DNA of 64,000 nt, from positions 310,001-374,000 of the forward strand of contig NZ_WNXX01000001.1 of assembly GCF_009733795.1 (NCBI RefSeq), given 5' to 3'. Both the position numbers and the translations under genes were made by a program. Positions within the stretch are counted from its first letter, which is position 1. Each line of letters begins with the position of its first letter. This stretch comes from Actinotalea caeni (GTDB taxonomy: Bacteria > Actinomycetota > Actinomycetes > Actinomycetales > Beutenbergiaceae). Under the pieces are notes generated by a model. It was not told the DNA's origin. It worked only from the letters and a program-made list of their open reading frames with translations, and did not search any database. Positions 1 to 64,000 of this stretch are shown one piece after another.

Positions 1-445
1 CGACGAGGAACCACAGCAGCCCGCCGATCATGCGGCCGCCGACGCTCACCAGCTCGGGGTCGAGCCCGGCGGCCAGCAGCACCGGGGGCAGCGGCAGCCA
101 GACGGCGGCCAGCACGACGAGACCGCCGACGAGCCGCACGAGCCGGCGCGACACCCACGCGCCGTCGGGCACCGCTCGGCCGCGCAGGCTGAGCACGGTC
201 GCGGCGCCGGAGGTGAAGAACACCAGCGGCATCACCTGCGTGACCCAGGTGGCGGGCCACAGGTGGGCGAGCACGTCGGCGCGCTCGGGCACGACGGCCG
301 CGCCGTCGAGCACGAGCATCGGCAGCAACCAGTGCTGGGCGACGACGAGCACCATCGCAGCGAGCCGGACGAGGTCGAGGAACCGGTCGCGCGCGCCGGC
401 GGATGGTGGCGTCACGGCGGGACGAGCGGGAGCAGCCGTGGTCAT
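1..445 (-). CDS. Acyltransferase family 3 membrane protein (N-terminal part, cut by window edge)
   Basis: Only the first ~148 residues are present; the gene runs off the left edge. After a ~18-residue Ala/Pro-rich tail comes RFLDLVRLAAMVLVVAQHW (residues 21-39), the first transmembrane helix of acyltransferase-3 (OafA/NodX-type) proteins, with the family's R-x10-H pair (Arg27, His38). Further hydrophobic helices follow at about residues 66-87 and 105-125. These integral membrane enzymes transfer acyl groups to sugars, lipids or polymers; the substrate here cannot be read. The ATG at 445 is preceded by GAGG 8 nt upstream. It lies about 100 bp beyond pheT on the same strand, where many actinomycetes have argC. 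The family call is fairly safe; the function is not specified. Confidence 0.72.
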   Translation of the reverse strand, partial: MTTAAPARPAVTPPSAGARDRFLDLVRLAAMVLVVAQHWLLPMLVLDGAAVVPERADVLAHLWPATWVTQVMPLVFFTSGAATVLSLRGRAVPDGAWVSRRLVRLVGGLVVLAAVWLPLPPVLLAAGLDPELVSVGGRMIGGLLWFLV

Positions 446-500
446 GCGACCAGCCTCGCGACCGCGACGGGCCGCTCCCAGGGTGCCCGCCGGTCGAGGC

Positions 501-522
501 GGGGTGGGGCGCTCCCTACCCC
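501..522 (-). terminator. Candidate intrinsic terminator downstream of pheT
   Basis: On the minus strand a 9-bp stem with one mismatch (GGGGTAGGG / CCCCACCCC) and a 4-nt loop lies 22 nt after the pheT stop. There is no T-run, which is common for GC-rich actinobacterial hairpin terminators. It would separate pheST from the downstream acyltransferase gene. Confidence 0.4.
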
Positions 523-544
523 GCGGCGGCGGCGGACCCCCGGC

Positions 545-3132
545 TCAGGCGCGCAGCGTCGCCCCGAACCGCTCCCCCGCGGCCCGCACGACGGCGTCCC
601 GCACCGCGGCGGTCTCCTCGCCGGTGAGCGTGCGGTCGCCGCGCAGCCGAAGCGCGAACGCGAGCGACTTCGTTCCCTCCGGGAGGTTGGCACCGGTGTA
701 GACGTCGAAGAGGCGGACCTCCTCGGCGACCTCGCCCGCGGCGGCGGTCACGACGTCGAGCACCTCGCCGGCCGGCACGTCGGCAGGCACCACGAGCGCG
801 ATGTCCTCCTTCGCGAGCGGGAAGGTCGACAGCCCGCGCACCTGGCGCGGCCGGTCCGGCGCGGCGTCGAGCAGCAGGCCGAGGTCGATCTCGAGCGCGA
901 CCGCGCGCGGCGGCAGCCCGAGCTCGGCGACCACGCGCGGGGCGAGCTCGCCCGCGTGCCCGACGAGGGCGCCGTCGGCGGTCGTCACGCGCGCGCACCG
1001 CCCGGGGTGCCACGGGGCGTGGTCGGGGTCGTTGGCGACGTGCACGGCCGCACCGAGCTCGCGGGCGACGTCGCGGACGAGCGCGACCGCGTCGGCGGCG
1101 TCGTAGGCACGGGCCTCGGTCCCCGGACCGGCGGGTACCGCCTCGCCGACGAGCACCGCGGCGAGACGCAGCGGCTGCGGCGGCACGGCGGCCCGCACGG
1201 CCTCGAGGTCGGCGGGCTCCGGGAGCCGGCCGGGAGGCGGCAGCGGCGAGGACGACAGCGGCCCGGTGGGCCGGGTGACCGAGCCGATCTCGTAGATCGC
1301 GAGGTCGGTGCTGCCCCGGCCGACGTTGCGGACCGCGGCCTCGAGCAGCGTGTCGAGCAGCGAGGTCCGCATGAGCGGCGCGTCCTGCGCGAGCGGGTTG
1401 CGCAGCCGCACCGCCCGGCGGCGGGGGTCGTCGGCCGGCAGCCCGAGGGCGTCGTGCCGCGACGCGCCGACGAACGGGTAGGTGAGCACCTGCACGAGAC
1501 CGGCGTCGGCGAGCAGGTCCGCGACGCGACGACGCCGGCGTTGCCGCAGCGTCAGCCCCGTGCCGGCGGGGGCCTGCGGGAGCACCGAGGGCACCTGGTC
1601 GTAGCCGCGCAGCCGCACGACCTCCTCGACGAGGTCGGTGGGCTCCACGAGGTCGGGGCGCCAGGACGGCGGCGTCACCAGGACCCGCGAGACGCGCGCG
1701 GCGTGACGACCGCTCGGGGCGTCGTCGGTCGGCACGTCGGAGACCTCGGCGCCCACGCTGCGCAGGGTCTCCACGACCTGCTCGTCGGTGTAGTCGACGC
1801 CGACGAGCCGGCTCGCGAGCTGGGTGTCGAGCTCGATCGGCGCGGGCGGGGTGGTCCGGTCGACGTCGGTGACGGCCTCGTCGTCGGCGACCCCGCCGCC
1901 GAGCTCGACGAGCAGCTCGACGGCGCGCTGCGCGGCCGCGGCCTGCAGCCGCGGGTCGACGCCGCGCTCGAACCGCTTGGACGCCTCGCTCGGCAGCCGG
2001 TGCCGGCGCGCCGTGCGCGCGATCGACACCGGGTCGAAGTGCGCGGCCTCGATCAGCACGTCGGTGGTGCCGCTGCCGACCTCGGTCTCGGCGCCACCCA
2101 TGACGCCGGCGACGCCGATCGGGCGGGAGCCCGGGCCGTCCGGGGAGTCGGTGATGAGGAGGTCCTCGGCGTCGAGCGCGCGGTCGACGTCGTCGAGCGT
2201 CGTCATGCGCTCGCCGGGGCGGGCGCGCCGGACGACGATCGGCGCGTGCAGCGTGGCGAGGTCGTAGGCGTGCAGCGGCTGCCCGAGGTCGAGCATGACG
2301 TAGTTCGTCACGTCGACGGCGAGCGAGATCGGCCGCATGCCGGCCTGCCGCAACCGGGTGCTCATCCAGGCGGGCGTGGGCGCGTTCGGGTCGACGCCGC
2401 GCACGACGCGAGCGACGAACCGGTCGCAGCCGGGCGCGCCGTGGATCGGCGCGTCGTCGGCGAGCTCGACGCCGAACCCGCCCGCGGTGGCGCCGGGTGC
2501 TCGCGCCGCGAGCTCGAGCGCGCGGTCGGTGAAGGCGGCCCCGGTCGAGTGGGAGTACTCGCGGGCGACGCCGCGCATCGAGAAGCAGTACCCGCGGTCG
2601 GGGGTGACGTTGATCTCGAGGACCTCCTCCCCCAGCCCCAGCAGCCCGATCGCGTCGGTGCCGGGGGCGGGCGGGTCCTCGAGCACCATGATCCCGCCGT
2701 GGTCCTCGCCGAGCCCCAGCTCGCGCTCGCTGCAGATCATGCCGTCGCTGATGTGGCCGTAGGTCTTGCGCGAGGCGATCGCGAAGTCGCCGGGCAGCAC
2801 CGCGCCCGGCAGCGCCACCACCACCGCGTCGCCGACGCCGAAGTTGTGCGCGCCGCACACGATGCCGCGGCCCGGGCCCTCGCCGTCGACGTCGTCGGCG
2901 TTGTGCTCCGGCCCGACGTCGACGCGGCACCAGTTGATCGTCTTGCCGTTCTTCTGCTCCTCGGGCACGACCGAGAGCACGCGGCCGACCACCAGCGGGC
3001 CGGTGACCGCCGCGGGGACGATCGCCTCCTCCTCCAGGCCGACGCGCACGAGGTCGGCGGCCAGCCCGGCCGCGGTGGTGCCGGCGGGCACCTCGACGTG
3101 GTCACGGAGCCACTCGATCGGGACGTACGGCA

Positions 3133-3133
<1 letters not shown>
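545..3133 (-). CDS. pheT: Phenylalanine--tRNA ligase beta subunit
   Basis: 862 residues, the usual size. PheT is the large subunit of the cytosolic alpha2-beta2 enzyme that charges tRNA-Phe. Domains in order: an OB-fold tRNA-binding (EMAP-like) domain at about residues 40-150, with HNFGVGD and the IASRKTYGHISDGMICSERELG stretch; B3/B4 editing region (INVTPDRGYCFSMRGVARE; AVDVTNYVMLDLGQPLHAYD); B5 (about 400-480); a catalytic-like core (RNPLAQD..LMRTSLL); and a C-terminal ferredoxin-like anticodon-binding domain (FPLAKEDIALVV, LFDVYTG). The start is the GTG at 3133, whose G is also the last base of the pheS TAG stop (TAGTG), so translation is probably coupled to pheS. Confidence 0.97.
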
Positions 3134-4263
<1,130 letters not shown>

Positions 4264-4326
4264 TCAGCGCACGCGCCGGCCCGAAGCGGGCCCGGTAAAT
4301 CGCGTCGCGTGCACGGGCCAAGTCTG
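4264..4326 (-). promoter_or_regulatory. pheST promoter/leader candidate
   Basis: Between the VOC gene and pheS (4189-4352), the minus strand has a CAGACT -10-like box (4321-4326), then six bases, then a GTG opening a 16-codon frame (4264-4314) that contains one Phe (TTT), a GC-rich 6-bp hairpin and a TGA. It could be a leaderless leader peptide in the pheST leader. A single Phe codon is weak support for Phe-dependent attenuation. About 75 nt of untranslated leader then precede pheS. Confidence 0.25.
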
Positions 4327-4352
4327 CCAGACGCCCGCGACCGCCCGTCGAC

Positions 4353-5126
4353 TCAGCCGAGGCGGTACCCGTACAGGTCGGTCATGGCGCCGTTGACCCA
4401 GATCGTGTCGCCGTCGGGGCAGCGCGTCAGCAGCGTGCGGTTGTAGGACTCGTCGACGACGTGGGCGTCGTCGAGCCCGGCGGCACGGAGGCGCTCGAGC
4501 AGCGCGTCGGCGTCGTCGTGCTCGAAGGTGAGCCCGACGCCGACCTCGCGCACCGAGCCCGGCGCTGCCGGAGGGTCGACGGGCGGCTCGGAGGCGAGGT
4601 CGTCGGCACCGTGCACCGCGACCAGGCCCCCGCCGTCGGGGACCTCGAGGTCGACCCAGCCGCCGCGCTCGCCGCTGATCCGGCGCGCGAGCCCCCAGGT
4701 GGCGAACCAGTCGCCCGCGGCGGGGACGTCGCGCGTGACGAGCATCGGCATCACGCGCAGCCCGGGGTCCGGCGTCGCACCGTCGGCCGGCGCGGGCGAC
4801 AGCGCGCCGGCGGCCATCTCGCCGCCGAACGGCGTCGTGCCGAGCAGCAGCGGGATCGCGGCGTCCTCGACGCGCCTGGTCTCGATGCCGGCCGCACGCC
4901 AGCGGTCGGCGAGGGCGTCGAGGTCGTCGGTCTCGAACGCCAGCGTCGTGGTGCCTGCGAACGGGTCGCCCTCGGCGACCGCGTGCAGCGCCAGCCGGCC
5001 CGCGCCGGCGCCGAGGACCACCCAGTCGTCGGTGTCCAGCAGCACGACGAGCCCGAGCCTCGTGGCCCACGCGCGCATCTCGTGCAGGCGTGAGGTGTAG
5101 CGGATCGGTCGGACGACGAGCCTCAT
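4353..5126 (-). CDS. VOC (glyoxalase/bleomycin-resistance fold) protein, two modules
   Basis: 257 residues. The sequence repeats the vicinal-oxygen-chelate beta-alpha-beta-beta-beta pattern: module 1 at about residues 1-115 ([21 protein letters not shown]..; [19 protein letters not shown]), module 2 at about 123-255 ([22 protein letters not shown]..; [32 protein letters not shown]). Such proteins are metal-dependent lyases, dioxygenases or sequestering proteins; no substrate can be assigned. The start ATG overlaps the stop of the upstream RHH gene (ATGA), so the two form a small operon whose regulation is probably set by the RHH protein. Confidence 0.8.
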
Positions 5127-5272
5127 CGGTCGGCCTCCCCGGCCGCCAGGTAGGCGCGCAGCGCCTGCTCGACGAGCGTCGAGAGCGTCACGCCCTCGTC
5201 GATCGCCCGGTGCTTGACCTCCCGCACGAGGTCCGGCGGCAGGTAGACGTTGAACTGTGCTTTCGCTGTCAT
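5123..5272 (-). CDS. Ribbon-helix-helix (CopG-like) DNA-binding protein
   Basis: 49 residues beginning [20 protein letters not shown]. The short beta strand (AQFNVYLP) followed by two helices ([29 protein letters not shown]) is the RHH/CopG fold, which binds DNA as a dimer of strands. The ATG at 5272 is chosen over an in-frame upstream start because it begins just before the strand and sits 6 nt after a TATGTT -10 box. It overlaps the VOC gene by 4 bp. This could be a stand-alone regulator of the pair or an antitoxin-like protein; no toxin gene is adjacent. Confidence 0.72.
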
Positions 5273-5284
5273 GCTAGCAACATA
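5272..5284 (-). promoter_or_regulatory. Promoter and likely self-operator of the RHH/VOC pair
   Basis: On the minus strand, TATGTT (5279-5284) is followed after six bases by the ATG, so the mRNA should be leaderless. The palindrome TGCTAGCA (plus 5272-5279) sits on the start point, and a second TGCTA copy lies 8 bp upstream within the -10 region. Tandem short sites of this kind suit cooperative RHH binding and autorepression. Confidence 0.4.
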
Positions 5285-5388
5285 GCACTCGGGCGCACAC
5301 GGGGGTTGGCCCGGCACGGCTGGCACCCGGCTCGGACCCCGGCCAGCCGCCTCGGCCGCGACGCGCTCGCCCCGTAGCGTGTGGCCTC

Positions 5389-6063
5389 ATGCAGACGGCT
5401 GGTGCGAGCGTGTCCGGAGACTACGAGGGCTTCATCGGGTGGGTGCTGTCGCTCATCGACACGATGGGCGAGATCGGCGTCGGGCTCGCCGTCCTCATCG
5501 AGAACTTCTTCCCGCCGATCCCGTCCGAGGCGATCCTGCCCGGCGCGGGGTTCCTCGCCTACGACGGCCGGATGAGCTTCTGGTGGGCGCTGGTCGCCGC
5601 GACGCTGGGCAGCGTCGTCGGCGCCTGGGTCTGGTACGGGCTGGGCGCCGCTCTCGGCCGGCGCCGCACCCGGCGGATCTTCGAGAAGATGCCGCTCGTC
5701 GACGCCGAGGACTTCGACAAGGCCGAGGCGTTCTTCGACCGTTGGGGCGGCCTCGCCGTCCTCCTCGGCCGGTGCGTGCCGATCGTGCGCTCCTTCATCT
5801 CGGTGCCCGCGGGCATCGAGCGCATGTCGCTGGTCGTCTTCACCGCCTACACGACGCTCGGGTCGCTGGTCTGGAACGGCATCTGGATCGGCCTCGGCTT
5901 CGGCTTCGGCCCGGCGATCGAGCCGGTGCTCGAGCAGTGGAGCGGCGTGCTCTCCAAGATCGTCGTCGGCGTGATCCTCGCGCTGCTGGCGTGGTTCGTG
6001 GTCGCGCGGCTGCGTCGCAACGCCCGTCGCCGTCGCGAGGCGGACCCGCAGGGCGTCGCCTGA
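5389..6063 (+). CDS. DedA-family (SNARE-associated/VTT) membrane protein
   Basis: 224 residues. The conserved DedA core is present: GVGLAVLIENFFPPIPSEAILPGAGFLA (about 31-58, with the E and PxPSE signature), a GSVVGAWVWYGLG re-entrant helix, then GRCVPIVRSFISVPAGIERMS (about 127-147) with the family's R-x3-R-S-x4-P-A-G. Terminal helices lie at about 155-175 and 190-210, followed by an Arg-rich cytoplasmic tail. DedA proteins act in membrane lipid and proton homeostasis, some as undecaprenyl-phosphate or phospholipid translocases; the precise substrate is not deducible. TAGCGT (5375-5380) lies 8 nt before the ATG, consistent with a leaderless transcript. Confidence 0.88.
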   Translation: MQTAGASVSGDYEGFIGWVLSLIDTMGEIGVGLAVLIENFFPPIPSEAILPGAGFLAYDGRMSFWWALVAATLGSVVGAWVWYGLGAALGRRRTRRIFEKMPLVDAEDFDKAEAFFDRWGGLAVLLGRCVPIVRSFISVPAGIERMSLVVFTAYTTLGSLVWNGIWIGLGFGFGPAIEPVLEQWSGVLSKIVVGVILALLAWFVVARLRRNARRRREADPQGVA

Positions 6064-6135
6064 GCACTCCTCCCGTCGGCCCGGGTGCTGGACGTCACAC
6101 ACGTCGCGCTCCCCCGGTTCCCTAGGCTGAGGCCC

Positions 6136-7236
6136 ATGGCCGCAGAACCCGCACCGATCTCGTTCGCCCGAGGCGCCCCGTCGCTGGACATCATCGACGT
6201 CGAGGGCCTCAAGGCCGCCGCCGAGCGCGCCTTCACCGAGGACCCCGCCGGGACGTTCGCCTACGGGACGTCGGTCGGGTACCTGCCGCTGCGCGCCTGG
6301 ATCGCCGAGCGACACGGCGTCGCCGAGAACCAGGTGCTGGTGACGAACGGCTCGATGCAGGCCGACGCGTTCCTGTTCTCGACGCTGGTCTCCGCAGGTG
6401 ACGCGGTCGTCGTCGAGCGCCCCTCCTACGACCGCACGCTCGGCTCGCTGCGCTCGCTCGGCGCCGACCTGCACGCCGTGGACATCGAGCCCGACGGCGT
6501 CTCGGTCGACGGCGTGCGGCAGCTGCTCGACTCCGGCGTCTCGCCCCGGCTGGCCCACCTCATCCCGAACTTCCACAACCCCGCGGGCTACACCCTGAGC
6601 GCCGACAAGCGCACCGCTCTGGTGGCGCTCGCGCGCGAGCACGGGTTCACGATCTTCGAGGACGACCCCTACGTCGAGCTGCGCTTCCGCGGCGAGCGGC
6701 TGCCGACGATGTTCGAGCAGTCCGACGGCGAGGTCGTGTACGCGAGCTCGTTCTCCAAGACGGTGTGCCCCGGCATCCGCGTCGGCTACCTGGTCGGCCC
6801 GGCCGACCTCATCGGCGACATCGCGAGGCTGGCGACCTCGACGTACATCTCGCCGAGCATGGTGAGCCAGTCGATCGTCAACGCGTTCGTGCGCGGCGGC
6901 TCCTACGAGGCCTCGATCGAGACCGTCAAGACCGCGCTCGCCGAGCGCGCCCGGGTGCTGTGCGAGGGCCTGCGCGCCGAGCTCCCCGAGGTCGAGTTCG
7001 TCGAGCCCGAGGGCGGCTACTTCCTGTGGCTGACGTTCCCCGAGGGCACCGACGGCGACGCGCTCTTCGACGCCTGCACCGCCCGCGGCCTGCAGGTCGT
7101 CAAGGGCTCGGACTTCCTGCTCGACGACGCCCGCCACCACCTGCGGCTGGCCTACTCCGGCGTCGGCACCGCGCAGATCGCCGAGGGCGTCACCAGGCTC
7201 GCCGAGGCCTACCGCTCGCTGGAGGCTGCTCACTAG
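6136..7236 (+). CDS. PLP-dependent aminotransferase (2-aminoadipate/MocR-like fold type I, no DNA-binding domain)
   Basis: 366 residues, aminotransferase class I/II fold. Visible motifs: FAYGTSVGYLPLRAWIAER (N-terminal substrate region), VTNGSMQADAFLFSTLVSAGDAVVVERPSYDR, IPNFHNPAGYTLS (Asn contact to PLP), FEDDPYVELRF (Asp contact to the pyridine nitrogen), SSFSKTVCPGIRVGY with Lys208 as the Schiff-base lysine, and GGYFLWLTFP. It resembles LysN and the aminotransferase half of MocR regulators. The donor substrate is unknown. The ATG at 6136 follows TAGGCT (6123-6128) by 7 nt (leaderless type) and fits the family's start better than the upstream in-frame start. Confidence 0.85.
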   Translation: MAAEPAPISFARGAPSLDIIDVEGLKAAAERAFTEDPAGTFAYGTSVGYLPLRAWIAERHGVAENQVLVTNGSMQADAFLFSTLVSAGDAVVVERPSYDRTLGSLRSLGADLHAVDIEPDGVSVDGVRQLLDSGVSPRLAHLIPNFHNPAGYTLSADKRTALVALAREHGFTIFEDDPYVELRFRGERLPTMFEQSDGEVVYASSFSKTVCPGIRVGYLVGPADLIGDIARLATSTYISPSMVSQSIVNAFVRGGSYEASIETVKTALAERARVLCEGLRAELPEVEFVEPEGGYFLWLTFPEGTDGDALFDACTARGLQVVKGSDFLLDDARHHLRLAYSGVGTAQIAEGVTRLAEAYRSLEAAH

Positions 7237-7245
7237 CCTGGGGCC

Positions 7246-8328
7246 ATGCCGAAGACCCCGCCGGCCGTCCTCGTCGTCGGCGAGCGCGAGGTGCGGGTCT
7301 CCAGCCCGGACCGCGTGATCTACGAGGCGACCGAGCGCACCCCGGAGATCACCAAGCTGCAGGTGTGCTCTTACGTCGCCGAGGTCGGCGAGGTGATGAT
7401 GCGGTCGATCGGCGAGCGGCCGACTGCGATGGAGCGCTGGCCGAGCGGCTGGCGCGAGGGGATGCGGCTGGCGACCGGTCCGCAGGACCGTGACGCCGAC
7501 GGCTTCTACCAGAAGCGGCTCCCCCGCGGCGCGCCCGACTACGTCGAGACCGCGACGATCACGTTCCCCAGCGGCCGCACGGCGGACGAGCTGTGCCCCA
7601 CCGAGCCGGCCGTGCTCGTGTGGGCCGCGCACATGGGCACGCTCACCTTCCACCCGTGGCCGGTGCGCCGGCCCGACCTCGACCACCCCGACGAGCTGCG
7701 CCTGGACCTCGACCCGCAGCCCGGCACCGACTTCCGCGACGCCCAGCGGGTGGCGGAGGTCGCGCGCGAGCTGCTCGCCGAGCTCGGGATGCGTGGCTAC
7801 CCCAAGACCAGCGGCAACCGCGGCATCCACGTCTACGTGCGGATCGAGCCGCGGTACTCCTTCGAGGACGTGCGCCACGCGGCGATCGGCTTCGGTCGCG
7901 AGCTCGAGCGCCGCGACGACGGCGTCACGGTCGCGTGGTGGAAGGAGGAGCGCGGCGAACGCATCTTCGTCGACTTCAACCAGAACAACCGCGACCGCAC
8001 GATCGCGGGCGCATGGAGCCTGCGGGCACGGCCCGGAGCACCGGTGAGCACACCGCTGACGTGGGAGCAGCTCGCCGAGCTGCGCGACCCGCGCGACCTC
8101 AACATCCTCACCGTCCCGGAGCGGCTCGCCGACGGCGACCCGTGGGCCGACATGGACGACGTCGCCTACCCGCTCGAGCCGCTGCTGGAGCTGTGGGAGA
8201 CGCTGCCTGGAGGCGAGCTGAGCTTCCCGCCGGACTACCCGAAGATGCCCGGCGAGCCGCCGCGCGTGCAGCCGAGCAAGAAGGTCGCGTCGCACTGGGA
8301 CGCCGACGGCAACCGCGTCGAGGGCTGA
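7246..8328 (+). CDS. LigD-type polymerase/primase domain protein (NHEJ PolDom)
   Basis: 360 residues, a free-standing archaeo-eukaryotic primase (AEP) polymerase like the Pol part of bacterial LigD. Signatures: SSPDRVIYEATERTPEITKLQV, GFYQKRLPRGAPDYVET, WAAHMGTLTFHPWPVR, the catalytic LRLDLDPQPG (Asp154, Asp156), KTSGNRGIHVYVR with the conserved His, and IFVDFNQNNRDRTIAGAWSLRARPGAPVSTPLTWEQL with the third Asp. Known LigD Pol domains add nucleotides at broken ends during non-homologous end joining. There is no ligase or nuclease domain fused; a LigC-like ligase lies 5.2 kb downstream, and no Ku gene is in the window. TAGCCT (7234-7239) sits 6 nt before the ATG. Confidence 0.9.
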   Translation: MPKTPPAVLVVGEREVRVSSPDRVIYEATERTPEITKLQVCSYVAEVGEVMMRSIGERPTAMERWPSGWREGMRLATGPQDRDADGFYQKRLPRGAPDYVETATITFPSGRTADELCPTEPAVLVWAAHMGTLTFHPWPVRRPDLDHPDELRLDLDPQPGTDFRDAQRVAEVARELLAELGMRGYPKTSGNRGIHVYVRIEPRYSFEDVRHAAIGFGRELERRDDGVTVAWWKEERGERIFVDFNQNNRDRTIAGAWSLRARPGAPVSTPLTWEQLAELRDPRDLNILTVPERLADGDPWADMDDVAYPLEPLLELWETLPGGELSFPPDYPKMPGEPPRVQPSKKVASHWDADGNRVEG

Positions 8329-8426
8329 GCGGGGCCGTGGACCGAGGCTGGGCGCTGGAATGCGCTGCCCCGTCGTCTCGTTGGTGCGGTCGCACCTGAC
8401 CCACACCCGCTGACCGAGGAGCTGGC

Positions 8427-10265
8427 GTGCACGAGAACCGGCCCGACTGGCTGACCGCCGTCATCGACCGGCTGCGCACCGAGACGGGCGCGGCGCTGCT
8501 GCTCGCGACCTTCGCGGCTGTCGCGCTCGTGTGGGCGAACTCCCCCGCCTCCGGATCCTACGAGGCGCTGTGGCACACCACGCTCGGGATCCACCTCGGC
8601 GACGTCAGCATCGAGATGGACCTGCACGCGTGGGTCAACGACGGCCTGATGGTGCTGTTCTTCTTCCTCATCGGGCTCGAGGTGCGGCAGGAGCTGGCGG
8701 TGGGCTCGCTGCGGGACCGCCGGCGCGCGCTGGTGCCGCTGGTCGCCGGGCTCGTCGGCGTCGTGCTGCCTGCGCTCGTCTACCTGATGATCGCGGGCAG
8801 GGAGGCACCGGGCGGCTGGGGCGTCGTCATCGGCACCGACACCGCGTTCCTGCTCGGCGTGCTCGCGCTGGTGGGGCCGGCGATGTCCAACCAGCTGCGG
8901 GTGTTCCTGCTGACGCTCACGGTCGTCGACGACTTCCTGGCGGTCGCGGTGATCGGCGTCGTCTACACCGAGGACCTGCGGCCCTGGCCGCTGCTGGTGG
9001 CGCTCGCGATGCTGGGCCTGCTGTGGCTGCTCGGCCGCTCCAGCGTGTGGCGCAGCGCGCCCTACGTGGTCGTCGTCGCGGTGCTCTGGGGCGCGACGCT
9101 CGTCTCCGGCGTGCACCCCTCGCTCGCCGGCATGGCCGCGGGCCTGCTCGTGCCCGCGGCCACCACGCAGCGGCGGCACGTCGAGGCCGCCAAGAGGCTG
9201 TTCCGCGACTACTGGCAGTCACCCGAGGCGCGGGTGGCGCGCACGGTGCGCGCCGGGCTCGCGCGGTCGATCTCCGTGAACGACCGGCTCCACGACGTGC
9301 TGCGCAGCCCGGTGTCGCTCGTCGTCGTCCCGATCTTCGCGCTCGCCAACGCCGGTGTCGACCTGCGCGGCGGCGTCCTCGCGACCGCGCTCGCCTCGCC
9401 GATCACGTGGGGTGTCACGGCCGGCCTGGTCCTCGGCAAGCTCGTCGGCGTCTCGCTCGGCGCGTGGGCCGCCGTCCGCGCGGGTCTCGGGCGGCTGCCC
9501 GACGGCGTCGGCCCGGGCAGCGTCCTGGGCGGTGCCGCGCTGTCCGGCATCGGGTTCACGATGGCGCTGCTGATCATCAGCCTCTCGCTCGAGGGCGAGC
9601 AGGCCGACGACGCGACGATCGGGGTGCTGCTCTCGCTCGTGCTGGCGACCGCGCTCGGCGCGCTGGTGTTCCGGATCGCCCGCACCCGGTGGGGCGAGGA
9701 GACCGCCGACCTGCCGACCCGGCTGACGCCCGACGTCGACCCCGACCGCGACCACGTGCGGGGCGACCCCGAAGCCCCGCTCACGGTCGTGGAGTTCCTC
9801 GACTTCGAGTGCCCGTTCTGCGCGCGCACGACCGGCATGTGGAAGGACCTCCACGAGCACTTCGGCGACCGGGTCCGCTACGTCGCCCGGCACCTCCCGC
9901 TCGACGGGCCGCACCCGCACGCCCGCGCCGCAGCCGTCGCGGCAGAGGCGGCCGGGCGGCAGGGGAAGTTCTGGGAGATGCACGACGTGCTGTTCGCCCA
10001 CCAGCAGCACCTCGAGCCCGACGACCTGCGCCGGTACGCGGCCGACCTCGGGCTCGACCTCGAACGGTTCGACGCCGACCTGCGCGACCCCGAGGTGATG
10101 GCCCTGGTCGAGCGCGACGAGCGCAGCGCGCACGACTCCGGCGCCCGCGGCACCCCGACCTTCTTCCTCAACGGCGAGCGCCACCGCGGCCCGCACGACG
10201 CGCGGACCCTGATCGCCGCGCTGGAGGCGCCCGAGAGCATGGCGGCCTCCCGGCGCCGCTCCTGA
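8427..10265 (+). CDS. nhaA: Na+/H+ antiporter NhaA fused to a C-terminal DsbA-like thioredoxin domain
   Basis: 612 residues. Residues ~1-420 are NhaA: WANSPASGSYEALW, NDGLMVLFFFLIGLEVRQELAVGSL, TDTAFLLGVLAL and TVVDDFLAVAVIG with the transport aspartates Asp168-Asp169, then FALANAGVDLRG and ALSGIGFTMALLI. From ~440 a DsbA-type thioredoxin fold follows: HVRGDPEAPLTVVEFLDFECPFC with Cys462-x-x-Cys465, and a cis-Pro region GTPTFFLNGE. NhaA expels Na+ for H+ in the membrane; the thioredoxin domain of such actinobacterial fusions is of unknown role. The start is GTG with GAGGAG 5 nt upstream. The 137-bp direct repeat begins 5 bp after its stop. Confidence 0.93.
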   Translation: MHENRPDWLTAVIDRLRTETGAALLLATFAAVALVWANSPASGSYEALWHTTLGIHLGDVSIEMDLHAWVNDGLMVLFFFLIGLEVRQELAVGSLRDRRRALVPLVAGLVGVVLPALVYLMIAGREAPGGWGVVIGTDTAFLLGVLALVGPAMSNQLRVFLLTLTVVDDFLAVAVIGVVYTEDLRPWPLLVALAMLGLLWLLGRSSVWRSAPYVVVVAVLWGATLVSGVHPSLAGMAAGLLVPAATTQRRHVEAAKRLFRDYWQSPEARVARTVRAGLARSISVNDRLHDVLRSPVSLVVVPIFALANAGVDLRGGVLATALASPITWGVTAGLVLGKLVGVSLGAWAAVRAGLGRLPDGVGPGSVLGGAALSGIGFTMALLIISLSLEGEQADDATIGVLLSLVLATALGALVFRIARTRWGEETADLPTRLTPDVDPDRDHVRGDPEAPLTVVEFLDFECPFCARTTGMWKDLHEHFGDRVRYVARHLPLDGPHPHARAAAVAAEAAGRQGKFWEMHDVLFAHQQHLEPDDLRRYAADLGLDLERFDADLRDPEVMALVERDERSAHDSGARGTPTFFLNGERHRGPHDARTLIAALEAPESMAASRRRS

Positions 10266-10270
10266 CCCCG

Positions 10271-10407
10271 TGCCGCCGCATCGCGCGCGGGTGAACGATC
10301 CACGCAGCCTGCACGAGGAGCGGCCCCATGGACGTGACCACCTTCTACGCGCTGCTCTCGGCCACCTGCTTCACGCTGCTGGGCCTGTGGTGGGGCGTCG
10401 TGCAGCG
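10271..10407 (+). repeat. Left copy of a 137-bp direct repeat
   Basis: It matches 11844-11980 at 134 of 137 positions, with an offset of exactly 1,573 bp. It covers the upstream region, ribosome-binding site, start codon and first 26 codons of the four-helix membrane gene whose intact copy starts at 11901. The similarity stops sharply at both ends. It bounds the 1,436-bp inserted segment on the left. Confidence 0.97.
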
Positions 10408-10516
10408 GCAACGGCCCGCGTGGAGCAGGAGTAGCCGACCCCTCGTGGCCCTCGGCGGTGGTGATGTCGGCGAACAGGAACACTCACCTCGGTCATCGGC
10501 CGCTGCCGACCGGTGA
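10328..10516 (+). pseudogene. Truncated 5' copy of the membrane protein gene at 11901
   Basis: The first 27 codons (MDVTTFYALLSATCFTLLGL and the next seven) match the intact gene except for Leu instead of Phe at residue 10. After the repeat ends at 10407 the frame runs into unrelated sequence and stops at 10516. The Shine-Dalgarno and ATG are intact, so a ~62-residue junk peptide with one membrane helix could still be made. It is a product of the duplication rather than a functional gene. Confidence 0.85.
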
Positions 10517-10621
10517 CCACCGTGACGTCGCTGACCGAGACCTGCAGGGGCGACCGGATCGATGACACAGCGTGATCGGTTCGATCCGGTCGGTGGTCGC
10601 CGCGCCCGCGAGGTCGCTCAT
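10410..10621 (-). pseudogene. Frameshifted 5' fragment of an enolase-superfamily sugar-acid dehydratase
   Basis: An ATG at 10621 with a strong AGGAGG site 4-5 nt upstream opens MSDLAGAATTDRIEPITL. The reading then continues in other frames as SDVTVVTGRQRPMTEVSV, FLFADITTAEGHEG and VGYSCSTRAVAA. Joined, these resemble the N-terminal capping domain of mandelate-racemase-subgroup enzymes such as L-talarate/galactarate dehydratase (the VLTGRQKPMTE...LF.EI.T.DGH.G.G.SYSKRA pattern). At least three indels are needed to restore the frame, and the match ends at the repeat boundary at 10408, where the rest of the gene (>300 codons) is missing. The identification rests on pattern memory, not on an alignment. 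Confidence 0.55.
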
Positions 10622-10750
10622 CGAGCCTCCTGACTCAGCGGTCGAGCGTCGTGGGCACGATGCCGGGTGGCTGCGCCGGCGTAGGTTCGACCCGGCCCGG
10701 CCGGCGATCCGGCCGGTGACGAGGACGCGTCCCGGACAGGGGGAGGGCGG

Positions 10751-11077
10751 ATGAGGCCGATCGTCGGCGGCACCGGCGTCGATCAGCAGACCCGCTGCGC
10801 TCACTGGAGCAGCGAGGTCGACGTGGTGGCGATCAGGTTCTGCTGCTGCGGAGCCTTCTACGCCTGCCACACCTGTCACCAGGAGGCCGCCGATCATCCG
10901 GCCGAGGTCTGGCCGCGAGACCGGTTCGACGAGCAGGCGATCCTGTGCGGCGTCTGCGGCAGCACACTCAGCATCGCCGACTACCTGACGGTGACCGCCT
11001 GTCCCTCCTGCGCCGCGCCCTTCAATCCGCGGTGCGCACTGCACGCTCACCTGTACTTCGAGGTGCCCACGTCCTGA
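10751..11077 (+). CDS. CHY zinc-finger protein
   Basis: 108 residues rich in Cys/His: TRCAHW..DVVAIRFCCCGAFYACHTCHQEAADHP, then ILCGVCGSTLSIADYL..CPSCAAPFNPRCALHAHLYFEV. The spacing of the C-x-H, CCG-x-x-Y-x-C-x-x-CH, CG-x-C, CP-x-C and NP-x-C-x-x-H pairs is that of the CHY zinc-finger domain, found in the mitochondrial Hot13 chaperone and in small bacterial proteins. It should bind about three Zn ions; the bacterial role is not established. The ATG at 10751 follows a G-rich stretch (GGAGGG) about 5 nt upstream. It lies in the foreign-looking insert and has atypical codon use. Confidence 0.85.
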   Translation: MRPIVGGTGVDQQTRCAHWSSEVDVVAIRFCCCGAFYACHTCHQEAADHPAEVWPRDRFDEQAILCGVCGSTLSIADYLTVTACPSCAAPFNPRCALHAHLYFEVPTS

Positions 11078-11163
11078 GCAGGGCCGTTTCCTGCTGCACT
11101 GTCGGCTCGACGCTGTCAGGCTGTCCGGACCAACCCTGGGGACCGATCGTGGAGAGGACGAGC

Positions 11164-11508
11164 GTGGCCAGCACCTGGGCGTACCTGTTCGAGCATCCGG
11201 GGACCGATCCGGACGCGGACCGGACGGTGATCGATCGCGACGGGCAGCGGACGCTGCTGGTGCCGGTCCCGTCCGTCGACCAAGCCCCGGAGATCGCCCG
11301 TCGGCTGGCCGACGAGGACGGTGTCGGACTGATCGAGCTCTGTGGCGGTCTCGGTGCCACCGACGCCGGCCAGGTCCGAGCGGCGGTCCCGGACCGGGTG
11401 CCGGTCGGTCACGTCACCTTCGCCGTGGACTCGCTGCTGGCCGGGGCGGCGTACGCGCAGGCGGCCGCTGGCGAGTCGGAGCCGCAGGCTCGATCGGCGG
11501 GGGCGTGA
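11164..11508 (+). CDS. DUF6506-like protein of unknown function
   Basis: 114 residues starting at GTG 11164, with GGAGAGG about 6 nt upstream. The pattern WAYLFEHPGTDPDADRTVID..LLVPVPSVDQAPEIARRLADEDGVGLIELCGGLG..GQVRAAVPDRVPVGHVTFAVDSL matches what I know of small DUF6506-type proteins: an alpha/beta fold with an IELCGGFG motif and a C-terminal VGxVxF strand. No catalytic role is known to me. It is separated from the next gene by 4 bp and probably co-transcribed with it. GAT is used freely for Asp, unlike in the surrounding chromosome. Confidence 0.6.
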   Translation: MASTWAYLFEHPGTDPDADRTVIDRDGQRTLLVPVPSVDQAPEIARRLADEDGVGLIELCGGLGATDAGQVRAAVPDRVPVGHVTFAVDSLLAGAAYAQAAAGESEPQARSAGA

Positions 11509-11512
11509 GACC

Positions 11513-11806
11513 GTGACGATCCTGATGGTGCAGCAGAAGGCGCCGGACTTCGATCGGTGGCGGGAGCACTTCGACGGCCTGGCCGACCAACGCCGGGAAC
11601 GCGGGCTGACCACGCTGCTGGTGGCCAGGGACGCCGGCGACGCCGAGGCGGTGGTGGTGCTGCTCGAGGTCGCCGACCCGGAGCGGATGCGTCAGCATCT
11701 CGGCTCCGCCGAGCTGTCAGGTGCGCACGAGGGTGCTGGTGTGATCCCCGGCTCGACCCGGCTGACGTTGCTGGAGCCGGACGGTCCGCTGCTCGGTACG
11801 GGCTGA
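11513..11806 (+). CDS. Small dimeric alpha/beta-barrel (monooxygenase/cyclase-like) protein
   Basis: 97 residues from GTG 11513, directly after the DUF6506-like gene. The pattern ILMVQQKAPDFDRWREHFDGLADQRRERGL...ARDAGDAEAVVVLLEVADPERMRQHLGSAEL...GVIPGSTRLTLLE is the ferredoxin-like fold of antibiotic-biosynthesis-monooxygenase/cyclase relatives: a strand, the F-x-x-W helix, then VVVLLEV and an R-x-x-x-x-S-x-x-L helix. Such proteins form homodimers and bind small hydrophobic ligands; many lack known activity. Pairing with DUF6506 suggests a shared but unknown role. Confidence 0.6.
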   Translation: MTILMVQQKAPDFDRWREHFDGLADQRRERGLTTLLVARDAGDAEAVVVLLEVADPERMRQHLGSAELSGAHEGAGVIPGSTRLTLLEPDGPLLGTG

Positions 11807-11843
11807 CCGGTCCCCGCGTGCTGAGCCTGTCGACGTAACCTCT

Positions 11844-11980
11844 TGCCGCCGCATCGCGCACGGGTGAACAATCCACGCAGCCTGCACGAGGAGCGGCCCC
11901 ATGGACGTGACCACCTTCTACGCGCTGTTCTCGGCCACCTGCTTCACGCTGCTGGGCCTGTGGTGGGGCGTCGTGCAGCG
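11844..11980 (+). repeat. Right copy of the 137-bp direct repeat
   Basis: Partner of 10271-10407, with three mismatches. This copy leads into the complete membrane protein gene (11901-12428), so the working promoter, ribosome-binding site and start of that gene lie within the repeat. Confidence 0.97.
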
Positions 11981-12428
11981 CCACGAGGACTGGATGCGGG
12001 ACGAGTCCCTGCGCGGCCTGGTCGGCGGCGTCTACGTCTCGTTCCTGCTGCCGGCCCTCATGGGCCTGTTCGCGCAGGTCGGCGGCACCGAGATGCCTGG
12101 GATCTGGCGGGTCAGCTTCGTCGTCGTCGCGGTGATCGGCGTCGTCTCGACGATCCGGCTGCTCCGTTCCCAACGGCACGCCGCCGTCGTGCAGGGTCCG
12201 CTGATGCGCCACCGGTGGCTGGTCGCGGTGATCTACCTCCTGGTCGCCGTCGTGGGCGCCGCCCCGGAGATCGCGACGCCGCTCGGCATCAGGCCGATCC
12301 AGGCCGAGGCGGTGCTGCTCATCCTGCTGATCGTGCTCGCGCACGGTCTCGTCTGGGAGTTCATGATCAGCGCCGCCAAGCGGCGCGAGGAGACGCCTGA
12401 CGCCGTCGGCTCAGGACGGTCGGCCTGA
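11901..12428 (+). CDS. Small integral membrane protein, function unknown
   Basis: 175 residues with four or five predicted membrane helices: about residues 5-25 (FYALFSATCFTLLGLWWGVV), 42-61 (VYVSFLLPALMGLF), 71-88 (VSFVVVAVIGVVSTIRLL), 108-125 (WLVAVIYLLVAVVGAAPE) and 138-158 (AVLLILLIVLAHGLVWEFMI), with a charged C-terminal tail. The ATG has GAGGAG 7 nt upstream. I do not recognise the family. Its 5' end is duplicated 1,573 bp upstream, which identifies this locus as the target of the insertion/duplication. Before that event it would have followed nhaA directly and may have been co-transcribed with it. Confidence 0.8.
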   Translation: MDVTTFYALFSATCFTLLGLWWGVVQRHEDWMRDESLRGLVGGVYVSFLLPALMGLFAQVGGTEMPGIWRVSFVVVAVIGVVSTIRLLRSQRHAAVVQGPLMRHRWLVAVIYLLVAVVGAAPEIATPLGIRPIQAEAVLLILLIVLAHGLVWEFMISAAKRREETPDAVGSGRSA

Positions 12429-12482
12429 CCGGCGCTCGTCGATCATCGTCATCCCTCGAAGCGTCGATGCGACCATGGAGCC

Positions 12483-12794
12483 ATGGACGCCGATCTCGTC
12501 GACGTGCTCAAGGCGCTGAGCAATCCCACCAGGTTGCAGATCATGGCGTGGTTGCGGACGCCGGAGGCGTCGTTCCAGGAGTACGAGCCGATCGCCGACC
12601 GCTCCGAGTTCGGCGTGTGCGTGACACACCTCGCGGCCAAGTCGGGGCTCGCCCAGTCGACGATCTCGACCTACATGACGACGCTCGAGCGCGCGGGGCT
12701 GGTGCGATCCACCCGCGTGGGCAAGTGGACCCACTACCGCAGGGACGACGCACGCATCGCCGCGCTCACCGAGCAGCTCAGGCTCCACATCTAG
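12483..12794 (+). CDS. ArsR/SmtB-family transcriptional regulator
   Basis: 103 residues with a winged helix-turn-helix: DVLKALSNPTRLQIMAWL (helix 1-2), FGVCVTHLAAKSGLAQSTISTYMTTLERAGLV (turn and recognition helix at about 50-78), then the wing STRVGKWTHYRRDD. A single cysteine (Cys45, in GVCVTH) is near the usual sensor position, so it may sense thiol-reactive or quinone compounds rather than use a full metal site. The quinone reductase gene begins 33 bp downstream, behind a palindrome that overlaps its promoter, so this regulator very likely controls that gene. Confidence 0.88.
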   Translation: MDADLVDVLKALSNPTRLQIMAWLRTPEASFQEYEPIADRSEFGVCVTHLAAKSGLAQSTISTYMTTLERAGLVRSTRVGKWTHYRRDDARIAALTEQLRLHI

Positions 12795-12821
12795 TTACAT
12801 ATCGCGAATTGTCGATATGAT
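12795..12821 (+). promoter_or_regulatory. Operator and promoter of the quinone reductase gene
   Basis: A perfect 7-bp inverted repeat CATATCG-N8-CGATATG (12798-12819) overlaps a TATGAT -10 box (12816-12821), and a TTACAT -35-like box lies at 12795-12800 (15-bp spacer). The predicted start point falls on or next to the ATG at 12828, so the mRNA is leaderless. The AT-rich palindrome in GC-rich DNA, between -35 and -10 and just after the ArsR gene, is the likely ArsR binding site and would block the promoter when bound. Confidence 0.65.
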
Positions 12822-12827
12822 GGACGG

Positions 12828-13520
12828 ATGTCCACTCCTCCCGACTCGCCTCCGCGCCGCGCTCTCGTCGTCCACGCCCACCCCGAGCCCGACTCGTTCA
12901 GCTCGGCCCAGGCTGCAGCCGTCACCGCCCGGCTGCGAGCCGACGGGCTGAGCGTCGACCGGATCGACCTGTACGCGGAGGCGTGGGACCCCGTCCTGAC
13001 GCGGCAGCAGTTCGTCGATGTCGGCGACTACTTCAAGCCCCAGGCCGAGCAGGTCCGCGCGGTCGCAGCCGGGACGCTGACCGATCCGGTCAAGACGCAT
13101 CTCGACCAGCTGCTGCGCGCCGACCTGCTCGTGCTGTCGTTCCCGCTGTGGTGGTTCTCGATGCCGGCCGTCATGAAGGGCTGGGTGGATCGGGTCTTCG
13201 CCATGGGCGCCACCTTCGGGGGCGAGCTCGGCATCTTCGCCGAGGGCGGCATGCGCGGCAAGAAGGCCGTGCTGCTCGTGACGACCGGCGGCGTCGAGAG
13301 CGCCTTCGAGGCCGGCGCCGCCGACGGCTACGGCGACATCGACACCTTCCTCTTCCACATCCACCGCGGCATGCTGGAGTTCGTCGGGTACGACGTGCTG
13401 CCCCCGATCATCACCTACGCCCCGGTGCGGCTCGACGACGGCGCACGTGCCGCCGCGCTGGCACGTGCCTGCACGCTGATCACGACCGCCGTGCAGCCGG
13501 AGCCCGCGAGTCCGCGATGA
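12828..13520 (+). CDS. NAD(P)H:quinone oxidoreductase, flavodoxin-like fold (NQO1/KefF/MdaB type)
   Basis: 230 residues. RRALVVHAHPEPDSFSSAQAAAV at the N-terminus is the FMN/FAD phosphate-binding start of the family; LSFPLWWFSMPAVMKGWVDRVFAMGATF (about 104-131) contains the conserved WW.SMPA.(L/M)KGW.DRV signature; LLVTTGG follows. These flavoproteins reduce quinones by two electrons and protect against electrophiles. The gene is preceded by an ArsR-type regulator and its presumed operator, which fits inducible quinone detoxification. Confidence 0.9.
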   Translation: MSTPPDSPPRRALVVHAHPEPDSFSSAQAAAVTARLRADGLSVDRIDLYAEAWDPVLTRQQFVDVGDYFKPQAEQVRAVAAGTLTDPVKTHLDQLLRADLLVLSFPLWWFSMPAVMKGWVDRVFAMGATFGGELGIFAEGGMRGKKAVLLVTTGGVESAFEAGAADGYGDIDTFLFHIHRGMLEFVGYDVLPPIITYAPVRLDDGARAAALARACTLITTAVQPEPASPR

Positions 13521-13549
13521 CGTCGGCGTGCGGTGGCACGATGGCCGGC

Positions 13550-14608
13550 ATGGACCTGCCCGTCATGCCGCCCGTGCTGCCGATGCTCGCGAAGACGGCG
13601 AAGACCATCCCCACCGGCGACTTCGCCTACGAGCCGAAGTGGGACGGGTTCCGCTCGATCATCTTCCGCGACGGCGACGAGGTCGAGATCGGCTCGCGCA
13701 ACACCAAGCCGATGACGCGCTACTTCCCCGACGTCGTCGAGGCGGTCCTGGAGCACCTGCCGCCGCGGTGCGTCGTCGACGGCGAGATCGTCGTCGCGGT
13801 GGGCGACCGGCTGGAGTTCGAGGTGCTGCAGCAGCGCGTGCACCCGGCCGCGAGCCGGGTGCGCAAGCTCGCGGCCGAGACGCCGGCGAGCTTCGTCGCC
13901 TTCGACCTGCTGGCGCTGGGCGACGACGACGTCACCGGGCTTCCGTTCCGCGAGCGCCGCGCCCTGCTGGAGTCCGCGCTGGCCGACGTCCGGGCACCGG
14001 TGCACCTGACCCGGATCACCGACGACCCCGACCTCGCGCAGGAGTGGTTCGAGCAGTTCGAGGGTGCGGGGCTCGACGGCGTGATCGCCAAGCCGGTGGC
14101 CGGCACCTACCAGCCGGACAAGCGGACGATGGTGAAGATCAAGCACCAGCGCACCGCCGACTGCGTCGTCGCCGGTTACCGGGTGCACACCTCGGGACCG
14201 GACGCGATCGGCTCGCTGCTGCTCGGCCTCTACACCGACGAGGGCGAGCTCGCGTCGGTCGGAGTCATCGGGGCCTTCCCGGCCGCGCGCCGCAAGGAGC
14301 TGTTCGCCGAGCTGCAGCCGCTCGTGACGACGTTCGACGACCACCCGTGGGCGTGGGCGCAGCCGGAGTCCGGCACCCGCACCCCGCGCAGCAGCGAGTA
14401 CAGCCGCTGGAACAGCGGCAAGGACCTGTCGTTCGTGCCGCTGCGGCCCGAGCGGGTCGTCGAGGTCCGCTACGAGCACATGCAGGGCAACCGGTTCCGC
14501 CACACCGCGCAGTTCAACCGCTGGCGCCCGGACCGGGACCCGCGCTCCTGCACCTTCGCCCAGCTCGAGGAGCCGGTGTCCTACGACCTGACCGACGTGC
14601 TCGGCTGA
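13550..14608 (+). CDS. ligC: ATP-dependent DNA ligase, LigC type
   Basis: 352 residues: nucleotidyltransferase domain (~1-200) plus OB-fold domain (~210-345). Motif I is YEPKWDGFRS with Lys30 as the AMP-accepting lysine; then SRNTKPMTRYFP (Ia), CVVDGEIVV (III), FVAFDLLALG (IIIa), LDGVIAKP (IV) and MVKIKH (V). The size and lack of fused domains match LigC, a backup/repair ligase of actinobacteria. It may act with the LigD-like polymerase at 7246. The ATG at 13550 is favoured; an in-frame ATG three codons upstream (13541) is possible. The 3' end overlaps the convergent MarR gene by 28 bp. Confidence 0.9.
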   Translation: MDLPVMPPVLPMLAKTAKTIPTGDFAYEPKWDGFRSIIFRDGDEVEIGSRNTKPMTRYFPDVVEAVLEHLPPRCVVDGEIVVAVGDRLEFEVLQQRVHPAASRVRKLAAETPASFVAFDLLALGDDDVTGLPFRERRALLESALADVRAPVHLTRITDDPDLAQEWFEQFEGAGLDGVIAKPVAGTYQPDKRTMVKIKHQRTADCVVAGYRVHTSGPDAIGSLLLGLYTDEGELASVGVIGAFPAARRKELFAELQPLVTTFDDHPWAWAQPESGTRTPRSSEYSRWNSGKDLSFVPLRPERVVEVRYEHMQGNRFRHTAQFNRWRPDRDPRSCTFAQLEEPVSYDLTDVLG

Positions 14609-15072
14609 TCCTGGTCGGCGGTCTCGACGACCGTGCAGGCGTCGAGGTCGTGCTCGGGCGCGGCCCGCGCGGCCTTGACGAGCAGCCGTCGCAGCACCGC
14701 GCGCTCGTCGGGCTCCAGCCCCGCGAGCGTCGCCTCCTCGGCGGCCGCGACCTCGGTGCACAGCGCGGCGAGCGCCTCCTCACCGCGCGGGGTCACCACG
14801 ACCCTGCGCTGCCGCCGGTCGGCAGGGTCCTCCTGCCGCTGCACCAGCCCGGCGGCGACGAGGTCGTCGAGCAGGTACGTCATCACCGTGCGGTCGATGC
14901 CGAGGTGCTGGGCGAGCGCGGCCTGGCTGCGGTGCCGGCCGCTGCTCACCTCGACCAGCGTCTGGTAGCCGCGCGGCCCGTGCGGGAGGTCGGCGAGCAC
15001 GGCGGCGACACGCTCGCGGTGCGCGCGCAGCAGCACCCCCAGCGTCCAGGTCAGATCGGTCTCGTCGCGCAC
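14581..15072 (-). CDS. MarR-family transcriptional regulator
   Basis: 163 residues. Winged helix: GPRGYQTLVEVSSGRHRSQAALAQHLGIDRTVMTYLLDDLVAAGLVQRQEDPADRRQRRVVVTPRGEEAL (about 32-100), with the D-x-R-DRR wing typical of MarR. A C-terminal dimer helix follows, then an unusual ~25-residue polar tail. The start is GTG 15072, six bases after a TAGAAT -10 box, so it is leaderless. It is transcribed divergently from the flavin oxidoreductase pair and probably represses both directions through sites in the intergenic region. Confidence 0.88.
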   Translation of the reverse strand: MRDETDLTWTLGVLLRAHRERVAAVLADLPHGPRGYQTLVEVSSGRHRSQAALAQHLGIDRTVMTYLLDDLVAAGLVQRQEDPADRRQRRVVVTPRGEEALAALCTEVAAAEEATLAGLEPDERAVLRRLLVKAARAAPEHDLDACTVVETADQDQPSTSVRS

Positions 15073-15078
15073 GGGAAC

Positions 15079-15143
15079 ATTCTAGCCGCATTCCGTTGTT
15101 CAGCAGATCGTCTGTCACCTCTATGATCGAACTGACAACGGAA
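15079..15143. promoter_or_regulatory. Divergent promoters with a paired inverted repeat (likely MarR operator)
   Basis: TTCCGTTGT (15091-15099) and its exact reverse complement ACAACGGAA (15135-15143) bracket the rightward promoter, whose -10 is TATGAT (15122-15127). The similarity extends outward as TTCCGTTGT(T)CAG on both arms. The leftward -10 is TAGAAT (plus 15079-15084). Each arm carries the TTG.../...CAA core seen in MarR sites. Binding to the two arms would cover the -35 region and the start point of the flavin-enzyme operon. Confidence 0.55.
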
Positions 15144-15152
15144 AGGTGAGCG

Positions 15153-16988
15153 ATGGAACTCGGTCTCGTGCTCGACGGCTCCCGGCCGCCGTCGGAGCTG
15201 CTGGAGCTCGCGCAGGCCGCCGAGCGGCACCGGCTGGCGATGGTCGTCGTCGACCCCGACGACCTCGACGCTTGGACGCTCGCGGTCTGGATCGCGGGCA
15301 GCACCGACACGATCCCGGTGGTCGTGCCGGCGGAGCCCGACGTGGAGCCGGTCCCCACCGACCCCGCGACGCCGTACCCGCAGGTCGTCGCGCACGCCGC
15401 CCGCAGCGCCGACACGCTCGCGCCCGGTCGCCTCACGCGCACCGAGCCGTTCTGGGTGCGGGCCGAGGCCGGCGCCCCGGCCCCGGCCCTGCGCGACCTC
15501 GCGGGCGCCGACGGCACGGTCGTCGTCGAGGTGGCCGACCCCGAGGAGGTCGCGCGCCTCGCGCGCGAGCTCGGTCTCGACGAGCGGCCGGCGACCCACC
15601 GCTCCCCCGCCGTGCGGGCCCGCCGCCGTCCCGGCATCGACTACGACGGCGTCCCCGCCTCGCTCGCCGAGCGCGCCGTCGAGCCCGGCGACCCGGGCTA
15701 CCAGGCCGTCTCCTCGACCTACCTGCGCGGCGGCGCCCCGGGCCTCGTGCTGCGCCCGCGCACCCCCGAGGAGGTGGCCGACGCGCTCGCGTTCGCCAGC
15801 CGTCACCGCCACCTGCCGCTGGGCGTGCGCAGCGCGGGCCACGGCATCAGCGGGCGCTCGACCAACCGGGGCGGGCTCGTCGTCGACGTGGGCGCGATGG
15901 ACGAGGTCACCGTGATCGACCGGGCGTCGCGCCTCGTGCGCATCGGCCCGGGCGCAACCTGGAAGAAGGTCGCCAGGACGATCGGGCCCCGCGGCTGGGC
16001 CATCACGTCCGGCGACTACGGCGGCGTCGGCGTCGGCGGCCTCGCGACCGCCGGCGGGATCGGGCTGCTGTCGCGCGAGCAGGGCCTCACGATCGACCGC
16101 GTGCGCGCCGTCGAGCTCGTGCTCGCCGACGGGCAGCAGGTGCGGGCGAGCGCGACCGAGAACCCCGACCTGTTCTGGGCGGTGCGCGGTGCCGGTGCGA
16201 GCTTCGGCGTGGCGACCGCGTTCGAGATCGAGGCCGGGCCGGTGAGCCGCGCGGTCGGTTTCGCACAGCTCGTGCTGGTCGTCGACGACATCGCCGACGC
16301 GCTCGTGACGTTCGGCGAGGTCGCCTCGGCCGCCCCGCGCGACACCACCGTGTTCCTCGTGACGGGACGCCCGCAGGGCGGACGCTCGGTCGTCCAGCTG
16401 TTCGGCGTCGTCGACTCCGACGACGGCGAGGTCGTGGTCGAGCGGCTCAACCCGTTCGTCCGGCTGGGCCTGCTGGCCCAGCAGGACGTGCGCCTCGTGC
16501 CGTACGCCGACGCGATCGGGTGGGCGCCCGACGTCGGTCCCGAGGGCCACCACGGGTTCGGCGAGCCAGTCTCCCGCTCGGCCTTCGTCGACGCGGTCAC
16601 GCCCGCGCTCGCGCGCGACGCCGCGGACCTGCTGCGCTCCGGCGCGGTGCACTTCTTCCAGCTGCGCACCATGGGCGGCGCGATCGCCGACGTCGACCCG
16701 CAGGCCACCGCCTTCGCGCACCGGCACGCGGCCTTCAACGTGGCCGCGATGGGCAGCAGCCACGACGCGCTGCGGCCCGGCTGGGAGCGCGTCCGGCAGC
16801 ACGCCGACGGGCTCTACCTCAGCTTCGAGACCGACACCGACCCCGCCCGGCTGGCCGACGCGTTCCCGCCGGACACCCTCGCCCGGCTGCGCGAGCTCAA
16901 GCGTCGTTACGACCCCGAGCAGCTGCTGCGCGACAACTTCGCCATCGACCCCGCGACACCCGTCGCCGCCCAGGAGACCTTGTCATGA
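15153..16988 (+). CDS. FAD-linked (PCMH/berberine-bridge-like) oxidoreductase with an N-terminal luciferase-like remnant
   Basis: 611 residues. From ~175 on it is a BBE-like flavoenzyme: PGLVLRPRTPEEVADALAFA, LGVRSAGHGISGRSTNRGGLVVDV (FAD pyrophosphate loop), IGPGATWKKVARTIGPRG, GVGVGGLATAGGIGLLSREQGLTIDRV, FWAVRGAGASFGVAT, and the C-terminal PERLL-like RRYDPEQLLRDNFAI. The usual covalent-FAD Cys in the GGG region is not obvious. The first ~150 residues (LGLVLDGSRPPSELLELAQAAE..) look like a shortened luciferase-like TIM barrel. The next gene overlaps by 4 bp and is a full luciferase-like enzyme, so the pair probably works together, controlled by MarR. Confidence 0.82.
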   Translation: MELGLVLDGSRPPSELLELAQAAERHRLAMVVVDPDDLDAWTLAVWIAGSTDTIPVVVPAEPDVEPVPTDPATPYPQVVAHAARSADTLAPGRLTRTEPFWVRAEAGAPAPALRDLAGADGTVVVEVADPEEVARLARELGLDERPATHRSPAVRARRRPGIDYDGVPASLAERAVEPGDPGYQAVSSTYLRGGAPGLVLRPRTPEEVADALAFASRHRHLPLGVRSAGHGISGRSTNRGGLVVDVGAMDEVTVIDRASRLVRIGPGATWKKVARTIGPRGWAITSGDYGGVGVGGLATAGGIGLLSREQGLTIDRVRAVELVLADGQQVRASATENPDLFWAVRGAGASFGVATAFEIEAGPVSRAVGFAQLVLVVDDIADALVTFGEVASAAPRDTTVFLVTGRPQGGRSVVQLFGVVDSDDGEVVVERLNPFVRLGLLAQQDVRLVPYADAIGWAPDVGPEGHHGFGEPVSRSAFVDAVTPALARDAADLLRSGAVHFFQLRTMGGAIADVDPQATAFAHRHAAFNVAAMGSSHDALRPGWERVRQHADGLYLSFETDTDPARLADAFPPDTLARLRELKRRYDPEQLLRDNFAIDPATPVAAQETLS

Positions 16989-17869
16989 CCCTTCCCGACT
17001 ACGTCCTCGGCACCTTCGTCACCCCGTCCGCGCGCGATGCGCGGCAGGTCCTCGACCTCGTGCAGGCCGCCGACCGCGGCGGGCTCGACCTCGTGACGTT
17101 CCAGGACCACCCGTACCAGCCGGCGTTCCTCGACACCTCGACGCTGCTCGCGTTCGCCGCCGCCCGCACCGAGCGGGTGCACCTGGCCGCGAACGTCGCG
17201 AACCTGCCGCTGCGCCCGCCGGCGGTGCTGGCACGAGCCGCCGCGTCGCTAGACATCCTCAGCGGCGGCCGGTTCGAGCTCGGCATCGGCGCGGGCGGCT
17301 TCCCCGACGCGATCGCCGCGATGGGCGGGCGCCGGCTGACCCCCGGCCAGGGCGTCGAGGCGCTCCGCGAGGGCATCGGCATCATCCGGCAGGTGTGGGA
17401 CACCGAGACCCGCGGCGGCATCCGCGTCGAGGGCACCTACTACCGCGCCGCCGGCATGAAGCGCGGCCCGCGCCCGGTCCACGACATCGGGATCTGGGTC
17501 GGTGCGTACAAGCCGCGCATGCTCGCGCTCACCGGTGAGCTCGGCGACGGCTGGCTGCCGTCGTGGAGCTACCTGCCGGACGGCTGGGCCAGCTACGCCG
17601 AGATGAACGCCCGTATCGACGACGCCGCCGCCGCGGCGGGTCGCCGCCCGGAGCAGGTGCGCCGCATGCTCAACGTCATGGGTGGCAGCTTTGGGCCGTC
17701 GTCCGACGAGCTGCTGAGCGGACCGCCGCGCGTGTGGGTCGAGCAGCTGCTCGAGGCGCGCCACGAGCACCGGGTCGACGGCGTGCTCCTCGCGACCGAC
17801 GACCTCGCCACCACCGAGCGGTTCGCCGCCGAGGTGGCGCCGGCGGTGCGCGAGCAGCTCGCCGCCTGA
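16985..17869 (+). CDS. LLM-class (luciferase-like) flavin-dependent oxidoreductase
   Basis: 294 residues, a TIM barrel of the bacterial luciferase/F420-dependent reductase superfamily: VLDLVQAADRGGLDLVTFQDHPYQP, the cis-peptide region RVHLAANVANLPLRPPAVLARAAASLDILSGGRFELGIGAG (about 60-100), IWVGAYKPRMLALTGELGDGWLPSW and a C-terminal helix. Whether it uses FMN or F420 is not decidable by eye; the AAASLDILSGGRFELGIGAG form is common to both. The ATG overlaps the TGA of the upstream FAD enzyme, indicating an operon under the MarR-controlled promoter. It ends 18 bp from the convergent ThpR gene. Confidence 0.88.
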   Translation: MTLPDYVLGTFVTPSARDARQVLDLVQAADRGGLDLVTFQDHPYQPAFLDTSTLLAFAAARTERVHLAANVANLPLRPPAVLARAAASLDILSGGRFELGIGAGGFPDAIAAMGGRRLTPGQGVEALREGIGIIRQVWDTETRGGIRVEGTYYRAAGMKRGPRPVHDIGIWVGAYKPRMLALTGELGDGWLPSWSYLPDGWASYAEMNARIDDAAAAAGRRPEQVRRMLNVMGGSFGPSSDELLSGPPRVWVEQLLEARHEHRVDGVLLATDDLATTERFAAEVAPAVREQLAA

Positions 17870-17887
17870 GGGCGGCGCCGGCCCCGC

Positions 17888-18445
17888 TCAGCCGCCGAGC
17901 GGCACCTCGGCCTCGACCTCGTAGCGGGGCGCGCCGCCCCGGCCCTCCCCCAGGTGCGAGCTGAGGAGCGTGACGGTCTCGGCGCGCCAGTCCGGCCCGC
18001 GGTACACCGCGAGCGCGCGGACCACGCGCCCGAGGTCGAGCCCGCGCGACCGGCGGCCCGATCGGGCGATCGTCACGTGCGGGCGAGCGGGCCCGTCGTC
18101 GCGCTCGTCGGCGAGCACCGCCGCGGCGTCGGCCATGAGGTCCCGCAGCCGCGCGACCTCGCCGCCCACGCCGAGCCACAGCGTGCGACCGGAGAAGGCG
18201 CCCGCGCCGCTGAGGTGCAGCGTCGGCGGCGGCGTGGCCGCGACCCGGTCCGCGAGCGCGTCGACGACGTCGGGGAGCGCGCCGTCGGGCACCGGGCCGT
18301 AGAAGGCGAGCGTGATGTGCAGGTTCTCGCGCGGCACCCAGCGCAACCCCTGCAGGGCGCCGCCCCGCAGCTCGGCGGTGGCGTGCTCGACCCCGTCGAG
18401 GACCGGTGCCGGCGGCACCAGCGCGGCGAACAGCCTCAGGACCAC
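17888..18445 (-). CDS. thpR: RNA 2',3'-cyclic phosphodiesterase (2'-5' RNA ligase family)
   Basis: 185 residues with the two H-x-T/S motifs of the 2H phosphoesterase superfamily: NLHITLAF (about 41-48) and RPHVTIAR (about 121-128), plus RLFAALVPP at the N-terminus and RWVPRENLH before the first motif. ThpR opens 2',3'-cyclic phosphates in RNA and can reverse-ligate tRNA halves in vitro. The start is GTG 18445, overlapping the end of the kinase gene by 10 bp, so it is the last gene of a three-gene operon (methyltransferase, kinase, thpR). Confidence 0.9.
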   Translation of the reverse strand: MVLRLFAALVPPAPVLDGVEHATAELRGGALQGLRWVPRENLHITLAFYGPVPDGALPDVVDALADRVAATPPPTLHLSGAGAFSGRTLWLGVGGEVARLRDLMADAAAVLADERDDGPARPHVTIARSGRRSRGLDLGRVVRALAVYRGPDWRAETVTLLSSHLGEGRGGAPRYEVEAEVPLGG

Positions 18446-19077
18446 GGCACCACGAGGTCGGCGCGGTCGCGGGTCCGGCGGATCAGCGCGGCGTTGGTCT
18501 CGTCGGAGCCGTCGGTGAACGCCCTCGCACGCTCGGGCGTCTTCCCGTTGGCGACGTGCCGCTCATAGAGCCGGCGACGACGGACCTCGGGGTCGACGTC
18601 GACGTACCAGGTCTCGTCGAGCAGCGCCGGCACGCGGTCCCAGGGTGGCGCGTCGACGAGGAGGTAGTTGCCCTCGGTGACGACCACGGGCACGTCGGGC
18701 GGCACGGGCAGCGCCGACCCCAGCGAGGACTCGAGCGCACCGCGCACGTAGACCGGCGCGTAGACGACGTCGTCGTCGGGGTCGCGCAGCCGGCGCAGCA
18801 GCGCGACGTAGCCGGCGCCGTCGAAGGTGTCGATCGCGCCCTTGCGGTCGGCGCGCCCGAGGCGCTCGAGCTCGCTGTTCGCGAGGTGGAAGCCGTCCAT
18901 CGGGACGACGACGGCCCCGACGCCGGCCGCACGCAGCGCCTCGGCGAGCGCCGCCGTCAGCGTCGACTTGCCTGCTCCGGGCTCGCCGACGACGCCCACG
19001 AGCACGCGCGGCCGCCGCGCCGCCAGCGCGAGCACCCGTTCGCGCAGCGTCGCGATCGTCGCGGCCGGGACGGTCAC
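18436..19077 (-). CDS. Nucleoside/nucleotide kinase family protein (P-loop, PanK/uridine-kinase fold)
   Basis: 213 residues. VGVVGEPGAGKSTLTAALAEAL is the Walker A loop (Lys34); VVVPMDGFHLANSELERLGRADRKGAIDTFD holds the catalytic DGFH and the R-K-G-x-x-D-T-F-D box characteristic of the PRK09270-like kinases related to pantothenate kinase and YggC. VVVTEGNYLLVDAPPW is Walker B-like, and ERHVANGKTPERARAFTDGSDETNA is the lid. The phosphorylated substrate is unknown. The GTG at 19077 overlaps the methyltransferase stop (GTGA). Confidence 0.82.
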   Translation of the reverse strand: MTVPAATIATLRERVLALAARRPRVLVGVVGEPGAGKSTLTAALAEALRAAGVGAVVVPMDGFHLANSELERLGRADRKGAIDTFDGAGYVALLRRLRDPDDDVVYAPVYVRGALESSLGSALPVPPDVPVVVTEGNYLLVDAPPWDRVPALLDETWYVDVDPEVRRRRLYERHVANGKTPERARAFTDGSDETNAALIRRTRDRADLVVPWS

Positions 19078-19865
19078 GGCTGCGCGCGTCGGTGCGCGGA
19101 CGCGGACGCATACAGGCACAAGGTGGCGGCCATCGCGAGGTTGAGGCTCTCCGCGCGACCGTGGATCGGGATGCGCACGACGGCGTCGGCAGCCTCCCGC
19201 GTGCGCCGGTCGAGGCCGTGCGCCTCGTTGCCGAACACCCACAGCGTGGGGCGGGCGAGGGGTGCGTCGTCGAGCACGACGTCGCCGGCGCCGTCGGCCG
19301 CGAGCACCTGCAGCCCGGCGGCCCGTGCCTGCTCCGCCACCTCGACGGGCTCGGGGCCGTCGACCACCGGCAGGTGGAACAGCGAGCCCGCGGTGGAGCG
19401 GACGACCTTCGGGTTGTGGACGTCGACGCTCGCCGCGGTCAGCACGACGGCGTCCGCCCCCGCGGCGTCCGCCGCCCGGATCACCGTGCCCGCGTTGCCC
19501 GGGTCACGGACCTCGGCGAGGCACGCGACGAGCCGCGCGCCGCCGAGCACGTCGACGAGAGGCGCGTCCTCGCGGTCGCGCAGCACCGCGAGCACGCCCT
19601 GCGCGTCGGGGCTCATCTCGGCGACGACCTCCGGCGCCGCGAGATGCACGTGCAGCTGCGCCGCCTCGGCGGTGTCGATGATCTCCGGGTGGCGCTGCGA
19701 CGCCTCGACCGTGAGGTAGACGTCGCGCACCGCTGCCGCAGCGTGCGCGACCGCCTCCCGCACGCCCTGCGGACCCTCGACGAGGTACTGCCGCTGCCGC
19801 TGCCGCACCGACCGGCGGCCCAGCGCGCGCACCGCCCGGACCCGGTCGGCGCGGGGGTTCGTCAT
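19074..19865 (-). CDS. SpoU/TrmH-family rRNA or tRNA 2'-O-methyltransferase
   Basis: 263 residues. The SPOUT knot motifs are complete: motif 1 VRDPGNAGTVIRAADAAGADAVVL (about 120-143), motif 2 LWVFGNEAHGLDRRTREAADAVVRIPI (about 205-231) and motif 3 AESLNLAMAATLCLYA (about 234-249). An N-terminal SpoU substrate-binding domain (QRQYLVEGPQGVREAV) is present. This gene class sits between rplT and pheS in many actinomycetes and is annotated as a 23S rRNA methyltransferase (TsnR/RlmB-like). The ATG at 19865 has GGAG 5 nt upstream; a GTG four codons earlier is an alternative. It overlaps the kinase gene by 4 bp. Confidence 0.88.
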   Translation of the reverse strand: MTNPRADRVRAVRALGRRSVRQRQRQYLVEGPQGVREAVAHAAAAVRDVYLTVEASQRHPEIIDTAEAAQLHVHLAAPEVVAEMSPDAQGVLAVLRDREDAPLVDVLGGARLVACLAEVRDPGNAGTVIRAADAAGADAVVLTAASVDVHNPKVVRSTAGSLFHLPVVDGPEPVEVAEQARAAGLQVLAADGAGDVVLDDAPLARPTLWVFGNEAHGLDRRTREAADAVVRIPIHGRAESLNLAMAATLCLYASASAHRRAQP

Positions 19866-19919
19866 GATCTCCGGCACCGGGCCATTGTGCTGCACGAGCA
19901 GCCCTCCCCCACGCACGAC

Positions 19920-19950
19920 GACGCCCCCGTCACCAGGTGACGGGGGCGTC
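19920..19950 (-). terminator. Terminator of the infC-rpmI-rplT operon
   Basis: A perfect 14-bp stem (GACGCCCCCGTCAC and its reverse complement) with a 3-nt loop CAG lies 19 bp beyond the rplT stop. There is no U-tract, as is usual in actinobacteria. It is one of the strongest hairpins in the window and should end the ribosomal transcript before the methyltransferase gene. Confidence 0.8.
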
Positions 19951-19968
19951 GCAGCAGTGCGGGGCGAC

Positions 19969-20349
19969 TCAGGCGGCCGGGGCGTTGACGTCCTCCGGGA
20001 GCGCCTTCTTCGCGACCTCGACGAGCGCCGTGAAGGCGGCCGCGTCGCTGACGGCGATCTCCGCCAGAGCGCGCCGGTCCACCTCGACACCCGCGGCCTT
20101 CAGGCCCTGGATGAGGCGGTTGTAGGTGAGGCCGTTCTGACGCGCCGCGGCGTTGATCCGCTGGATCCACAGCCGGCGGAAGTCGCCCTTGCGGGCGCGG
20201 CGGTCACGGTAGGCGTAGGTGAGCGAGTGCGTCACCTGCTCCTTGGCCTTGCGGTACAGACGCGAGCGCTGGCCGCGGTAACCGCTGGCGCGCTCGAGGG
20301 TCGTCCGGCGCTTCTTCTGGGCGTTTACTGCCCGCTTGACGCGTGCCAC
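19969..20349 (-). CDS. rplT: 50S ribosomal protein L20
   Basis: 126 residues of bL20: [26 protein letters not shown], a basic extended N-terminus that threads into 23S rRNA, then the globular [27 protein letters not shown] and LAEIAVSD core. L20 is needed for early 50S assembly. The start is GTG 20349 with AAGGAG 7 nt upstream. It is the last gene of infC-rpmI-rplT and is followed by a strong terminator. Confidence 0.98.
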
Positions 20350-20393
20350 GTCTTACTCCTTGCTTCGTTTGGTCTCGAACCGGGCCCGGGGGC

Positions 20394-20588
20394 TCAGCGG
20401 CCGAGCAGCTTCTTCACGTTCTTGACGTCGGCAGGGCTGACCACGACGTCGTTCACGAGGCGGGCGGCCTGGCGGGCGCTGCGCTCCTGGAACTTGTGGA
20501 CGTGGCGCGCGCGCTGGCGCATGATCTTGCCCGACCCGGTGACCCGGAAGCGCTTCTTGGCACCCGAGTTCGTCTTGTTCTTCGGCAT
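20394..20588 (-). CDS. rpmI: 50S ribosomal protein L35
   Basis: 64 residues: MPKNKTNSGAKKRFRVTGSGKIMRQRARHVHKFQE..., the standard bL35 pattern (K-x-K-T-x-S-G-A-K-K-R-F, then G-K-I). The ATG at 20588 has a purine-rich AGGAGAG upstream. It sits between infC and rplT, 44 bp from rplT, in the conserved order. Confidence 0.97.
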   Translation of the reverse strand: MPKNKTNSGAKKRFRVTGSGKIMRQRARHVHKFQERSARQAARLVNDVVVSPADVKNVKKLLGR

Positions 20589-20627
20589 CTCTCGTCTCTC
20601 CTGCTGTGCTGTACCGGGCTGAGGCTG

Positions 20628-21212
20628 TCAGCCGGCCTGCTCCGCCTGCTCGTCCGAGCGGGTCTCCTGCGCGCGCTTGCGCTGCTCTCGCTGTGCGTCG
20701 GCCTTCTTCTTGTTCGGCCCGAGCACCATGGTCATGTTGCGGCCGTCCAGCCGCGGGGTGGACTCGACGTGCCCCAGCTCGGCGACGTCCTCGGCCAGCC
20801 GCTGCAGCAGCCGCATGCCCATCTCGGGGCGGGACTGCTCGCGGCCGCGGAACATGATCATCACCTTGACCTTGTCGCCGGCCTTGAGGAAGCGCTCGAC
20901 GTGGCCCTTCTTGGTGCCGTAGTCGTGCGGGTCGATCTTCAGCCGGAACCGGATCTCCTTGAGGACCGTGTTCGCCTGGTTGCGTCGCGCGTCGCGCGCC
21001 TTCATGTCGGACTCGTACTTGAACTTGCCGTAGTCCATGAGCTTGGCGACGGGCGGTCGCGCGTCGGGAGCGACCTCGACCAGGTCGAGATCTGCCTCCG
21101 CGGCCAACCTGAGCGCGTCCTCGACGCGGACGATGCCGACCTGCTCGCCGTTGGGGCCGACCAGGCGCACCTCGGCAACTCGGATGCGCTCGTTGATGCG
21201 TGGCTCGCTGAT
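20628..21212 (-). CDS. infC: Translation initiation factor IF-3, with a probable ATC start codon
   Basis: 194 residues. N-domain [28 protein letters not shown]...[30 protein letters not shown], linker, then C-domain [54 protein letters not shown]-3 binds the 30S subunit and enforces correct start codons. No ATG, GTG or TTG lies at the expected place. Instead an ATC (21212-21210) directly precedes SEPRIN, with GAGGAG exactly 5 nt upstream. IF-3 genes in other bacteria use AUU/AUC so that IF-3 represses its own translation. A C-terminal tail of ~20 charged residues ([17 protein letters not shown]) exceeds the core fold. Confidence 0.95.
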
Positions 21213-21516
21213 AGGTACTCCTCGTGTCGTCGTCTTCTGCCACCGCACACGAGGAAGGCCCTCGGTGCGGGTGCGCACGGAGGGCCTCGGTCACGGTCCG
21301 GAGGACGGGGCTCGCCTGCGCGCGCCACGTCTGCGGACCGGTCTACCCGGGCCCTGTCGTCTCGCTGAGCCGGAGCTCGCGAGCCTGTCGGGCCGAGGTG
21401 GGAGAGATCTCCGCTTGCACCCTGGTCCCAACACCGTGCGCACCCGAGGCATTCCTGCCGCGTGCTCGCACGCCGAACGAGACCAGTCGGTCGGGGTCCA
21501 GAGTAGCAGACGCCGG
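21213..21516 (-). promoter_or_regulatory. infC operon leader with a 14-bp hairpin
   Basis: This 304-bp gene-free stretch is the leader of infC-rpmI-rplT. On the minus strand 21287-21256 forms a 14-bp stem with one mismatch and a GGTG loop, ending 43 nt before the ATC start. It could act as an attenuator or as an L20/IF-3-responsive leader, as known for this operon in other phyla, but the sequence alone does not show an alternative structure. No convincing promoter or leader ORF was picked out in the rest. Confidence 0.45.
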
Positions 21517-22233
21517 CTAGCGGCCGAGCACGGCCCGCACGGCGACGGAGTCGACGAGGTCGACCACCTCCTCGGCGGCGGCGAGCTGCTGCTGGCACGC
21601 CTGCAGGGTCGCCGTCACCGCACGCTCGTCCCACGGCTGCGGGCGTGGCTCCAGGTGCACGACCACCGTGACCTCGGTGTCCCTGCCCGGCTCGAGCGCG
21701 ACGGCCTGCACCCCGGGCACCGGGGTCAGCGCGACGCGCAGCGCCTCGTGCACGACCGGGTTGCGCAGCGCCGGCAGCCAGGGCTCCCCCAGCGCGATCG
21801 CCCGCACCGCGGGCCGGGGCACGAGCACCGATGCCGTGCCCGGGTCGAGCACGAGCAGCCCGGCCGCCTCGGTGCCCGCCGCGAGCGCGGCCCGCCGGCC
21901 CTCGACCGGGACCGGCCGCGCGTCGGCGCGCCACGCGTGCATGGCGGCGACACCCGAGAACACCGGGATGACGGCGCGGCCGTCCGGGGCGGCGACCGTC
22001 ACCATCGCGGTGTGGGCGCTCTTCTCCCCCGCGACCCCGTGCGCGCCGGGCTCGTCCATCTCGTCCAGCCGCGCGACCACCGGGATCAGCACCCGCTCGG
22101 TGCGCAGCGCCTCGACGACGGCCGCGAGCCGGCCGGCCGGGTCCGCCTGCGTCAGTGCCGCCGCGAGCGCGGCCGGGGCGCTGCCGTCGTCGCCCCCGAA
22201 CGGCGAGGACGGCGGCAGCGCGCGACCGGTCAC
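21517..22233 (-). CDS. SseB-family protein
   Basis: 238 residues. The pattern RVLIPVVA..., [59 protein letters not shown] (about 45-125) is the SseB N-terminal domain, and the C-terminal half ([29 protein letters not shown]) resembles the SseB C-terminal ligand-binding-like region. SseB-like genes commonly follow priA in actinobacterial his loci; their function is not known. The GTG at 22233 overlaps the priA stop (GTGA). The infC leader follows. Confidence 0.75.
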
Positions 22234-22958
22234 GGGCGGCCGGCGACGTCCAGCGCCTCGGGCAGCGTGAACGCGCCCGCGTAGAGCGCCTTGCCGACGA
22301 TCGCGCCCTCGACGCCGATCTCGACCAGGCCGGTGAGCGCGCGGATGTCGTCGAGGCTCGAGATGCCGCCGGAGGCGACCACGGGCGCCGTCGTCGCCTC
22401 GCAGACCTGCCGCAGCAGGTCGAGGTTCGGGCCGCGCATGGTGCCGTCCTTGGTGACGTCGGTGACGACGTAGCGTGCGCAGCCGTCGCGGTCGAGACGC
22501 GCGAGCGTCTCCCACAGGTCGCCGCCCTCCGACGTCCAGCCGCGCGCGGCCAGCGTCGTGCCCCGCACGTCGAGCCCGACGGCGATCCGGTCGCCGTGCT
22601 CGGCGATCATCCGCGCGGTCCACGCCGGGTCCTCCAGCGCCGCGGTCCCGAGGTTGACGCGCCGGCAACCGGTCCGCAGCGCGCGGGCGAGCGACTCGTC
22701 GTCGCGGATGCCGCCCGACAGCTCGACGTCGACGTCCAGCATCCCGACGACCTCGGCGAGCAGCTCGGCGTTCGAGCCACGGCCGAAGGCGGCGTCGAGG
22801 TCGACGAGGTGGATCCACTCGGCGCCGTCGCGCTGCCACGCCAGCGCGGCCTCGACCGGCGACCCGTAGGAGGTCTCGGAGCCGGCCTCGCCCTGGACGA
22901 GTCGCACGGCCTGGCCGTCGGCGACGTCGACGGCGGGCAGCAGCTGGAGTCGTGTCAC
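22230..22958 (-). CDS. priA: Bifunctional HisA/TrpF phosphoribosyl isomerase A
   Basis: 242 residues, (beta/alpha)8 barrel. [33 protein letters not shown] carries the first catalytic Asp; [58 protein letters not shown] (second catalytic Asp in TDVTKDGT) and [11 protein letters not shown] follow. The sequence matches actinobacterial PriA, which isomerises both ProFAR (histidine) and PRA (tryptophan), replacing a separate TrpF. The GTG at 22958 is preferred: AGAGG lies 6 nt upstream and the protein then begins four residues before LLPAVD as in known PriA. A GTG at 22976 overlapping hisH is the alternative. Confidence 0.95.
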
Positions 22959-22972
22959 GAAGGTCCTCTCGG

Positions 22973-23590
22973 TCACAGGGTGGTCAGCCAGTTGCGCAGC
23001 AGCTCGGCGCCGGCGTCACCGGACTTCTCGGGATGGAACTGGGTCGCGCTGAGCGGCCCGTTCTCGACGGCGGCCGCGAACCGGGTGTCGCCGTGCGTCG
23101 CCCACGTGGTGCGCACGTACTCGGGCGTGGTCCGCGCGGCGTAGGAGTGCACGAAGTAGAACCGCTCCTCGCCGATGCCGTCGAAGAGCACGGTGTCGAC
23201 CGGGGGCTCGACCCGCGCCCAGCCCATGTGCGGCACGATCGGCGCGTCGAGCCGCTCGACGGTGCCGGGCCACTGGTCCAGGCCCGCGGTGCGCTCGCCG
23301 TGCTCGACGCCCTCGGTGAACATCACCTGCATGCCGACGCAGATGCCCAGCACCGGGCGCCCGCCCGCGAGGCGTCGCTCGATCAGCCGCGGCGCGCCGA
23401 CCGCCGTCAGGGCCTCCATGACATGGGCGAACGCGCCCACGCCGGGCACGACGAGGCCGTCGGCCTCGGCGACCGCGTCACGATCGGCCGTCAGCGTGAC
23501 GCCGGCGCCGACGCGCTCGAGCGCGCGCACGGCGGAGCGGACGTTGCCCGAGCCGTAGTCGAGGACGACGACGGAGCGCTGCGCGGTCAC
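22973..23590 (-). CDS. hisH: Imidazole glycerol phosphate synthase glutaminase subunit
   Basis: 205 residues, class I glutamine amidotransferase. [21 protein letters not shown] at the start, [17 protein letters not shown], the nucleophile elbow [13 protein letters not shown] (catalytic Cys ~86), FYFVHSYA, and the His-Glu of the triad in [21 protein letters not shown]. It supplies ammonia to HisF; hisF is not in this window. The GTG at 23590 overlaps the preceding gene by 4 bp. Confidence 0.96.
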
Positions 23591-24231
23591 GGTCGGGGCC
23601 TCCTCTGCGTCTTGCGGAACAGCCGGCGCGCCTGCCACGGCGGCAGCTTCCCGGGCGGGATCGCGCCGGGGGCGTCGTCGGGCGCGACCACGCCGAGCAG
23701 CAGCTGCTCGACGACGTCGTCCGACTGCGCGAGCACGAGCCCGGAGGCGACCTGCTCGTCGGTGCGCCGGCCGCCGTTCCACTGGCTGGCGACGATCGTG
23801 CCGACGAGCCCCTCGTCGCCCTCGCCCAGCCGGGACACGAGCAGGATCGCCCCGTACCGGCTCGTGCGCGAGAGCGCGGCGGCCATCGACGTCGCGATCT
23901 CGGGCGCCTCGCCGATCAGCTCGGCGAGGTCGTCGTCGCCGTCGCCGGCGCGCTCGATGACGCGCGCGGCGAGCGCGCCGCGCGAGGTCGGGACGACGGT
24001 CGCGTCGATGCCGGCCATCGCGCACAGCCCCGCGAGCGCAGGCGCCGAGCTCACGGGCGTGAGCACGACGGCGACGATCGCGCGCGGCCGGGTGCCGCCC
24101 GGGGTGGGCGAGCCGACCGGCGGCCGGGGCGTCTCGCCGTCGGGCGTCCGAGGTCCGAACGCCCGGGCGAACTCGGCGTCGAAGTCGAAGTCGTCGGGCA
24201 GCTCGGGCAGGCCGTCGGGCGGCTGCGTCAC
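23587..24231 (-). CDS. Conserved hypothetical protein inside the his operon
   Basis: 214 residues between hisB and hisH with 4-bp overlaps on both sides (GTGA), so it is a tightly coupled member of the operon. The first ~48 residues are acidic/proline-rich ([20 protein letters not shown]) and probably disordered. The rest looks like a compact alpha/beta fold ([75 protein letters not shown]) and ends in a basic tail ([15 protein letters not shown]). It has no motif of a histidine enzyme. Its role is unknown; the position suggests a regulator or accessory of the pathway, or simple hitch-hiking. Confidence 0.75.
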
Positions 24232-24863
24232 AACGCTCCCTTGGTCGAGGGCACGCCCGCGACCCGGGGGTCGCGCGCGACCGCGGCGCGCAGCGCACGC
24301 GCGAGCGCCTTGAACTGCGCCTCGACGATGTGGTGGGGGTCGCGGCCGGCGAGCACGCGCACGTGCAGGCAGATGCCCGCGTGGTGCGCGATCGACTCGA
24401 GCACGTGCCGGGTGAGGGAGCCGGTGAAGTGGCCGCCGATCAGGTGGTACTCCTGGCCCGCGGGCTCGCCGGAGTGCACGAGGTAGGGCCGCCCGGAGAT
24501 GTCGACGACGGCCTGCGCGAGCGCCTCGTCCAGCGGCACCAGGGCGTCGCCGAAGCGGGCGATGCCGACCTTGTCCCCCAGCGCCTGCGCGAGCGCCTTG
24601 CCGAGGCAGATCGCGACGTCCTCGACCGTGTGGTGGGCGTCGACGTCGGTGTCGCCGGACGCGCGGACCGTCAGGTCGATCAGGGCGTGCTTGCCGAGCG
24701 CGGTGAGCATGTGGTCGTAGAACGGCACCGTGGTGCTGATCTCGGTCGCCCCCGTGCCGTCGAGGTCGAGCTCGACGAGCACGGTGGACTCGCTCGTGCT
24801 CCGCTCGACGCGCGCGGTGCGGTGCTGCGGGGCCTCGATCGTGCTCAGCTCCGACTCGGTCAT
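24228..24863 (-). CDS. hisB: Imidazoleglycerol-phosphate dehydratase
   Basis: 211 residues. The two repeats of the IGPD fold are clear: [44 protein letters not shown] (Mn-binding DxHHxxED) and [42 protein letters not shown] (second HHxxE). [28 protein letters not shown] lies between. It dehydrates imidazole glycerol phosphate to imidazole acetol phosphate, the step before HisC. No phosphatase domain is fused. The ATG overlaps the hisC stop (ATGA). Confidence 0.97.
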
Positions 24864-25966
24864 GCGCCGGTCACCTCCGTCAACGCGTCGCGAAACGCTG
24901 CCATCTCCTCGGGCGTGCCGATGCTCACCCGCAGGTACTGCTCGGGTCCAGTCTCCCGTATCAGGACGCCCCTATCGAGCAGACCCTGCCAGACCGACCG
25001 CCGGTCGGCGAACGTGCCGAACAGCACGAAGTTGGCGTCGGAGTCGACGGCGACGAACCCGCGCTCGCGCAGCCACGCGACGCAGGCGTCGCGCTCGGTC
25101 CGGATCGCCGCGACCTGCTTCTGGAGGACGTCGGCGTGCGCGAGCGCGGCACGGGCGACCGCCTGCGTGACGGCGGAGAGGTGGTAGGGCAGCCGCACCA
25201 CCCGCAGCGCGTCGACCAGCTCGGGCGCCGCGGCCAGGTAGCCGATGCGCGCGCCGGCGTAGGCGAAGGCCTTCGACATCGTGCGCGCGACCGCCAGGTG
25301 CGGGTGCTCCGGCAGCAGGGTCACCGCGCTGGGCGTGCCCTCGCGACGGAACTCCGCGTAGGCCTCGTCGACGACGAGGACGGTCGCGGCGCCGTCGGGC
25401 CCGGTGTCGCGGGTCGCCTCGGCGAGCCGGCGCGTTGTCTCGATCGGCAGCGCGGTGCCGGTCGGGTTGTTCGGGCTCGCGAGGAGGACGACGGCGGGGC
25501 GCACCCGCCGGATCTCGGCGATCGCGGCGTCGGGGTCGACTGAGAAGTCGGGCTCGCGCGGCACCACGTGCCAGCCGGTGAGGGTGTCGCGCGCGTACTC
25601 GGGGTACATCGAGTAGGTCGGGGCGAAGCTCATCGCCACGCGACCGGGACCGCCGAACGCCTGCAGCACGTGCAGCATGACCTCGTTGGACCCGTTGGCC
25701 GCCCACACGCGCGAGGCGTCCAGCCCGACGGCGCCCGACTCGGTCGCCAGGTAGCCGGCGAGCTCGGCCCGCAGGTCGAGGAAGTCCCGGTCGGGGTAGC
25801 GGTTGAGCCCGTGCGCGGCCTCCCGGACCGCCGCGACGACGGCCTCGACGACGACCTCCGGGGGCTGGTACGGGTTCTCGTTGACGTTGAGCAGCGTCGG
25901 CACGTCCAGCTGGGGCGCGCCGTAGGGCTCGAGGCCCACGAGGTCGGGGCGCAGCGGCAGGGTCAC
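24860..25966 (-). CDS. hisC: Histidinol-phosphate aminotransferase
   Basis: 368 residues, PLP fold type I. Motifs: [11 protein letters not shown] (substrate N-terminal), [52 protein letters not shown] and [20 protein letters not shown] with the Schiff-base Lys in TMSKAF. It converts imidazole acetol phosphate to histidinol phosphate. The start is GTG 25966. TAGACT (plus 25975-25980) lies 8 nt upstream and shares its TAG with the stop codon of the MFS gene, so hisC begins a new leaderless transcript of hisC-hisB-hyp-hisH-priA-sseB. Confidence 0.95.
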
Positions 25967-25977
25967 GGGCCGTGAGT

Positions 25978-27474
25978 CTAGTGAGCGGGCTGCGCGGAAC
26001 GGGTCCGGCGTCCACGCAGGTCCGCCACGCCGGCGGCGAGCGCGAGCAGCACGAAGAACCCGACCGCGATCATGCCGCGGTCGTAGGCGGCCTGGTAGAC
26101 CGTCACGGTGTCGCCGTCGGCTGGACCGGCGTAGACGGTCGAGTAGAACAGCGAGAGCCCGACGGCGGTGCCCACCGCGGTCCCGATGCGCTGCCCGAGC
26201 TGTCCCATCGAGCCGGCCAGACCGCCGTCCTGCACGGGGACCTCGGCGAGCGTCAGGGTCTGGTTCGGCGAGATGACGGCACCGCCGCCCAGGCCGCCGA
26301 CGAGCAGCACGCCCGCCATGACGAACGGTGCCGCGGCGGCGTCGACCCAGTGCGCGACGGCCGCGAGGCCGAGCACGACGACCGCGACCACCGCGAGGCC
26401 GGCGACCACCAGCGGCCGGCCGAGCCGGTTGACGAGGTTGCCGCTGTACCAGGAGGTCAGCGCGCTGGCGAGCGCGAACCCGATCGAGACCATGCCGGCG
26501 TACACCGGCTGCAGGCCCAGGCCGTCCTGCAGGAACAGGGTGGTGAGCAGGAAGATCGCGGGCAGCGCGGCGAAGTATGCCGTCGCCAGCAGGGTGCCGT
26601 TGCGGAAGGAGGGGATCCGCAGCAGCCGGAACGGGATCAGCGGCACCCGTCCCGTCAGCGCGTAGTGGCGCTCCCACGCCACGAGCAGCGCGCCGAGCGC
26701 CGCGGCCGCCAGCAGCGACCACCAGCGGCGCGGGTCGTCGTCGGGGCTGCCGGTCGTGAGCAGGAACGGCGCGAGCAGCGCCAGCACCGTGAGGCCCAGC
26801 AGGACCACGCCGACCGGGTCCAGCTGCAGCGGCGCGCGCTCGCGGTCACGGCCGGCCGGGTCGCGCGGCAGCAGCCGCGCCGCCAGCAGCATCGCCAGCA
26901 GCGCGAGCGGCACGTTGAGCCAGAAGATCCACCGCCAGCCGTCCTGCTCGCCGCCGACCGCGATGAGGAACCCGCCCAGGGTGGGGCCGAACGCCGTCGA
27001 CAGGCCGATGACGGCGCCGAAGATGCCGAACGCGCGACCACGCTCCGCACCGGTGAAGAGCTGCTGGACGAGGCCGAGCACCTGCGGCATCTGGATGCCC
27101 GCGGCGATACCCTGCACGAGCCGGCCGACCAGCAGCATCGTGCTGGTGGTGGCGAGCGCGCAGACGAGGCTGGTGAGCGTGAACAGCGCCAGGCCGACGA
27201 GGAACAGCGTGCGGCGCGAGCGCTGGTCGCCGAGCCGGCCCATCGGCACGAGCGTCAGCCCGAAGGTCAGCACGTAGCCGGAGACGACGAGCTGCAGCTC
27301 GGTGGACGCCGCACCGAGAGCCGTCTCGATCGAGGGCAGCGCGACGTTGACCTTCGTGAGGTCGAGGATCGTGATCGAGGCGACGGTGACGGCGACGGCG
27401 AACGCCCGCCACCGGCGCCGGTCCGGCGCCTCGGTGGCGGGCGTCCCCGTCTGCGCGGGTGTGCGAGCCGTCAC
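25978..27474 (-). CDS. MFS transporter, DHA2 (14-helix) drug-efflux family
   Basis: 498 residues with about 14 membrane helices. ILDLTKVNVALPSIETALGAASTELQLVVSGYVLTFGLTLVPMGRLGDQRSRRTLFLVGLALF contains the D-x-x-x-V-N-V-A-L-P motif of DHA2 exporters and motif A (GRLGDQRSRR). VGRLVQGIAAGIQMPQVLGLVQQLF is motif B/C-like, and a long cytoplasmic loop follows DPAGRDRERAP. It is probably a proton-driven exporter of hydrophobic compounds. The GTG at 27474 overlaps the upstream FDOR gene by 4 bp, pairing the two in one operon. Confidence 0.9.
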   Translation of the reverse strand: MTARTPAQTGTPATEAPDRRRWRAFAVAVTVASITILDLTKVNVALPSIETALGAASTELQLVVSGYVLTFGLTLVPMGRLGDQRSRRTLFLVGLALFTLTSLVCALATTSTMLLVGRLVQGIAAGIQMPQVLGLVQQLFTGAERGRAFGIFGAVIGLSTAFGPTLGGFLIAVGGEQDGWRWIFWLNVPLALLAMLLAARLLPRDPAGRDRERAPLQLDPVGVVLLGLTVLALLAPFLLTTGSPDDDPRRWWSLLAAAALGALLVAWERHYALTGRVPLIPFRLLRIPSFRNGTLLATAYFAALPAIFLLTTLFLQDGLGLQPVYAGMVSIGFALASALTSWYSGNLVNRLGRPLVVAGLAVVAVVVLGLAAVAHWVDAAAAPFVMAGVLLVGGLGGGAVISPNQTLTLAEVPVQDGGLAGSMGQLGQRIGTAVGTAVGLSLFYSTVYAGPADGDTVTVYQAAYDRGMIAVGFFVLLALAAGVADLRGRRTRSAQPAH

Positions 27475-27863
27475 TGGCCCGTGAGCCGCTCCACGCTCAT
27501 CACGAGGATCACGCGGTCGGCGGCGTCCGGCGGCGGCTGGTCGCTCGGGTTGCCGTACCGGTTCTGCAGCTCGACGTAGAAGGAGCCGGTCGGGTCGTCG
27601 ACGACGTCGACCAGCCTGCCCCGCACCTCCAGGTAGGAGAACGGGTTGTCGGGGTCGAGCAGCATGAACGCCATGGCCGGGTTGGCCTGCAGGTTCCGGA
27701 ACTTGGCCCGGCTCTTCGTGTGCGTGAACCGGATGTTCTCGCCGTCGTAGGCGAACCACATCGGGTTCACCTGCGGCGTGCCGTCGGGGCGGACGGTCCC
27801 GAGCGATCCGTACAGGGGCATCTCGAGAAGCCGACGCTGCGCGTCGGTCGGTGTCGTGCTCAT
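27471..27863 (-). CDS. PPOX-class (F420- or FMN-binding split-barrel) oxidoreductase
   Basis: 130 residues. The split beta-barrel pattern is GSLGTVRPDGTPQVNPMWFAYDGENIRFTHTKSRAKFRNLQANPAMAFMLLDPDNPFSYLEVRGRLVDV, typical of the TIGR03618-like F420-dependent FDOR-B group; the K-x-R-N-L-Q motif contacts the cofactor phosphate. The substrate is unknown. The ATG at 27863 is preferred because the longer version adds only a hydrophobic tail not seen in the family. It precedes and overlaps the exporter gene. The divergent recQ starts 52 bp away. Confidence 0.82.
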   Translation of the reverse strand: MSTTPTDAQRRLLEMPLYGSLGTVRPDGTPQVNPMWFAYDGENIRFTHTKSRAKFRNLQANPAMAFMLLDPDNPFSYLEVRGRLVDVVDDPTGSFYVELQNRYGNPSDQPPPDAADRVILVMSVERLTGQ

Positions 27864-27915
27864 GCTCGCGGCAACCACGAGGAGCAGTGTCGCATTCCGC
27901 ACCTAGGGTGGAGGC

Positions 27916-29736
27916 GTGACCGAGCCGGACCCGCTGGAGGTGCTGCAGCGCGTCTGGGGCTACGACGCCTTCCGCGGGCAGCAGGCCGAGGTCGTCGACA
28001 CCGTGGTCGCCGGCGGGGACGCGATCGTGCTGATGCCCACCGGCGGCGGCAAGAGCCTGTGCTACCAGGTGCCCTCGCTCGTGCGGTCGGGCACCGGCGT
28101 CGTCGTCAGCCCGTTGATCGCGCTCATGCACGACCAGGTGGACGCGTTGCGCCAGCTCGGGGTGCGGGCGGGCTACCTCAACTCGACGCAGATGCCCGAG
28201 GAGCGCCGCGACGTCGAGCGCGCGCTGCTCGCGGGCGAGCTCGACCTGCTGTACCTGGCGCCGGAGCGGCTGCAGGCCGCGGCCGGGCTGCTGGACCGGG
28301 CCGAGCTCGCGCTGTTCGCGATCGACGAGGCGCACTGCGTGAGCCAGTGGGGGCACGACTTCCGGCCGGACTACCTGGCGCTGTCGGTGCTGCACGAGCG
28401 CTGGCCGCAGGTGCCGCGGGTGGCACTGACGGCGACCGCGACCGCCGACACGCGGCGCGAGATCGCCGAGCGGCTGGACCTCACCGAGGCCCGGATGTTC
28501 GTGTCGAGCTTCGACCGGCCGAACATCCAGTACCGCATCGTGCCGAAGCAGGACGCGCGGGCGGGCCTGCTGCGGCTGATCCGCGAGGAGCACCCGGGCG
28601 AGGCCGGGATCGTGTACTGCCTCAGCCGCGCGTCGGTGGAGAAGACGGCGGAGTGGCTGAGCGCCCAGGGCGTCACGGCGCTGCCCTACCACGCCGGTCT
28701 GGACGCGGGCACCCGGTCGAGGAACCAGGCGGAGTTCCTGCGGTCCGACGGCGTCGTCATGGTCGCGACGATCGCGTTCGGCATGGGGATCGACAAGCCG
28801 GACGTGCGGTTCGTCGCCCACCTGGACCTGCCGAAGTCGGTCGAGGGCTACTACCAGGAGACCGGTCGCGCGGGGCGGGACGGTCTTCCCTCGACGGCGT
28901 GGCTCGCCTACGGGCTGCAGGACGTGGTCCAGCAGCGGCGGATGATCGCCGACGGCGAGGGCGACCGGCAGCGCAAGCGCGTGCAGTCGCTGCACCTCGA
29001 CGCGATGCTCGCGCTGTGCGAGACCGTGGCCTGCCGGCGCCAGCAGCTGCTCGCCTACTTCGACGAGCCCAGCGAGCCGTGCGGCAACTGCGACACCTGC
29101 CTGGCGCCTCCGGACTCCTTCGACGGCACGGTGCCGGCGCAGAAGCTGCTGTCGACGATCGTGCGGCTGCAGCGAGAGCGCAACCAGGCCTACGGCGCCG
29201 GGCACCTGATCGACATCCTGCTGGGGCGCGAGACCGAGCGGGTGCAGCGCTTCGGGCACGGCTCGCTGAGCACGTTCGGCATCGGCGAGGAGCTCTCGGA
29301 GGTGCAGTGGCGCGGCGTCGTGCGGCAGCTGCTCGCGCAGGGCTTCCTGCAGGTGCACGGCGAGTACGGGGTGCTCGCGATCACCGACGCCGCGGGCGAG
29401 GTGCTGGCCGGCCGCCGTCAGGTGATGCTGCGCGCCGAGCAGGAGCGGGTGCGCGTGCGCAGCGAGCGCCGCGCCCGCACCGCCCCCACCGAGCTCGACC
29501 CGGCGCAGCGGGACCTCTTCGAGCGGCTGCGCGCCTGGCGCGCCGAGACCGCCAAGGAGCAGGGCGTCCCCGCCTACGTGGTGTTCTCCGACGCCACCCT
29601 GGCCGGCATCGCCGCCGCCCAGCCCACGGATGCGACCGCGCTCCGCGGCGTCTCCGGCGTCGGCGACGCCAAGCTCGACCGCTACGGCGCCGCGGTCCTC
29701 GCGCTCGTGGCGCAGGGGGTCGGGTCGCAGCCGTAG
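27916..29736 (+). CDS. recQ: ATP-dependent DNA helicase RecQ
   Basis: 606 residues: helicase core, zinc/RQC and HRDC domains. Motif 0 YDAFRGQQ; motif I PTGGGKS (Lys46); motif [21 protein letters not shown]; motif III ALTATA; motif [12 protein letters not shown]. The four Zn cysteines are in [23 protein letters not shown] (about 372-395), then a winged-helix RQC ([21 protein letters not shown]) and a C-terminal HRDC (about 525-600). RecQ unwinds DNA 3'-5' in recombination and fork repair. GTG 27916 is preceded both by TAGGGT (27904-27909) and by GGAGG. Confidence 0.96.
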
Positions 29737-30115
29737 GGGTGAAGGCGCGCCGGGGTGCCCCCGCTCGCGCCGAACGCTCGCCGACGGCCCGACGTCATCC
29801 GTCTCGGTTTCACCGCACCTCTTGCCGCGGGCGGGAGGGCGCTTCTCGAACACGTCTCGCCTCACGCCTCGCCTCCTGTCGCGACGACGCGTCCCCCGCA
29901 GTCGCGCCACCGTCTCGCTCAGCGCGCACGGCGGACGTCACCAGCGCCTCGGTGCGCGTGTCGAGATCTCGTGTCCGCGCACGCTTCCTTCCACCCCTGC
30001 GCTGGCCGGCGACCCACGAGCTCCGTGCGCCCCATCCCCGCTGCACGTGTCCACAGATGGCCGCTCGACCACGCTCGTCCACAGGCACGGAACGAGGGGT
30101 GGCGAGTGTCAGTGG
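29737..30115. other. Gene-free interval between recQ and the HNH gene
   Basis: About 380 bp with no convincing ORF. The sequence is slightly less GC-rich and contains two TCCACAG motifs (near 30050 and 30078), resembling half of a DnaA box, plus many TCGCCTC/CGCCTCAC-type words in 29845-29890. No tRNA, terminator or inverted repeat of note was found. It ends in the SOS-like box that precedes the HNH gene. Confidence 0.5.
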
Positions 30116-30131
30116 TCGCACGTATGTTCGA
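30116..30131 (+). promoter_or_regulatory. LexA (SOS) box overlapping the HNH gene promoter
   Basis: TCGCACGTATGTTCGA differs at one position from the actinobacterial SOS consensus TCGAACnnnnGTTCGA. The embedded TATGTT (30123-30128) would be the -10 box, 6 nt before the ATG at 30135, so bound LexA would block a leaderless transcript. In mycobacteria, 13E12-type genes are known to be preceded by SOS boxes and induced by DNA damage, which supports the reading. Confidence 0.65.
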
Positions 30132-30134
30132 TGC

Positions 30135-31682
30135 ATGACGACGGCAGCCGCTCCCCCAGCATCCGCCATGGATGCCCGGGCCGAGCTGTCTGCCGCGCGG
30201 GAGGCGCGCCGGGATGCCGATGCCGCGGAGGTGCGGGTGCTTCGGGCGGCGCTCGCATGGGCGGTCGCGAACCCGCCGATGCAGGCCGGTGACGCGGCTG
30301 TCGAGCGGGTCGCCGGCCCCACCGGGTCGCGTGCGGTCGAGGTGCCGCTGTCAGCCGCCGGTGTGCCGGAGGTGGACCGGGCCGCGGTGGCCGAGCTCGG
30401 GCTCGCGCTGGGGTGCTCGACGCAGGCGGCGCAGTGCCTCGTCGGCGACGTGCTGGAGCTCGCCCACAGGCTGCCCCTGCTGTGGGCGCGTGTGCTCGAC
30501 CACGAGGTCGTGGCCTGGCGGGCCCGCCGCGTCGCGCAGGCCACCCGGCTGCTGCCCGTCGCGGGCACGGCCTACGTCGACCGCCAGGTGGCGCCCGTCG
30601 CGCACCGGCTGGGCGGCGCCCAGCTCGACCGACTGGTGGAGACCGCGCTGGCGCGGTTCGACCCGACGACGGCGCACCGGTTGGCCGAGGAACGCCGCGA
30701 GACCCGGCGCGTCGATGTCGACCTGGACAGCACCAGCCTCTCTGGGCTCACCCCGGTCACCGGCCGTATCGACCTCCCGGACGCCCTGGACCTGGAAGCC
30801 GCACTCGCCCACGCCGCCGAGCAGCTCGCCGCCTGGGGCTCCGAGGACAGCATCGACGTCCGCCGCGCCCGGGCGCTGGGTGACCTCGCCCGCGCACACC
30901 TGGCCTGGCACGGCGAGCAGACACCACCGATGCCCATCGGGACCACCACCCTCGCCCACCGTGGGGAGCCGACCCAGCCCGCTGGGTCGAGTGCTGATAG
31001 CGCCGACGCCGCAGGTGAGGGTGGTCCCCGGTGGCGGGTGCCACCGCGACGGCAGGTCGTGCTCTACGTGCACCTGGACCGGTCCGCGCTCGACCCGACC
31101 AACGCGTGCGACAGCGTGCTGCTGGGGCGGGTGGAGAACACCGGCACCCCGGTCACCGCCGACACCATCCGCGACTGGTGCGGCGAGGGCGCCACCCGCC
31201 TCTCGGTCCGCCCCGTGCTCGACCTCGACCAACCACAACGAGCCGACACCTACCACGTGCCCGACCGGATCCGCGAACAGGTCCGGCTACGCGACGGCAC
31301 CTGCGTCTTCCCCGGCTGCCACGCACCAGGTCTGCGCTGCCAGCACGACCACATCGACCCCTACGACCACGACCACCCCGACACCGGCGGACAAACCCAG
31401 ACCACCAACCTGGCCCTGCTCTGCCAACGCCACCACACCCTCAAGACCCACCACGGCTTCACCTACACCCTGCTCACCTCCGGCACCGTCCTGTGGCGCA
31501 CACCCCACGGCCTACGCATCCACCGCCACCCCGACGGCACCACCCACATCGACGGCCTCCCCGACACCGACCCCACCCGGCTCCACGGCGCAGCCGCCGA
31601 TAACCCGGGTGCCGCAACGCCCAGCACGCGCGCGAACGTCGACACGGACACGGCAGAGGTCTGCGACCCACCCGACCCCTGA
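30135..31682 (+). CDS. HNH endonuclease of the DUF222/13E12-repeat family
   Basis: 515 residues. An Ala-rich helical DUF222 region (about 10-340) is followed by the C-terminal HNH domain: RDGTCVFPGCHAPGLRCQHDHIDPYDHDHPDTGGQTQTTNLALLCQRHHTLKTHHGF (about 388-444), with zinc-binding Cys pairs and the H-x-D-H-I, N-L and H-H catalytic residues. Thr/His/Pro-rich low-complexity sequence marks the last 60 residues. The family is abundant and strain-variable in actinobacteria; some members are thought to be mobile or damage-induced nucleases. The SOS-type box upstream supports induction on DNA damage. Confidence 0.9.
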   Translation: MTTAAAPPASAMDARAELSAAREARRDADAAEVRVLRAALAWAVANPPMQAGDAAVERVAGPTGSRAVEVPLSAAGVPEVDRAAVAELGLALGCSTQAAQCLVGDVLELAHRLPLLWARVLDHEVVAWRARRVAQATRLLPVAGTAYVDRQVAPVAHRLGGAQLDRLVETALARFDPTTAHRLAEERRETRRVDVDLDSTSLSGLTPVTGRIDLPDALDLEAALAHAAEQLAAWGSEDSIDVRRARALGDLARAHLAWHGEQTPPMPIGTTTLAHRGEPTQPAGSSADSADAAGEGGPRWRVPPRRQVVLYVHLDRSALDPTNACDSVLLGRVENTGTPVTADTIRDWCGEGATRLSVRPVLDLDQPQRADTYHVPDRIREQVRLRDGTCVFPGCHAPGLRCQHDHIDPYDHDHPDTGGQTQTTNLALLCQRHHTLKTHHGFTYTLLTSGTVLWRTPHGLRIHRHPDGTTHIDGLPDTDPTRLHGAAADNPGAATPSTRANVDTDTAEVCDPPDP

Positions 31683-31697
31683 CCACCACGCCCCGCA

Positions 31698-31724
31698 CCC
31701 CGGTCCCCCCCGCGACCCGGGGTC
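31698..31724 (+). terminator. Weak terminator candidate after the HNH gene
   Basis: ACCCCGG and CCGGGGT form a 7-bp stem with a 13-nt C-rich loop, 16 nt after the HNH stop. There is no U-tract; support is modest. Confidence 0.3.
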
Positions 31725-31847
31725 AGAGGCATGTACGGCACCAGCGCGAAGGGTCTGGGCATGGACGGTGCGCTGCGCTGCTGCTGGCGCGGTGCCCGAC
31801 AGCGGCACACCGTGATGGAGCGCCTCCGACGCGCCCGCACCGCCACC

Positions 31848-31879
31848 AGCGAGCACACGCGGCAGCGAGCACACGCGGC
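31848..31879 (+). repeat. Perfect 16-bp tandem duplication
   Basis: AGCGAGCACACGCGGC occurs twice head to tail, and the next bases (AGCAG) begin a partial third unit. It lies in non-coding sequence after the HNH gene. Confidence 0.95.
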
Positions 31880-32016
31880 AGCAGAGCTGCTGCATCGCAT
31901 GGGCCGCGCCGGAAACGCATGCACGCACCGAGCACCAGCCATCGCTCACCACGCACGGCTCCCCGAGCACGAGTGGCGCGCCTACGGCCGCAGGCCTCCG
32001 CGCCAGGGTCCGGCTG

Positions 32017-32146
32017 CACTGCTCACCACGCACCACGCACCACTCACCGAGCACCACGCACCACGCACGACTCACCGAGCACCACGCACCACTCACCGAG
32101 CACCGCTCACCACGCACCACGCACATTCACCACGCACCACACCACC
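32017..32146 (+). repeat. Imperfect tandem repeat tract (CTCACCGAGCACCACGCACCA family)
   Basis: About six units of 14-28 bp, each opening CTCACCGAGCACC or CTCACCACGCACC and built from CACCACG and GCACCA words. Adjacent units differ mainly by the number of CACCACG/CACG words. The strand is strongly C/A-rich (very few G and T). The variable unit length and lack of unique spacers exclude a CRISPR array. It looks like a minisatellite (VNTR). Confidence 0.85.
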
Positions 32147-32243
32147 CCGGGCCCATCAGCCCGCCGCGACGGCCGGCACAGTGGTGCACTGTTCGCCCCC
32201 CTCGCCGACACCCCACCTCCGCGCGGGGGTGAGACGGTAGAGC

Positions 32244-34271
<2,028 letters not shown>

Positions 34272-34295
<24 letters not shown>

Positions 34296-35105
34296 GGCGC
34301 CCCGCGCCCCGACGTCGAGGTCGAAGATCTCGGCGAGCACGCGCGCGACCCCGTCCTCGTCGTTGCTCGGTGCCACCTCATCGGCCACCGCGAGCAGGTC
34401 CGGGTCGGCGTTCGCCATCGCGTAGCCGCGCCCGGCCCACGTGAGCATCGGGATGTCGTTGGGCATGTCGCCGAACGCGACGACCTCCTCGCGGGCCACG
34501 CCCAGCTCCTCGGCCACCCGCGCCAGCGTCGCCGCCTTGGTGATGCCCGCCGCGCTGATCTCCAGCAGTCCCGGCCCCGTCCAGGTGACGACGGCGCGGT
34601 CGCCGACCGCGTCCAGTGTCGCCTCCCGGAACCTCAAGGGGTCGACGCCGGGCGCCATCACCAGCAGCTTGACGACCGGGTCGGTCCAGATCTCGGCGAG
34701 CGGGCCACGGTGCTCCTCCGGCGCCGGGTCCCACTCGTCGACGAACCGCGGGTCGTAGCGGATGCCGTGCTCGGTCTCGAGCGCAAAGGTCGCCTCCGGC
34801 ACAGCCGCCGCGATCGCCGCGGTCAGCGGCACCCCGACCGCGGCGTCCATCCCCCACAGCTGCCGCACCCGGCGACCCTCGACGTCGAACCAGATCGCGC
34901 CGTTGCTCACGATCGCCATGCCGTGACCGCCCACGAACGGCCACAGCTCCTCCATCCACCGCAGCGGCCGCGCCGTGACGAACAGCACCGGCACGTCCCG
35001 CTCGTCGAGGGCGGCGAGCACCCCGCGGGTGCGGTCGGAGACGGTGCCGTCCGAGCGCACCAGCGTGCCGTCGAGGTCGGTGGCCACCAGCCGCGGGCCC
35101 TGCAC
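34272..35105 (-). CDS. HAD superfamily (Cof-type, IIB) sugar-phosphatase-like hydrolase
   Basis: 277 residues. Motif [15 protein letters not shown] (nucleophile and acid/base Asp), motif [15 protein letters not shown], the large IIB cap (about 85-200), motif III in ITKAATL and motif [13 protein letters not shown]. Cof-type enzymes dephosphorylate small sugar phosphates or flavin mononucleotides; the substrate here is unknown. GTG 35105 is preferred because a TAGGGG -10-like box, sharing its TAG with the upstream gene's stop, lies 7 nt before it; an in-frame GTG at 35126 is possible. Confidence 0.85.
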
Positions 35106-35115
35106 GTGCGTCCCC

Positions 35116-35757
35116 CTACCCCTCACGCCGTCCGCGGTCGACGTACGGCGACTCCGACGGGTCGCTCGCCGAGGCGCTCGGGTAGTGGCCGGTCGCGCCC
35201 CCGGGCGCCGGGTAGCCGGGCGAGCCCGCCGGGTCGACGGCGTACCCCGCCGACACCGCCGGGTTGCCGCCGTCGTGGGCCGGCACGCTGCGCGCCGCGA
35301 CCAGCGCGGCCACCCAGCCGACGACGACACCCCAGTACGGGACACGCGTCGCGTAGCCGAGCTGCTCGAGGAAGAAGCTCGACGGGAACTGCTGGAGCAC
35401 CAGGAGCAGGACCTGCCCGACGAGACCGGCGACGCCGACGGCCAGGACGACCCCCATCCAGGACGCCATGAACACGGTCCCGCGGCTCGCGCGCCCCCGG
35501 CCCGTCGCGGCGCGCACCAGCAGGTACACCCCGGCGAGCAGGACCCCGAGCGCGACCAGCAGCCCGACCAGGTCGAGCACCCGGCCGCGTGCGATCGTCT
35601 GCACCGTGAACGGGCTGCCCGGCGGCCAGAACTGCTGCAGCGGCGGGTCGATCGAGGCGCGGATCATCAGCGCCCGCACCTCGGTCGTCAGCTGCCACAG
35701 CACGACCGCGACGACGGCCGCGCGCAGCGCCGCCCGGCTCCTCTCTCGCGTCTCCAT
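35116..35757 (-). CDS. Membrane protein with four helices and a Pro/Gly/Ser-rich tail, unknown function
   Basis: 213 residues. Hydrophobic segments lie at about residues 12-30, 60-82 (VLDLVGLLVALGVLLAGVYLLV), 95-120 (VFMASWMGVVLAVGVAGLVGQVLLLVL) and 135-155 (VPYWGVVVGWVAALVAA). The region between helices 1 and 2 (IRASIDPPLQQFWPPGSPF) is probably extracytoplasmic. The last ~50 residues (VSAGYAVDPAGSPGYPAPGG..) are low complexity. I do not recognise a family. ATG 35757 follows TACGGT by 6 nt (leaderless type). The stop abuts the start of the HAD gene. Confidence 0.75.
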   Translation of the reverse strand: METRERSRAALRAAVVAVVLWQLTTEVRALMIRASIDPPLQQFWPPGSPFTVQTIARGRVLDLVGLLVALGVLLAGVYLLVRAATGRGRASRGTVFMASWMGVVLAVGVAGLVGQVLLLVLQQFPSSFFLEQLGYATRVPYWGVVVGWVAALVAARSVPAHDGGNPAVSAGYAVDPAGSPGYPAPGGATGHYPSASASDPSESPYVDRGRREG

Positions 35758-35809
35758 GCCGCCACCGTACGCAACGACCGCTGTCGTCGCCCGTGCGTAG
35801 GGTGTTCAC

Positions 35810-36193
35810 GTGCCTGCGACCGCCTTCCCGGAGCACGCCTGGCTCGTCGACCTCGTCGACGACCTGCCCGGCGCCCGCGCGGCCGACCAGCCCGCCTGGG
35901 ACGCCGTCGTGCTGTGGATCGGCGACAAGATGTTCGGGACGATCGGCACCGACGGCCGCGGGCGCGACCTGCTCACGCTCAAGCTGCCGCCGGAGGACGG
36001 CGAGGCGCTGCGCCAGGCGCACGCGTTCGTCGAGCCCGGGTACCACCTGAACAAGCGGCACTGGAACTCGGTCGTGCTCGCGGACCCCGGCGCCCACCGG
36101 GACCTGCTCGCCGAGCTCGTCGAGGACTCCTACCACTGCCTGCTCGCCACGCTCCCCCGCTGGCGACGACGAGAGATCGGACTCCTGGCATGA
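35810..36193 (+). CDS. MmcQ/YjbR-family protein
   Basis: 127 residues: FPEHAWLVDLVDDLPGAR..DAVVLWIGDKMFGTIGTDGRGRDLLTLKLPPEDGEALRQAHAFVEPGYHLNKRHWNSVVL. The V-G-DKMF-x-x-x, L-x-L-K-x-P and GYH-x-NK-x-HW-x-(S/T)V motifs define this small double-wing DNA-binding-like fold. Its biological role is not established. GTG 35810 stands 6 nt after TAGGGT (35798-35803), so it is leaderless. The end overlaps the methyltransferase start (ATGA). Confidence 0.88.
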   Translation: MPATAFPEHAWLVDLVDDLPGARAADQPAWDAVVLWIGDKMFGTIGTDGRGRDLLTLKLPPEDGEALRQAHAFVEPGYHLNKRHWNSVVLADPGAHRDLLAELVEDSYHCLLATLPRWRRREIGLLA

Positions 36194-36939
36194 CGACCGA
36201 CCCCGCGGCCACACGCGCCGCACAGGCGGCCTCCTTCGACGCCGCAGCCGACGTCTACGAGCGCGCCCGCCCCGGATACCCGGACGAGGTCGTCGACTGG
36301 CTCCTCGCGTCGCGGCCGCGCGAGGTGCTCGACCTCGGTGCCGGCACCGGGAAGCTGACCCGCTCGCTCGTCGACCGCGTCGCGACCGTGCACGCCGTCG
36401 ACCCCAGCCCCAACATGCTCGCCCAGCTGGGGGCCGCGCTGCCCGAGGTGCGCACCGCCGTCGGGACCGCGGAGGCGGTCCCGCTGCCCGACGCCGCCGT
36501 CGAGGCGGTGCTCGTGGCACAGGCGTGGCACTGGGTCGACCCCGAGCGCGCGCTGCCGGAGGTACGCCGGGTGCTGCGCCCCGGCGGGGTGCTCGGCCTG
36601 GTCTGGAACGTCCGCGACGAGTCGGTCCCGTGGGTGGCGCGGCTCACCGAGATCATCCACGGGTCCGCCGCCGAGCGGTTCATCGCCGAGGGGCGCGGCA
36701 TGCCCGACGGCGTGGGCGACGTCGAGCGGCTCACGTGGTCGTGGCAGCGGCCCGTCGACCGGCAGGGCCTGCTCGACCTCGTCGCCTCCCGCAGCTACAT
36801 GATCACCGCGCCCCCCGAGGTCCGCGCCGACGTGCTGGCGCAGGTGTCCGACCTGCTCGACACCCACCCCGACCTCGCGGGGCGCGACCGCTGGGAGCTG
36901 CCCTACCGCACCGAGGCGTTCCGGGTCGCGCTCACCTGA
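36190..36939 (+). CDS. Class I SAM-dependent methyltransferase
   Basis: 249 residues. FDAAADVYERARPGYPDEVVDWLL precedes motif I EVLDLGAGTGKLTRSL (about 51-66), motif II VHAVDPSPNML, and the Methyltransf_11 core VGTAEAVPLPDAAVEAVLVAQAWHWVDPERALPEVRRVLRPGGVLGLVW (about 95-145). Similar proteins are generic small-molecule or unknown methyltransferases. It is coupled to mmcQ by a 4-bp overlap and overlaps the convergent ABC-F gene by 8 bp. Confidence 0.88.
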   Translation: MTTDPAATRAAQAASFDAAADVYERARPGYPDEVVDWLLASRPREVLDLGAGTGKLTRSLVDRVATVHAVDPSPNMLAQLGAALPEVRTAVGTAEAVPLPDAAVEAVLVAQAWHWVDPERALPEVRRVLRPGGVLGLVWNVRDESVPWVARLTEIIHGSAAERFIAEGRGMPDGVGDVERLTWSWQRPVDRQGLLDLVASRSYMITAPPEVRADVLAQVSDLLDTHPDLAGRDRWELPYRTEAFRVALT

Positions 36940-38614
36940 CCCGCTGCACGCGGCCCTCGTCCCACACCGGCTCGTCGGACTCGACGACCTGGCCGTCGGC
37001 CCGCAGCACGAGGAACCGGTCGAACGAGCGGGCGAACCAGCGGTCGTGGGTGACGGCGAGCACCGTGCCCTCGAACGTGTCCAGCGCGCTCTCCAGCGCC
37101 TCGGCGGACTCCAGGTCGAGGTTGTCGGTCGGCTCGTCGAGCAGCAGCAGCGTCGCACCCGAGAGCTCGAGCAGCAGGATCTGCAGCCGCGCCTGCTGGC
37201 CGCCCGAGAGCGTGTCGAAGGTCTGCTCGGCCGACCGCGCCAGCCCATAGCGGTCGAGCACGCGCGCCGCCTCGTCGCGCGGGCGGCCGCGCCGGTGCTC
37301 GTCGCCGCGGTGGAGGATGTCGAGCAGCGTGCGCCCGGCGAGGTCGGGCCGCACGTGCGTCTGCGCGAACCACCCCGGCCGCACCCGGGAGCCGAGCCGG
37401 AGCGTCCCGGTGTGGGCGACCGGCTCGGGCAGCACGTCGCCGACCGGGCGGTGCTCGGGGTCCGGGTCGCTGCCGCCCGCGGCGAGCAGCCGCAGCAGGT
37501 GCGACTTGCCGGACCCGTTGCTGCCGAGCACCGCGACCCGCTCGCCGAACCAGACCTCGAGGTCGAACGGCTGCATCAGCCCGGTGAGCTCCAGCCGCTC
37601 GACGACCACCGCCCGCTTGGCGGTGCGACCGCCGTCGAGCCGCATCCGGATGCGCTGCGGCACCGGGACCGCCTCCGGCGGGCCGGCCTCCTCGAAGCGC
37701 GCGAGCCGCGTGCGCGCGGCCTGCAGCCGCGACGCCATGTCGGAGTTGTACGCCGCCTTCTGCTTGTACATCTGCACGAGCGCCTTGAGCTTGGCGTGCT
37801 CGGCGTCCCACCGCCGACGGCGCTCCTCGAGGTCGGCGTTGCGCGCCTCGCGCGCCTGCGCGTACGTCGTGAACGGGCCCGGGTGCACCCACAGCCGCGA
37901 CCCCGCGCCGCCGGGCTCCAGGGTGGCGACGGCGGTCGCGACGCGGGCGAGCAGCTCACGGTCGTGGCTGACGAGCAGCACGGTCTTGCCCGAGGCGAGA
38001 AGCTGCTCCTCGAGCCACCGCTTGCCCGGCACGTCGAGGTAGTTGTCGGGCTCGTCGAGCAGCAGCACCTCGTCCGGGCCGCGCAGCAGCGCCTCGAGCA
38101 CCAGCCGCTTCTGCTCGCCGCCCGAGAGCGTGCGCACCTCGCGCCACCGGGCGCGCTCGTACGGGACGCCGAGCGCGGCCACCGTGCAGACGTCCCACAG
38201 CGTCTCCTGCTCGTAGCCGCCGACGTCGGCCCAGTCGGCCAGCGTCTGCGCGTAGGCCATCTGCACCCGCTCGGAGTCGTCCTCCATCATCGCGAGCTCC
38301 GCGCGCTCCAGCGCGGCGGCGGCCGCGCGCACCGGCTCGGGCGCCACCCCGAGCAGCAGGTCGCGCACCGTCGTCTCGTCGCGCACCTGACCCACCAGCT
38401 GGCGCATGACGCCGAGCCCGCCCGAGCGGACCACGGTGCCCTGCTGCGGCGCGAGGTCGCCGGCGATCACGCGGGTGAGCGTCGTCTTGCCCGAGCCGTT
38501 CGGCCCGACGAGCGCGACGCGCGCGCCGTCGCCGACGCGCAGCGCGACGTCGTCCAGCAGCGGCCGCCCGTCCGGGAGCGTGACGCCGATGCCCGACAGC
38601 TCGATGTGACCCAC
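36932..38614 (-). CDS. ABC-F family ATP-binding protein
   Basis: 560 residues with two ABC ATPase cassettes and no membrane domain. Cassette 1: Walker A GPNGSGKTT, signature LSGGEQKRL, Walker B VLLLDEPDNYLD. Linker: charged helical P-site tip region EERRRRWDAEHAKLKALVQMYKQKAAYN (about 265-310). Cassette 2: GSNGSGKS, LSGGQQARL, LLLLDEPTDNLD. ABC-F proteins bind the ribosomal E site and modulate translation or protect against antibiotics; which applies here is unknown. GTG 38614 is the first plausible start before HIELSGIGVTL. Confidence 0.92.
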   Translation of the reverse strand: MGHIELSGIGVTLPDGRPLLDDVALRVGDGARVALVGPNGSGKTTLTRVIAGDLAPQQGTVVRSGGLGVMRQLVGQVRDETTVRDLLLGVAPEPVRAAAAALERAELAMMEDDSERVQMAYAQTLADWADVGGYEQETLWDVCTVAALGVPYERARWREVRTLSGGEQKRLVLEALLRGPDEVLLLDEPDNYLDVPGKRWLEEQLLASGKTVLLVSHDRELLARVATAVATLEPGGAGSRLWVHPGPFTTYAQAREARNADLEERRRRWDAEHAKLKALVQMYKQKAAYNSDMASRLQAARTRLARFEEAGPPEAVPVPQRIRMRLDGGRTAKRAVVVERLELTGLMQPFDLEVWFGERVAVLGSNGSGKSHLLRLLAAGGSDPDPEHRPVGDVLPEPVAHTGTLRLGSRVRPGWFAQTHVRPDLAGRTLLDILHRGDEHRRGRPRDEAARVLDRYGLARSAEQTFDTLSGGQQARLQILLLELSGATLLLLDEPTDNLDLESAEALESALDTFEGTVLAVTHDRWFARSFDRFLVLRADGQVVESDEPVWDEGRVQRVR

Positions 38615-38719
38615 GACCCGAGTCTCGCCCGTGCGGGTGCGTGGCGTCACGTCGATAACACCGGACGGGGCTGTGGACGTCGGCGCGCTCGCGTCGGTGC
38701 GCGTGGGTACCGTCGAGGC

Positions 38720-40870
38720 ATGAGCGACGCCAAGCCCTCGACCAGCACCGTGGACGTCGCCGACGGCCCTGACCTGCGCGCGGAGGCCACCGCGGCGCTG
38801 CGGCGGCTCGTCGGGCGCGACGACGCCGAGCTGCGCGAGGACCAGTGGCGCGCCATCGACGCCCTCGTGAGCCACCGCCGTCGGGCGCTCGTGGTGCAGC
38901 GGACCGGGTGGGGCAAGTCGGCGGTCTACTTCGTCGCCACCGCGCTGCTGCGCGCCCGCGGCGCCGGACCGACCGTCATCGTGTCGCCGCTGCTGGCGCT
39001 CATGCGCGACCAGATCGCCGCCGCCGACCGCGCCGGCATCCGCGCGGTCACCGTCAACTCCGCCAACACCTCCGACTGGTCGGCGATCTACGAGCAGATC
39101 AACGCGGGCGAGGTCGACGTGCTGCTGTGCTCGCCCGAGCGGCTCAACAACCCCGGCTTCCGCGACGAGGTGCTGCCGCGGCTCGCCGCCGGGGCCGGCC
39201 TGGTCGTCGTCGACGAGGCGCACTGCATCTCCGACTGGGGCCACGACTTCCGGCCCGACTACCGGCGCATCCGCACGCTGCTGGAGGAGCTGCCCGAGGG
39301 CATCCCGGTGCTCGCGACGACCGCGACCGCCAACCAGCGGGTCACGCGCGACGTCGCCGAGCAGCTCGGTGCGGGCGGGCAGGTGGAGGAAGGCGAGGTG
39401 CTCGTGCTGCGGGGCGGGCTCGACCGGGCGTCGCTGCACCTCGCGGTGGTCCGGCTGCCCGACCCCTCCACCCGCCTGGCCTGGCTGGCGGAGAACCTGC
39501 GCGGCTACACCGGCTCCGGCATCGTCTACTGCCTCACCGTGGCCGCCGCCGAGCAGACCGCGAGCCGGCTCCGCGAGGCCGGCTACCCGGTCGCCTCCTA
39601 CACCGGCCAGACCGAGCCCGCCGAGCGCGAGCAGCTCGAGGCCGACCTCAAGGAGAACCGCGTCAAGGCGCTGGTCGCCACCTCCGCGCTCGGCATGGGC
39701 TTCGACAAGCCCGACCTCGGCTTCGTCATCCACCTCGGCGCGCCGCCGTCACCCATCGCCTACTACCAGCAGGTCGGCCGCGCGGGGCGGGCGGTCGAGC
39801 GAGCCGACGTCGTGCTGCTCCCCGGCGAGGAGGACAAGGCGATCTGGGACTACTTCGGCTCGATGGCGTTCCCGCGGCAGGCCGACGTGCGGGCCACGCT
39901 CGACCTGCTCCCCCGGCTCGGCGAGGGCACGATGTCGGTCGCGGCGCTCGAGCCGCTGGTCGACCTGCGCCGCACCCGCCTGGAGATGATGCTCAAGGTG
40001 CTCGACGTCGACGGCGCGGTACGCCGGGTCCGCGGCGGCTGGGCGAGCACGGGTGAGCCCTGGACCTACGACGGCGAGCGCTACCAGCGCGTCGAGGAGG
40101 CCCGGCTGGCCGAGCAGGAGGCGATGCTCGCCTACGAGCGCACCGAGGGCTGCCGCATGACGTTCCTGCGGCGCTGCCTCGACGACCCCGAGCTCCAGCC
40201 CGACGAGCGCTGCGGGCGCTGCGACCGGTGCGGCGGCGTCACGCCGCCCGGGCCGCCGAGCGAGGACGCGGTCGCGGCCGCGCGGGCCGGGCTCGACCAG
40301 GTCGGCGTCGAGGTGCTGCCGCGGCGGCAGTGGCCCACCGGGATGGCGGCGCTGGGCGTCTCCCTCAGCGGGCGGCTCGCGGCCGACGAGCAGTACGAGC
40401 CCGGCCGCGCGCTCGCGCGGCTCGACGGCCTCGGCTGGTCGCAGCCGCTGCGGGACCTGTTCGCCGGTCCCGACGGCGACCTGCCGGTGCCGCTGCGCGC
40501 GCCGCTCGCCCGGCTGCTGCAGGAGTGGCGGCCGGAGGTCGACGCGATCGTCGCGATCGACTCGGCCACCCGGCCGCAGCTGTTGCGGCACCTCACCTCG
40601 GGCGTCGCACAGCTGCTCGGCGCGCCGGTGCTCGGCGCGCTGCGCCCCGACCCGGACCGGGCACCCGGGCCGCACGACGTCAACTCGGCGCAGCGGCTGG
40701 CGTCGGTCGTCGCGCGGCTGCGGCTGCCGGAGGGGCTCGCGGTCGAGGGCAGGCGGGTGCTGCTCGTCGACGACCGCACCGACTCCGGCTGGACGCTCAC
40801 CCACGCCGCACGACTCCTGCGGCAGTCCGGCGCGACCGCCGTCCTGCCGCTCGTGCTCGCGCAGGGCTGA
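38720..40870 (+). CDS. rqlH: RqlH-type RecQ-like helicase with a C-terminal phosphoribosyltransferase domain
   Basis: 716 residues. Helicase core: motif I QRTGWGKSAVYF (Lys66), SPLLALMRDQI, motif [21 protein letters not shown], motif III ATTATA, TSALGMGFDKPD, motif VI QQVGRAGRA. A tetracysteine cluster follows (CRMTFLRRCLDDPELQPDERCGRCDRCGG, about 476-503). There are no RQC winged helix or HRDC domains. The last ~200 residues end in a PRPP-loop-like LLVDDRTDSGWTLTHAARLLRQSGATAVLPLVLA. This layout is that of mycobacterial RqlH, a 3'-5' translocase/helicase. TACCGT (38708-38713) lies 6 nt before the ATG. It is the second RecQ-like gene within 11 kb. Confidence 0.92.
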   Translation: MSDAKPSTSTVDVADGPDLRAEATAALRRLVGRDDAELREDQWRAIDALVSHRRRALVVQRTGWGKSAVYFVATALLRARGAGPTVIVSPLLALMRDQIAAADRAGIRAVTVNSANTSDWSAIYEQINAGEVDVLLCSPERLNNPGFRDEVLPRLAAGAGLVVVDEAHCISDWGHDFRPDYRRIRTLLEELPEGIPVLATTATANQRVTRDVAEQLGAGGQVEEGEVLVLRGGLDRASLHLAVVRLPDPSTRLAWLAENLRGYTGSGIVYCLTVAAAEQTASRLREAGYPVASYTGQTEPAEREQLEADLKENRVKALVATSALGMGFDKPDLGFVIHLGAPPSPIAYYQQVGRAGRAVERADVVLLPGEEDKAIWDYFGSMAFPRQADVRATLDLLPRLGEGTMSVAALEPLVDLRRTRLEMMLKVLDVDGAVRRVRGGWASTGEPWTYDGERYQRVEEARLAEQEAMLAYERTEGCRMTFLRRCLDDPELQPDERCGRCDRCGGVTPPGPPSEDAVAAARAGLDQVGVEVLPRRQWPTGMAALGVSLSGRLAADEQYEPGRALARLDGLGWSQPLRDLFAGPDGDLPVPLRAPLARLLQEWRPEVDAIVAIDSATRPQLLRHLTSGVAQLLGAPVLGALRPDPDRAPGPHDVNSAQRLASVVARLRLPEGLAVEGRRVLLVDDRTDSGWTLTHAARLLRQSGATAVLPLVLAQG

Positions 40871-40880
40871 CCGGCCTGGT

Positions 40881-41126
40881 TCAGGCGCGTCCGGAGAGGA
40901 ACCGCTCCAGCGGGATCGTCCCGTCCTGCCACGGCAGCAGCAGCCACCCCACCAGGTAGGCGGCGACGCCGAAGAACGGCAGCAGGAACGCCACGAGCAT
41001 GAGGACCCGCACGAGGAGCACGGGCAGCGACGTCTTCTCCGCGATGCCGCCGCAGATGCCGCCCACGAGCCGCTGCGGGCCCCGTGTGAAACCGGTCCGT
41101 CGGATGCTGTCGAAGAAGGTCTCCAT
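40881..41126 (-). CDS. PspC-domain membrane protein
   Basis: 81 residues: RGPQRLVGGICGGIAEKTSLPVLLVRVLMLVAFLLPFFGVAAYLVGWLLLPWQDG. This is a complete PspC domain: the R-x-x-x-GG-(V/I)-x-G-G-(L/I)-A-x...R-(V/L) start, then one long or two short hydrophobic segments with LLP at the end. PspC-like proteins take part in envelope-stress responses. ATG 41126 is 6 nt after TAGGTT. It ends 10 bp from the convergent rqlH. Confidence 0.88.
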   Translation of the reverse strand: METFFDSIRRTGFTRGPQRLVGGICGGIAEKTSLPVLLVRVLMLVAFLLPFFGVAAYLVGWLLLPWQDGTIPLERFLSGRA

Positions 41127-41176
41127 GCGTCCAACCTAGGCGTGGCACACCCGCGCCACCACGGGGATGTCCCCCC

Positions 41177-42490
41177 TCAGCGGCGCCGGATGACCGCGGC
41201 CGTCCCGTGCGCGGGCAGGTCCTCGGCCTCGGCGAGCACGCACAGCCGGTCGGTGACCTCCTCGAGCGCCGCCGCGGTGTACTCGACCACCTGCACCGAG
41301 CGCAGGTAGGCGTGCACGTTGAGCCCGGAGGCGAACCGCGCCGTACCGCCGGTGGGCAGCACGTGGTTGGAGCCGGCGATGTAGTCGCCGAGCGGCACAG
41401 GCGTGTACGGGCCGACGAAGATCGCGCCCGCGTTGCGCACGCGCGCAGCCACGGCGGCGGCGTCGGCCGTCTGCACCTCGAGGTGCTCGGCGGCGTAGGC
41501 GTCGACGACCTGCAGGCCGTGCTCGATGTCGTCGACGAGCACCACCCCTGACTGCGGGCCGCCGAGCGCGGCCCGGATCCGCTCGCTGTGCTTGGCCTGG
41601 CGCACCTGCTCCTCGATCTGCGCCGCGACGGCGTCGGCCAGCTCGGTGGAGTCGGTCACCAGCACCGATGCGGCGGCGGGGTCGTGCTCCGCCTGCGAGA
41701 TCAGGTCCGCAGCGACGAACGCCGGGTCGGCGGTCGCGTCGGCGAGGACGGCGATCTCGGTCGTGCCTGCCTCGGCGTCGATGCCGACGACGCCCATGAC
41801 CGCGCGCTTGGCGGCCGCGACGTAGATGTTGCCCGGGCCGGTGACGACGTCGACCGGCTCGCACGCGTTGGCCGCGTCGTCCCCCGGCACGCCGTAGGCG
41901 AGCATGCCCACCGCCTGGGCGCCGCCGACCGCGTACACCTCGTCGACGCCGAGCAGCTCGCAGGCGGCGAGGATCGTCGGGTCGGGCCAGCCGTCGTTGT
42001 CCTTCTGCGGCGGGCTCGTGACCGCGAGGGACTCCACGCCCGCGACCTGCGCCGCCACGACGTTCATGACGACCGACGACGGGTAGGCGGCGAGCCCGCC
42101 CGGCACGTACAGCCCCACGCGCCGCACCGGCACCCAGCGCTGGTGCACGAGGCCGCCGTCGGCCATCGCGGTGGTCCGCTCGGTGGGCAGCTGCGCCTCG
42201 TGCCCGAGCCGCGCCCGCCGGATCGCCTCGACGAGAGCCTCGCGCACGTCCTCCGGCAGCGTCTCGACAGACCTGGCGAGGACCTCGCGCGGCACCCGCA
42301 GCGAGTGCGGCACCATCTGGTCGAGCTCCTCGCTCAGGCGCCGCACACCCTCGGCGCCGTCGGCCCGGACGGTCGCCAGGATCGGCGCGACCCGCTCGGT
42401 GGCGACCTCGATGTCGACCTCGGCCCGCGGCAGCCGGTCACGCAGCTCGCTCGGGCTCAGGGTGGTGCCACGCAGGTCGATCGTCCTCAT
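41177..42490 (-). CDS. hisD: Histidinol dehydrogenase
   Basis: 437 residues. [109 protein letters not shown] (Zn/acid-base residues) and [46 protein letters not shown] are the family blocks. It oxidises histidinol to histidine with NAD+. It is 15 kb from hisC, unlike the usual contiguous operon, and has its own leaderless-type promoter (TACACT, plus 42499-42504, 8 nt before the ATG). Confidence 0.97.
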
Positions 42491-42549
42491 GGGGAGCGAG
42501 TGTAGGCAGCACGGCGAGGCGGTCGCGCCGCCGCCCGGGACGTGGCCGC

Positions 42550-42981
42550 TCAGACCTGCACGAGGAAGAAGAACCCCGTCGGGCGGCAGTCGCCGGGGAT
42601 GTCGGTGCGGAACCCGGACACCGGGATCTTCACCACGCGGCCGCGCAGCGCGATCGAGCGGTCCAGCGGGTAGCGGCTCCGCTCGACGAACAGCGCGTCG
42701 TTCTCCCACCGGGTGCCGAGGTCGGGGAACAGCACGATCCAGCGACGCCCGTCACGCCCGTCGAGGTAGGTGCAGCCGGCCTCGCGGCGCAGGTCCCCTC
42801 GGATCACGTCGGGCGAGCGCCCGGTCAGCGGCGGCCGGAACACAGCCACGTCCTCGGCACGACCGTGCGTCGGCTCCTGCGCCGAGACCAGCGCAGCGAC
42901 CCCGGCGACCGCCAGCGCGAGCGCGGTGATCCCGATGATCACGGGAGCCCAGGCACGCAGCCACGACCGTCGCCGACGCAT
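42550..42981 (-). CDS. Hypothetical protein with one N-terminal membrane anchor
   Basis: 143 residues. An Arg-rich start ([11 protein letters not shown]) precedes a single hydrophobic helix ([24 protein letters not shown], about residues 12-35), then an extracytoplasmic domain with two cysteines ([11 protein letters not shown] and [14 protein letters not shown]) that could pair. The pattern [40 protein letters not shown] has no family I recognise. It starts 2 bp after the dnaE stop and is likely co-transcribed with dnaE. Confidence 0.7.
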
Positions 42982-42983
42982 CG

Positions 42984-46559
<3,576 letters not shown>

Positions 46560-46634
46560 GATCCTCAGATCTTAGGTCGCCTCTCCGACGTCCGGGCGGC
46601 GACCCTCCGTCCGGTCCGCACTAGGCTCGGCGTG

Positions 46635-47876
46635 GTGCGCACCGGACCCTGGCAGGACGTCGCCCGAGCCGTCGGGCTGCTCGCCCCGGACGGCGGGACC
46701 CGACCCACGATCTTCGCCGAGATGTCGGCGCTCGCGCTCGCGACCGGGTCGGTGAACCTCGGGCAGGGGTTCCCCGACGAGGACGGTCCCGAGTCGGTCA
46801 AGCAGGTCGCCGCGCGGGCGCTGCTCGACGGCGTCAACCAGTACCCGCCCGGCCCCGGCGTGCCCGCGCTGCGGCAGGCGGTGGCGGCGCACCAGCAGCG
46901 GCACTACGGGATCGAGCTCGACCCCGACACCGAGGTGCTCGTGACCACCGGTGCGACCGAGGCGATCGCCGCCGCGCTGCTGGCGCTGGTCGGGCCCGGT
47001 GAGGCTGTCGTCACGCTCGAGCCGTTCTACGACGCCTACGCCGCGGTGGTCGCGCTGACCGGCGCCGAGCTCGTCACGGTGCCGCTCGTGCCCTCGGCCG
47101 AGGGCTTCCGGCCCGACCTGGCGGCCCTGCGGGCCGCGGCCGCGCGCACGGGCGCGCGGGTGCTGCTGCTCAACTCCCCGCACAACCCGACCGGGTCGGT
47201 GCTGCGGCGCGAGGAGCTCGCGGCGGTCGCGAGCGCCGCCGTCGCGCACGACCTGCTGGTCGTCACCGACGAGGTCTACGAGCGGCTCACGTTCGACGGC
47301 GCCGAGCACGTCCCGGTCGCGACGCTGCCCGGGATGCGTGAGCGCACGCTGACGATCTCCTCGGTCGGCAAGACGTTCTCGTTCACGGGCTGGAAGATCG
47401 GCTGGGTCAGCGGCCCGGCCGACCTGGTCGACGCGGTCCGCGCCGTCAAGCAGTTCCTCACCTACGTCTCCGGCGCACCGTTCCAGCCGGCGGTGGCGCA
47501 CGCGCTCGACCTCGAGACGACCGACGGGCCCGACGCCGGGTTCGTCGCCGGGCTGGCGGCCTCGCTCGCCCGCCGCCGGGACCTGCTCGTCGAGGGCCTG
47601 GAAGCCGCGGGGCTGCGCACCGTGCCCGGCGAGGGCACCTACTTCGTCGTCGCCGACGCGAGCGACGTCGTCGAGGCCCACGGGCTGGCCGACGCCGACG
47701 CGCTGTGCCGGGCGCTGCCGGACCTGTGCGGCGTCGTCGCGGTACCGGTCTCGGCGTTCACGGTCGCCGGCTCCCCCACCCGCGAGGCGCTGCGGCACCA
47801 CGTGCGGTTCACCTTCACGAAGTCCGAGGCGACGCTGGCGGAGGCGGTGCGCAGGCTCGCCCGGCTGGCCTCCTAG
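46635..47876 (+). CDS. Pyridoxal-dependent aminotransferase (DapC/methionine aminotransferase-like)
   Basis: 413 residues. VNLGQGFPDEDGPESVKQVAARAL..NQYPPGPGVPALRQAVAAHQQRHYG, VTTGATEAIAAALLALVGPGEAVVTLEPFYDAY, LLLNSPHNPTGSVL, VVTDEVYERLTFDG and ISSVGKTFSFTGWKIGWVSGP (Schiff-base Lys in SVGKTFS) place it in aminotransferase subgroup I-gamma with kynurenine/glutamine/methionine aminotransferases and succinyl-DAP aminotransferase. DapC would fit cell-wall and lysine synthesis, but the substrate cannot be proved. TAGGCT (46622-46627) precedes GTG 46635 by 7 nt; GTG 46632 is also possible. Confidence 0.86.
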   Translation: MRTGPWQDVARAVGLLAPDGGTRPTIFAEMSALALATGSVNLGQGFPDEDGPESVKQVAARALLDGVNQYPPGPGVPALRQAVAAHQQRHYGIELDPDTEVLVTTGATEAIAAALLALVGPGEAVVTLEPFYDAYAAVVALTGAELVTVPLVPSAEGFRPDLAALRAAAARTGARVLLLNSPHNPTGSVLRREELAAVASAAVAHDLLVVTDEVYERLTFDGAEHVPVATLPGMRERTLTISSVGKTFSFTGWKIGWVSGPADLVDAVRAVKQFLTYVSGAPFQPAVAHALDLETTDGPDAGFVAGLAASLARRRDLLVEGLEAAGLRTVPGEGTYFVVADASDVVEAHGLADADALCRALPDLCGVVAVPVSAFTVAGSPTREALRHHVRFTFTKSEATLAEAVRRLARLAS

Positions 47877-48412
47877 CCGACCGAGCCGTCCGGGCCGTTC
47901 GAGCCGTCCGGGCCGTCCGGGCCGTCCGATGCCGCCGTGAGCGTCTTGCTCGCGTCCCGGTGCCAGATGCGTGCGTCGAGGTAGCGCTCGCCCGAGATCG
48001 CGTAGCCGAGCGTGGTGTAGAACCCGATCGCGGTCTCCTGCGCCGACAGCTCGACGCGCACCGCACGCCCCTCGGGGCCCTCGACGGCGTGGTCGGCCAG
48101 CGCGATCCGCTCGACCTCGGCCATCAGTGCGCGCCCGACACCGGTGCCCCGGCCCGCCTGCCGCACCGCCACCCGGCCCACGTGCACGACGCCCGGGTGC
48201 TCGGGGTCGGTGAGCAGGCGCGCCGTGCCGACCGGCTCGCCGTCGGGCGCGACCGCCAGCACGTGGGTGGTCGAGGCGAGCTCGTCGAGGCCGTCGTGCT
48301 CCTCCTCGAGCGTCACGCCCTGCTCGCCGACGAACACCTCCTCGCGGATGCGCAGCGCCGCGGCCATGTCCTGCTCGTCGGTCACCCGGCGGACCGTCGT
48401 CTCCTGTGCCAC
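47873..48412 (-). CDS. GNAT-family N-acetyltransferase with a GPDG-repeat tail
   Basis: 179 residues. REEVFVGEQGVTLEEEHDGLDELASTTHVLAV is the ElaA/GNAT-type N-terminal region; HVGRVAVRQAGRGTGVGRALMAEVERIA is motif A with the acetyl-CoA loop (Q-x-x-x-G-x-G-x-x-L); AQETAIGFYTTLGYAISGERYLDARIWH is motif B. The acceptor is unknown. The last ~20 residues (SDGPDGPDGSNGPDGSVG) come from a 9-bp tandem repeat. It overlaps the convergent aminotransferase by 4 bp. The start is GTG 48412. Confidence 0.88.
   Translation of the reverse strand: MAQETTVRRVTDEQDMAAALRIREEVFVGEQGVTLEEEHDGLDELASTTHVLAVAPDGEPVGTARLLTDPEHPGVVHVGRVAVRQAGRGTGVGRALMAEVERIALADHAVEGPEGRAVRVELSAQETAIGFYTTLGYAISGERYLDARIWHRDASKTLTAASDGPDGPDGSNGPDGSVG
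47880..47928. repeat. 9-bp tandem repeat (CCGTCCGGG) coding for the GNAT tail
   Basis: Five to six near-identical 9-bp units (CCGTCCGGG, with variants CCGTTCGAG and CCGTCCGAT) lie in frame at the 3' end of the GNAT gene. Changes in unit number would keep the frame and only alter the length of the Gly-Pro-Asp-Gly tail. Confidence 0.9.
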
Positions 48413-48434
48413 GCGTCGTATCGTGCCACCGCGC

Positions 48435-49358
48435 TCAGCGGCGCAGCGTCTCCAGCGCGTGCCGCAGGTCCTCGGGGTAGTCGCTGGTGACCTCGGTCCA
48501 GCGCCCCGTCCGCGGGTGCTCGAAGCCGAGCCGCACCGCGTGCAGCCACTGCCGCTGCAGCCCGGTCTCGGCGGCGAGGACCGGGTCGGCTCCGTAGGTG
48601 AGGTCCCCGACGCAGGGGTGCCCGATCGCGGAGGTGTGCACGCGGATCTGGTGGGTGCGCCCGGTCTCGAGGTGGATCTCGAGGAGCGTGGCCGCGCGCA
48701 GCGCCTCGATCGTCTCGTAGTGCGTGACGCTGGGCTTGCCGTCGGAGACGACCGCCCACCGGTAGTCGTGCGTCGGGTGGCGCCCGATCGGCGCGTCGAT
48801 CGTGCCGCGCGTCGGGTCGGGGTGGCCCTGCACGAGCGCGTGGTAGACCTTGCTGACCGTGCGCTCCTTGAACGCCCGCTTGAGCACCGAGTAGGCGAGC
48901 TCGCTCTTCGCGACGACCATCAGCCCGGAGGTGCCGACGTCGAGACGGTGCACGACGCCCTGCCGCTCCGCGGCCCCGGACGTCGCCACCCGGTACCCGG
49001 CGGCCGCGAGGCCGCCGACCACGGTCGGCCCGGTCCAGCCCGGGCTCGGGTGCGCGGCGACGCCCACGGGCTTGTCGACGACGACGACGTCGTCGTCCTC
49101 CAGCAGCACCCGCATCCCGGGCACGGGCTCCGGCGGCGCGGCCGGCACGGAGGGCGCGTCGGGGAGCGTGACCTCGAGCCAGGAGCCGGGCGTGAGGCGG
49201 TGGGACTTGCCGACCTGGGCGCCGTCGACGCTCACCTCGCCGGCCTCCGCCAGCTCGGCGGCGCGGGTGCGGCTCAGGCCGAGGAGGCGCGCCACGGCGG
49301 CGTCGACCCGCTCCCCCGCCAGCCCGTCCGGCACGGGCAGCGACCGTACCTGTGCCAT
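48435..49358 (-). CDS. rluD: 23S rRNA pseudouridine synthase (RluD/RluA family)
   Basis: 307 residues. An S4 RNA-binding domain at about 15-75 ([30 protein letters not shown]) precedes the catalytic domain: [35 protein letters not shown] with the catalytic Asp of HRLDxx[33 protein letters not shown] and [11 protein letters not shown]. It isomerises specific uridines in helix 69 of 23S rRNA. It starts 1 bp after lspA, the arrangement usual in actinobacteria. ATG 49358. Confidence 0.95.
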
Positions 49359-49359
49359 G

Positions 49360-50061
49360 TCAGCCCGCCGGGTCGGGCTCGGCGCCCGCGGTGCTCGCGT
49401 CGTCGGTGCGCTCCGGCTGGGAGTCGGGGTCCTCGGCCGCACCGGTGGCCGGATCCTCGTGGTCCCCGCCGCCCTCGGCGTCCTGCTCCTGCGGGGCGTG
49501 GTGCCGGGAGCCGTCGACGCCGATCCCGAGGAACGCGAGCAGCGCCATGCCGGCGGCGCCGAGCACGATCGCGATGTCCGCGACGTTGCCGACGAACCAG
49601 CCGTTGTAGTTGAGGAAGTCGACGACGTGGCCGCGGCCGAAGCCCGGCTCACGGAACAGCCGGTCGGCGAGGTTGCCGACGTTGCCGCCCAGCAGCGCGC
49701 CGAGCGCGATCGCCCAGCCGCGCGAGCCGAGCCGGCGCGAGATGCGGACGATGACGACCGCCACCACGACGGCCACGATCGTGAACACCCACGTGGAGCC
49801 GGTCGCGAAGCTGAACGCCGCGCCGGAGTTGAACACCAGCAGCAGGCCGAACGCCTCGCCCAGCACGGGGACGTTGACACCGGGGGTCAGGCCGGCCAGC
49901 GCGATGGCCTTCGTGACCTGGTCAGCGACGAGGACGCCGACCGCCAGCAGCCACAGGGCTGCCGGCAGCCGGCGTCGTCGAACGTCGTGCGAGTCGCGGC
50001 CGACGGCCGCGGGTCCCTCGTTACGGACGGTGGATCTCGCTCTCGGGACCGGTACCGGCAC
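49360..50061 (-). CDS. lspA: Lipoprotein signal peptidase II
   Basis: 233 residues. Four membrane helices (about 38-58, 85-104, 112-130 and 162-182) and the catalytic motifs [36 protein letters not shown] and [10 protein letters not shown] (Asp residues in the last two). It cleaves prolipoprotein signal peptides. The only canonical start near the first helix is GTG 50061, which lies inside the end of divIVA (41-bp overlap) and gives a ~27-residue cytoplasmic extension. The C-terminal ~50 residues are an unusual acidic, Asp/Glu/Pro-rich tail ([20 protein letters not shown]..). Confidence 0.92.
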
Positions 50062-50692
50062 CTGCGAGGGAACCGCGCCCCTCGACGTCGTTGAGCAGAC
50101 CCTCGAGGTAGCTCTTGAGGCGGGTGCGGTAGTCGCGCTCGAACACGCGGAGCTCGTCGATCTTGCGCTCGAGCAGCGAGCGCTCGCCCTCGAGCTGGCC
50201 GAGCGTGCGGTTGCGCTGCTCCTCGGCCTCGCGGGCGACCCGCTCGGCCTCGGCACGGGCCTCGGCGAGGATGCGCTCGGCCTCCGCCTTGCCGTTGCTC
50301 ACGTACTCGTCGTGGACGCGCTGCGCCAGCGCGATCAGGCCGGTCGCGGACTCCGGCTCGCCCTGCGCCGTCTGCGGCGCGGGAGCGGCGTAGGCGGGCA
50401 CCGGGGCCGGCTGCGGCTCGGGCTCAGGCTCGGGCTCGACGGGCGACTCGGCGACCGCGGGCATCTGCTGCGTGCTCTGCTCGGCCGCCGGCGCAGCGGA
50501 GGGCGCCTCCTGCAGGCGCCGCTCGGCGGCCTCCAGCTTGGCCTTGAGCTCGCTGTTCTCGGCGTCCAGCGCGCGCAGCGTGTTGACGACCTCGTCGAGG
50601 AAGTCATCGACCTCGTCCTGGTCGTAGCCCTCGCGGAACTTGGTCGGCTGGAACTTCTTGTTGAGGACGTCGTCCGCTGTCAGCAGCGCCAT
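50021..50692 (-). CDS. divIVA: DivIVA/Wag31 polar growth and septum-site protein
   Basis: 223 residues. MALLTADDVLNKKFQPTKFREGYDQDEVDDFLDEVVNTLRALDAENSELKAKLEAAERRL is the membrane-curvature-sensing N-terminal domain and first coiled coil. A Pro/Glu linker with PEPEPEPQP (about 80-120) leads to the second coiled coil (GLIALAQRVHDEYVSNGKAEAERILAEARAEAERVAREAEEQRNRTLGQLEGERSLLERKIDELRVFE). It organises polar cell-wall growth. ATG 50692 has GAGGTGA 8 nt upstream; an earlier in-frame start lacks the family sequence. Confidence 0.95.
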   Translation of the reverse strand: MALLTADDVLNKKFQPTKFREGYDQDEVDDFLDEVVNTLRALDAENSELKAKLEAAERRLQEAPSAAPAAEQSTQQMPAVAESPVEPEPEPEPQPAPVPAYAAPAPQTAQGEPESATGLIALAQRVHDEYVSNGKAEAERILAEARAEAERVAREAEEQRNRTLGQLEGERSLLERKIDELRVFERDYRTRLKSYLEGLLNDVEGRGSLAGAGTGPESEIHRP

Positions 50693-50754
50693 GTCGTCGT
50701 CACCTCGGTCTGTCGGTCGTTCGGCAGTGTTGCCACGGATCAAACTAGCTCATG

Positions 50755-51054
50755 TCAGGAGAACCTGGCGATCAGGCTGCTGAGCACGGCCAGCCCGATC
50801 GAGCACGCGAACATCACGATGAGGAACGCGAGATCGAGCGCGACCCCGCCGATCCTGATCGGTCGGATCCTACGCCGCAGCCACCGCAGCGGAGGATCGG
50901 TCACGGTGTACACGGCCTCGGCCACGACGAGAGCGATCCCGCGCGGCTTCCAGTCCCGGGCGAACACCTGGACCCAGTCGAAGACGAGCCGGATCAGCAT
51001 CGCGACGACGAACAGCAGCAGCAGGAGGTAGGCGATCGCGAAGAGCCACCGCAT
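50755..51054 (-). CDS. YggT-family membrane protein
   Basis: 99 residues with two helices: FAIAYLLLLLFVVAMLIRLVFDWVQVFARDW (about 5-35) and GGVALDLAFLIVMFACSIGLAVLSSLI (about 69-95), joined by the conserved VVAEAVYTVTDPPLRWLRRRIRPIRIGG. YggT proteins sit between sepF and divIVA in actinobacteria and are linked to osmotic stress and membrane insertion of division proteins. It is 11 bp downstream of sepF. Confidence 0.93.
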   Translation of the reverse strand: MRWLFAIAYLLLLLFVVAMLIRLVFDWVQVFARDWKPRGIALVVAEAVYTVTDPPLRWLRRRIRPIRIGGVALDLAFLIVMFACSIGLAVLSSLIARFS

Positions 51055-51065
51055 ACGTCAGCGGC

Positions 51066-51545
51066 TCAGCTCTGGTTGAAGAAGCGTGCGTGCGTGACCT
51101 CGGGCTCCGCGGCCTCCGCCGCGATCTCCACCGAGGCAGGCGACAGCAGGAACACCTTGTTGGTGACGCGCTCGATCGCACCGCGCAGCCCGAACACGAG
51201 ACCGGCGGAGAAGTCGACGAGCCGCTTCGCCTCCGCGTCGCTCATGTCGCTGAGGTTCATGATGACGGGCGTGCCGGCGCGGAACGCGTCACCGATCACC
51301 TTCGCGTCGTTGTAGGTCCGGGGGTGGACGGTGGTGATGCGGCGCAGCGGACCGGCGTCCAGCCGCGCGGCGCGGTTGATCGGTGTCACCTCGGCGGCCG
51401 GAGCCTCCTCCTCGTCCTCGTAGGCCTCGTAGCCACCCTCGTAGGTCTCCTCCTCGGCGTAGCCGTGAGGATCCTCGGTGTGCTCCTCGCGATCGGCCTC
51501 GGAGAGGCCGAGGTACAGCATCGTCTTGCGCAGCGCTCCGGCCAT
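51066..51545 (-). CDS. sepF: Cell division protein SepF
   Basis: 159 residues. The N-terminal amphipathic helix [20 protein letters not shown] would bind membrane. An acidic Glu/Tyr-rich linker ([21 protein letters not shown], about 29-50) precedes the SepF core [74 protein letters not shown] (about 68-142). SepF tethers FtsZ to the membrane in bacteria without FtsA. ATG 51545 has GGAG just upstream. The gene directly follows ftsZ. Confidence 0.95.
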
Positions 51546-51587
51546 GCCTACTCCCGTCGAACGTTGGTGGCTGTCGTCGTGCCTCGA

Positions 51588-51593
51588 ACGCTA
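51588..51593 (-). promoter_or_regulatory. -10 box of a sepF promoter
   Basis: On the minus strand TAGCGT lies 42 bp before the sepF ATG in the 101-bp ftsZ-sepF gap, giving a ~35-nt leader that contains GGGAG. A clear -35 is not seen. Confidence 0.35.
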
Positions 51594-51646
51594 GACCAGC
51601 CGCGGGATGCGACCGGGCAGCGACGGCGGCGTGTCGTCGCGGCCGC

Positions 51647-52861
51647 TCACTTGAGGAAGTCGGGGATGTCCAGGTCGTCGGGGGTGGGCCGACGCAGCGG
51701 CGCCTCCTCGACGATCCGGGGCACCTCGACCGTCTCGACCGGCGAGCTCTCGTTCTCGACGGCGGCGACCGGCTCGGGCGCGACCGGCTCGGCGGGCACG
51801 TCCTGGGCCGGCGGCTCGACGACCGCGGGCGTGGGCGCCGTCCGGACGGCGGCGGGGGCAGCCGCGGCGGCCGCGCTCTCCTTCGCGGCGCGGGCCGCAC
51901 GGCCGGCCGGGCCGTCGTTGGAGTCGAAGCCCGCGGCGATGACGGTCACCCGCACCTCGTCGCCGAGCGCGTCGTCGATGACCGCACCGAAGATGATGTT
52001 CGCCTCCGGGTGCGCGGCCTCCTGCACGAGGCGGGCGGCCTCGTGGATCTCGAACAGGCCGAGGTCGCTGCCGCCCTGGATCGAGAGCAGCACGCCGTGC
52101 GCGCCGTCGATCGAGGCCTCGAGCAGCGGCGAGGAGATCGCGAGCTCGGAGGCCTGCACGGCACGGTCGTCGCCGCGCGCGGAGCCGATGCCCATCAGCG
52201 CCGAGCCGGCGCCCTGCATGACCGACTTGACGTCGGCGAAGTCGAGGTTGATCAGACCCGGAGTGGTGATGAGGTCGGTGATGCCCTGCACACCGGAGAG
52301 CAGCACCTGGTCGGCCGACTTGAACGCGTCGAGGACCGAGACGTTGCGGTCGCTGATGCTGAGCAGCCGGTCGTTGGGGATGACGATGAGGGTGTCGACC
52401 TCGGCGCGCAGCGCGTCGATGCCGGAGTCGGCCTGCACGCCGCGCCGGCGTCCCTCGAACGTGAACGGGCGGGTCACGACGCCGATGGTCAGGGCACCCA
52501 GCGAGCGTGCGATCTTCGCGACGACCGGCGCGCCACCGGTACCGGTGCCGCCGCCCTCGCCCGCGGTGACGAAGACCATGTCGGCGCCGCGGAGCACCTC
52601 CTCGATCTCCTCGGCGTGGTCCTCTGCCGCCTTCTTGCCGACCTCGGGGTCCGCCCCCGCCCCCAGGCCGCGCGTGAGCTCGCGGCCGACGTCGAGCTTG
52701 ACGTCGGCGTCGCTCATCAGCAGCGCCTGGGCGTCGGTGTTGACGGCGATGAACTCGACGCCCTTCAGCCCGACCTCGATCATGCGGTTGACGGCGTTCA
52801 CGCCGCCACCGCCGATGCCGACCACCTTGATGACCGCTAGGTAGTTCTGCGGTGCCGCCAC
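51647..52861 (-). CDS. ftsZ: Cell division protein FtsZ
   Basis: 404 residues. A tubulin-like GTPase: [30 protein letters not shown], the signature [12 protein letters not shown] (about 101-112), the T7 loop with [14 protein letters not shown], and the second domain to about 320. A ~70-residue Ala/Pro/Glu linker leads to the conserved C-terminal peptide [12 protein letters not shown], which binds SepF and FtsW. It forms the Z-ring. GTG 52861 has GAGAGGGA upstream; a longer form (start 52903) is less likely. Confidence 0.97.
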
Positions 52862-53021
52862 GTCAGTCCCTCTCGCCGATGCTGCCTCGGACACTTCCCT
52901 CAACCTTCAACCTCAACCTGAGGGTGAGAGTTATGTCATTTCTGATCGCGACGACGGTAGGTCCGCGACCGGGTCCCACCAACGACATCCGTGGGCGTGT
53001 CGCAGGTCGGTGCCGGCGGCC
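52862..53021 (-). promoter_or_regulatory. ftsZ promoter region with three AGGTTG repeats in the 5' UTR
   Basis: On the minus strand TTGGTG (52977-52982) and TACCGT (52954-52959) are spaced by 17 bp, a good housekeeping promoter. Between it and ftsZ, three AGGTTG hexamers (plus CAACCT at 52901, 52908 and 52914) lie in the ~85-nt leader. They are close-packed like binding sites for a protein or an RNA element. This is the only sizeable gap in the division cluster, so ftsZ can be controlled separately. Confidence 0.55.
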
Positions 53022-53873
53022 TCAGCGCGTGATCGGGTTGAGCGGCGCCGAGACGTCGTAGACCTCCGCCGGCACCTGCAGCAGGCGCTCGAGCACCGCG
53101 GCCTTGAGCTCGCTGTCCTCCGCGCTCCCCCACACCACCCGGGCACCCGAGTCGAGCACGAGCTCGACCTCGTACGCGGTCGGCGCCGAGACGCTGACGA
53201 CGCGCTGCAGCAGGGACTCCCCGAGCGCGTCCATCGCGGTCAGGACGGCCTCCAGGGCCTCCGCGGTCGTGTCGCTGCCCACCGGCACGTCGACGACGGG
53301 CACACCCTCGTGGGGCTCCTGCGTGACCGCCAGCTCGACGCCCTCGGCGTCGAGCAGCACGTAACCGTCCTCGGCGGCGACGGTCGCCACCGGCACACGC
53401 GGCACGACCGTGATCTCCAGGCCGTGCGGGAGCACGCGCCGCACGGTCGCCTCCCCCACGCCGGCGACGGCCTCCAGCTCGTCGCGCAGCCGTGGCGCGT
53501 CGAGGCGCAGCAGCGGCTCTCCCTCGTGCGGCGCGACGACCGCGAGCACGTCCTCGGAGCGCGCGATGTCGTCGGTGCCCACCACCTCGACGTCGTCGAG
53601 CCGCAGCGCCAGCAGCGAGGAGGCGAGCGCGACCCAGCCCACCCCGGCGAGCACCAGCACGCCCGCCACCACCATCGCGACCGCGCGCAGCCGCAGCCGC
53701 CGTCGGGCACGGCGGCGCTCCTCGAGCCGCTCCGTGAGCCCGTCGCTCACGCGGTCGGTGCGGGCGCTCGCGCGCTCGGCGACCGCCACCGTGGTACCCG
53801 TGCCGCCCGAGCGGGCCGTGCGCTGCCGGGAGGCCGGCGGGATCGACGGCGGGAGCGTGGGTCGGCGTGCCAT
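53022..53873 (-). CDS. ftsQ: Cell division protein FtsQ
   Basis: 283 residues. A ~65-residue basic cytoplasmic tail, one membrane helix (LRAVAMVVAGVLVLAGVGWVALASS, about 62-86), then the POTRA domain starting LRLDDVEVVGTDDIARSEDVLAVVAPHEGEPLLRLDAPRLRDELEAVAGVGEATVRRVLPHGLEITVVPRVPVA and the FtsQ beta domain. It links early and late division proteins. ATG 53873 shares one base with the murC stop (TGATG). Confidence 0.93.
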   Translation of the reverse strand: MARRPTLPPSIPPASRQRTARSGGTGTTVAVAERASARTDRVSDGLTERLEERRRARRRLRLRAVAMVVAGVLVLAGVGWVALASSLLALRLDDVEVVGTDDIARSEDVLAVVAPHEGEPLLRLDAPRLRDELEAVAGVGEATVRRVLPHGLEITVVPRVPVATVAAEDGYVLLDAEGVELAVTQEPHEGVPVVDVPVGSDTTAEALEAVLTAMDALGESLLQRVVSVSAPTAYEVELVLDSGARVVWGSAEDSELKAAVLERLLQVPAEVYDVSAPLNPITR

Positions 53874-55285
53874 CACGCCTCCTCGCGCGCCGCCAGCGCG
53901 GCGAGGATCGTCTCGCCCAGCTCGGTGACGTCGCCCGCGCCCACCGTGAGCACCAGGTCGCCGGGGCGCGCGGCCTCGGCCACCGCGGCGGCCGCCGCGA
54001 GCCGGTCGGGCACGTGCCGGCCGGACCGCATGCGGTCGGTCACCAGCGCCGAGGTGACCCCGGGCACCGGGTCCTCGCGGGCACCGTAGACGTCGGTGAC
54101 GACCACCTCGTCGGCGGCGTCGAGCGCCGCGGCGAACTCGGCGGCGAACGCCTGCGTGCGCGAGTACAGGTGGGGCTGGAACAGCACGAGCACGCGACCG
54201 CCCCGCGCCGCCGCGCGCGCGGCCTTGAGGAGCTCGGCGACCTCGGTCGGGTGGTGGGCGTAGTCGTCGACGACACGGACACCGGCGACCTCGCCGCGCA
54301 GCTGGAACCGGCGCGCGGTGCCCGTGAACGCGCCGAGGGCGCGAGCCATCGCGGCGCGGTCGACGCCGAGCTCGACGCCGACGCACCAGGCGGCGGTCGC
54401 GTTGCGCAGGTTGTGCGCGCCGGGCACGCCGAGCCGCAGCTCGACGTCGTCCTCCCCCTGCTGGCGGAGCACCGCGGTGCTGCCGTCACCGCTCAGGCGC
54501 ACGTCGTGCAGCAGCACGTCCGGGCGCGCCGAGGGCGGCGGCTCGGGCCACGCACCGCCCGCGACCGCGTCGGCGACGCCGTAGCGCTGCACCCGCACGC
54601 CGTTGCCGGCCGCGCCGGCGGCCAGCGCCGCCGAGCCGGCGTCGTCCGCGCAGGCGACGAGCAGCCCGCCGGGCTCGACCCGGTCGACGAACCGCTCGAA
54701 GGCCTCGTGGACGGCCGCCGTCGAGCCGTACCGGTCGAGGTGGTCCGCCTCGACGTTGGTGACGACCGCGACGCGGGGACGGTAGTTGAGGAACGACAGG
54801 TCGGACTCGTCCGCCTCGGCCACGAACGCCCGGCCCGACCCCAGGTGGGCCCCGGTGCCGGAGCTCACGAGCACGCTGCCGATCGCGTACGAGGGGTCCG
54901 CGCCGACCTCGGCGAGCGCGGTGGCGAGCATGCCCGACGTCGTCGTCTTGCCGTGCGCGCCGGCGACCGCGACGAAATCGAGCCCGGCAGCGGCGCGCGC
55001 GAGCGCGACCGACCGGTGGATGATCTCGGTCCCGGCGGCGCGGGCGGCGAGCAGCTCCGGGTTGTCCTCGCGGATGGCGGTGCTCACCACCACGGTCGTC
55101 GCGCCCTCGACCGCCTCGGCGGCGTGGCCCACGCGCACGTGCGCACCCAGGCCGGCGAGCCGCTGGAGCGCGGCGGAGTCCTTGGCGTCGGACCCGCTGA
55201 CGGCGTGGCCGCGCGCGAGGAACAGCTCGGCGACGACCGACATGCCGGCGCCACCGATCCCGATGAAGTGGACCCGCTCGGTCAT
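53873..55285 (-). CDS. murC: UDP-N-acetylmuramate--L-alanine ligase
   Basis: 470 residues. Rossmann-like N-domain FIGIGGAGMSVVAELFLARGHAVSGSD; central ATPase VAVAGAHGKTTTSGMLATALAEVG (P-loop), FVAEADESDLSFLNYRP, VVTNVEADHLDRYG; C-domain DDYAHHPTEVAELLKAARAA and LFQPHLYSRTQAFAAEFAAALDAAD. All Mur ligase motifs are intact, unlike in the murE-position gene. It adds the first residue of the peptidoglycan stem. The ATG overlaps the murG stop (ATGA). Confidence 0.97.
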   Translation of the reverse strand: MTERVHFIGIGGAGMSVVAELFLARGHAVSGSDAKDSAALQRLAGLGAHVRVGHAAEAVEGATTVVVSTAIREDNPELLAARAAGTEIIHRSVALARAAAGLDFVAVAGAHGKTTTSGMLATALAEVGADPSYAIGSVLVSSGTGAHLGSGRAFVAEADESDLSFLNYRPRVAVVTNVEADHLDRYGSTAAVHEAFERFVDRVEPGGLLVACADDAGSAALAAGAAGNGVRVQRYGVADAVAGGAWPEPPPSARPDVLLHDVRLSGDGSTAVLRQQGEDDVELRLGVPGAHNLRNATAAWCVGVELGVDRAAMARALGAFTGTARRFQLRGEVAGVRVVDDYAHHPTEVAELLKAARAAARGGRVLVLFQPHLYSRTQAFAAEFAAALDAADEVVVTDVYGAREDPVPGVTSALVTDRMRSGRHVPDRLAAAAAVAEAARPGDLVLTVGAGDVTELGETILAALAAREEA

Positions 55286-56418
55286 CGGCCCTCACCGATC
55301 GCACGCGCGACGAGGTCGGCCAGCCGGGCCGCGCCGTCGCGCACACCGGCGCCTGCGGCGCGCTCCCCCATGCCGGCGAGCCGTCCCGGGTCGGCGAGCA
55401 GCGGCACCGCGGTCGCGACGACCCACGCCGGCGTGAGGTCCTCGTCGGCGACCAGCAGTCCGCCACCGGCCTCGACGACGCCCGCGGCGTTGAGCCGCTG
55501 CTCGCCGTTGCCGATCGGCAGCGGCACGTACACGGCCGGGATGCCGAGCGCCGCGAGCTCGCACACGGTGCCCGCACCCGCGCGCCCCACCACGAGGTCG
55601 GCGCACGCGAGCGCGTGCTGCATCTGCTCGAGGTAGGCGAGCACGTGGTAGTCCGGGTGGGCCTGCGCGCCCAGCGCGCGCGCGAGGTCGCGGCGGGTGT
55701 CCTCGTCCTTGCCGGCCCCGGTGAGGTGCAGGACCTGGGCGCCCGTCGCGAGCACCTCGGCCGCCGCACCGGCGACCGCGGCGTTGACGCGCGCCGCGCC
55801 CAGCGAGCCGCCGGTCACGAGCAGCACGGGCCGGGACGGGTCGAGGCCGAGCGCCTCGGCGCCCGCGCGGCGTGCGGCCGCGGCATCGTCCTCGCGTGCC
55901 GCGACCAGGTCGGCGATCGCCGGGCGCAGCGGCAGCCCCGTCACGGTCGCTCCCGGCAGCCGGGTGCCCGGGAAGGTGACCCCGACCTCCGCGGCCCGGC
56001 GCGCACCGAGCCGGTTCGCGAGCCCCGGGCGCGCGTTCTGCTCGTGCACGACGACCGGGACACCGGCCCGGCGTGCCGCGATGTAGGCCGGCGTGGCGAC
56101 GTAGCCGCCGAACCCGACGACGGCGTCCGCACCGCCGTCGGCCGCGATCGCCTCGGCCGCGACGGCGACCGCCCGGCGCCACCGGCCCGGGAACCGCAGC
56201 ACGTCGGCCGACGGGCGGCGTGGCAGCGGCACGCGCGGCACCGTGACGAGGTCGATGCCGGCCGCGGGCACGAGCGTGGACTCGAGGCCCTCGGCGGTGC
56301 CGAGCGCGACCAGCCGGGTGCCGGGGTCGCGGCGGCGCAGCTCGGCCGCGAGGGCCAGCAGCGGGTTGACGTGCCCGGCCGTGCCGCCGCCGGCGAGCAC
56401 GACCCTGCGCTCAGCCAC
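55282..56418 (-). CDS. murG: Undecaprenyldiphospho-muramoylpentapeptide beta-N-acetylglucosaminyltransferase
   Basis: 378 residues, GT-B fold. The first G-loop VVLAGGGTAGHVNPLLALAAEL, GFGGYVATPAYIAARRAGVPVVVHEQNARPGLANRLGARRA, the second G-loop LLVTGGSLGAARVN, and the donor-binding ADLVVGRAGAGTVCELAALGIPAVYVPLPIGNGEQRLNA. It makes lipid II from lipid I on the inner membrane face. GTG 56418 overlaps the ftsW stop by 8 bp. Confidence 0.96.
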   Translation of the reverse strand: MAERRVVLAGGGTAGHVNPLLALAAELRRRDPGTRLVALGTAEGLESTLVPAAGIDLVTVPRVPLPRRPSADVLRFPGRWRRAVAVAAEAIAADGGADAVVGFGGYVATPAYIAARRAGVPVVVHEQNARPGLANRLGARRAAEVGVTFPGTRLPGATVTGLPLRPAIADLVAAREDDAAAARRAGAEALGLDPSRPVLLVTGGSLGAARVNAAVAGAAAEVLATGAQVLHLTGAGKDEDTRRDLARALGAQAHPDYHVLAYLEQMQHALACADLVVGRAGAGTVCELAALGIPAVYVPLPIGNGEQRLNAAGVVEAGGGLLVADEDLTPAWVVATAVPLLADPGRLAGMGERAAGAGVRDGAARLADLVARAIGEGR

Positions 56419-57772
56419 GGGCCGCGCTCCGGGCGGCGCCACCCCGACGCAGCCGGGGCGCGAGGACCGCGAGCGAGCGGCGCACGGAACCCCGGCGGGC
56501 CGCGAGCGCCTCGCGGGCACCGGGCTCGGTGCGCGCGAACGACAGCAGCACGCCGAGGGCGATCAGCGTCGTGATGAGGGAGGAGCCACCGGCCGACACG
56601 AGCGGCAGCGGCACGCCGATGACCGGCAGCAGCCCGATGACCACGCCGATGTTGACGAACGCCTGCCCGATCACCCAGGCGCCGATCGCCGCCGTCGTGA
56701 TCTTGGCGAACGGGTCGGTGTGACGGCGCACGACACGGGTGATCCCGATGGCGAGCGCGACGAAGAGGAGGATGACGAGCAGCGTGCCGAGCAGCCCGAG
56801 CTCCTCGCCGATGATCGCGAAGATGTAGTCGTCCTGCGCCGCGGGCAGCCCGCGCCACTTGATGCGGGAGGCGCCCAGCCCGACGCCGGAGATCCCTCCG
56901 GACCCGAGCGCGTCGATCGCCAGCTGCGGCTGGAAGTCGTCGACAGCCGTCGCGGTCGAGCCGTCCGAGAGGTTGAGGAACTGCATGACGCGCGCGCGCC
57001 GGTTCTCGGAGGAGAACACGAGGAAGCCCGCCGCGGCCGCGGCGAAGGAGCCGAGCAGGACGAACAGCGAGGCCGGCACCCCCGCGACCCACAGCGCGCC
57101 CGCGACCAGCGCCATGATGATGAGCCCGGTGCCGAGGTCGTGGCCGCGCAGCACCAGCCCGAGGAAGCCGCCGGCGACCAGCACGCCCGGCACGAGCGCG
57201 TGGCGCCACTGGCGCAGCAGCTCGCCCTTGGTCGCGAGCACGGCTCCGAGCCAGACCGCCAGGCCGAGCTTGGCGAACTCCGACGGCTGGAAGGTGCCGA
57301 TGCCGGGCAGCTGGACCCAGTTGGTGTTGCCGCCGACCCGGATCGCCAGCGGCGTGAACAGCAGCGCCTGCAGCGCCGCGGCGCCGGCGAGGGCGACCCA
57401 CGCGAGACGCCGGTACCACTCCGGCCGGAACCGTGAGGCGACGACGGCCAGCGGCACGCCGATCGCGGCGAACGTCAGCTGGTCGAGGAAGTCGCGGAAC
57501 GGCGTCGGACCGCCTGGGCTGCTCGCCGTCTTGTTGAGCGAGTCGACCATCGAGGCCGACAGCACCATCACGAGCCCGATCGCGAGCAGCAGCACCACGG
57601 CGCCGCCGACGAGGTAGTAGCTCGTGGTCGGCGACGCCCACACGGCGGTGCGCCACTGCGCGAACGCCGACGGCGCCTGCGTCCCGCGCGGGCGCGAGGT
57701 GCCACGCCGCTGCGTCGCTCGCCCCGGCCGGGCCGTGGTCCGCTTGCGCGTGGCCAGCCCGACGGCGCTCAT
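56411..57772 (-). CDS. ftsW: SEDS peptidoglycan polymerase FtsW
   Basis: 453 residues with about ten helices after a ~45-residue basic N-terminal tail. SEDS motifs: NTNWVQLPGIGTFQPSEFAKLGLAVWLG, RGHDLGTGLIIMALVAGALWVAGV (polymerase Asp), ALGSGGISGVGLGASRIKWRGLPAAQDDYIFAIIGEELGLLG, VIGVPLPLVSAGGSSLITTLIALGVLLS. FtsW polymerises septal glycan with FtsI. ATG 57772 overlaps murD (ATGA). Confidence 0.95.
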   Translation of the reverse strand: MSAVGLATRKRTTARPGRATQRRGTSRPRGTQAPSAFAQWRTAVWASPTTSYYLVGGAVVLLLAIGLVMVLSASMVDSLNKTASSPGGPTPFRDFLDQLTFAAIGVPLAVVASRFRPEWYRRLAWVALAGAAALQALLFTPLAIRVGGNTNWVQLPGIGTFQPSEFAKLGLAVWLGAVLATKGELLRQWRHALVPGVLVAGGFLGLVLRGHDLGTGLIIMALVAGALWVAGVPASLFVLLGSFAAAAAGFLVFSSENRRARVMQFLNLSDGSTATAVDDFQPQLAIDALGSGGISGVGLGASRIKWRGLPAAQDDYIFAIIGEELGLLGTLLVILLFVALAIGITRVVRRHTDPFAKITTAAIGAWVIGQAFVNIGVVIGLLPVIGVPLPLVSAGGSSLITTLIALGVLLSFARTEPGAREALAARRGSVRRSLAVLAPRLRRGGAARSAARG

Positions 57773-59250
57773 GCCTGCGCCGCCAGCGCCCGGACGGCCT
57801 CGGCGAACGCCTCGCCGCGGTGCGCGTAGGAGTCGAACTGATCCATGGACGCGCACGCCGGTGCGAGCAGCACGACGTCGCCCGGCGTGGCCAGGCGCGC
57901 TGCTGCGGAGACGGCGGCGGTCATCACCTCATGCTCACCCGGGTCGATGCGCGTTCGCGGGATCTCGGGGGCGTGTCGGGCAAGCGCGTCCAGCACGGGC
58001 TGCTGGTCGACCCCGATGACGACGACGCCCCGCAGCCGGTCGGCCCGGTCGCGGACCAGCTCGTGCAGGCTCGCGCCCTTCGCCAGCCCGCCCGCGATCC
58101 ACACCGCGCGACCGGGCGGCACCGACGCGAGCGAGGCGGCCGCCGCGTGCGCGTTGGTGGCCTTGGAGTCGTCGACGTAGTCGACGCCGTCGACGGTCGC
58201 GACGAGCTCGATGCGGTGCGGCCCGCCCCGGTAGTCGCGCAGCCCCTGCGCGACCGCCTCGGGCGCGGCACCGGCCGCGCGCGCGAGCGCCGCCGCGGCG
58301 AGCGCGTTCTCCACGAGGTGCGGCGGCACGCTGGCGCCGCTGCCCGCGGCGAGGTGCGCGAGGTCGGCCAGGTCAGCCACCACCTGGCCGTGGGTGTGCC
58401 GGTCGGTGATGAACGCCCGGTCGACGAGGTGGGACTCCACGACGCCGACCTCCGCGACGCGGGGCGCCGCCAGCGTGAACCCGACGGCCCGGGCACCCTC
58501 GACGACGTCGGCCTCCTCGACCATCCGGCGGGTCGCGCCGTCGGCCACGTTGTAGACGCACGCCACCCGGGTGTGCTCGTACACGCGAGCCTTGTCCGCC
58601 CGGTAGCCCTCGGGACCACCGTGCCAGTCGAGGTGGTCGTCGGTGATGTTGAGGCACGCGCTCGCCAGCGGCGAGGGCGAGCGGGTGAAGTGCAGCTGGA
58701 AGCTCGACAGCTCGACCGCGAGACCGTCGAGCGGGCGACCGCCGGCGCGCGCGTCGAGCACCGTCGTCGAGATCGGGGTGCCGACGTTGCCGACCGCCGG
58801 GGCGTGCCAGCCGGCCGCCGCGAGCACCGACGCCAGCATGCCGACCGTCGTCGTCTTGCCGTTGGTGCCGGTGAGCGTCAGCCAGCGCGTGCTCGGCCGG
58901 TCGATCCGCCACGCGAGCTCGACCTCGCTCCAGACGTCGACGCCGGCGCGCGCCGCGGACGCGAGCACCGGGTTCGCGGGCGGCACCCCGGGCGAGGCGA
59001 CCAGCAGGCCAGGGTCGGTCGCGGCGACCAGCTCTGCCAGCCGGTGCGGGTCGCGGTCGGCGACGACCGCGACACCCGCGGGCAGGTCGGCGCGCTCGGC
59101 CTCCTCGGCGTCGGGCACCGCGACCGTGACGCGCGCACCGACCTCGTGCAGCACCGCCGTGGCGGCGCGGCCGCTCGCGCCCAGCCCGACGACGACGGCG
59201 CGCGCAGCGCGCAGCGCGTCGATGTCCTGCACCGTGCCCGCCCCGGCCAC
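57769..59250 (-). CDS. murD: UDP-N-acetylmuramoyl-L-alanine--D-glutamate ligase
   Basis: 493 residues. AVVVGLGASGRAATAVLHEVGARVTVAVPD (domain 1), LTLTGTNGKTTTVGMLASVLAAAG (P-loop), VELSSFQLHF, ACLNITDDHLDWHGGPEGYRADKARVYEH with the carbamylated-Lys position (DKAR), and VDDSKATNAHAAAASLASVPPGRAVWIAGGLAKGA (domain 3). GTG 59250 shares its G with the mraY TAG stop (TAGTG), the same arrangement as pheS-pheT. Confidence 0.96.
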   Translation of the reverse strand: MAGAGTVQDIDALRAARAVVVGLGASGRAATAVLHEVGARVTVAVPDAEEAERADLPAGVAVVADRDPHRLAELVAATDPGLLVASPGVPPANPVLASAARAGVDVWSEVELAWRIDRPSTRWLTLTGTNGKTTTVGMLASVLAAAGWHAPAVGNVGTPISTTVLDARAGGRPLDGLAVELSSFQLHFTRSPSPLASACLNITDDHLDWHGGPEGYRADKARVYEHTRVACVYNVADGATRRMVEEADVVEGARAVGFTLAAPRVAEVGVVESHLVDRAFITDRHTHGQVVADLADLAHLAAGSGASVPPHLVENALAAAALARAAGAAPEAVAQGLRDYRGGPHRIELVATVDGVDYVDDSKATNAHAAAASLASVPPGRAVWIAGGLAKGASLHELVRDRADRLRGVVVIGVDQQPVLDALARHAPEIPRTRIDPGEHEVMTAAVSAAARLATPGDVVLLAPACASMDQFDSYAHRGEAFAEAVRALAAQA

Positions 59251-60335
59251 TACCGCGGGATCCACTCGGCGTAGAAGATCGCGAGGCCGGTCGCGACGAA
59301 CAGCACGGCGACGATCCAGAACCGCACGACGATCGTGACCTCGCCCCACCCCATCAGCTCGAAGTGGTGGTGCAGCGGTGCCATCTTGAACACCCGCTTG
59401 CCGGTCATCTTGAACCACCCGATCTGGATGACGTCGGAGAGGATGACCAGCACGAACATCCCGCCGATGATCGCGCCGAGGATCTCGGTGCGGGTGAGGA
59501 TCGTCAGCCCGGCCAGCGCGCCGCCGAGCGCGAGAGAGCCCGTGTCGCCCATGAAGATCTTGGCGGGCGAGGTGTTCCACCAGAGGAACCCGACGCAGGC
59601 GCCCACGATCGCGGCGGCGGCGATCGAGAGGTCCTGAGGGTCGCGCACCTCGTAACAGCTCGACAGCGCCTGGCTCAGCACCTGGCAGCTCTGGTTCGCC
59701 TGCCAGATCGTGAGGATGACGTAGGCGCCGAACACCAGCGCCGACAGCCCGGTGGCCAGGCCGTCCAGGCCGTCGGCGAGGTTGACGGCGTTCGACCACG
59801 CCGTGATGAGGAAGTTCGACCAGATGACGAACAGGACGAGACCGACGGTCGCGCCCGCGAACGCCAGGTCGAGCCCGAGGTCGCGGATGAACGAGATGTG
59901 GGTGCTGGCCGGGGTGCGGAACCGCTCGTTGGGGAACTGCAGAGCCAGCACCGAGAACGTGATGCCGACGGCACCCTGCCCGATGATCTTCCACATCGGC
60001 GAGAGCCCGAGCGAGCGCTGCCGGCTGATCTTCGTGAAGTCGTCGAGGAACCCGATCAGCCCCAGGCCGACCATGAGGAACAGCAGCAGCACGCCCGAGG
60101 CGTTGGGGCTGCGGCCGGCCACGACGTAGGCGACCGCGTAGCCGAGCACGGTCGCGCCGATGATGACGACACCGCCCATCGTGGGCGTGCCGCGCTTGGT
60201 GAGGTGCGCCGTCGGGCCGTCCTGCCGGATGAACTGGCCGTAGTTGCGGCGCACGAGGAACCGGATGAACAGCGGCGTGCCCAGCAGCGAGACGAGCAGC
60301 GCGACGGCGCCGGAGACGATGACGGAGATGATCAT
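59250..60335 (-). CDS. mraY: Phospho-N-acetylmuramoyl-pentapeptide transferase
   Basis: 361 residues, about ten helices. [20 protein letters not shown] at 40-60, FLDDFTKI (catalytic Asp pair), [25 protein letters not shown] (NLTDGLDGLA motif) and [16 protein letters not shown], then [10 protein letters not shown] with the conserved HHH. It links UDP-MurNAc-pentapeptide to undecaprenyl phosphate, giving lipid I. ATG 60335 overlaps the murF stop (ATGA). Confidence 0.97.
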
Positions 60336-61747
60336 GGCGTGGCGGCTCCCAGCGCTCCCGTGGCGAGCGCGTCGCCGATCCTGGACAGGCCGACACCGTT
60401 GGAGGCCTTGACGAGCACGACGTCACCGGGCCGCAGCAGCCCGCGCAGGAGCTGCTCGGCCTCGTCGACGTCGGCGGCGTGGTGCCCGCCGCTGCCGCCC
60501 GCGACGGCGGCTGCGAGCAGCGGCGCGGTGCCCGCACCGACGGCGACGACCTCCTCGATGCCGAGCTCGGCGGCGTAGGCACCGATCTCGGCGTGCTCGC
60601 GGCCGCTGTCCGGACCGAGGTCGAGCATCTCTCCCAGCACGGCGACTGCGCGGCGCTCGCCCGCGGTCATCGCGGCGAGGGCGCGCAGCCCGGCGCGCAT
60701 CGAGGTCGGGTTGGCGTTGTAGGCGTCGTCGACGACGCGGATCCCGTCGGCGCTGTCGGTCACCTGCATGCGGTGCGGGCTGATCGGGGCCGCGGCCGCG
60801 AGCTCCTCGACGACGTGGGCCAGCGGCAGCCCGAGGTGCAGCGCGACGGTGGCGGCCGCCAGTGCGTTGGTCACGTGGTGCTCGCCCGCGAGCCCGAGCC
60901 GCACCGGGAGCCGCTCCTCGCCCGCGGCCAGCACGAACCGGGCGTGGCCCTCGTCGTCGACCGTGACGTCGAGCGCACGCACGTCGGCGTCACCCGACCG
61001 GCCGAACGTCGTCACGCGCGGTGCGAGCGGCGCCATCGCGCTCACGCGCGGGTCGTCGGCGTTGAGCACCGCGACGCCGTCGCGGCGCAGCCCCTGCACC
61101 AGCTCGGCCTTGGCGCGCGCCACTCCGTCGATCGAGCCGAAGCCGCCGAGGTGGGCGTGCCCGACGATCAGCTCGACCGCGACGTCGGGCGGCGCGACCG
61201 AGGTGAGGAACGTGAGGTTGCCGGGGGCGTCGGCGCCCATCTCGAGCACCAGCACGCGGGTGCGCTCGTCGGCGCGCAGCACCGTCAGCGGCAGGCCGAT
61301 CTCGTTGTTGAACGAGGCCACCGGCGCCACGACGGGGCCCAGCGGCGTGAGGAGCACCGAGAGCAGGTCCTTGGTGCTGGTCTTGCCGACCGAGCCGGTG
61401 ATGCCGACCACGACGACGTCGTCGGCGGCGCGCAGGCGTGCGAGGACCTCGCGCGCGAGGTCGGCCAGGCCGGCGGCGGTGTCGGGCACCTGCACGCACG
61501 GCAGCGGCGGGTCGTCGACCTCGCGCGAGACCAGGGCGGCCACGGCGCCCGCGCGTGCGGCGGCGTCCAGGTAGTCGTGACCGTCGTGGTGCTCGCCCGG
61601 GAGCGCGACGAACAGGCAGCCGGGCGCGACCGCGCGCGAGTCGATCTCGACCGACGTCACGACGGCGGCGGAGCCCGGCTCCGCCACTCCACCGCCGAGC
61701 GTGCCTGCGGTGATCGCGGCGACCTCGGCCAGGGTGATCGGGATCAT
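60332..61747 (-). CDS. murF: UDP-N-acetylmuramoyl-tripeptide--D-alanyl-D-alanine ligase
   Basis: 471 residues. Domain 1 has [43 protein letters not shown]; the P-loop [26 protein letters not shown] carries the MurF-type [73 protein letters not shown] (carbamylated Lys in AKAELV); [19 protein letters not shown] in domain 3. It adds D-Ala-D-Ala. ATG 61747 overlaps the MurE-like gene (ATGA). Confidence 0.97.
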
Positions 61748-62928
61748 GACGTCGCGGGCGCGGCGCCTCGCTGCGCGATGCCGGCCCGCACCTCCTCACG
61801 ATCGTCGAGGTGCCCCTGCACCTCCCCCGTCTGCAGCCTCGTCAGGTGGCCGCGGCCGGCGACGAGCACGGTGTCCTGGGGCGCCGCGAGCGCGACGGTG
61901 CCGCGGATCGCCGCGGCGCGCGGAGCGACCTCGCTGACCGTGGCGGCGCCGGCCTCGCGCGCGGCGGCGAGCACGTCGGCGCGGATCGCCGCGGGGTCGT
62001 CGGCGGGGCCGTGGTCGTCGTCGGTCACGACGACGACGTCGGCACCTGCGGCCGCGCGGCCGATCGCCCGACGCTCCTCGGGGGTGTGGTCGCCGCGTGC
62101 GCCGACGACGACGTAGAGGCGGCCCTTGGTCGAGCGGCGCAGCTGGGTGACCACGCGCTCCAGGCGCTGCGGCACGTAGGCGATGTCGACGATGCAGCGC
62201 GGCCGGTCCGCCACGCGCTCGACGCGGCCCGGGACCGCCGGGCGCAGACCGCGCGGCAGCACGCGCGGGATCGTCGCGCCGCTCACCCCCAGCTCCATGA
62301 CCGCCACCAGCGCGAGCGCCGCGTAGCCGACCGAGAAGCGAGTCGGGATCCGCAGCGACGTCGACACGCTGCGACCGCTGCGGTGCGTCACGGTGAAGTC
62401 GATGTGGTCCGGCCGGCTCGCGTTGACGCTGGCGAGCCAGTCGGTGTCGGGCCCCCGCAGGTGGGTGCCGACGGTGATCGCGCCGGGCACGCGCGCGGCC
62501 ATCTCGACGCCGCTGTGGTCGTCGGCGAGCACGAGCGCACGGTCGGCCGAGCGCAGCAGCGCCTCGGCGGCGGCCAGGCGCTCGTCGCGGTGCTCGCCCT
62601 CGATCCCCTCGTCGAGGTAGGTGAGCATCGCGACGTCGAGGTGCGGCACGTCCGTGCGCTCCAGATCGACCCAGCGCAGCTCGAGGATCGTGTCGTCGAC
62701 GCCCGCCTGCTCGGCACGCGCGACCAGCGCCGCGACGTCGAGCGCGGCGGCGTCCTCGACGGGGGCGCGCTCCGCCCCGACCTTGAGCTCGACCGTGCTG
62801 TACAGCGCGGTGCTGCGACCGAGGGCGGACAGCACGTGCTCCAGCAGGTAGCACGTCGTCGCCTTGCCGGTGCTGCCGACGACGGCGTACGTGCGCCTGG
62901 AGTCCTCGGCGCCGGCCTCGATCGTCAT
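61744..62928 (-). CDS. Degenerate MurE-like protein in the murE position
   Basis: 394 residues, against ~500 for MurE. The P-loop is at residues 18-25 (GSTGKATT), so the ~100-residue UDP-binding domain is absent; GTNGKTT has become GSTGKATT. Its relation to MurE is clear from the C-terminal blocks: PGRVERV (233-239), CIVDIAYVPQRLERV (MurE: VDYAHTPDALE), GRLYVVVGARGDHTPEERRAIG and LVAGRGHLTRLQTGEVQGHLDDREEV. The MurE sites for the carbamylated Lys (DHLDYHG..AK), for E-x-SSHAL and for the third amino acid (DNPR) are replaced (ILELRWVDL; LDEGIEGEHRDERLAAAEALL; DDDHGPADDP at ~303-312). It may be inactive, regulatory or altered in substrate. ATG 62928; 62 bp after ftsI. Confidence 0.82.
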   Translation of the reverse strand: MTIEAGAEDSRRTYAVVGSTGKATTCYLLEHVLSALGRSTALYSTVELKVGAERAPVEDAAALDVAALVARAEQAGVDDTILELRWVDLERTDVPHLDVAMLTYLDEGIEGEHRDERLAAAEALLRSADRALVLADDHSGVEMAARVPGAITVGTHLRGPDTDWLASVNASRPDHIDFTVTHRSGRSVSTSLRIPTRFSVGYAALALVAVMELGVSGATIPRVLPRGLRPAVPGRVERVADRPRCIVDIAYVPQRLERVVTQLRRSTKGRLYVVVGARGDHTPEERRAIGRAAAGADVVVVTDDDHGPADDPAAIRADVLAAAREAGAATVSEVAPRAAAIRGTVALAAPQDTVLVAGRGHLTRLQTGEVQGHLDDREEVRAGIAQRGAAPATS

Positions 62929-62990
62929 GGTCGCGAATCTACCCGTTCAGGTCCTGGCCCCGGCGCAGCCGTGGCTCCCTCGAGCATCGG

Positions 62991-64000
62991 TCAGCCGTCG
63001 GCGCCCGACGGCGTCAGCGGGTACGGCGAGGCGGGCTCGTCCGACGGCCGCACCCCGAGGTCCGGCAGCGCGAACGCCGCGACGTCGCGGAACACCGGCG
63101 CCGCGACGGTGCCGCCGAAGAAGCCCGACGTCGGCTTGTAGACGACGACGGCGATCGTGAGCTCGGGGTCGTCGGCGGGCACCAGACCCACGAACGAGGC
63201 GGTCGTCGCGCTGATGCCGCCCGCGCCGTCCGCGGTCTGGGCGGTACCGGTCTTGCCGGCCACCCGGTAGCCCTCGACCGCGGCGTGGGTGCCGGTGCCG
63301 CCCTCGTCGGTCACCGACTCCAGCATCCGGATCATCTGGGCGCTGGTCTCCGGCGAGAGCACCTGGTCGGGCTCGGGTGCGGGCGCCTCCTCGAAGACGC
63401 CGTCGCACGACCAGCCGTCGACCAGGCGCGGGTCGAGGTGCATGCCCTGGTTGCCGATGGTCGAGAACACCCCGGCGTTCTGGAGCAGCGACACCGCCAC
63501 GCCCTGGCCGAACATCGTCGTGTAGCGCTGGCGGCCGTCCCACGACTCGTACGGGTGCAGCTGGCCGGGCGTGTCACCGGTCAGCCCGATGCCCGACGGC
63601 CGGCCCCAGCCGAGCCGCTGCATGTAGGAGTAGCGGGTCTCGTCGGTCATCAACCTGCCGATGTTGATCGTGCCGGTGTTGGCCGACTCGGCGAGGACCC
63701 CGGTCGTCGTCAGCACCTGGTCGGGATGCTCGGAGTGGTCGTGGAAGCGCTGACCGTCGACCGTCATCGCGTAGGGGTCGTCGATCGGCGTGAGCGGCGT
63801 GACGTGCCCCTCCTCCATCGCGGCCGCGACCGTGAGCACCTTCCCCGTCGAGCCGGGCTCGTAGATCGCCTGGTACGACGGCGCGAGCACCGCGTTGCTG
63901 GACGAGTAGCGGTCGATCGGCGGCTTGTTCGGGTCGTAGCTGTTGGAGTCCGCGAGCGCCAGCACCCGGCCGGTCTTGGTCTCGATCACCGCGACCGCGC
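62991..64000 (-). CDS. ftsI: Penicillin-binding protein transpeptidase FtsI (C-terminal part, cut by window edge)
   Basis: Only the last ~335 residues are present; the gene continues beyond the right edge. The transpeptidase domain is complete in its motifs: S-x-x-K in IYEPGSTGKVLTVAAAMEEG (STGK), S-x-N in LAESANTGTINIG, and K-T-G in RVAGKTGTAQTADG. PYAMTVDGQRFHDHSEHPDQVLTTTGVL and GWGRPSGIGLTGDTPG are typical of actinobacterial FtsI/PBP3. It cross-links septal peptidoglycan with FtsW. The upstream end (transmembrane helix, dimerisation domain) is outside the window. Confidence 0.93.
   Translation of the reverse strand, partial: AVAVIETKTGRVLALADSNSYDPNKPPIDRYSSSNAVLAPSYQAIYEPGSTGKVLTVAAAMEEGHVTPLTPIDDPYAMTVDGQRFHDHSEHPDQVLTTTGVLAESANTGTINIGRLMTDETRYSYMQRLGWGRPSGIGLTGDTPGQLHPYESWDGRQRYTTMFGQGVAVSLLQNAGVFSTIGNQGMHLDPRLVDGWSCDGVFEEAPAPEPDQVLSPETSAQMIRMLESVTDEGGTGTHAAVEGYRVAGKTGTAQTADGAGGISATTASFVGLVPADDPELTIAVVVYKPTSGFFGGTVAAPVFRDVAAFALPDLGVRPSDEPASPYPLTPSGADG

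Follow-up and report, generated by a model that had tools for sequence, protein, structure and literature searches.

Between ftsI and murF of the dcw cluster, the window (the whole stretch of 64,000 nucleotides analysed here) carries a gene in the murE slot whose product lacks much of what defines a MurE ligase. This raises the question of whether it still encodes an enzyme and, if not, what has kept it open. The frame lies at 61744..62928 on the minus strand, as do all features of the window described below, starts with an ATG at 62928 and encodes 394 residues without internal stops. Its product, here called pMurE, is a degenerate, domain-1-less protein derived from MurE, as judged from the reading frame, Pfam and NCBIfam scans, alignment, tree and omega values. 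It is flanked upstream by the 3' part of an ftsI-type transpeptidase gene (62991..63998, identified by frame and Pfam) and downstream by murF (60332..61747; TIGR01143 score 405.2 bits, above the cut-off). An earlier note, made from the sequence alone, had described this frame with GSTGKATT at residue 18 and the DDDHGPADDP, AGRGH, DDREEV and VDIAYVPQRLERV blocks, all of which were confirmed in the sequence.

Loss of domain 1 and of catalytic motifs

Only two Pfam domains were found in pMurE (E up to 0.1), Mur_ligase_M at residues 16-209 and Mur_ligase_C at residues 234-360. Its score against the MurE profile TIGR01085 (UDP-N-acetylmuramyl-tripeptide synthetase), 153.4-154.5 bits, is below the cut-off of 257.3, and the match begins at profile position 86-87 of 472. 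Since ftsI stops at 62991, leaving 62 nt to the pMurE ATG, and the pMurE frame is closed by a TGA seven codons further up, domain 1 cannot fit before the gene, as the earlier note had argued; nor was a stand-alone domain 1 found among the eight matches to the MurE profile in the same genome. A hidden domain 1 was thus rejected, and so was a frame-shift artefact, a possibility that the note had allowed for: Pseudactinotalea terrae and P. suaedae carry a gene that is equally short and has an identically altered P-loop.

Motifs were compared with those of 15 of the 20 normal MurEs of the family, genera g6, g9 and g10 being excluded. In all three Pseudactinotalea species (the window's own, P. terrae and P. 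suaedae) the P-loop reads GSTGKATT (residues 18-25, 62854..62877) in place of GTxGKTT, with Ala for the Thr after the Lys, and the stretch that formerly held TTPE, SSHAL, DHLDFHG and the carbamylated Lys (residues 57-140, 62509..62760) is eroded. In the alignment, SSHAL is altered in its SS and DHLDFHG in its DHLD throughout the trio, as is the position of the carbamylated Lys, so that the absence of the carbamylated-Lys motif and of SSHAL first noticed in the window holds in all three species; TTPE and the third-residue loop are lost as well. Replaced in all three species are the P-loop Thr, the carbamylated Lys, the metal-side His, the two Asn residues of FNVxNA and the KR-pair Lys, which, with SSHAL, we take to have roles in MurE catalysis. 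A non-canonical ligase, one of the functions first suggested, is therefore unlikely. K22, E83 and D248 are retained, and VDIAHN has lost its His and Asn in the window's species and keeps both in P. terrae and P. suaedae.

The 15 normal MurEs agree fully in 152 aligned columns. All three pMurE keep 75 of these; in 26 a single fixed residue has taken over (including T23A in the P-loop), in 24 the replacements vary, and the other 27 show a mixed pattern. A further 24 invariant columns are gaps in pMurE. Within the trio, 17 of 20 positions are invariant in residues 21-40 and likewise in 181-200, and 29 of 80 in residues 61-140. Blocks shared with dcw MurE are VPGRxERV, AGRGH (residues 357-361, 61846..61860, where the next Glu of AGRGHE is Leu) and DDREEVRA, whose DDREEV occupies residues 375-380 (61789..61806); the VDIAYVPQRLERV block is also present.

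The DNPR motif of E. coli MurE serves in third-residue recognition, and at this site pMurE has DDDHGPADDP (residues 303-312, 61993..62022), the loop reading DDDHG or DDDYG across the trio. Since the dcw MurEs of the nearest genera carry DDDPH-DEDP and not DNPR, it is a decayed form of the former: the loop has indeed decayed, as the note had it, but not from DNPR. By genus, the dcw MurE loop is DDDPH in g2, g4, g5, g7 and g8 and DENPR in g9 and g10, while the second MurE described below has EEDHR; these differences may track the wall amino acid.

Descent and distribution of the slot gene

Relatives of pMurE were sought over 84,980 species with the patterns TGKATTCY and DHI[DE]FT[VL]T, which detect close relatives only; 42 stretches matched and two encode relatives. 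These two are the proteins of P. terrae (65% identity) and P. suaedae (64%). Across 24 genomes of the family in ten genera, the slot holds a MurE frame adjoining murF in 20 (in one, G017, murE and murF are both frame-shifted), pMurE in the three Pseudactinotalea and no murE in one (G004), where the gap between ftsI and murF is 157 nt.

In a tree of 39 rows the three pMurE group with 13 dcw MurEs from g2, g4 and g7 (100/99 for this 16-row set), which bears out the MurE-derived origin claimed from the retained blocks. By this tree, pMurE descends from a dcw MurE of the kind usual in the family. The stem branch of pMurE measures 1.37 changes per column against 0.26 for the matching murF stem, and the branch sums within the genus are 0.93 and 0.67, respectively; change was thus fast on the stem and later came nearer to the pace of murF.

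No degenerate dcw MurE was reported in the rest of the order (297 genomes, E 1e-30, mostly five candidates scored per genome, a search that weaker copies would escape). The 58 genomes with at least two matches to the MurE profile were searched again, excluding G061 (73% complete) and the frame-shifted G017; the 84-443 profile matches in family f17 were taken as cyanophycin synthetase, one of them (L070) having been read. Two full-length MurEs over the cut-off were observed in each of G036, G053, G068 and G109 of genus g23 and of G079, G092, G157 and G183 of family f8.

A full-length MurE outside the dcw cluster

The earlier note had predicted a true MurE elsewhere in the genome, and one was found. 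In the 4,001,341 bp searched (49 contigs, completeness 99.99) a single MurE exceeds the TIGR01085 cut-off. This protein, MurE2, is encoded at C46:151793-153181, scores 496 bits over profile positions 2-471 of 472, and carries GTDGKTTT, EASSHAL, YFADKARL and FNVANAL, with EEDHRDTP at the DNPR site of the E. coli enzyme. Its gene is not in the dcw cluster; the gene directly upstream encodes a DUF5701 protein in the window's genome, and the gene preceding MurE2 in P. terrae and P. suaedae starts alike. All three Pseudactinotalea species have both pMurE and MurE2.

In the MurE tree MurE2 forms a separate clade (100/100, branch 1.88). Copies with 65-83% identity to that of the window's genome occur in 8 of 297 genomes of the order, its own included, from four genera: the three Pseudactinotalea, G004, three g66 species (family f3) and G261 (family f17). 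Nine further genomes match at only 37-45%. Identity is 70-72% to the g66 copies and 67% to that of G004, of the same family; the tree nonetheless joins G004 with Pseudactinotalea (92/82). This patchy spread suggests horizontal transfer by a route that the data do not indicate. In a search for MurE2 beyond the order, 1 of 394 genomes of the class matched (E 1e-110), which was the own one, a result of little weight as the sample also misses the other known holders. In the five MurE2 genomes outside Pseudactinotalea no other MurE was found (E 1e-30, five candidates scored per genome), and the old murE is gone in all three genera, leaving an empty slot in two and a 12-codon mini-ORF in the third.

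Promoter-like box and overlap with murF

A -10-like box, GGTAGATT (62936..62943), precedes pMurE and is common to the normal murE genes of the family. Between its TAGATT and the ATG lie 7 nt, a spacing that suits a leaderless transcript, and we infer a promoter function. The arrangement GGTAGATT-N7-ATG occurs once in the window against 0.00 expected. GTAGATT stands 6-8 nt before the apparent start in each of the 23 family genomes whose slot is occupied by a gene and is also retained in the G004 gap; the shorter TAGATT is kept in 24/24 family genomes and in all three g66 species. GTAGATT was found in none of 12 loci inspected in other families.

The pMurE stop and the murF start share a 4-nt ATGA (61744..61747), which had been read as a sign that the gene is still expressed and selected. 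As evidence for the protein this overlap is weak, since the same ATGA is present in all four normal murE-murF pairs inspected and a like overlap occurs in g66. There (G151, G232 and G280; loci L075, L076 and L077) the murE slot consists of TAGATT, 8 nt, a GTG and the 12-codon mini-ORF, whose stop overlaps the murF GTG by 4 nt, in all three species. In G261 ftsI overlaps murF and the box is absent. With MurE2 present, murE can therefore vanish or shrink to a leader, and Pseudactinotalea did neither; as three MurE2 genera live without pMurE, murF and dcw function in general do not depend on it. A promoter and translational coupling can explain some occupant of the slot, but would not account for 394 conserved codons in Pseudactinotalea.

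Selection on pMurE

Omega was estimated over the three species by NG86 and by IQ-TREE codon models. NG86 gave 0.32-0.53 for pMurE, 0.27-0.42 for murF, 0.21-0.24 for murE2 and 0.23-0.52 for ftsI, and GY+F3X4 gave 0.096, 0.059, 0.056 and 0.053, respectively; under three other codon models the values were 0.189-0.357 for pMurE and 0.178-0.331 for murF. Fixing omega at 1 for pMurE was 174.7 lnL units worse, and the wrong-frame controls gave 1.39 and 4.23 (12 and 6 stop-bearing columns removed). By segment, GY+F3X4 gave 0.05-0.15 in four segments; for residues 301-390 its fit failed, staying at 1.0 with a likelihood below that of GY+F1X4, and three other models gave 0.158-0.289. Codon gaps between species number only 1 to 5.

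The low omega, the penalty for omega of 1 and the wrong-frame controls argue that pMurE is selected as a protein, somewhat more loosely than its neighbours under the best-fitting model. Purifying selection on the orthologues fits a pseudoenzyme, and a neutral pseudogene was rejected on the same values. Partial relaxation is possible, given the faster change than in murF within the genus and the NG86 values of up to 0.53.

Structure and nearest known systems

The predicted model of pMurE, of middling confidence (pLDDT 68.9, pTM 0.56, three sequences), matches MurE minus domain 1, the best hit being 8g6p in Foldseek (E 1.1e-28) and 4bub_B in VIA-align (Z 26.1, rmsd 7.4, 358 residues), where the high rmsd may come from domain placement. 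Further matches include 8f5d, by title a MurE-MurF fusion, the PAP11 chains 8r6s (Foldseek rank 9), 9epc (VIA-align Z 25.7) and 8w9z, and MurT-GatD and folylpolyglutamate synthase structures (MurT Z 21.5).

Overall, pMurE resembles dcw MurE in descent, ftsI-murF slot, -10-like box, murF overlap, domains 2 and 3 and the shared blocks, and differs from it in the missing domain 1, the sub-threshold profile score and the motif losses described above. MurT is a Mur ligase without a UDP-binding domain. However, neither Pfam nor the 16 listed NCBIfam families, from a library that includes a MurT model, gave a MurT match for pMurE; its neighbours are ftsI and murF and not GatD, and its catalytic motifs are lost. 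None of these 16 families was a CapB/PgsB-type poly-glutamate synthetase, for which the library may hold no model. A MurE-like ligase of genus g21 (loci L065, L067, L068 and L069) also has domains 2-3 only and is a second copy beside a normal MurE, but its P-loop, Lys and DDNPR are intact and it lies outside the dcw slot.

In all four g21 genomes with this second ligase the tail-to-tail neighbour frame encodes hexapeptide repeats of the YDPDGG type: L065:7203-8825(+) with 8884-9300(-) (5 motif matches), L067:7172-8401(-) with 6409-7113(+) (7.7 DNA copies), L068:6965-8281(+) with 8333-8566(-) (11 motif matches) and L069:7179-8525(-) with 6841-7119(+) (12 motif matches). The arrangement suggests that a repeat peptide is paired with a Mur-type ligase, perhaps as a novel class of modified peptide; a combination of RiPP, Mur ligase and precursor peptide was not found in the open-access papers searched.

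Discussion

Having lost its catalytic residues while its protein sequence is under purifying selection in three species, pMurE is probably a MurE pseudoenzyme, a genus-specific scaffold or regulator of wall synthesis that arose after displacement of the enzyme. In Pseudactinotalea the dcw murE lost domain 1 and its metal- and substrate-side motifs along one long stem branch, and the remnant of domains 2 and 3, behind the -10-like box and overlapping murF, is kept by purifying selection in all three species; catalysis would have passed to MurE2, which is of another lineage. Against this reading count the small number of species, the three MurE2 genera that lack the protein, its faster change than that of murF, the further loss in VDIAHN in the window's species and the middling model. 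As a pseudoenzyme, pMurE would make no tripeptide and probably hydrolyse no ATP. Its most likely function would be either a binding role inherited from the ancestral MurE, with MurF or other Mur or division proteins as partners, or regulation of the cytoplasmic wall pathway, in which what is conserved of the nucleotide pocket may act as a sensor. According to PMC6420597, a Bordetella MurE-MurF fusion binds MurG, which is proposed as a scaffold, and a non-catalytic role of MurE is thus plausible. A more tentative proposal, to which we give slightly less than an even chance, is that the displaced dcw MurE of Pseudactinotalea no longer catalyses anything and now serves solely to regulate or scaffold the synthesis of peptidoglycan precursors. 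In the open-access papers searched no MurE or Mur-ligase pseudoenzyme was found, nor the stem-peptide chemistry or peptidoglycan type of Pseudactinotalea, and the titles listed in wider searches gave no pointer to a degenerate dcw MurE.

Instead, pMurE could be a slowly decaying remnant whose frame stays open mainly for the murF promoter and translational coupling, the protein being of little or no use. The box kept throughout the family and in g66, the g66 mini-ORF overlapping murF, the variable former active-site stretch (residues 61-140) and the upper NG86 values would all fit. Coupling, however, requires an open frame and not conserved residues, and the low GY+F3X4 values overall and by segment, the nearly invariant residues 21-40 and the scarcity of codon gaps make this account rather unlikely, if still the strongest rival of the pseudoenzyme.

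Considerably less probable is a ligase of new specificity acting on another substrate, as domain-1-less MurT, CapB or FolC do. The MurT-GatD and folylpolyglutamate synthase fold matches, the retained K22, E83 and D248 and the existence of the g21 ligase speak for it, but the P-loop Thr, the carbamylated Lys, the first His of DHLDFHG, the FNVxNA Asn pair and the KR Lys are gone from all three species and no new catalytic motif is seen. Least probable of all is a regulator outside wall synthesis, similar to PAP11. MurE homologues are a peripheral component of the plastid RNA polymerase and act outside wall synthesis, as PMC12681378 describes, and the fold matches include PAP11 chains. Nevertheless, this resemblance is that of the common MurE fold and nothing ties pMurE to RNA polymerase; moreover, the alignment of PAP11 with MurE2 starts at residue 14-18, so that PAP11 keeps domain 1, and by the same source it retains many catalytic residues as part of the plastid polymerase.

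If the pseudoenzyme reading is true, a bacterial Mur-ligase pseudoenzyme would set what MurE binds apart from what it catalyses. In the genome set, displacing an essential gene has led to differing results: a putative pseudoenzyme, a 12-codon leader and an empty slot. A physical complex of the cytoplasmic Mur enzymes is debated, and pMurE would let a structural role of MurE be probed without stopping tripeptide synthesis.
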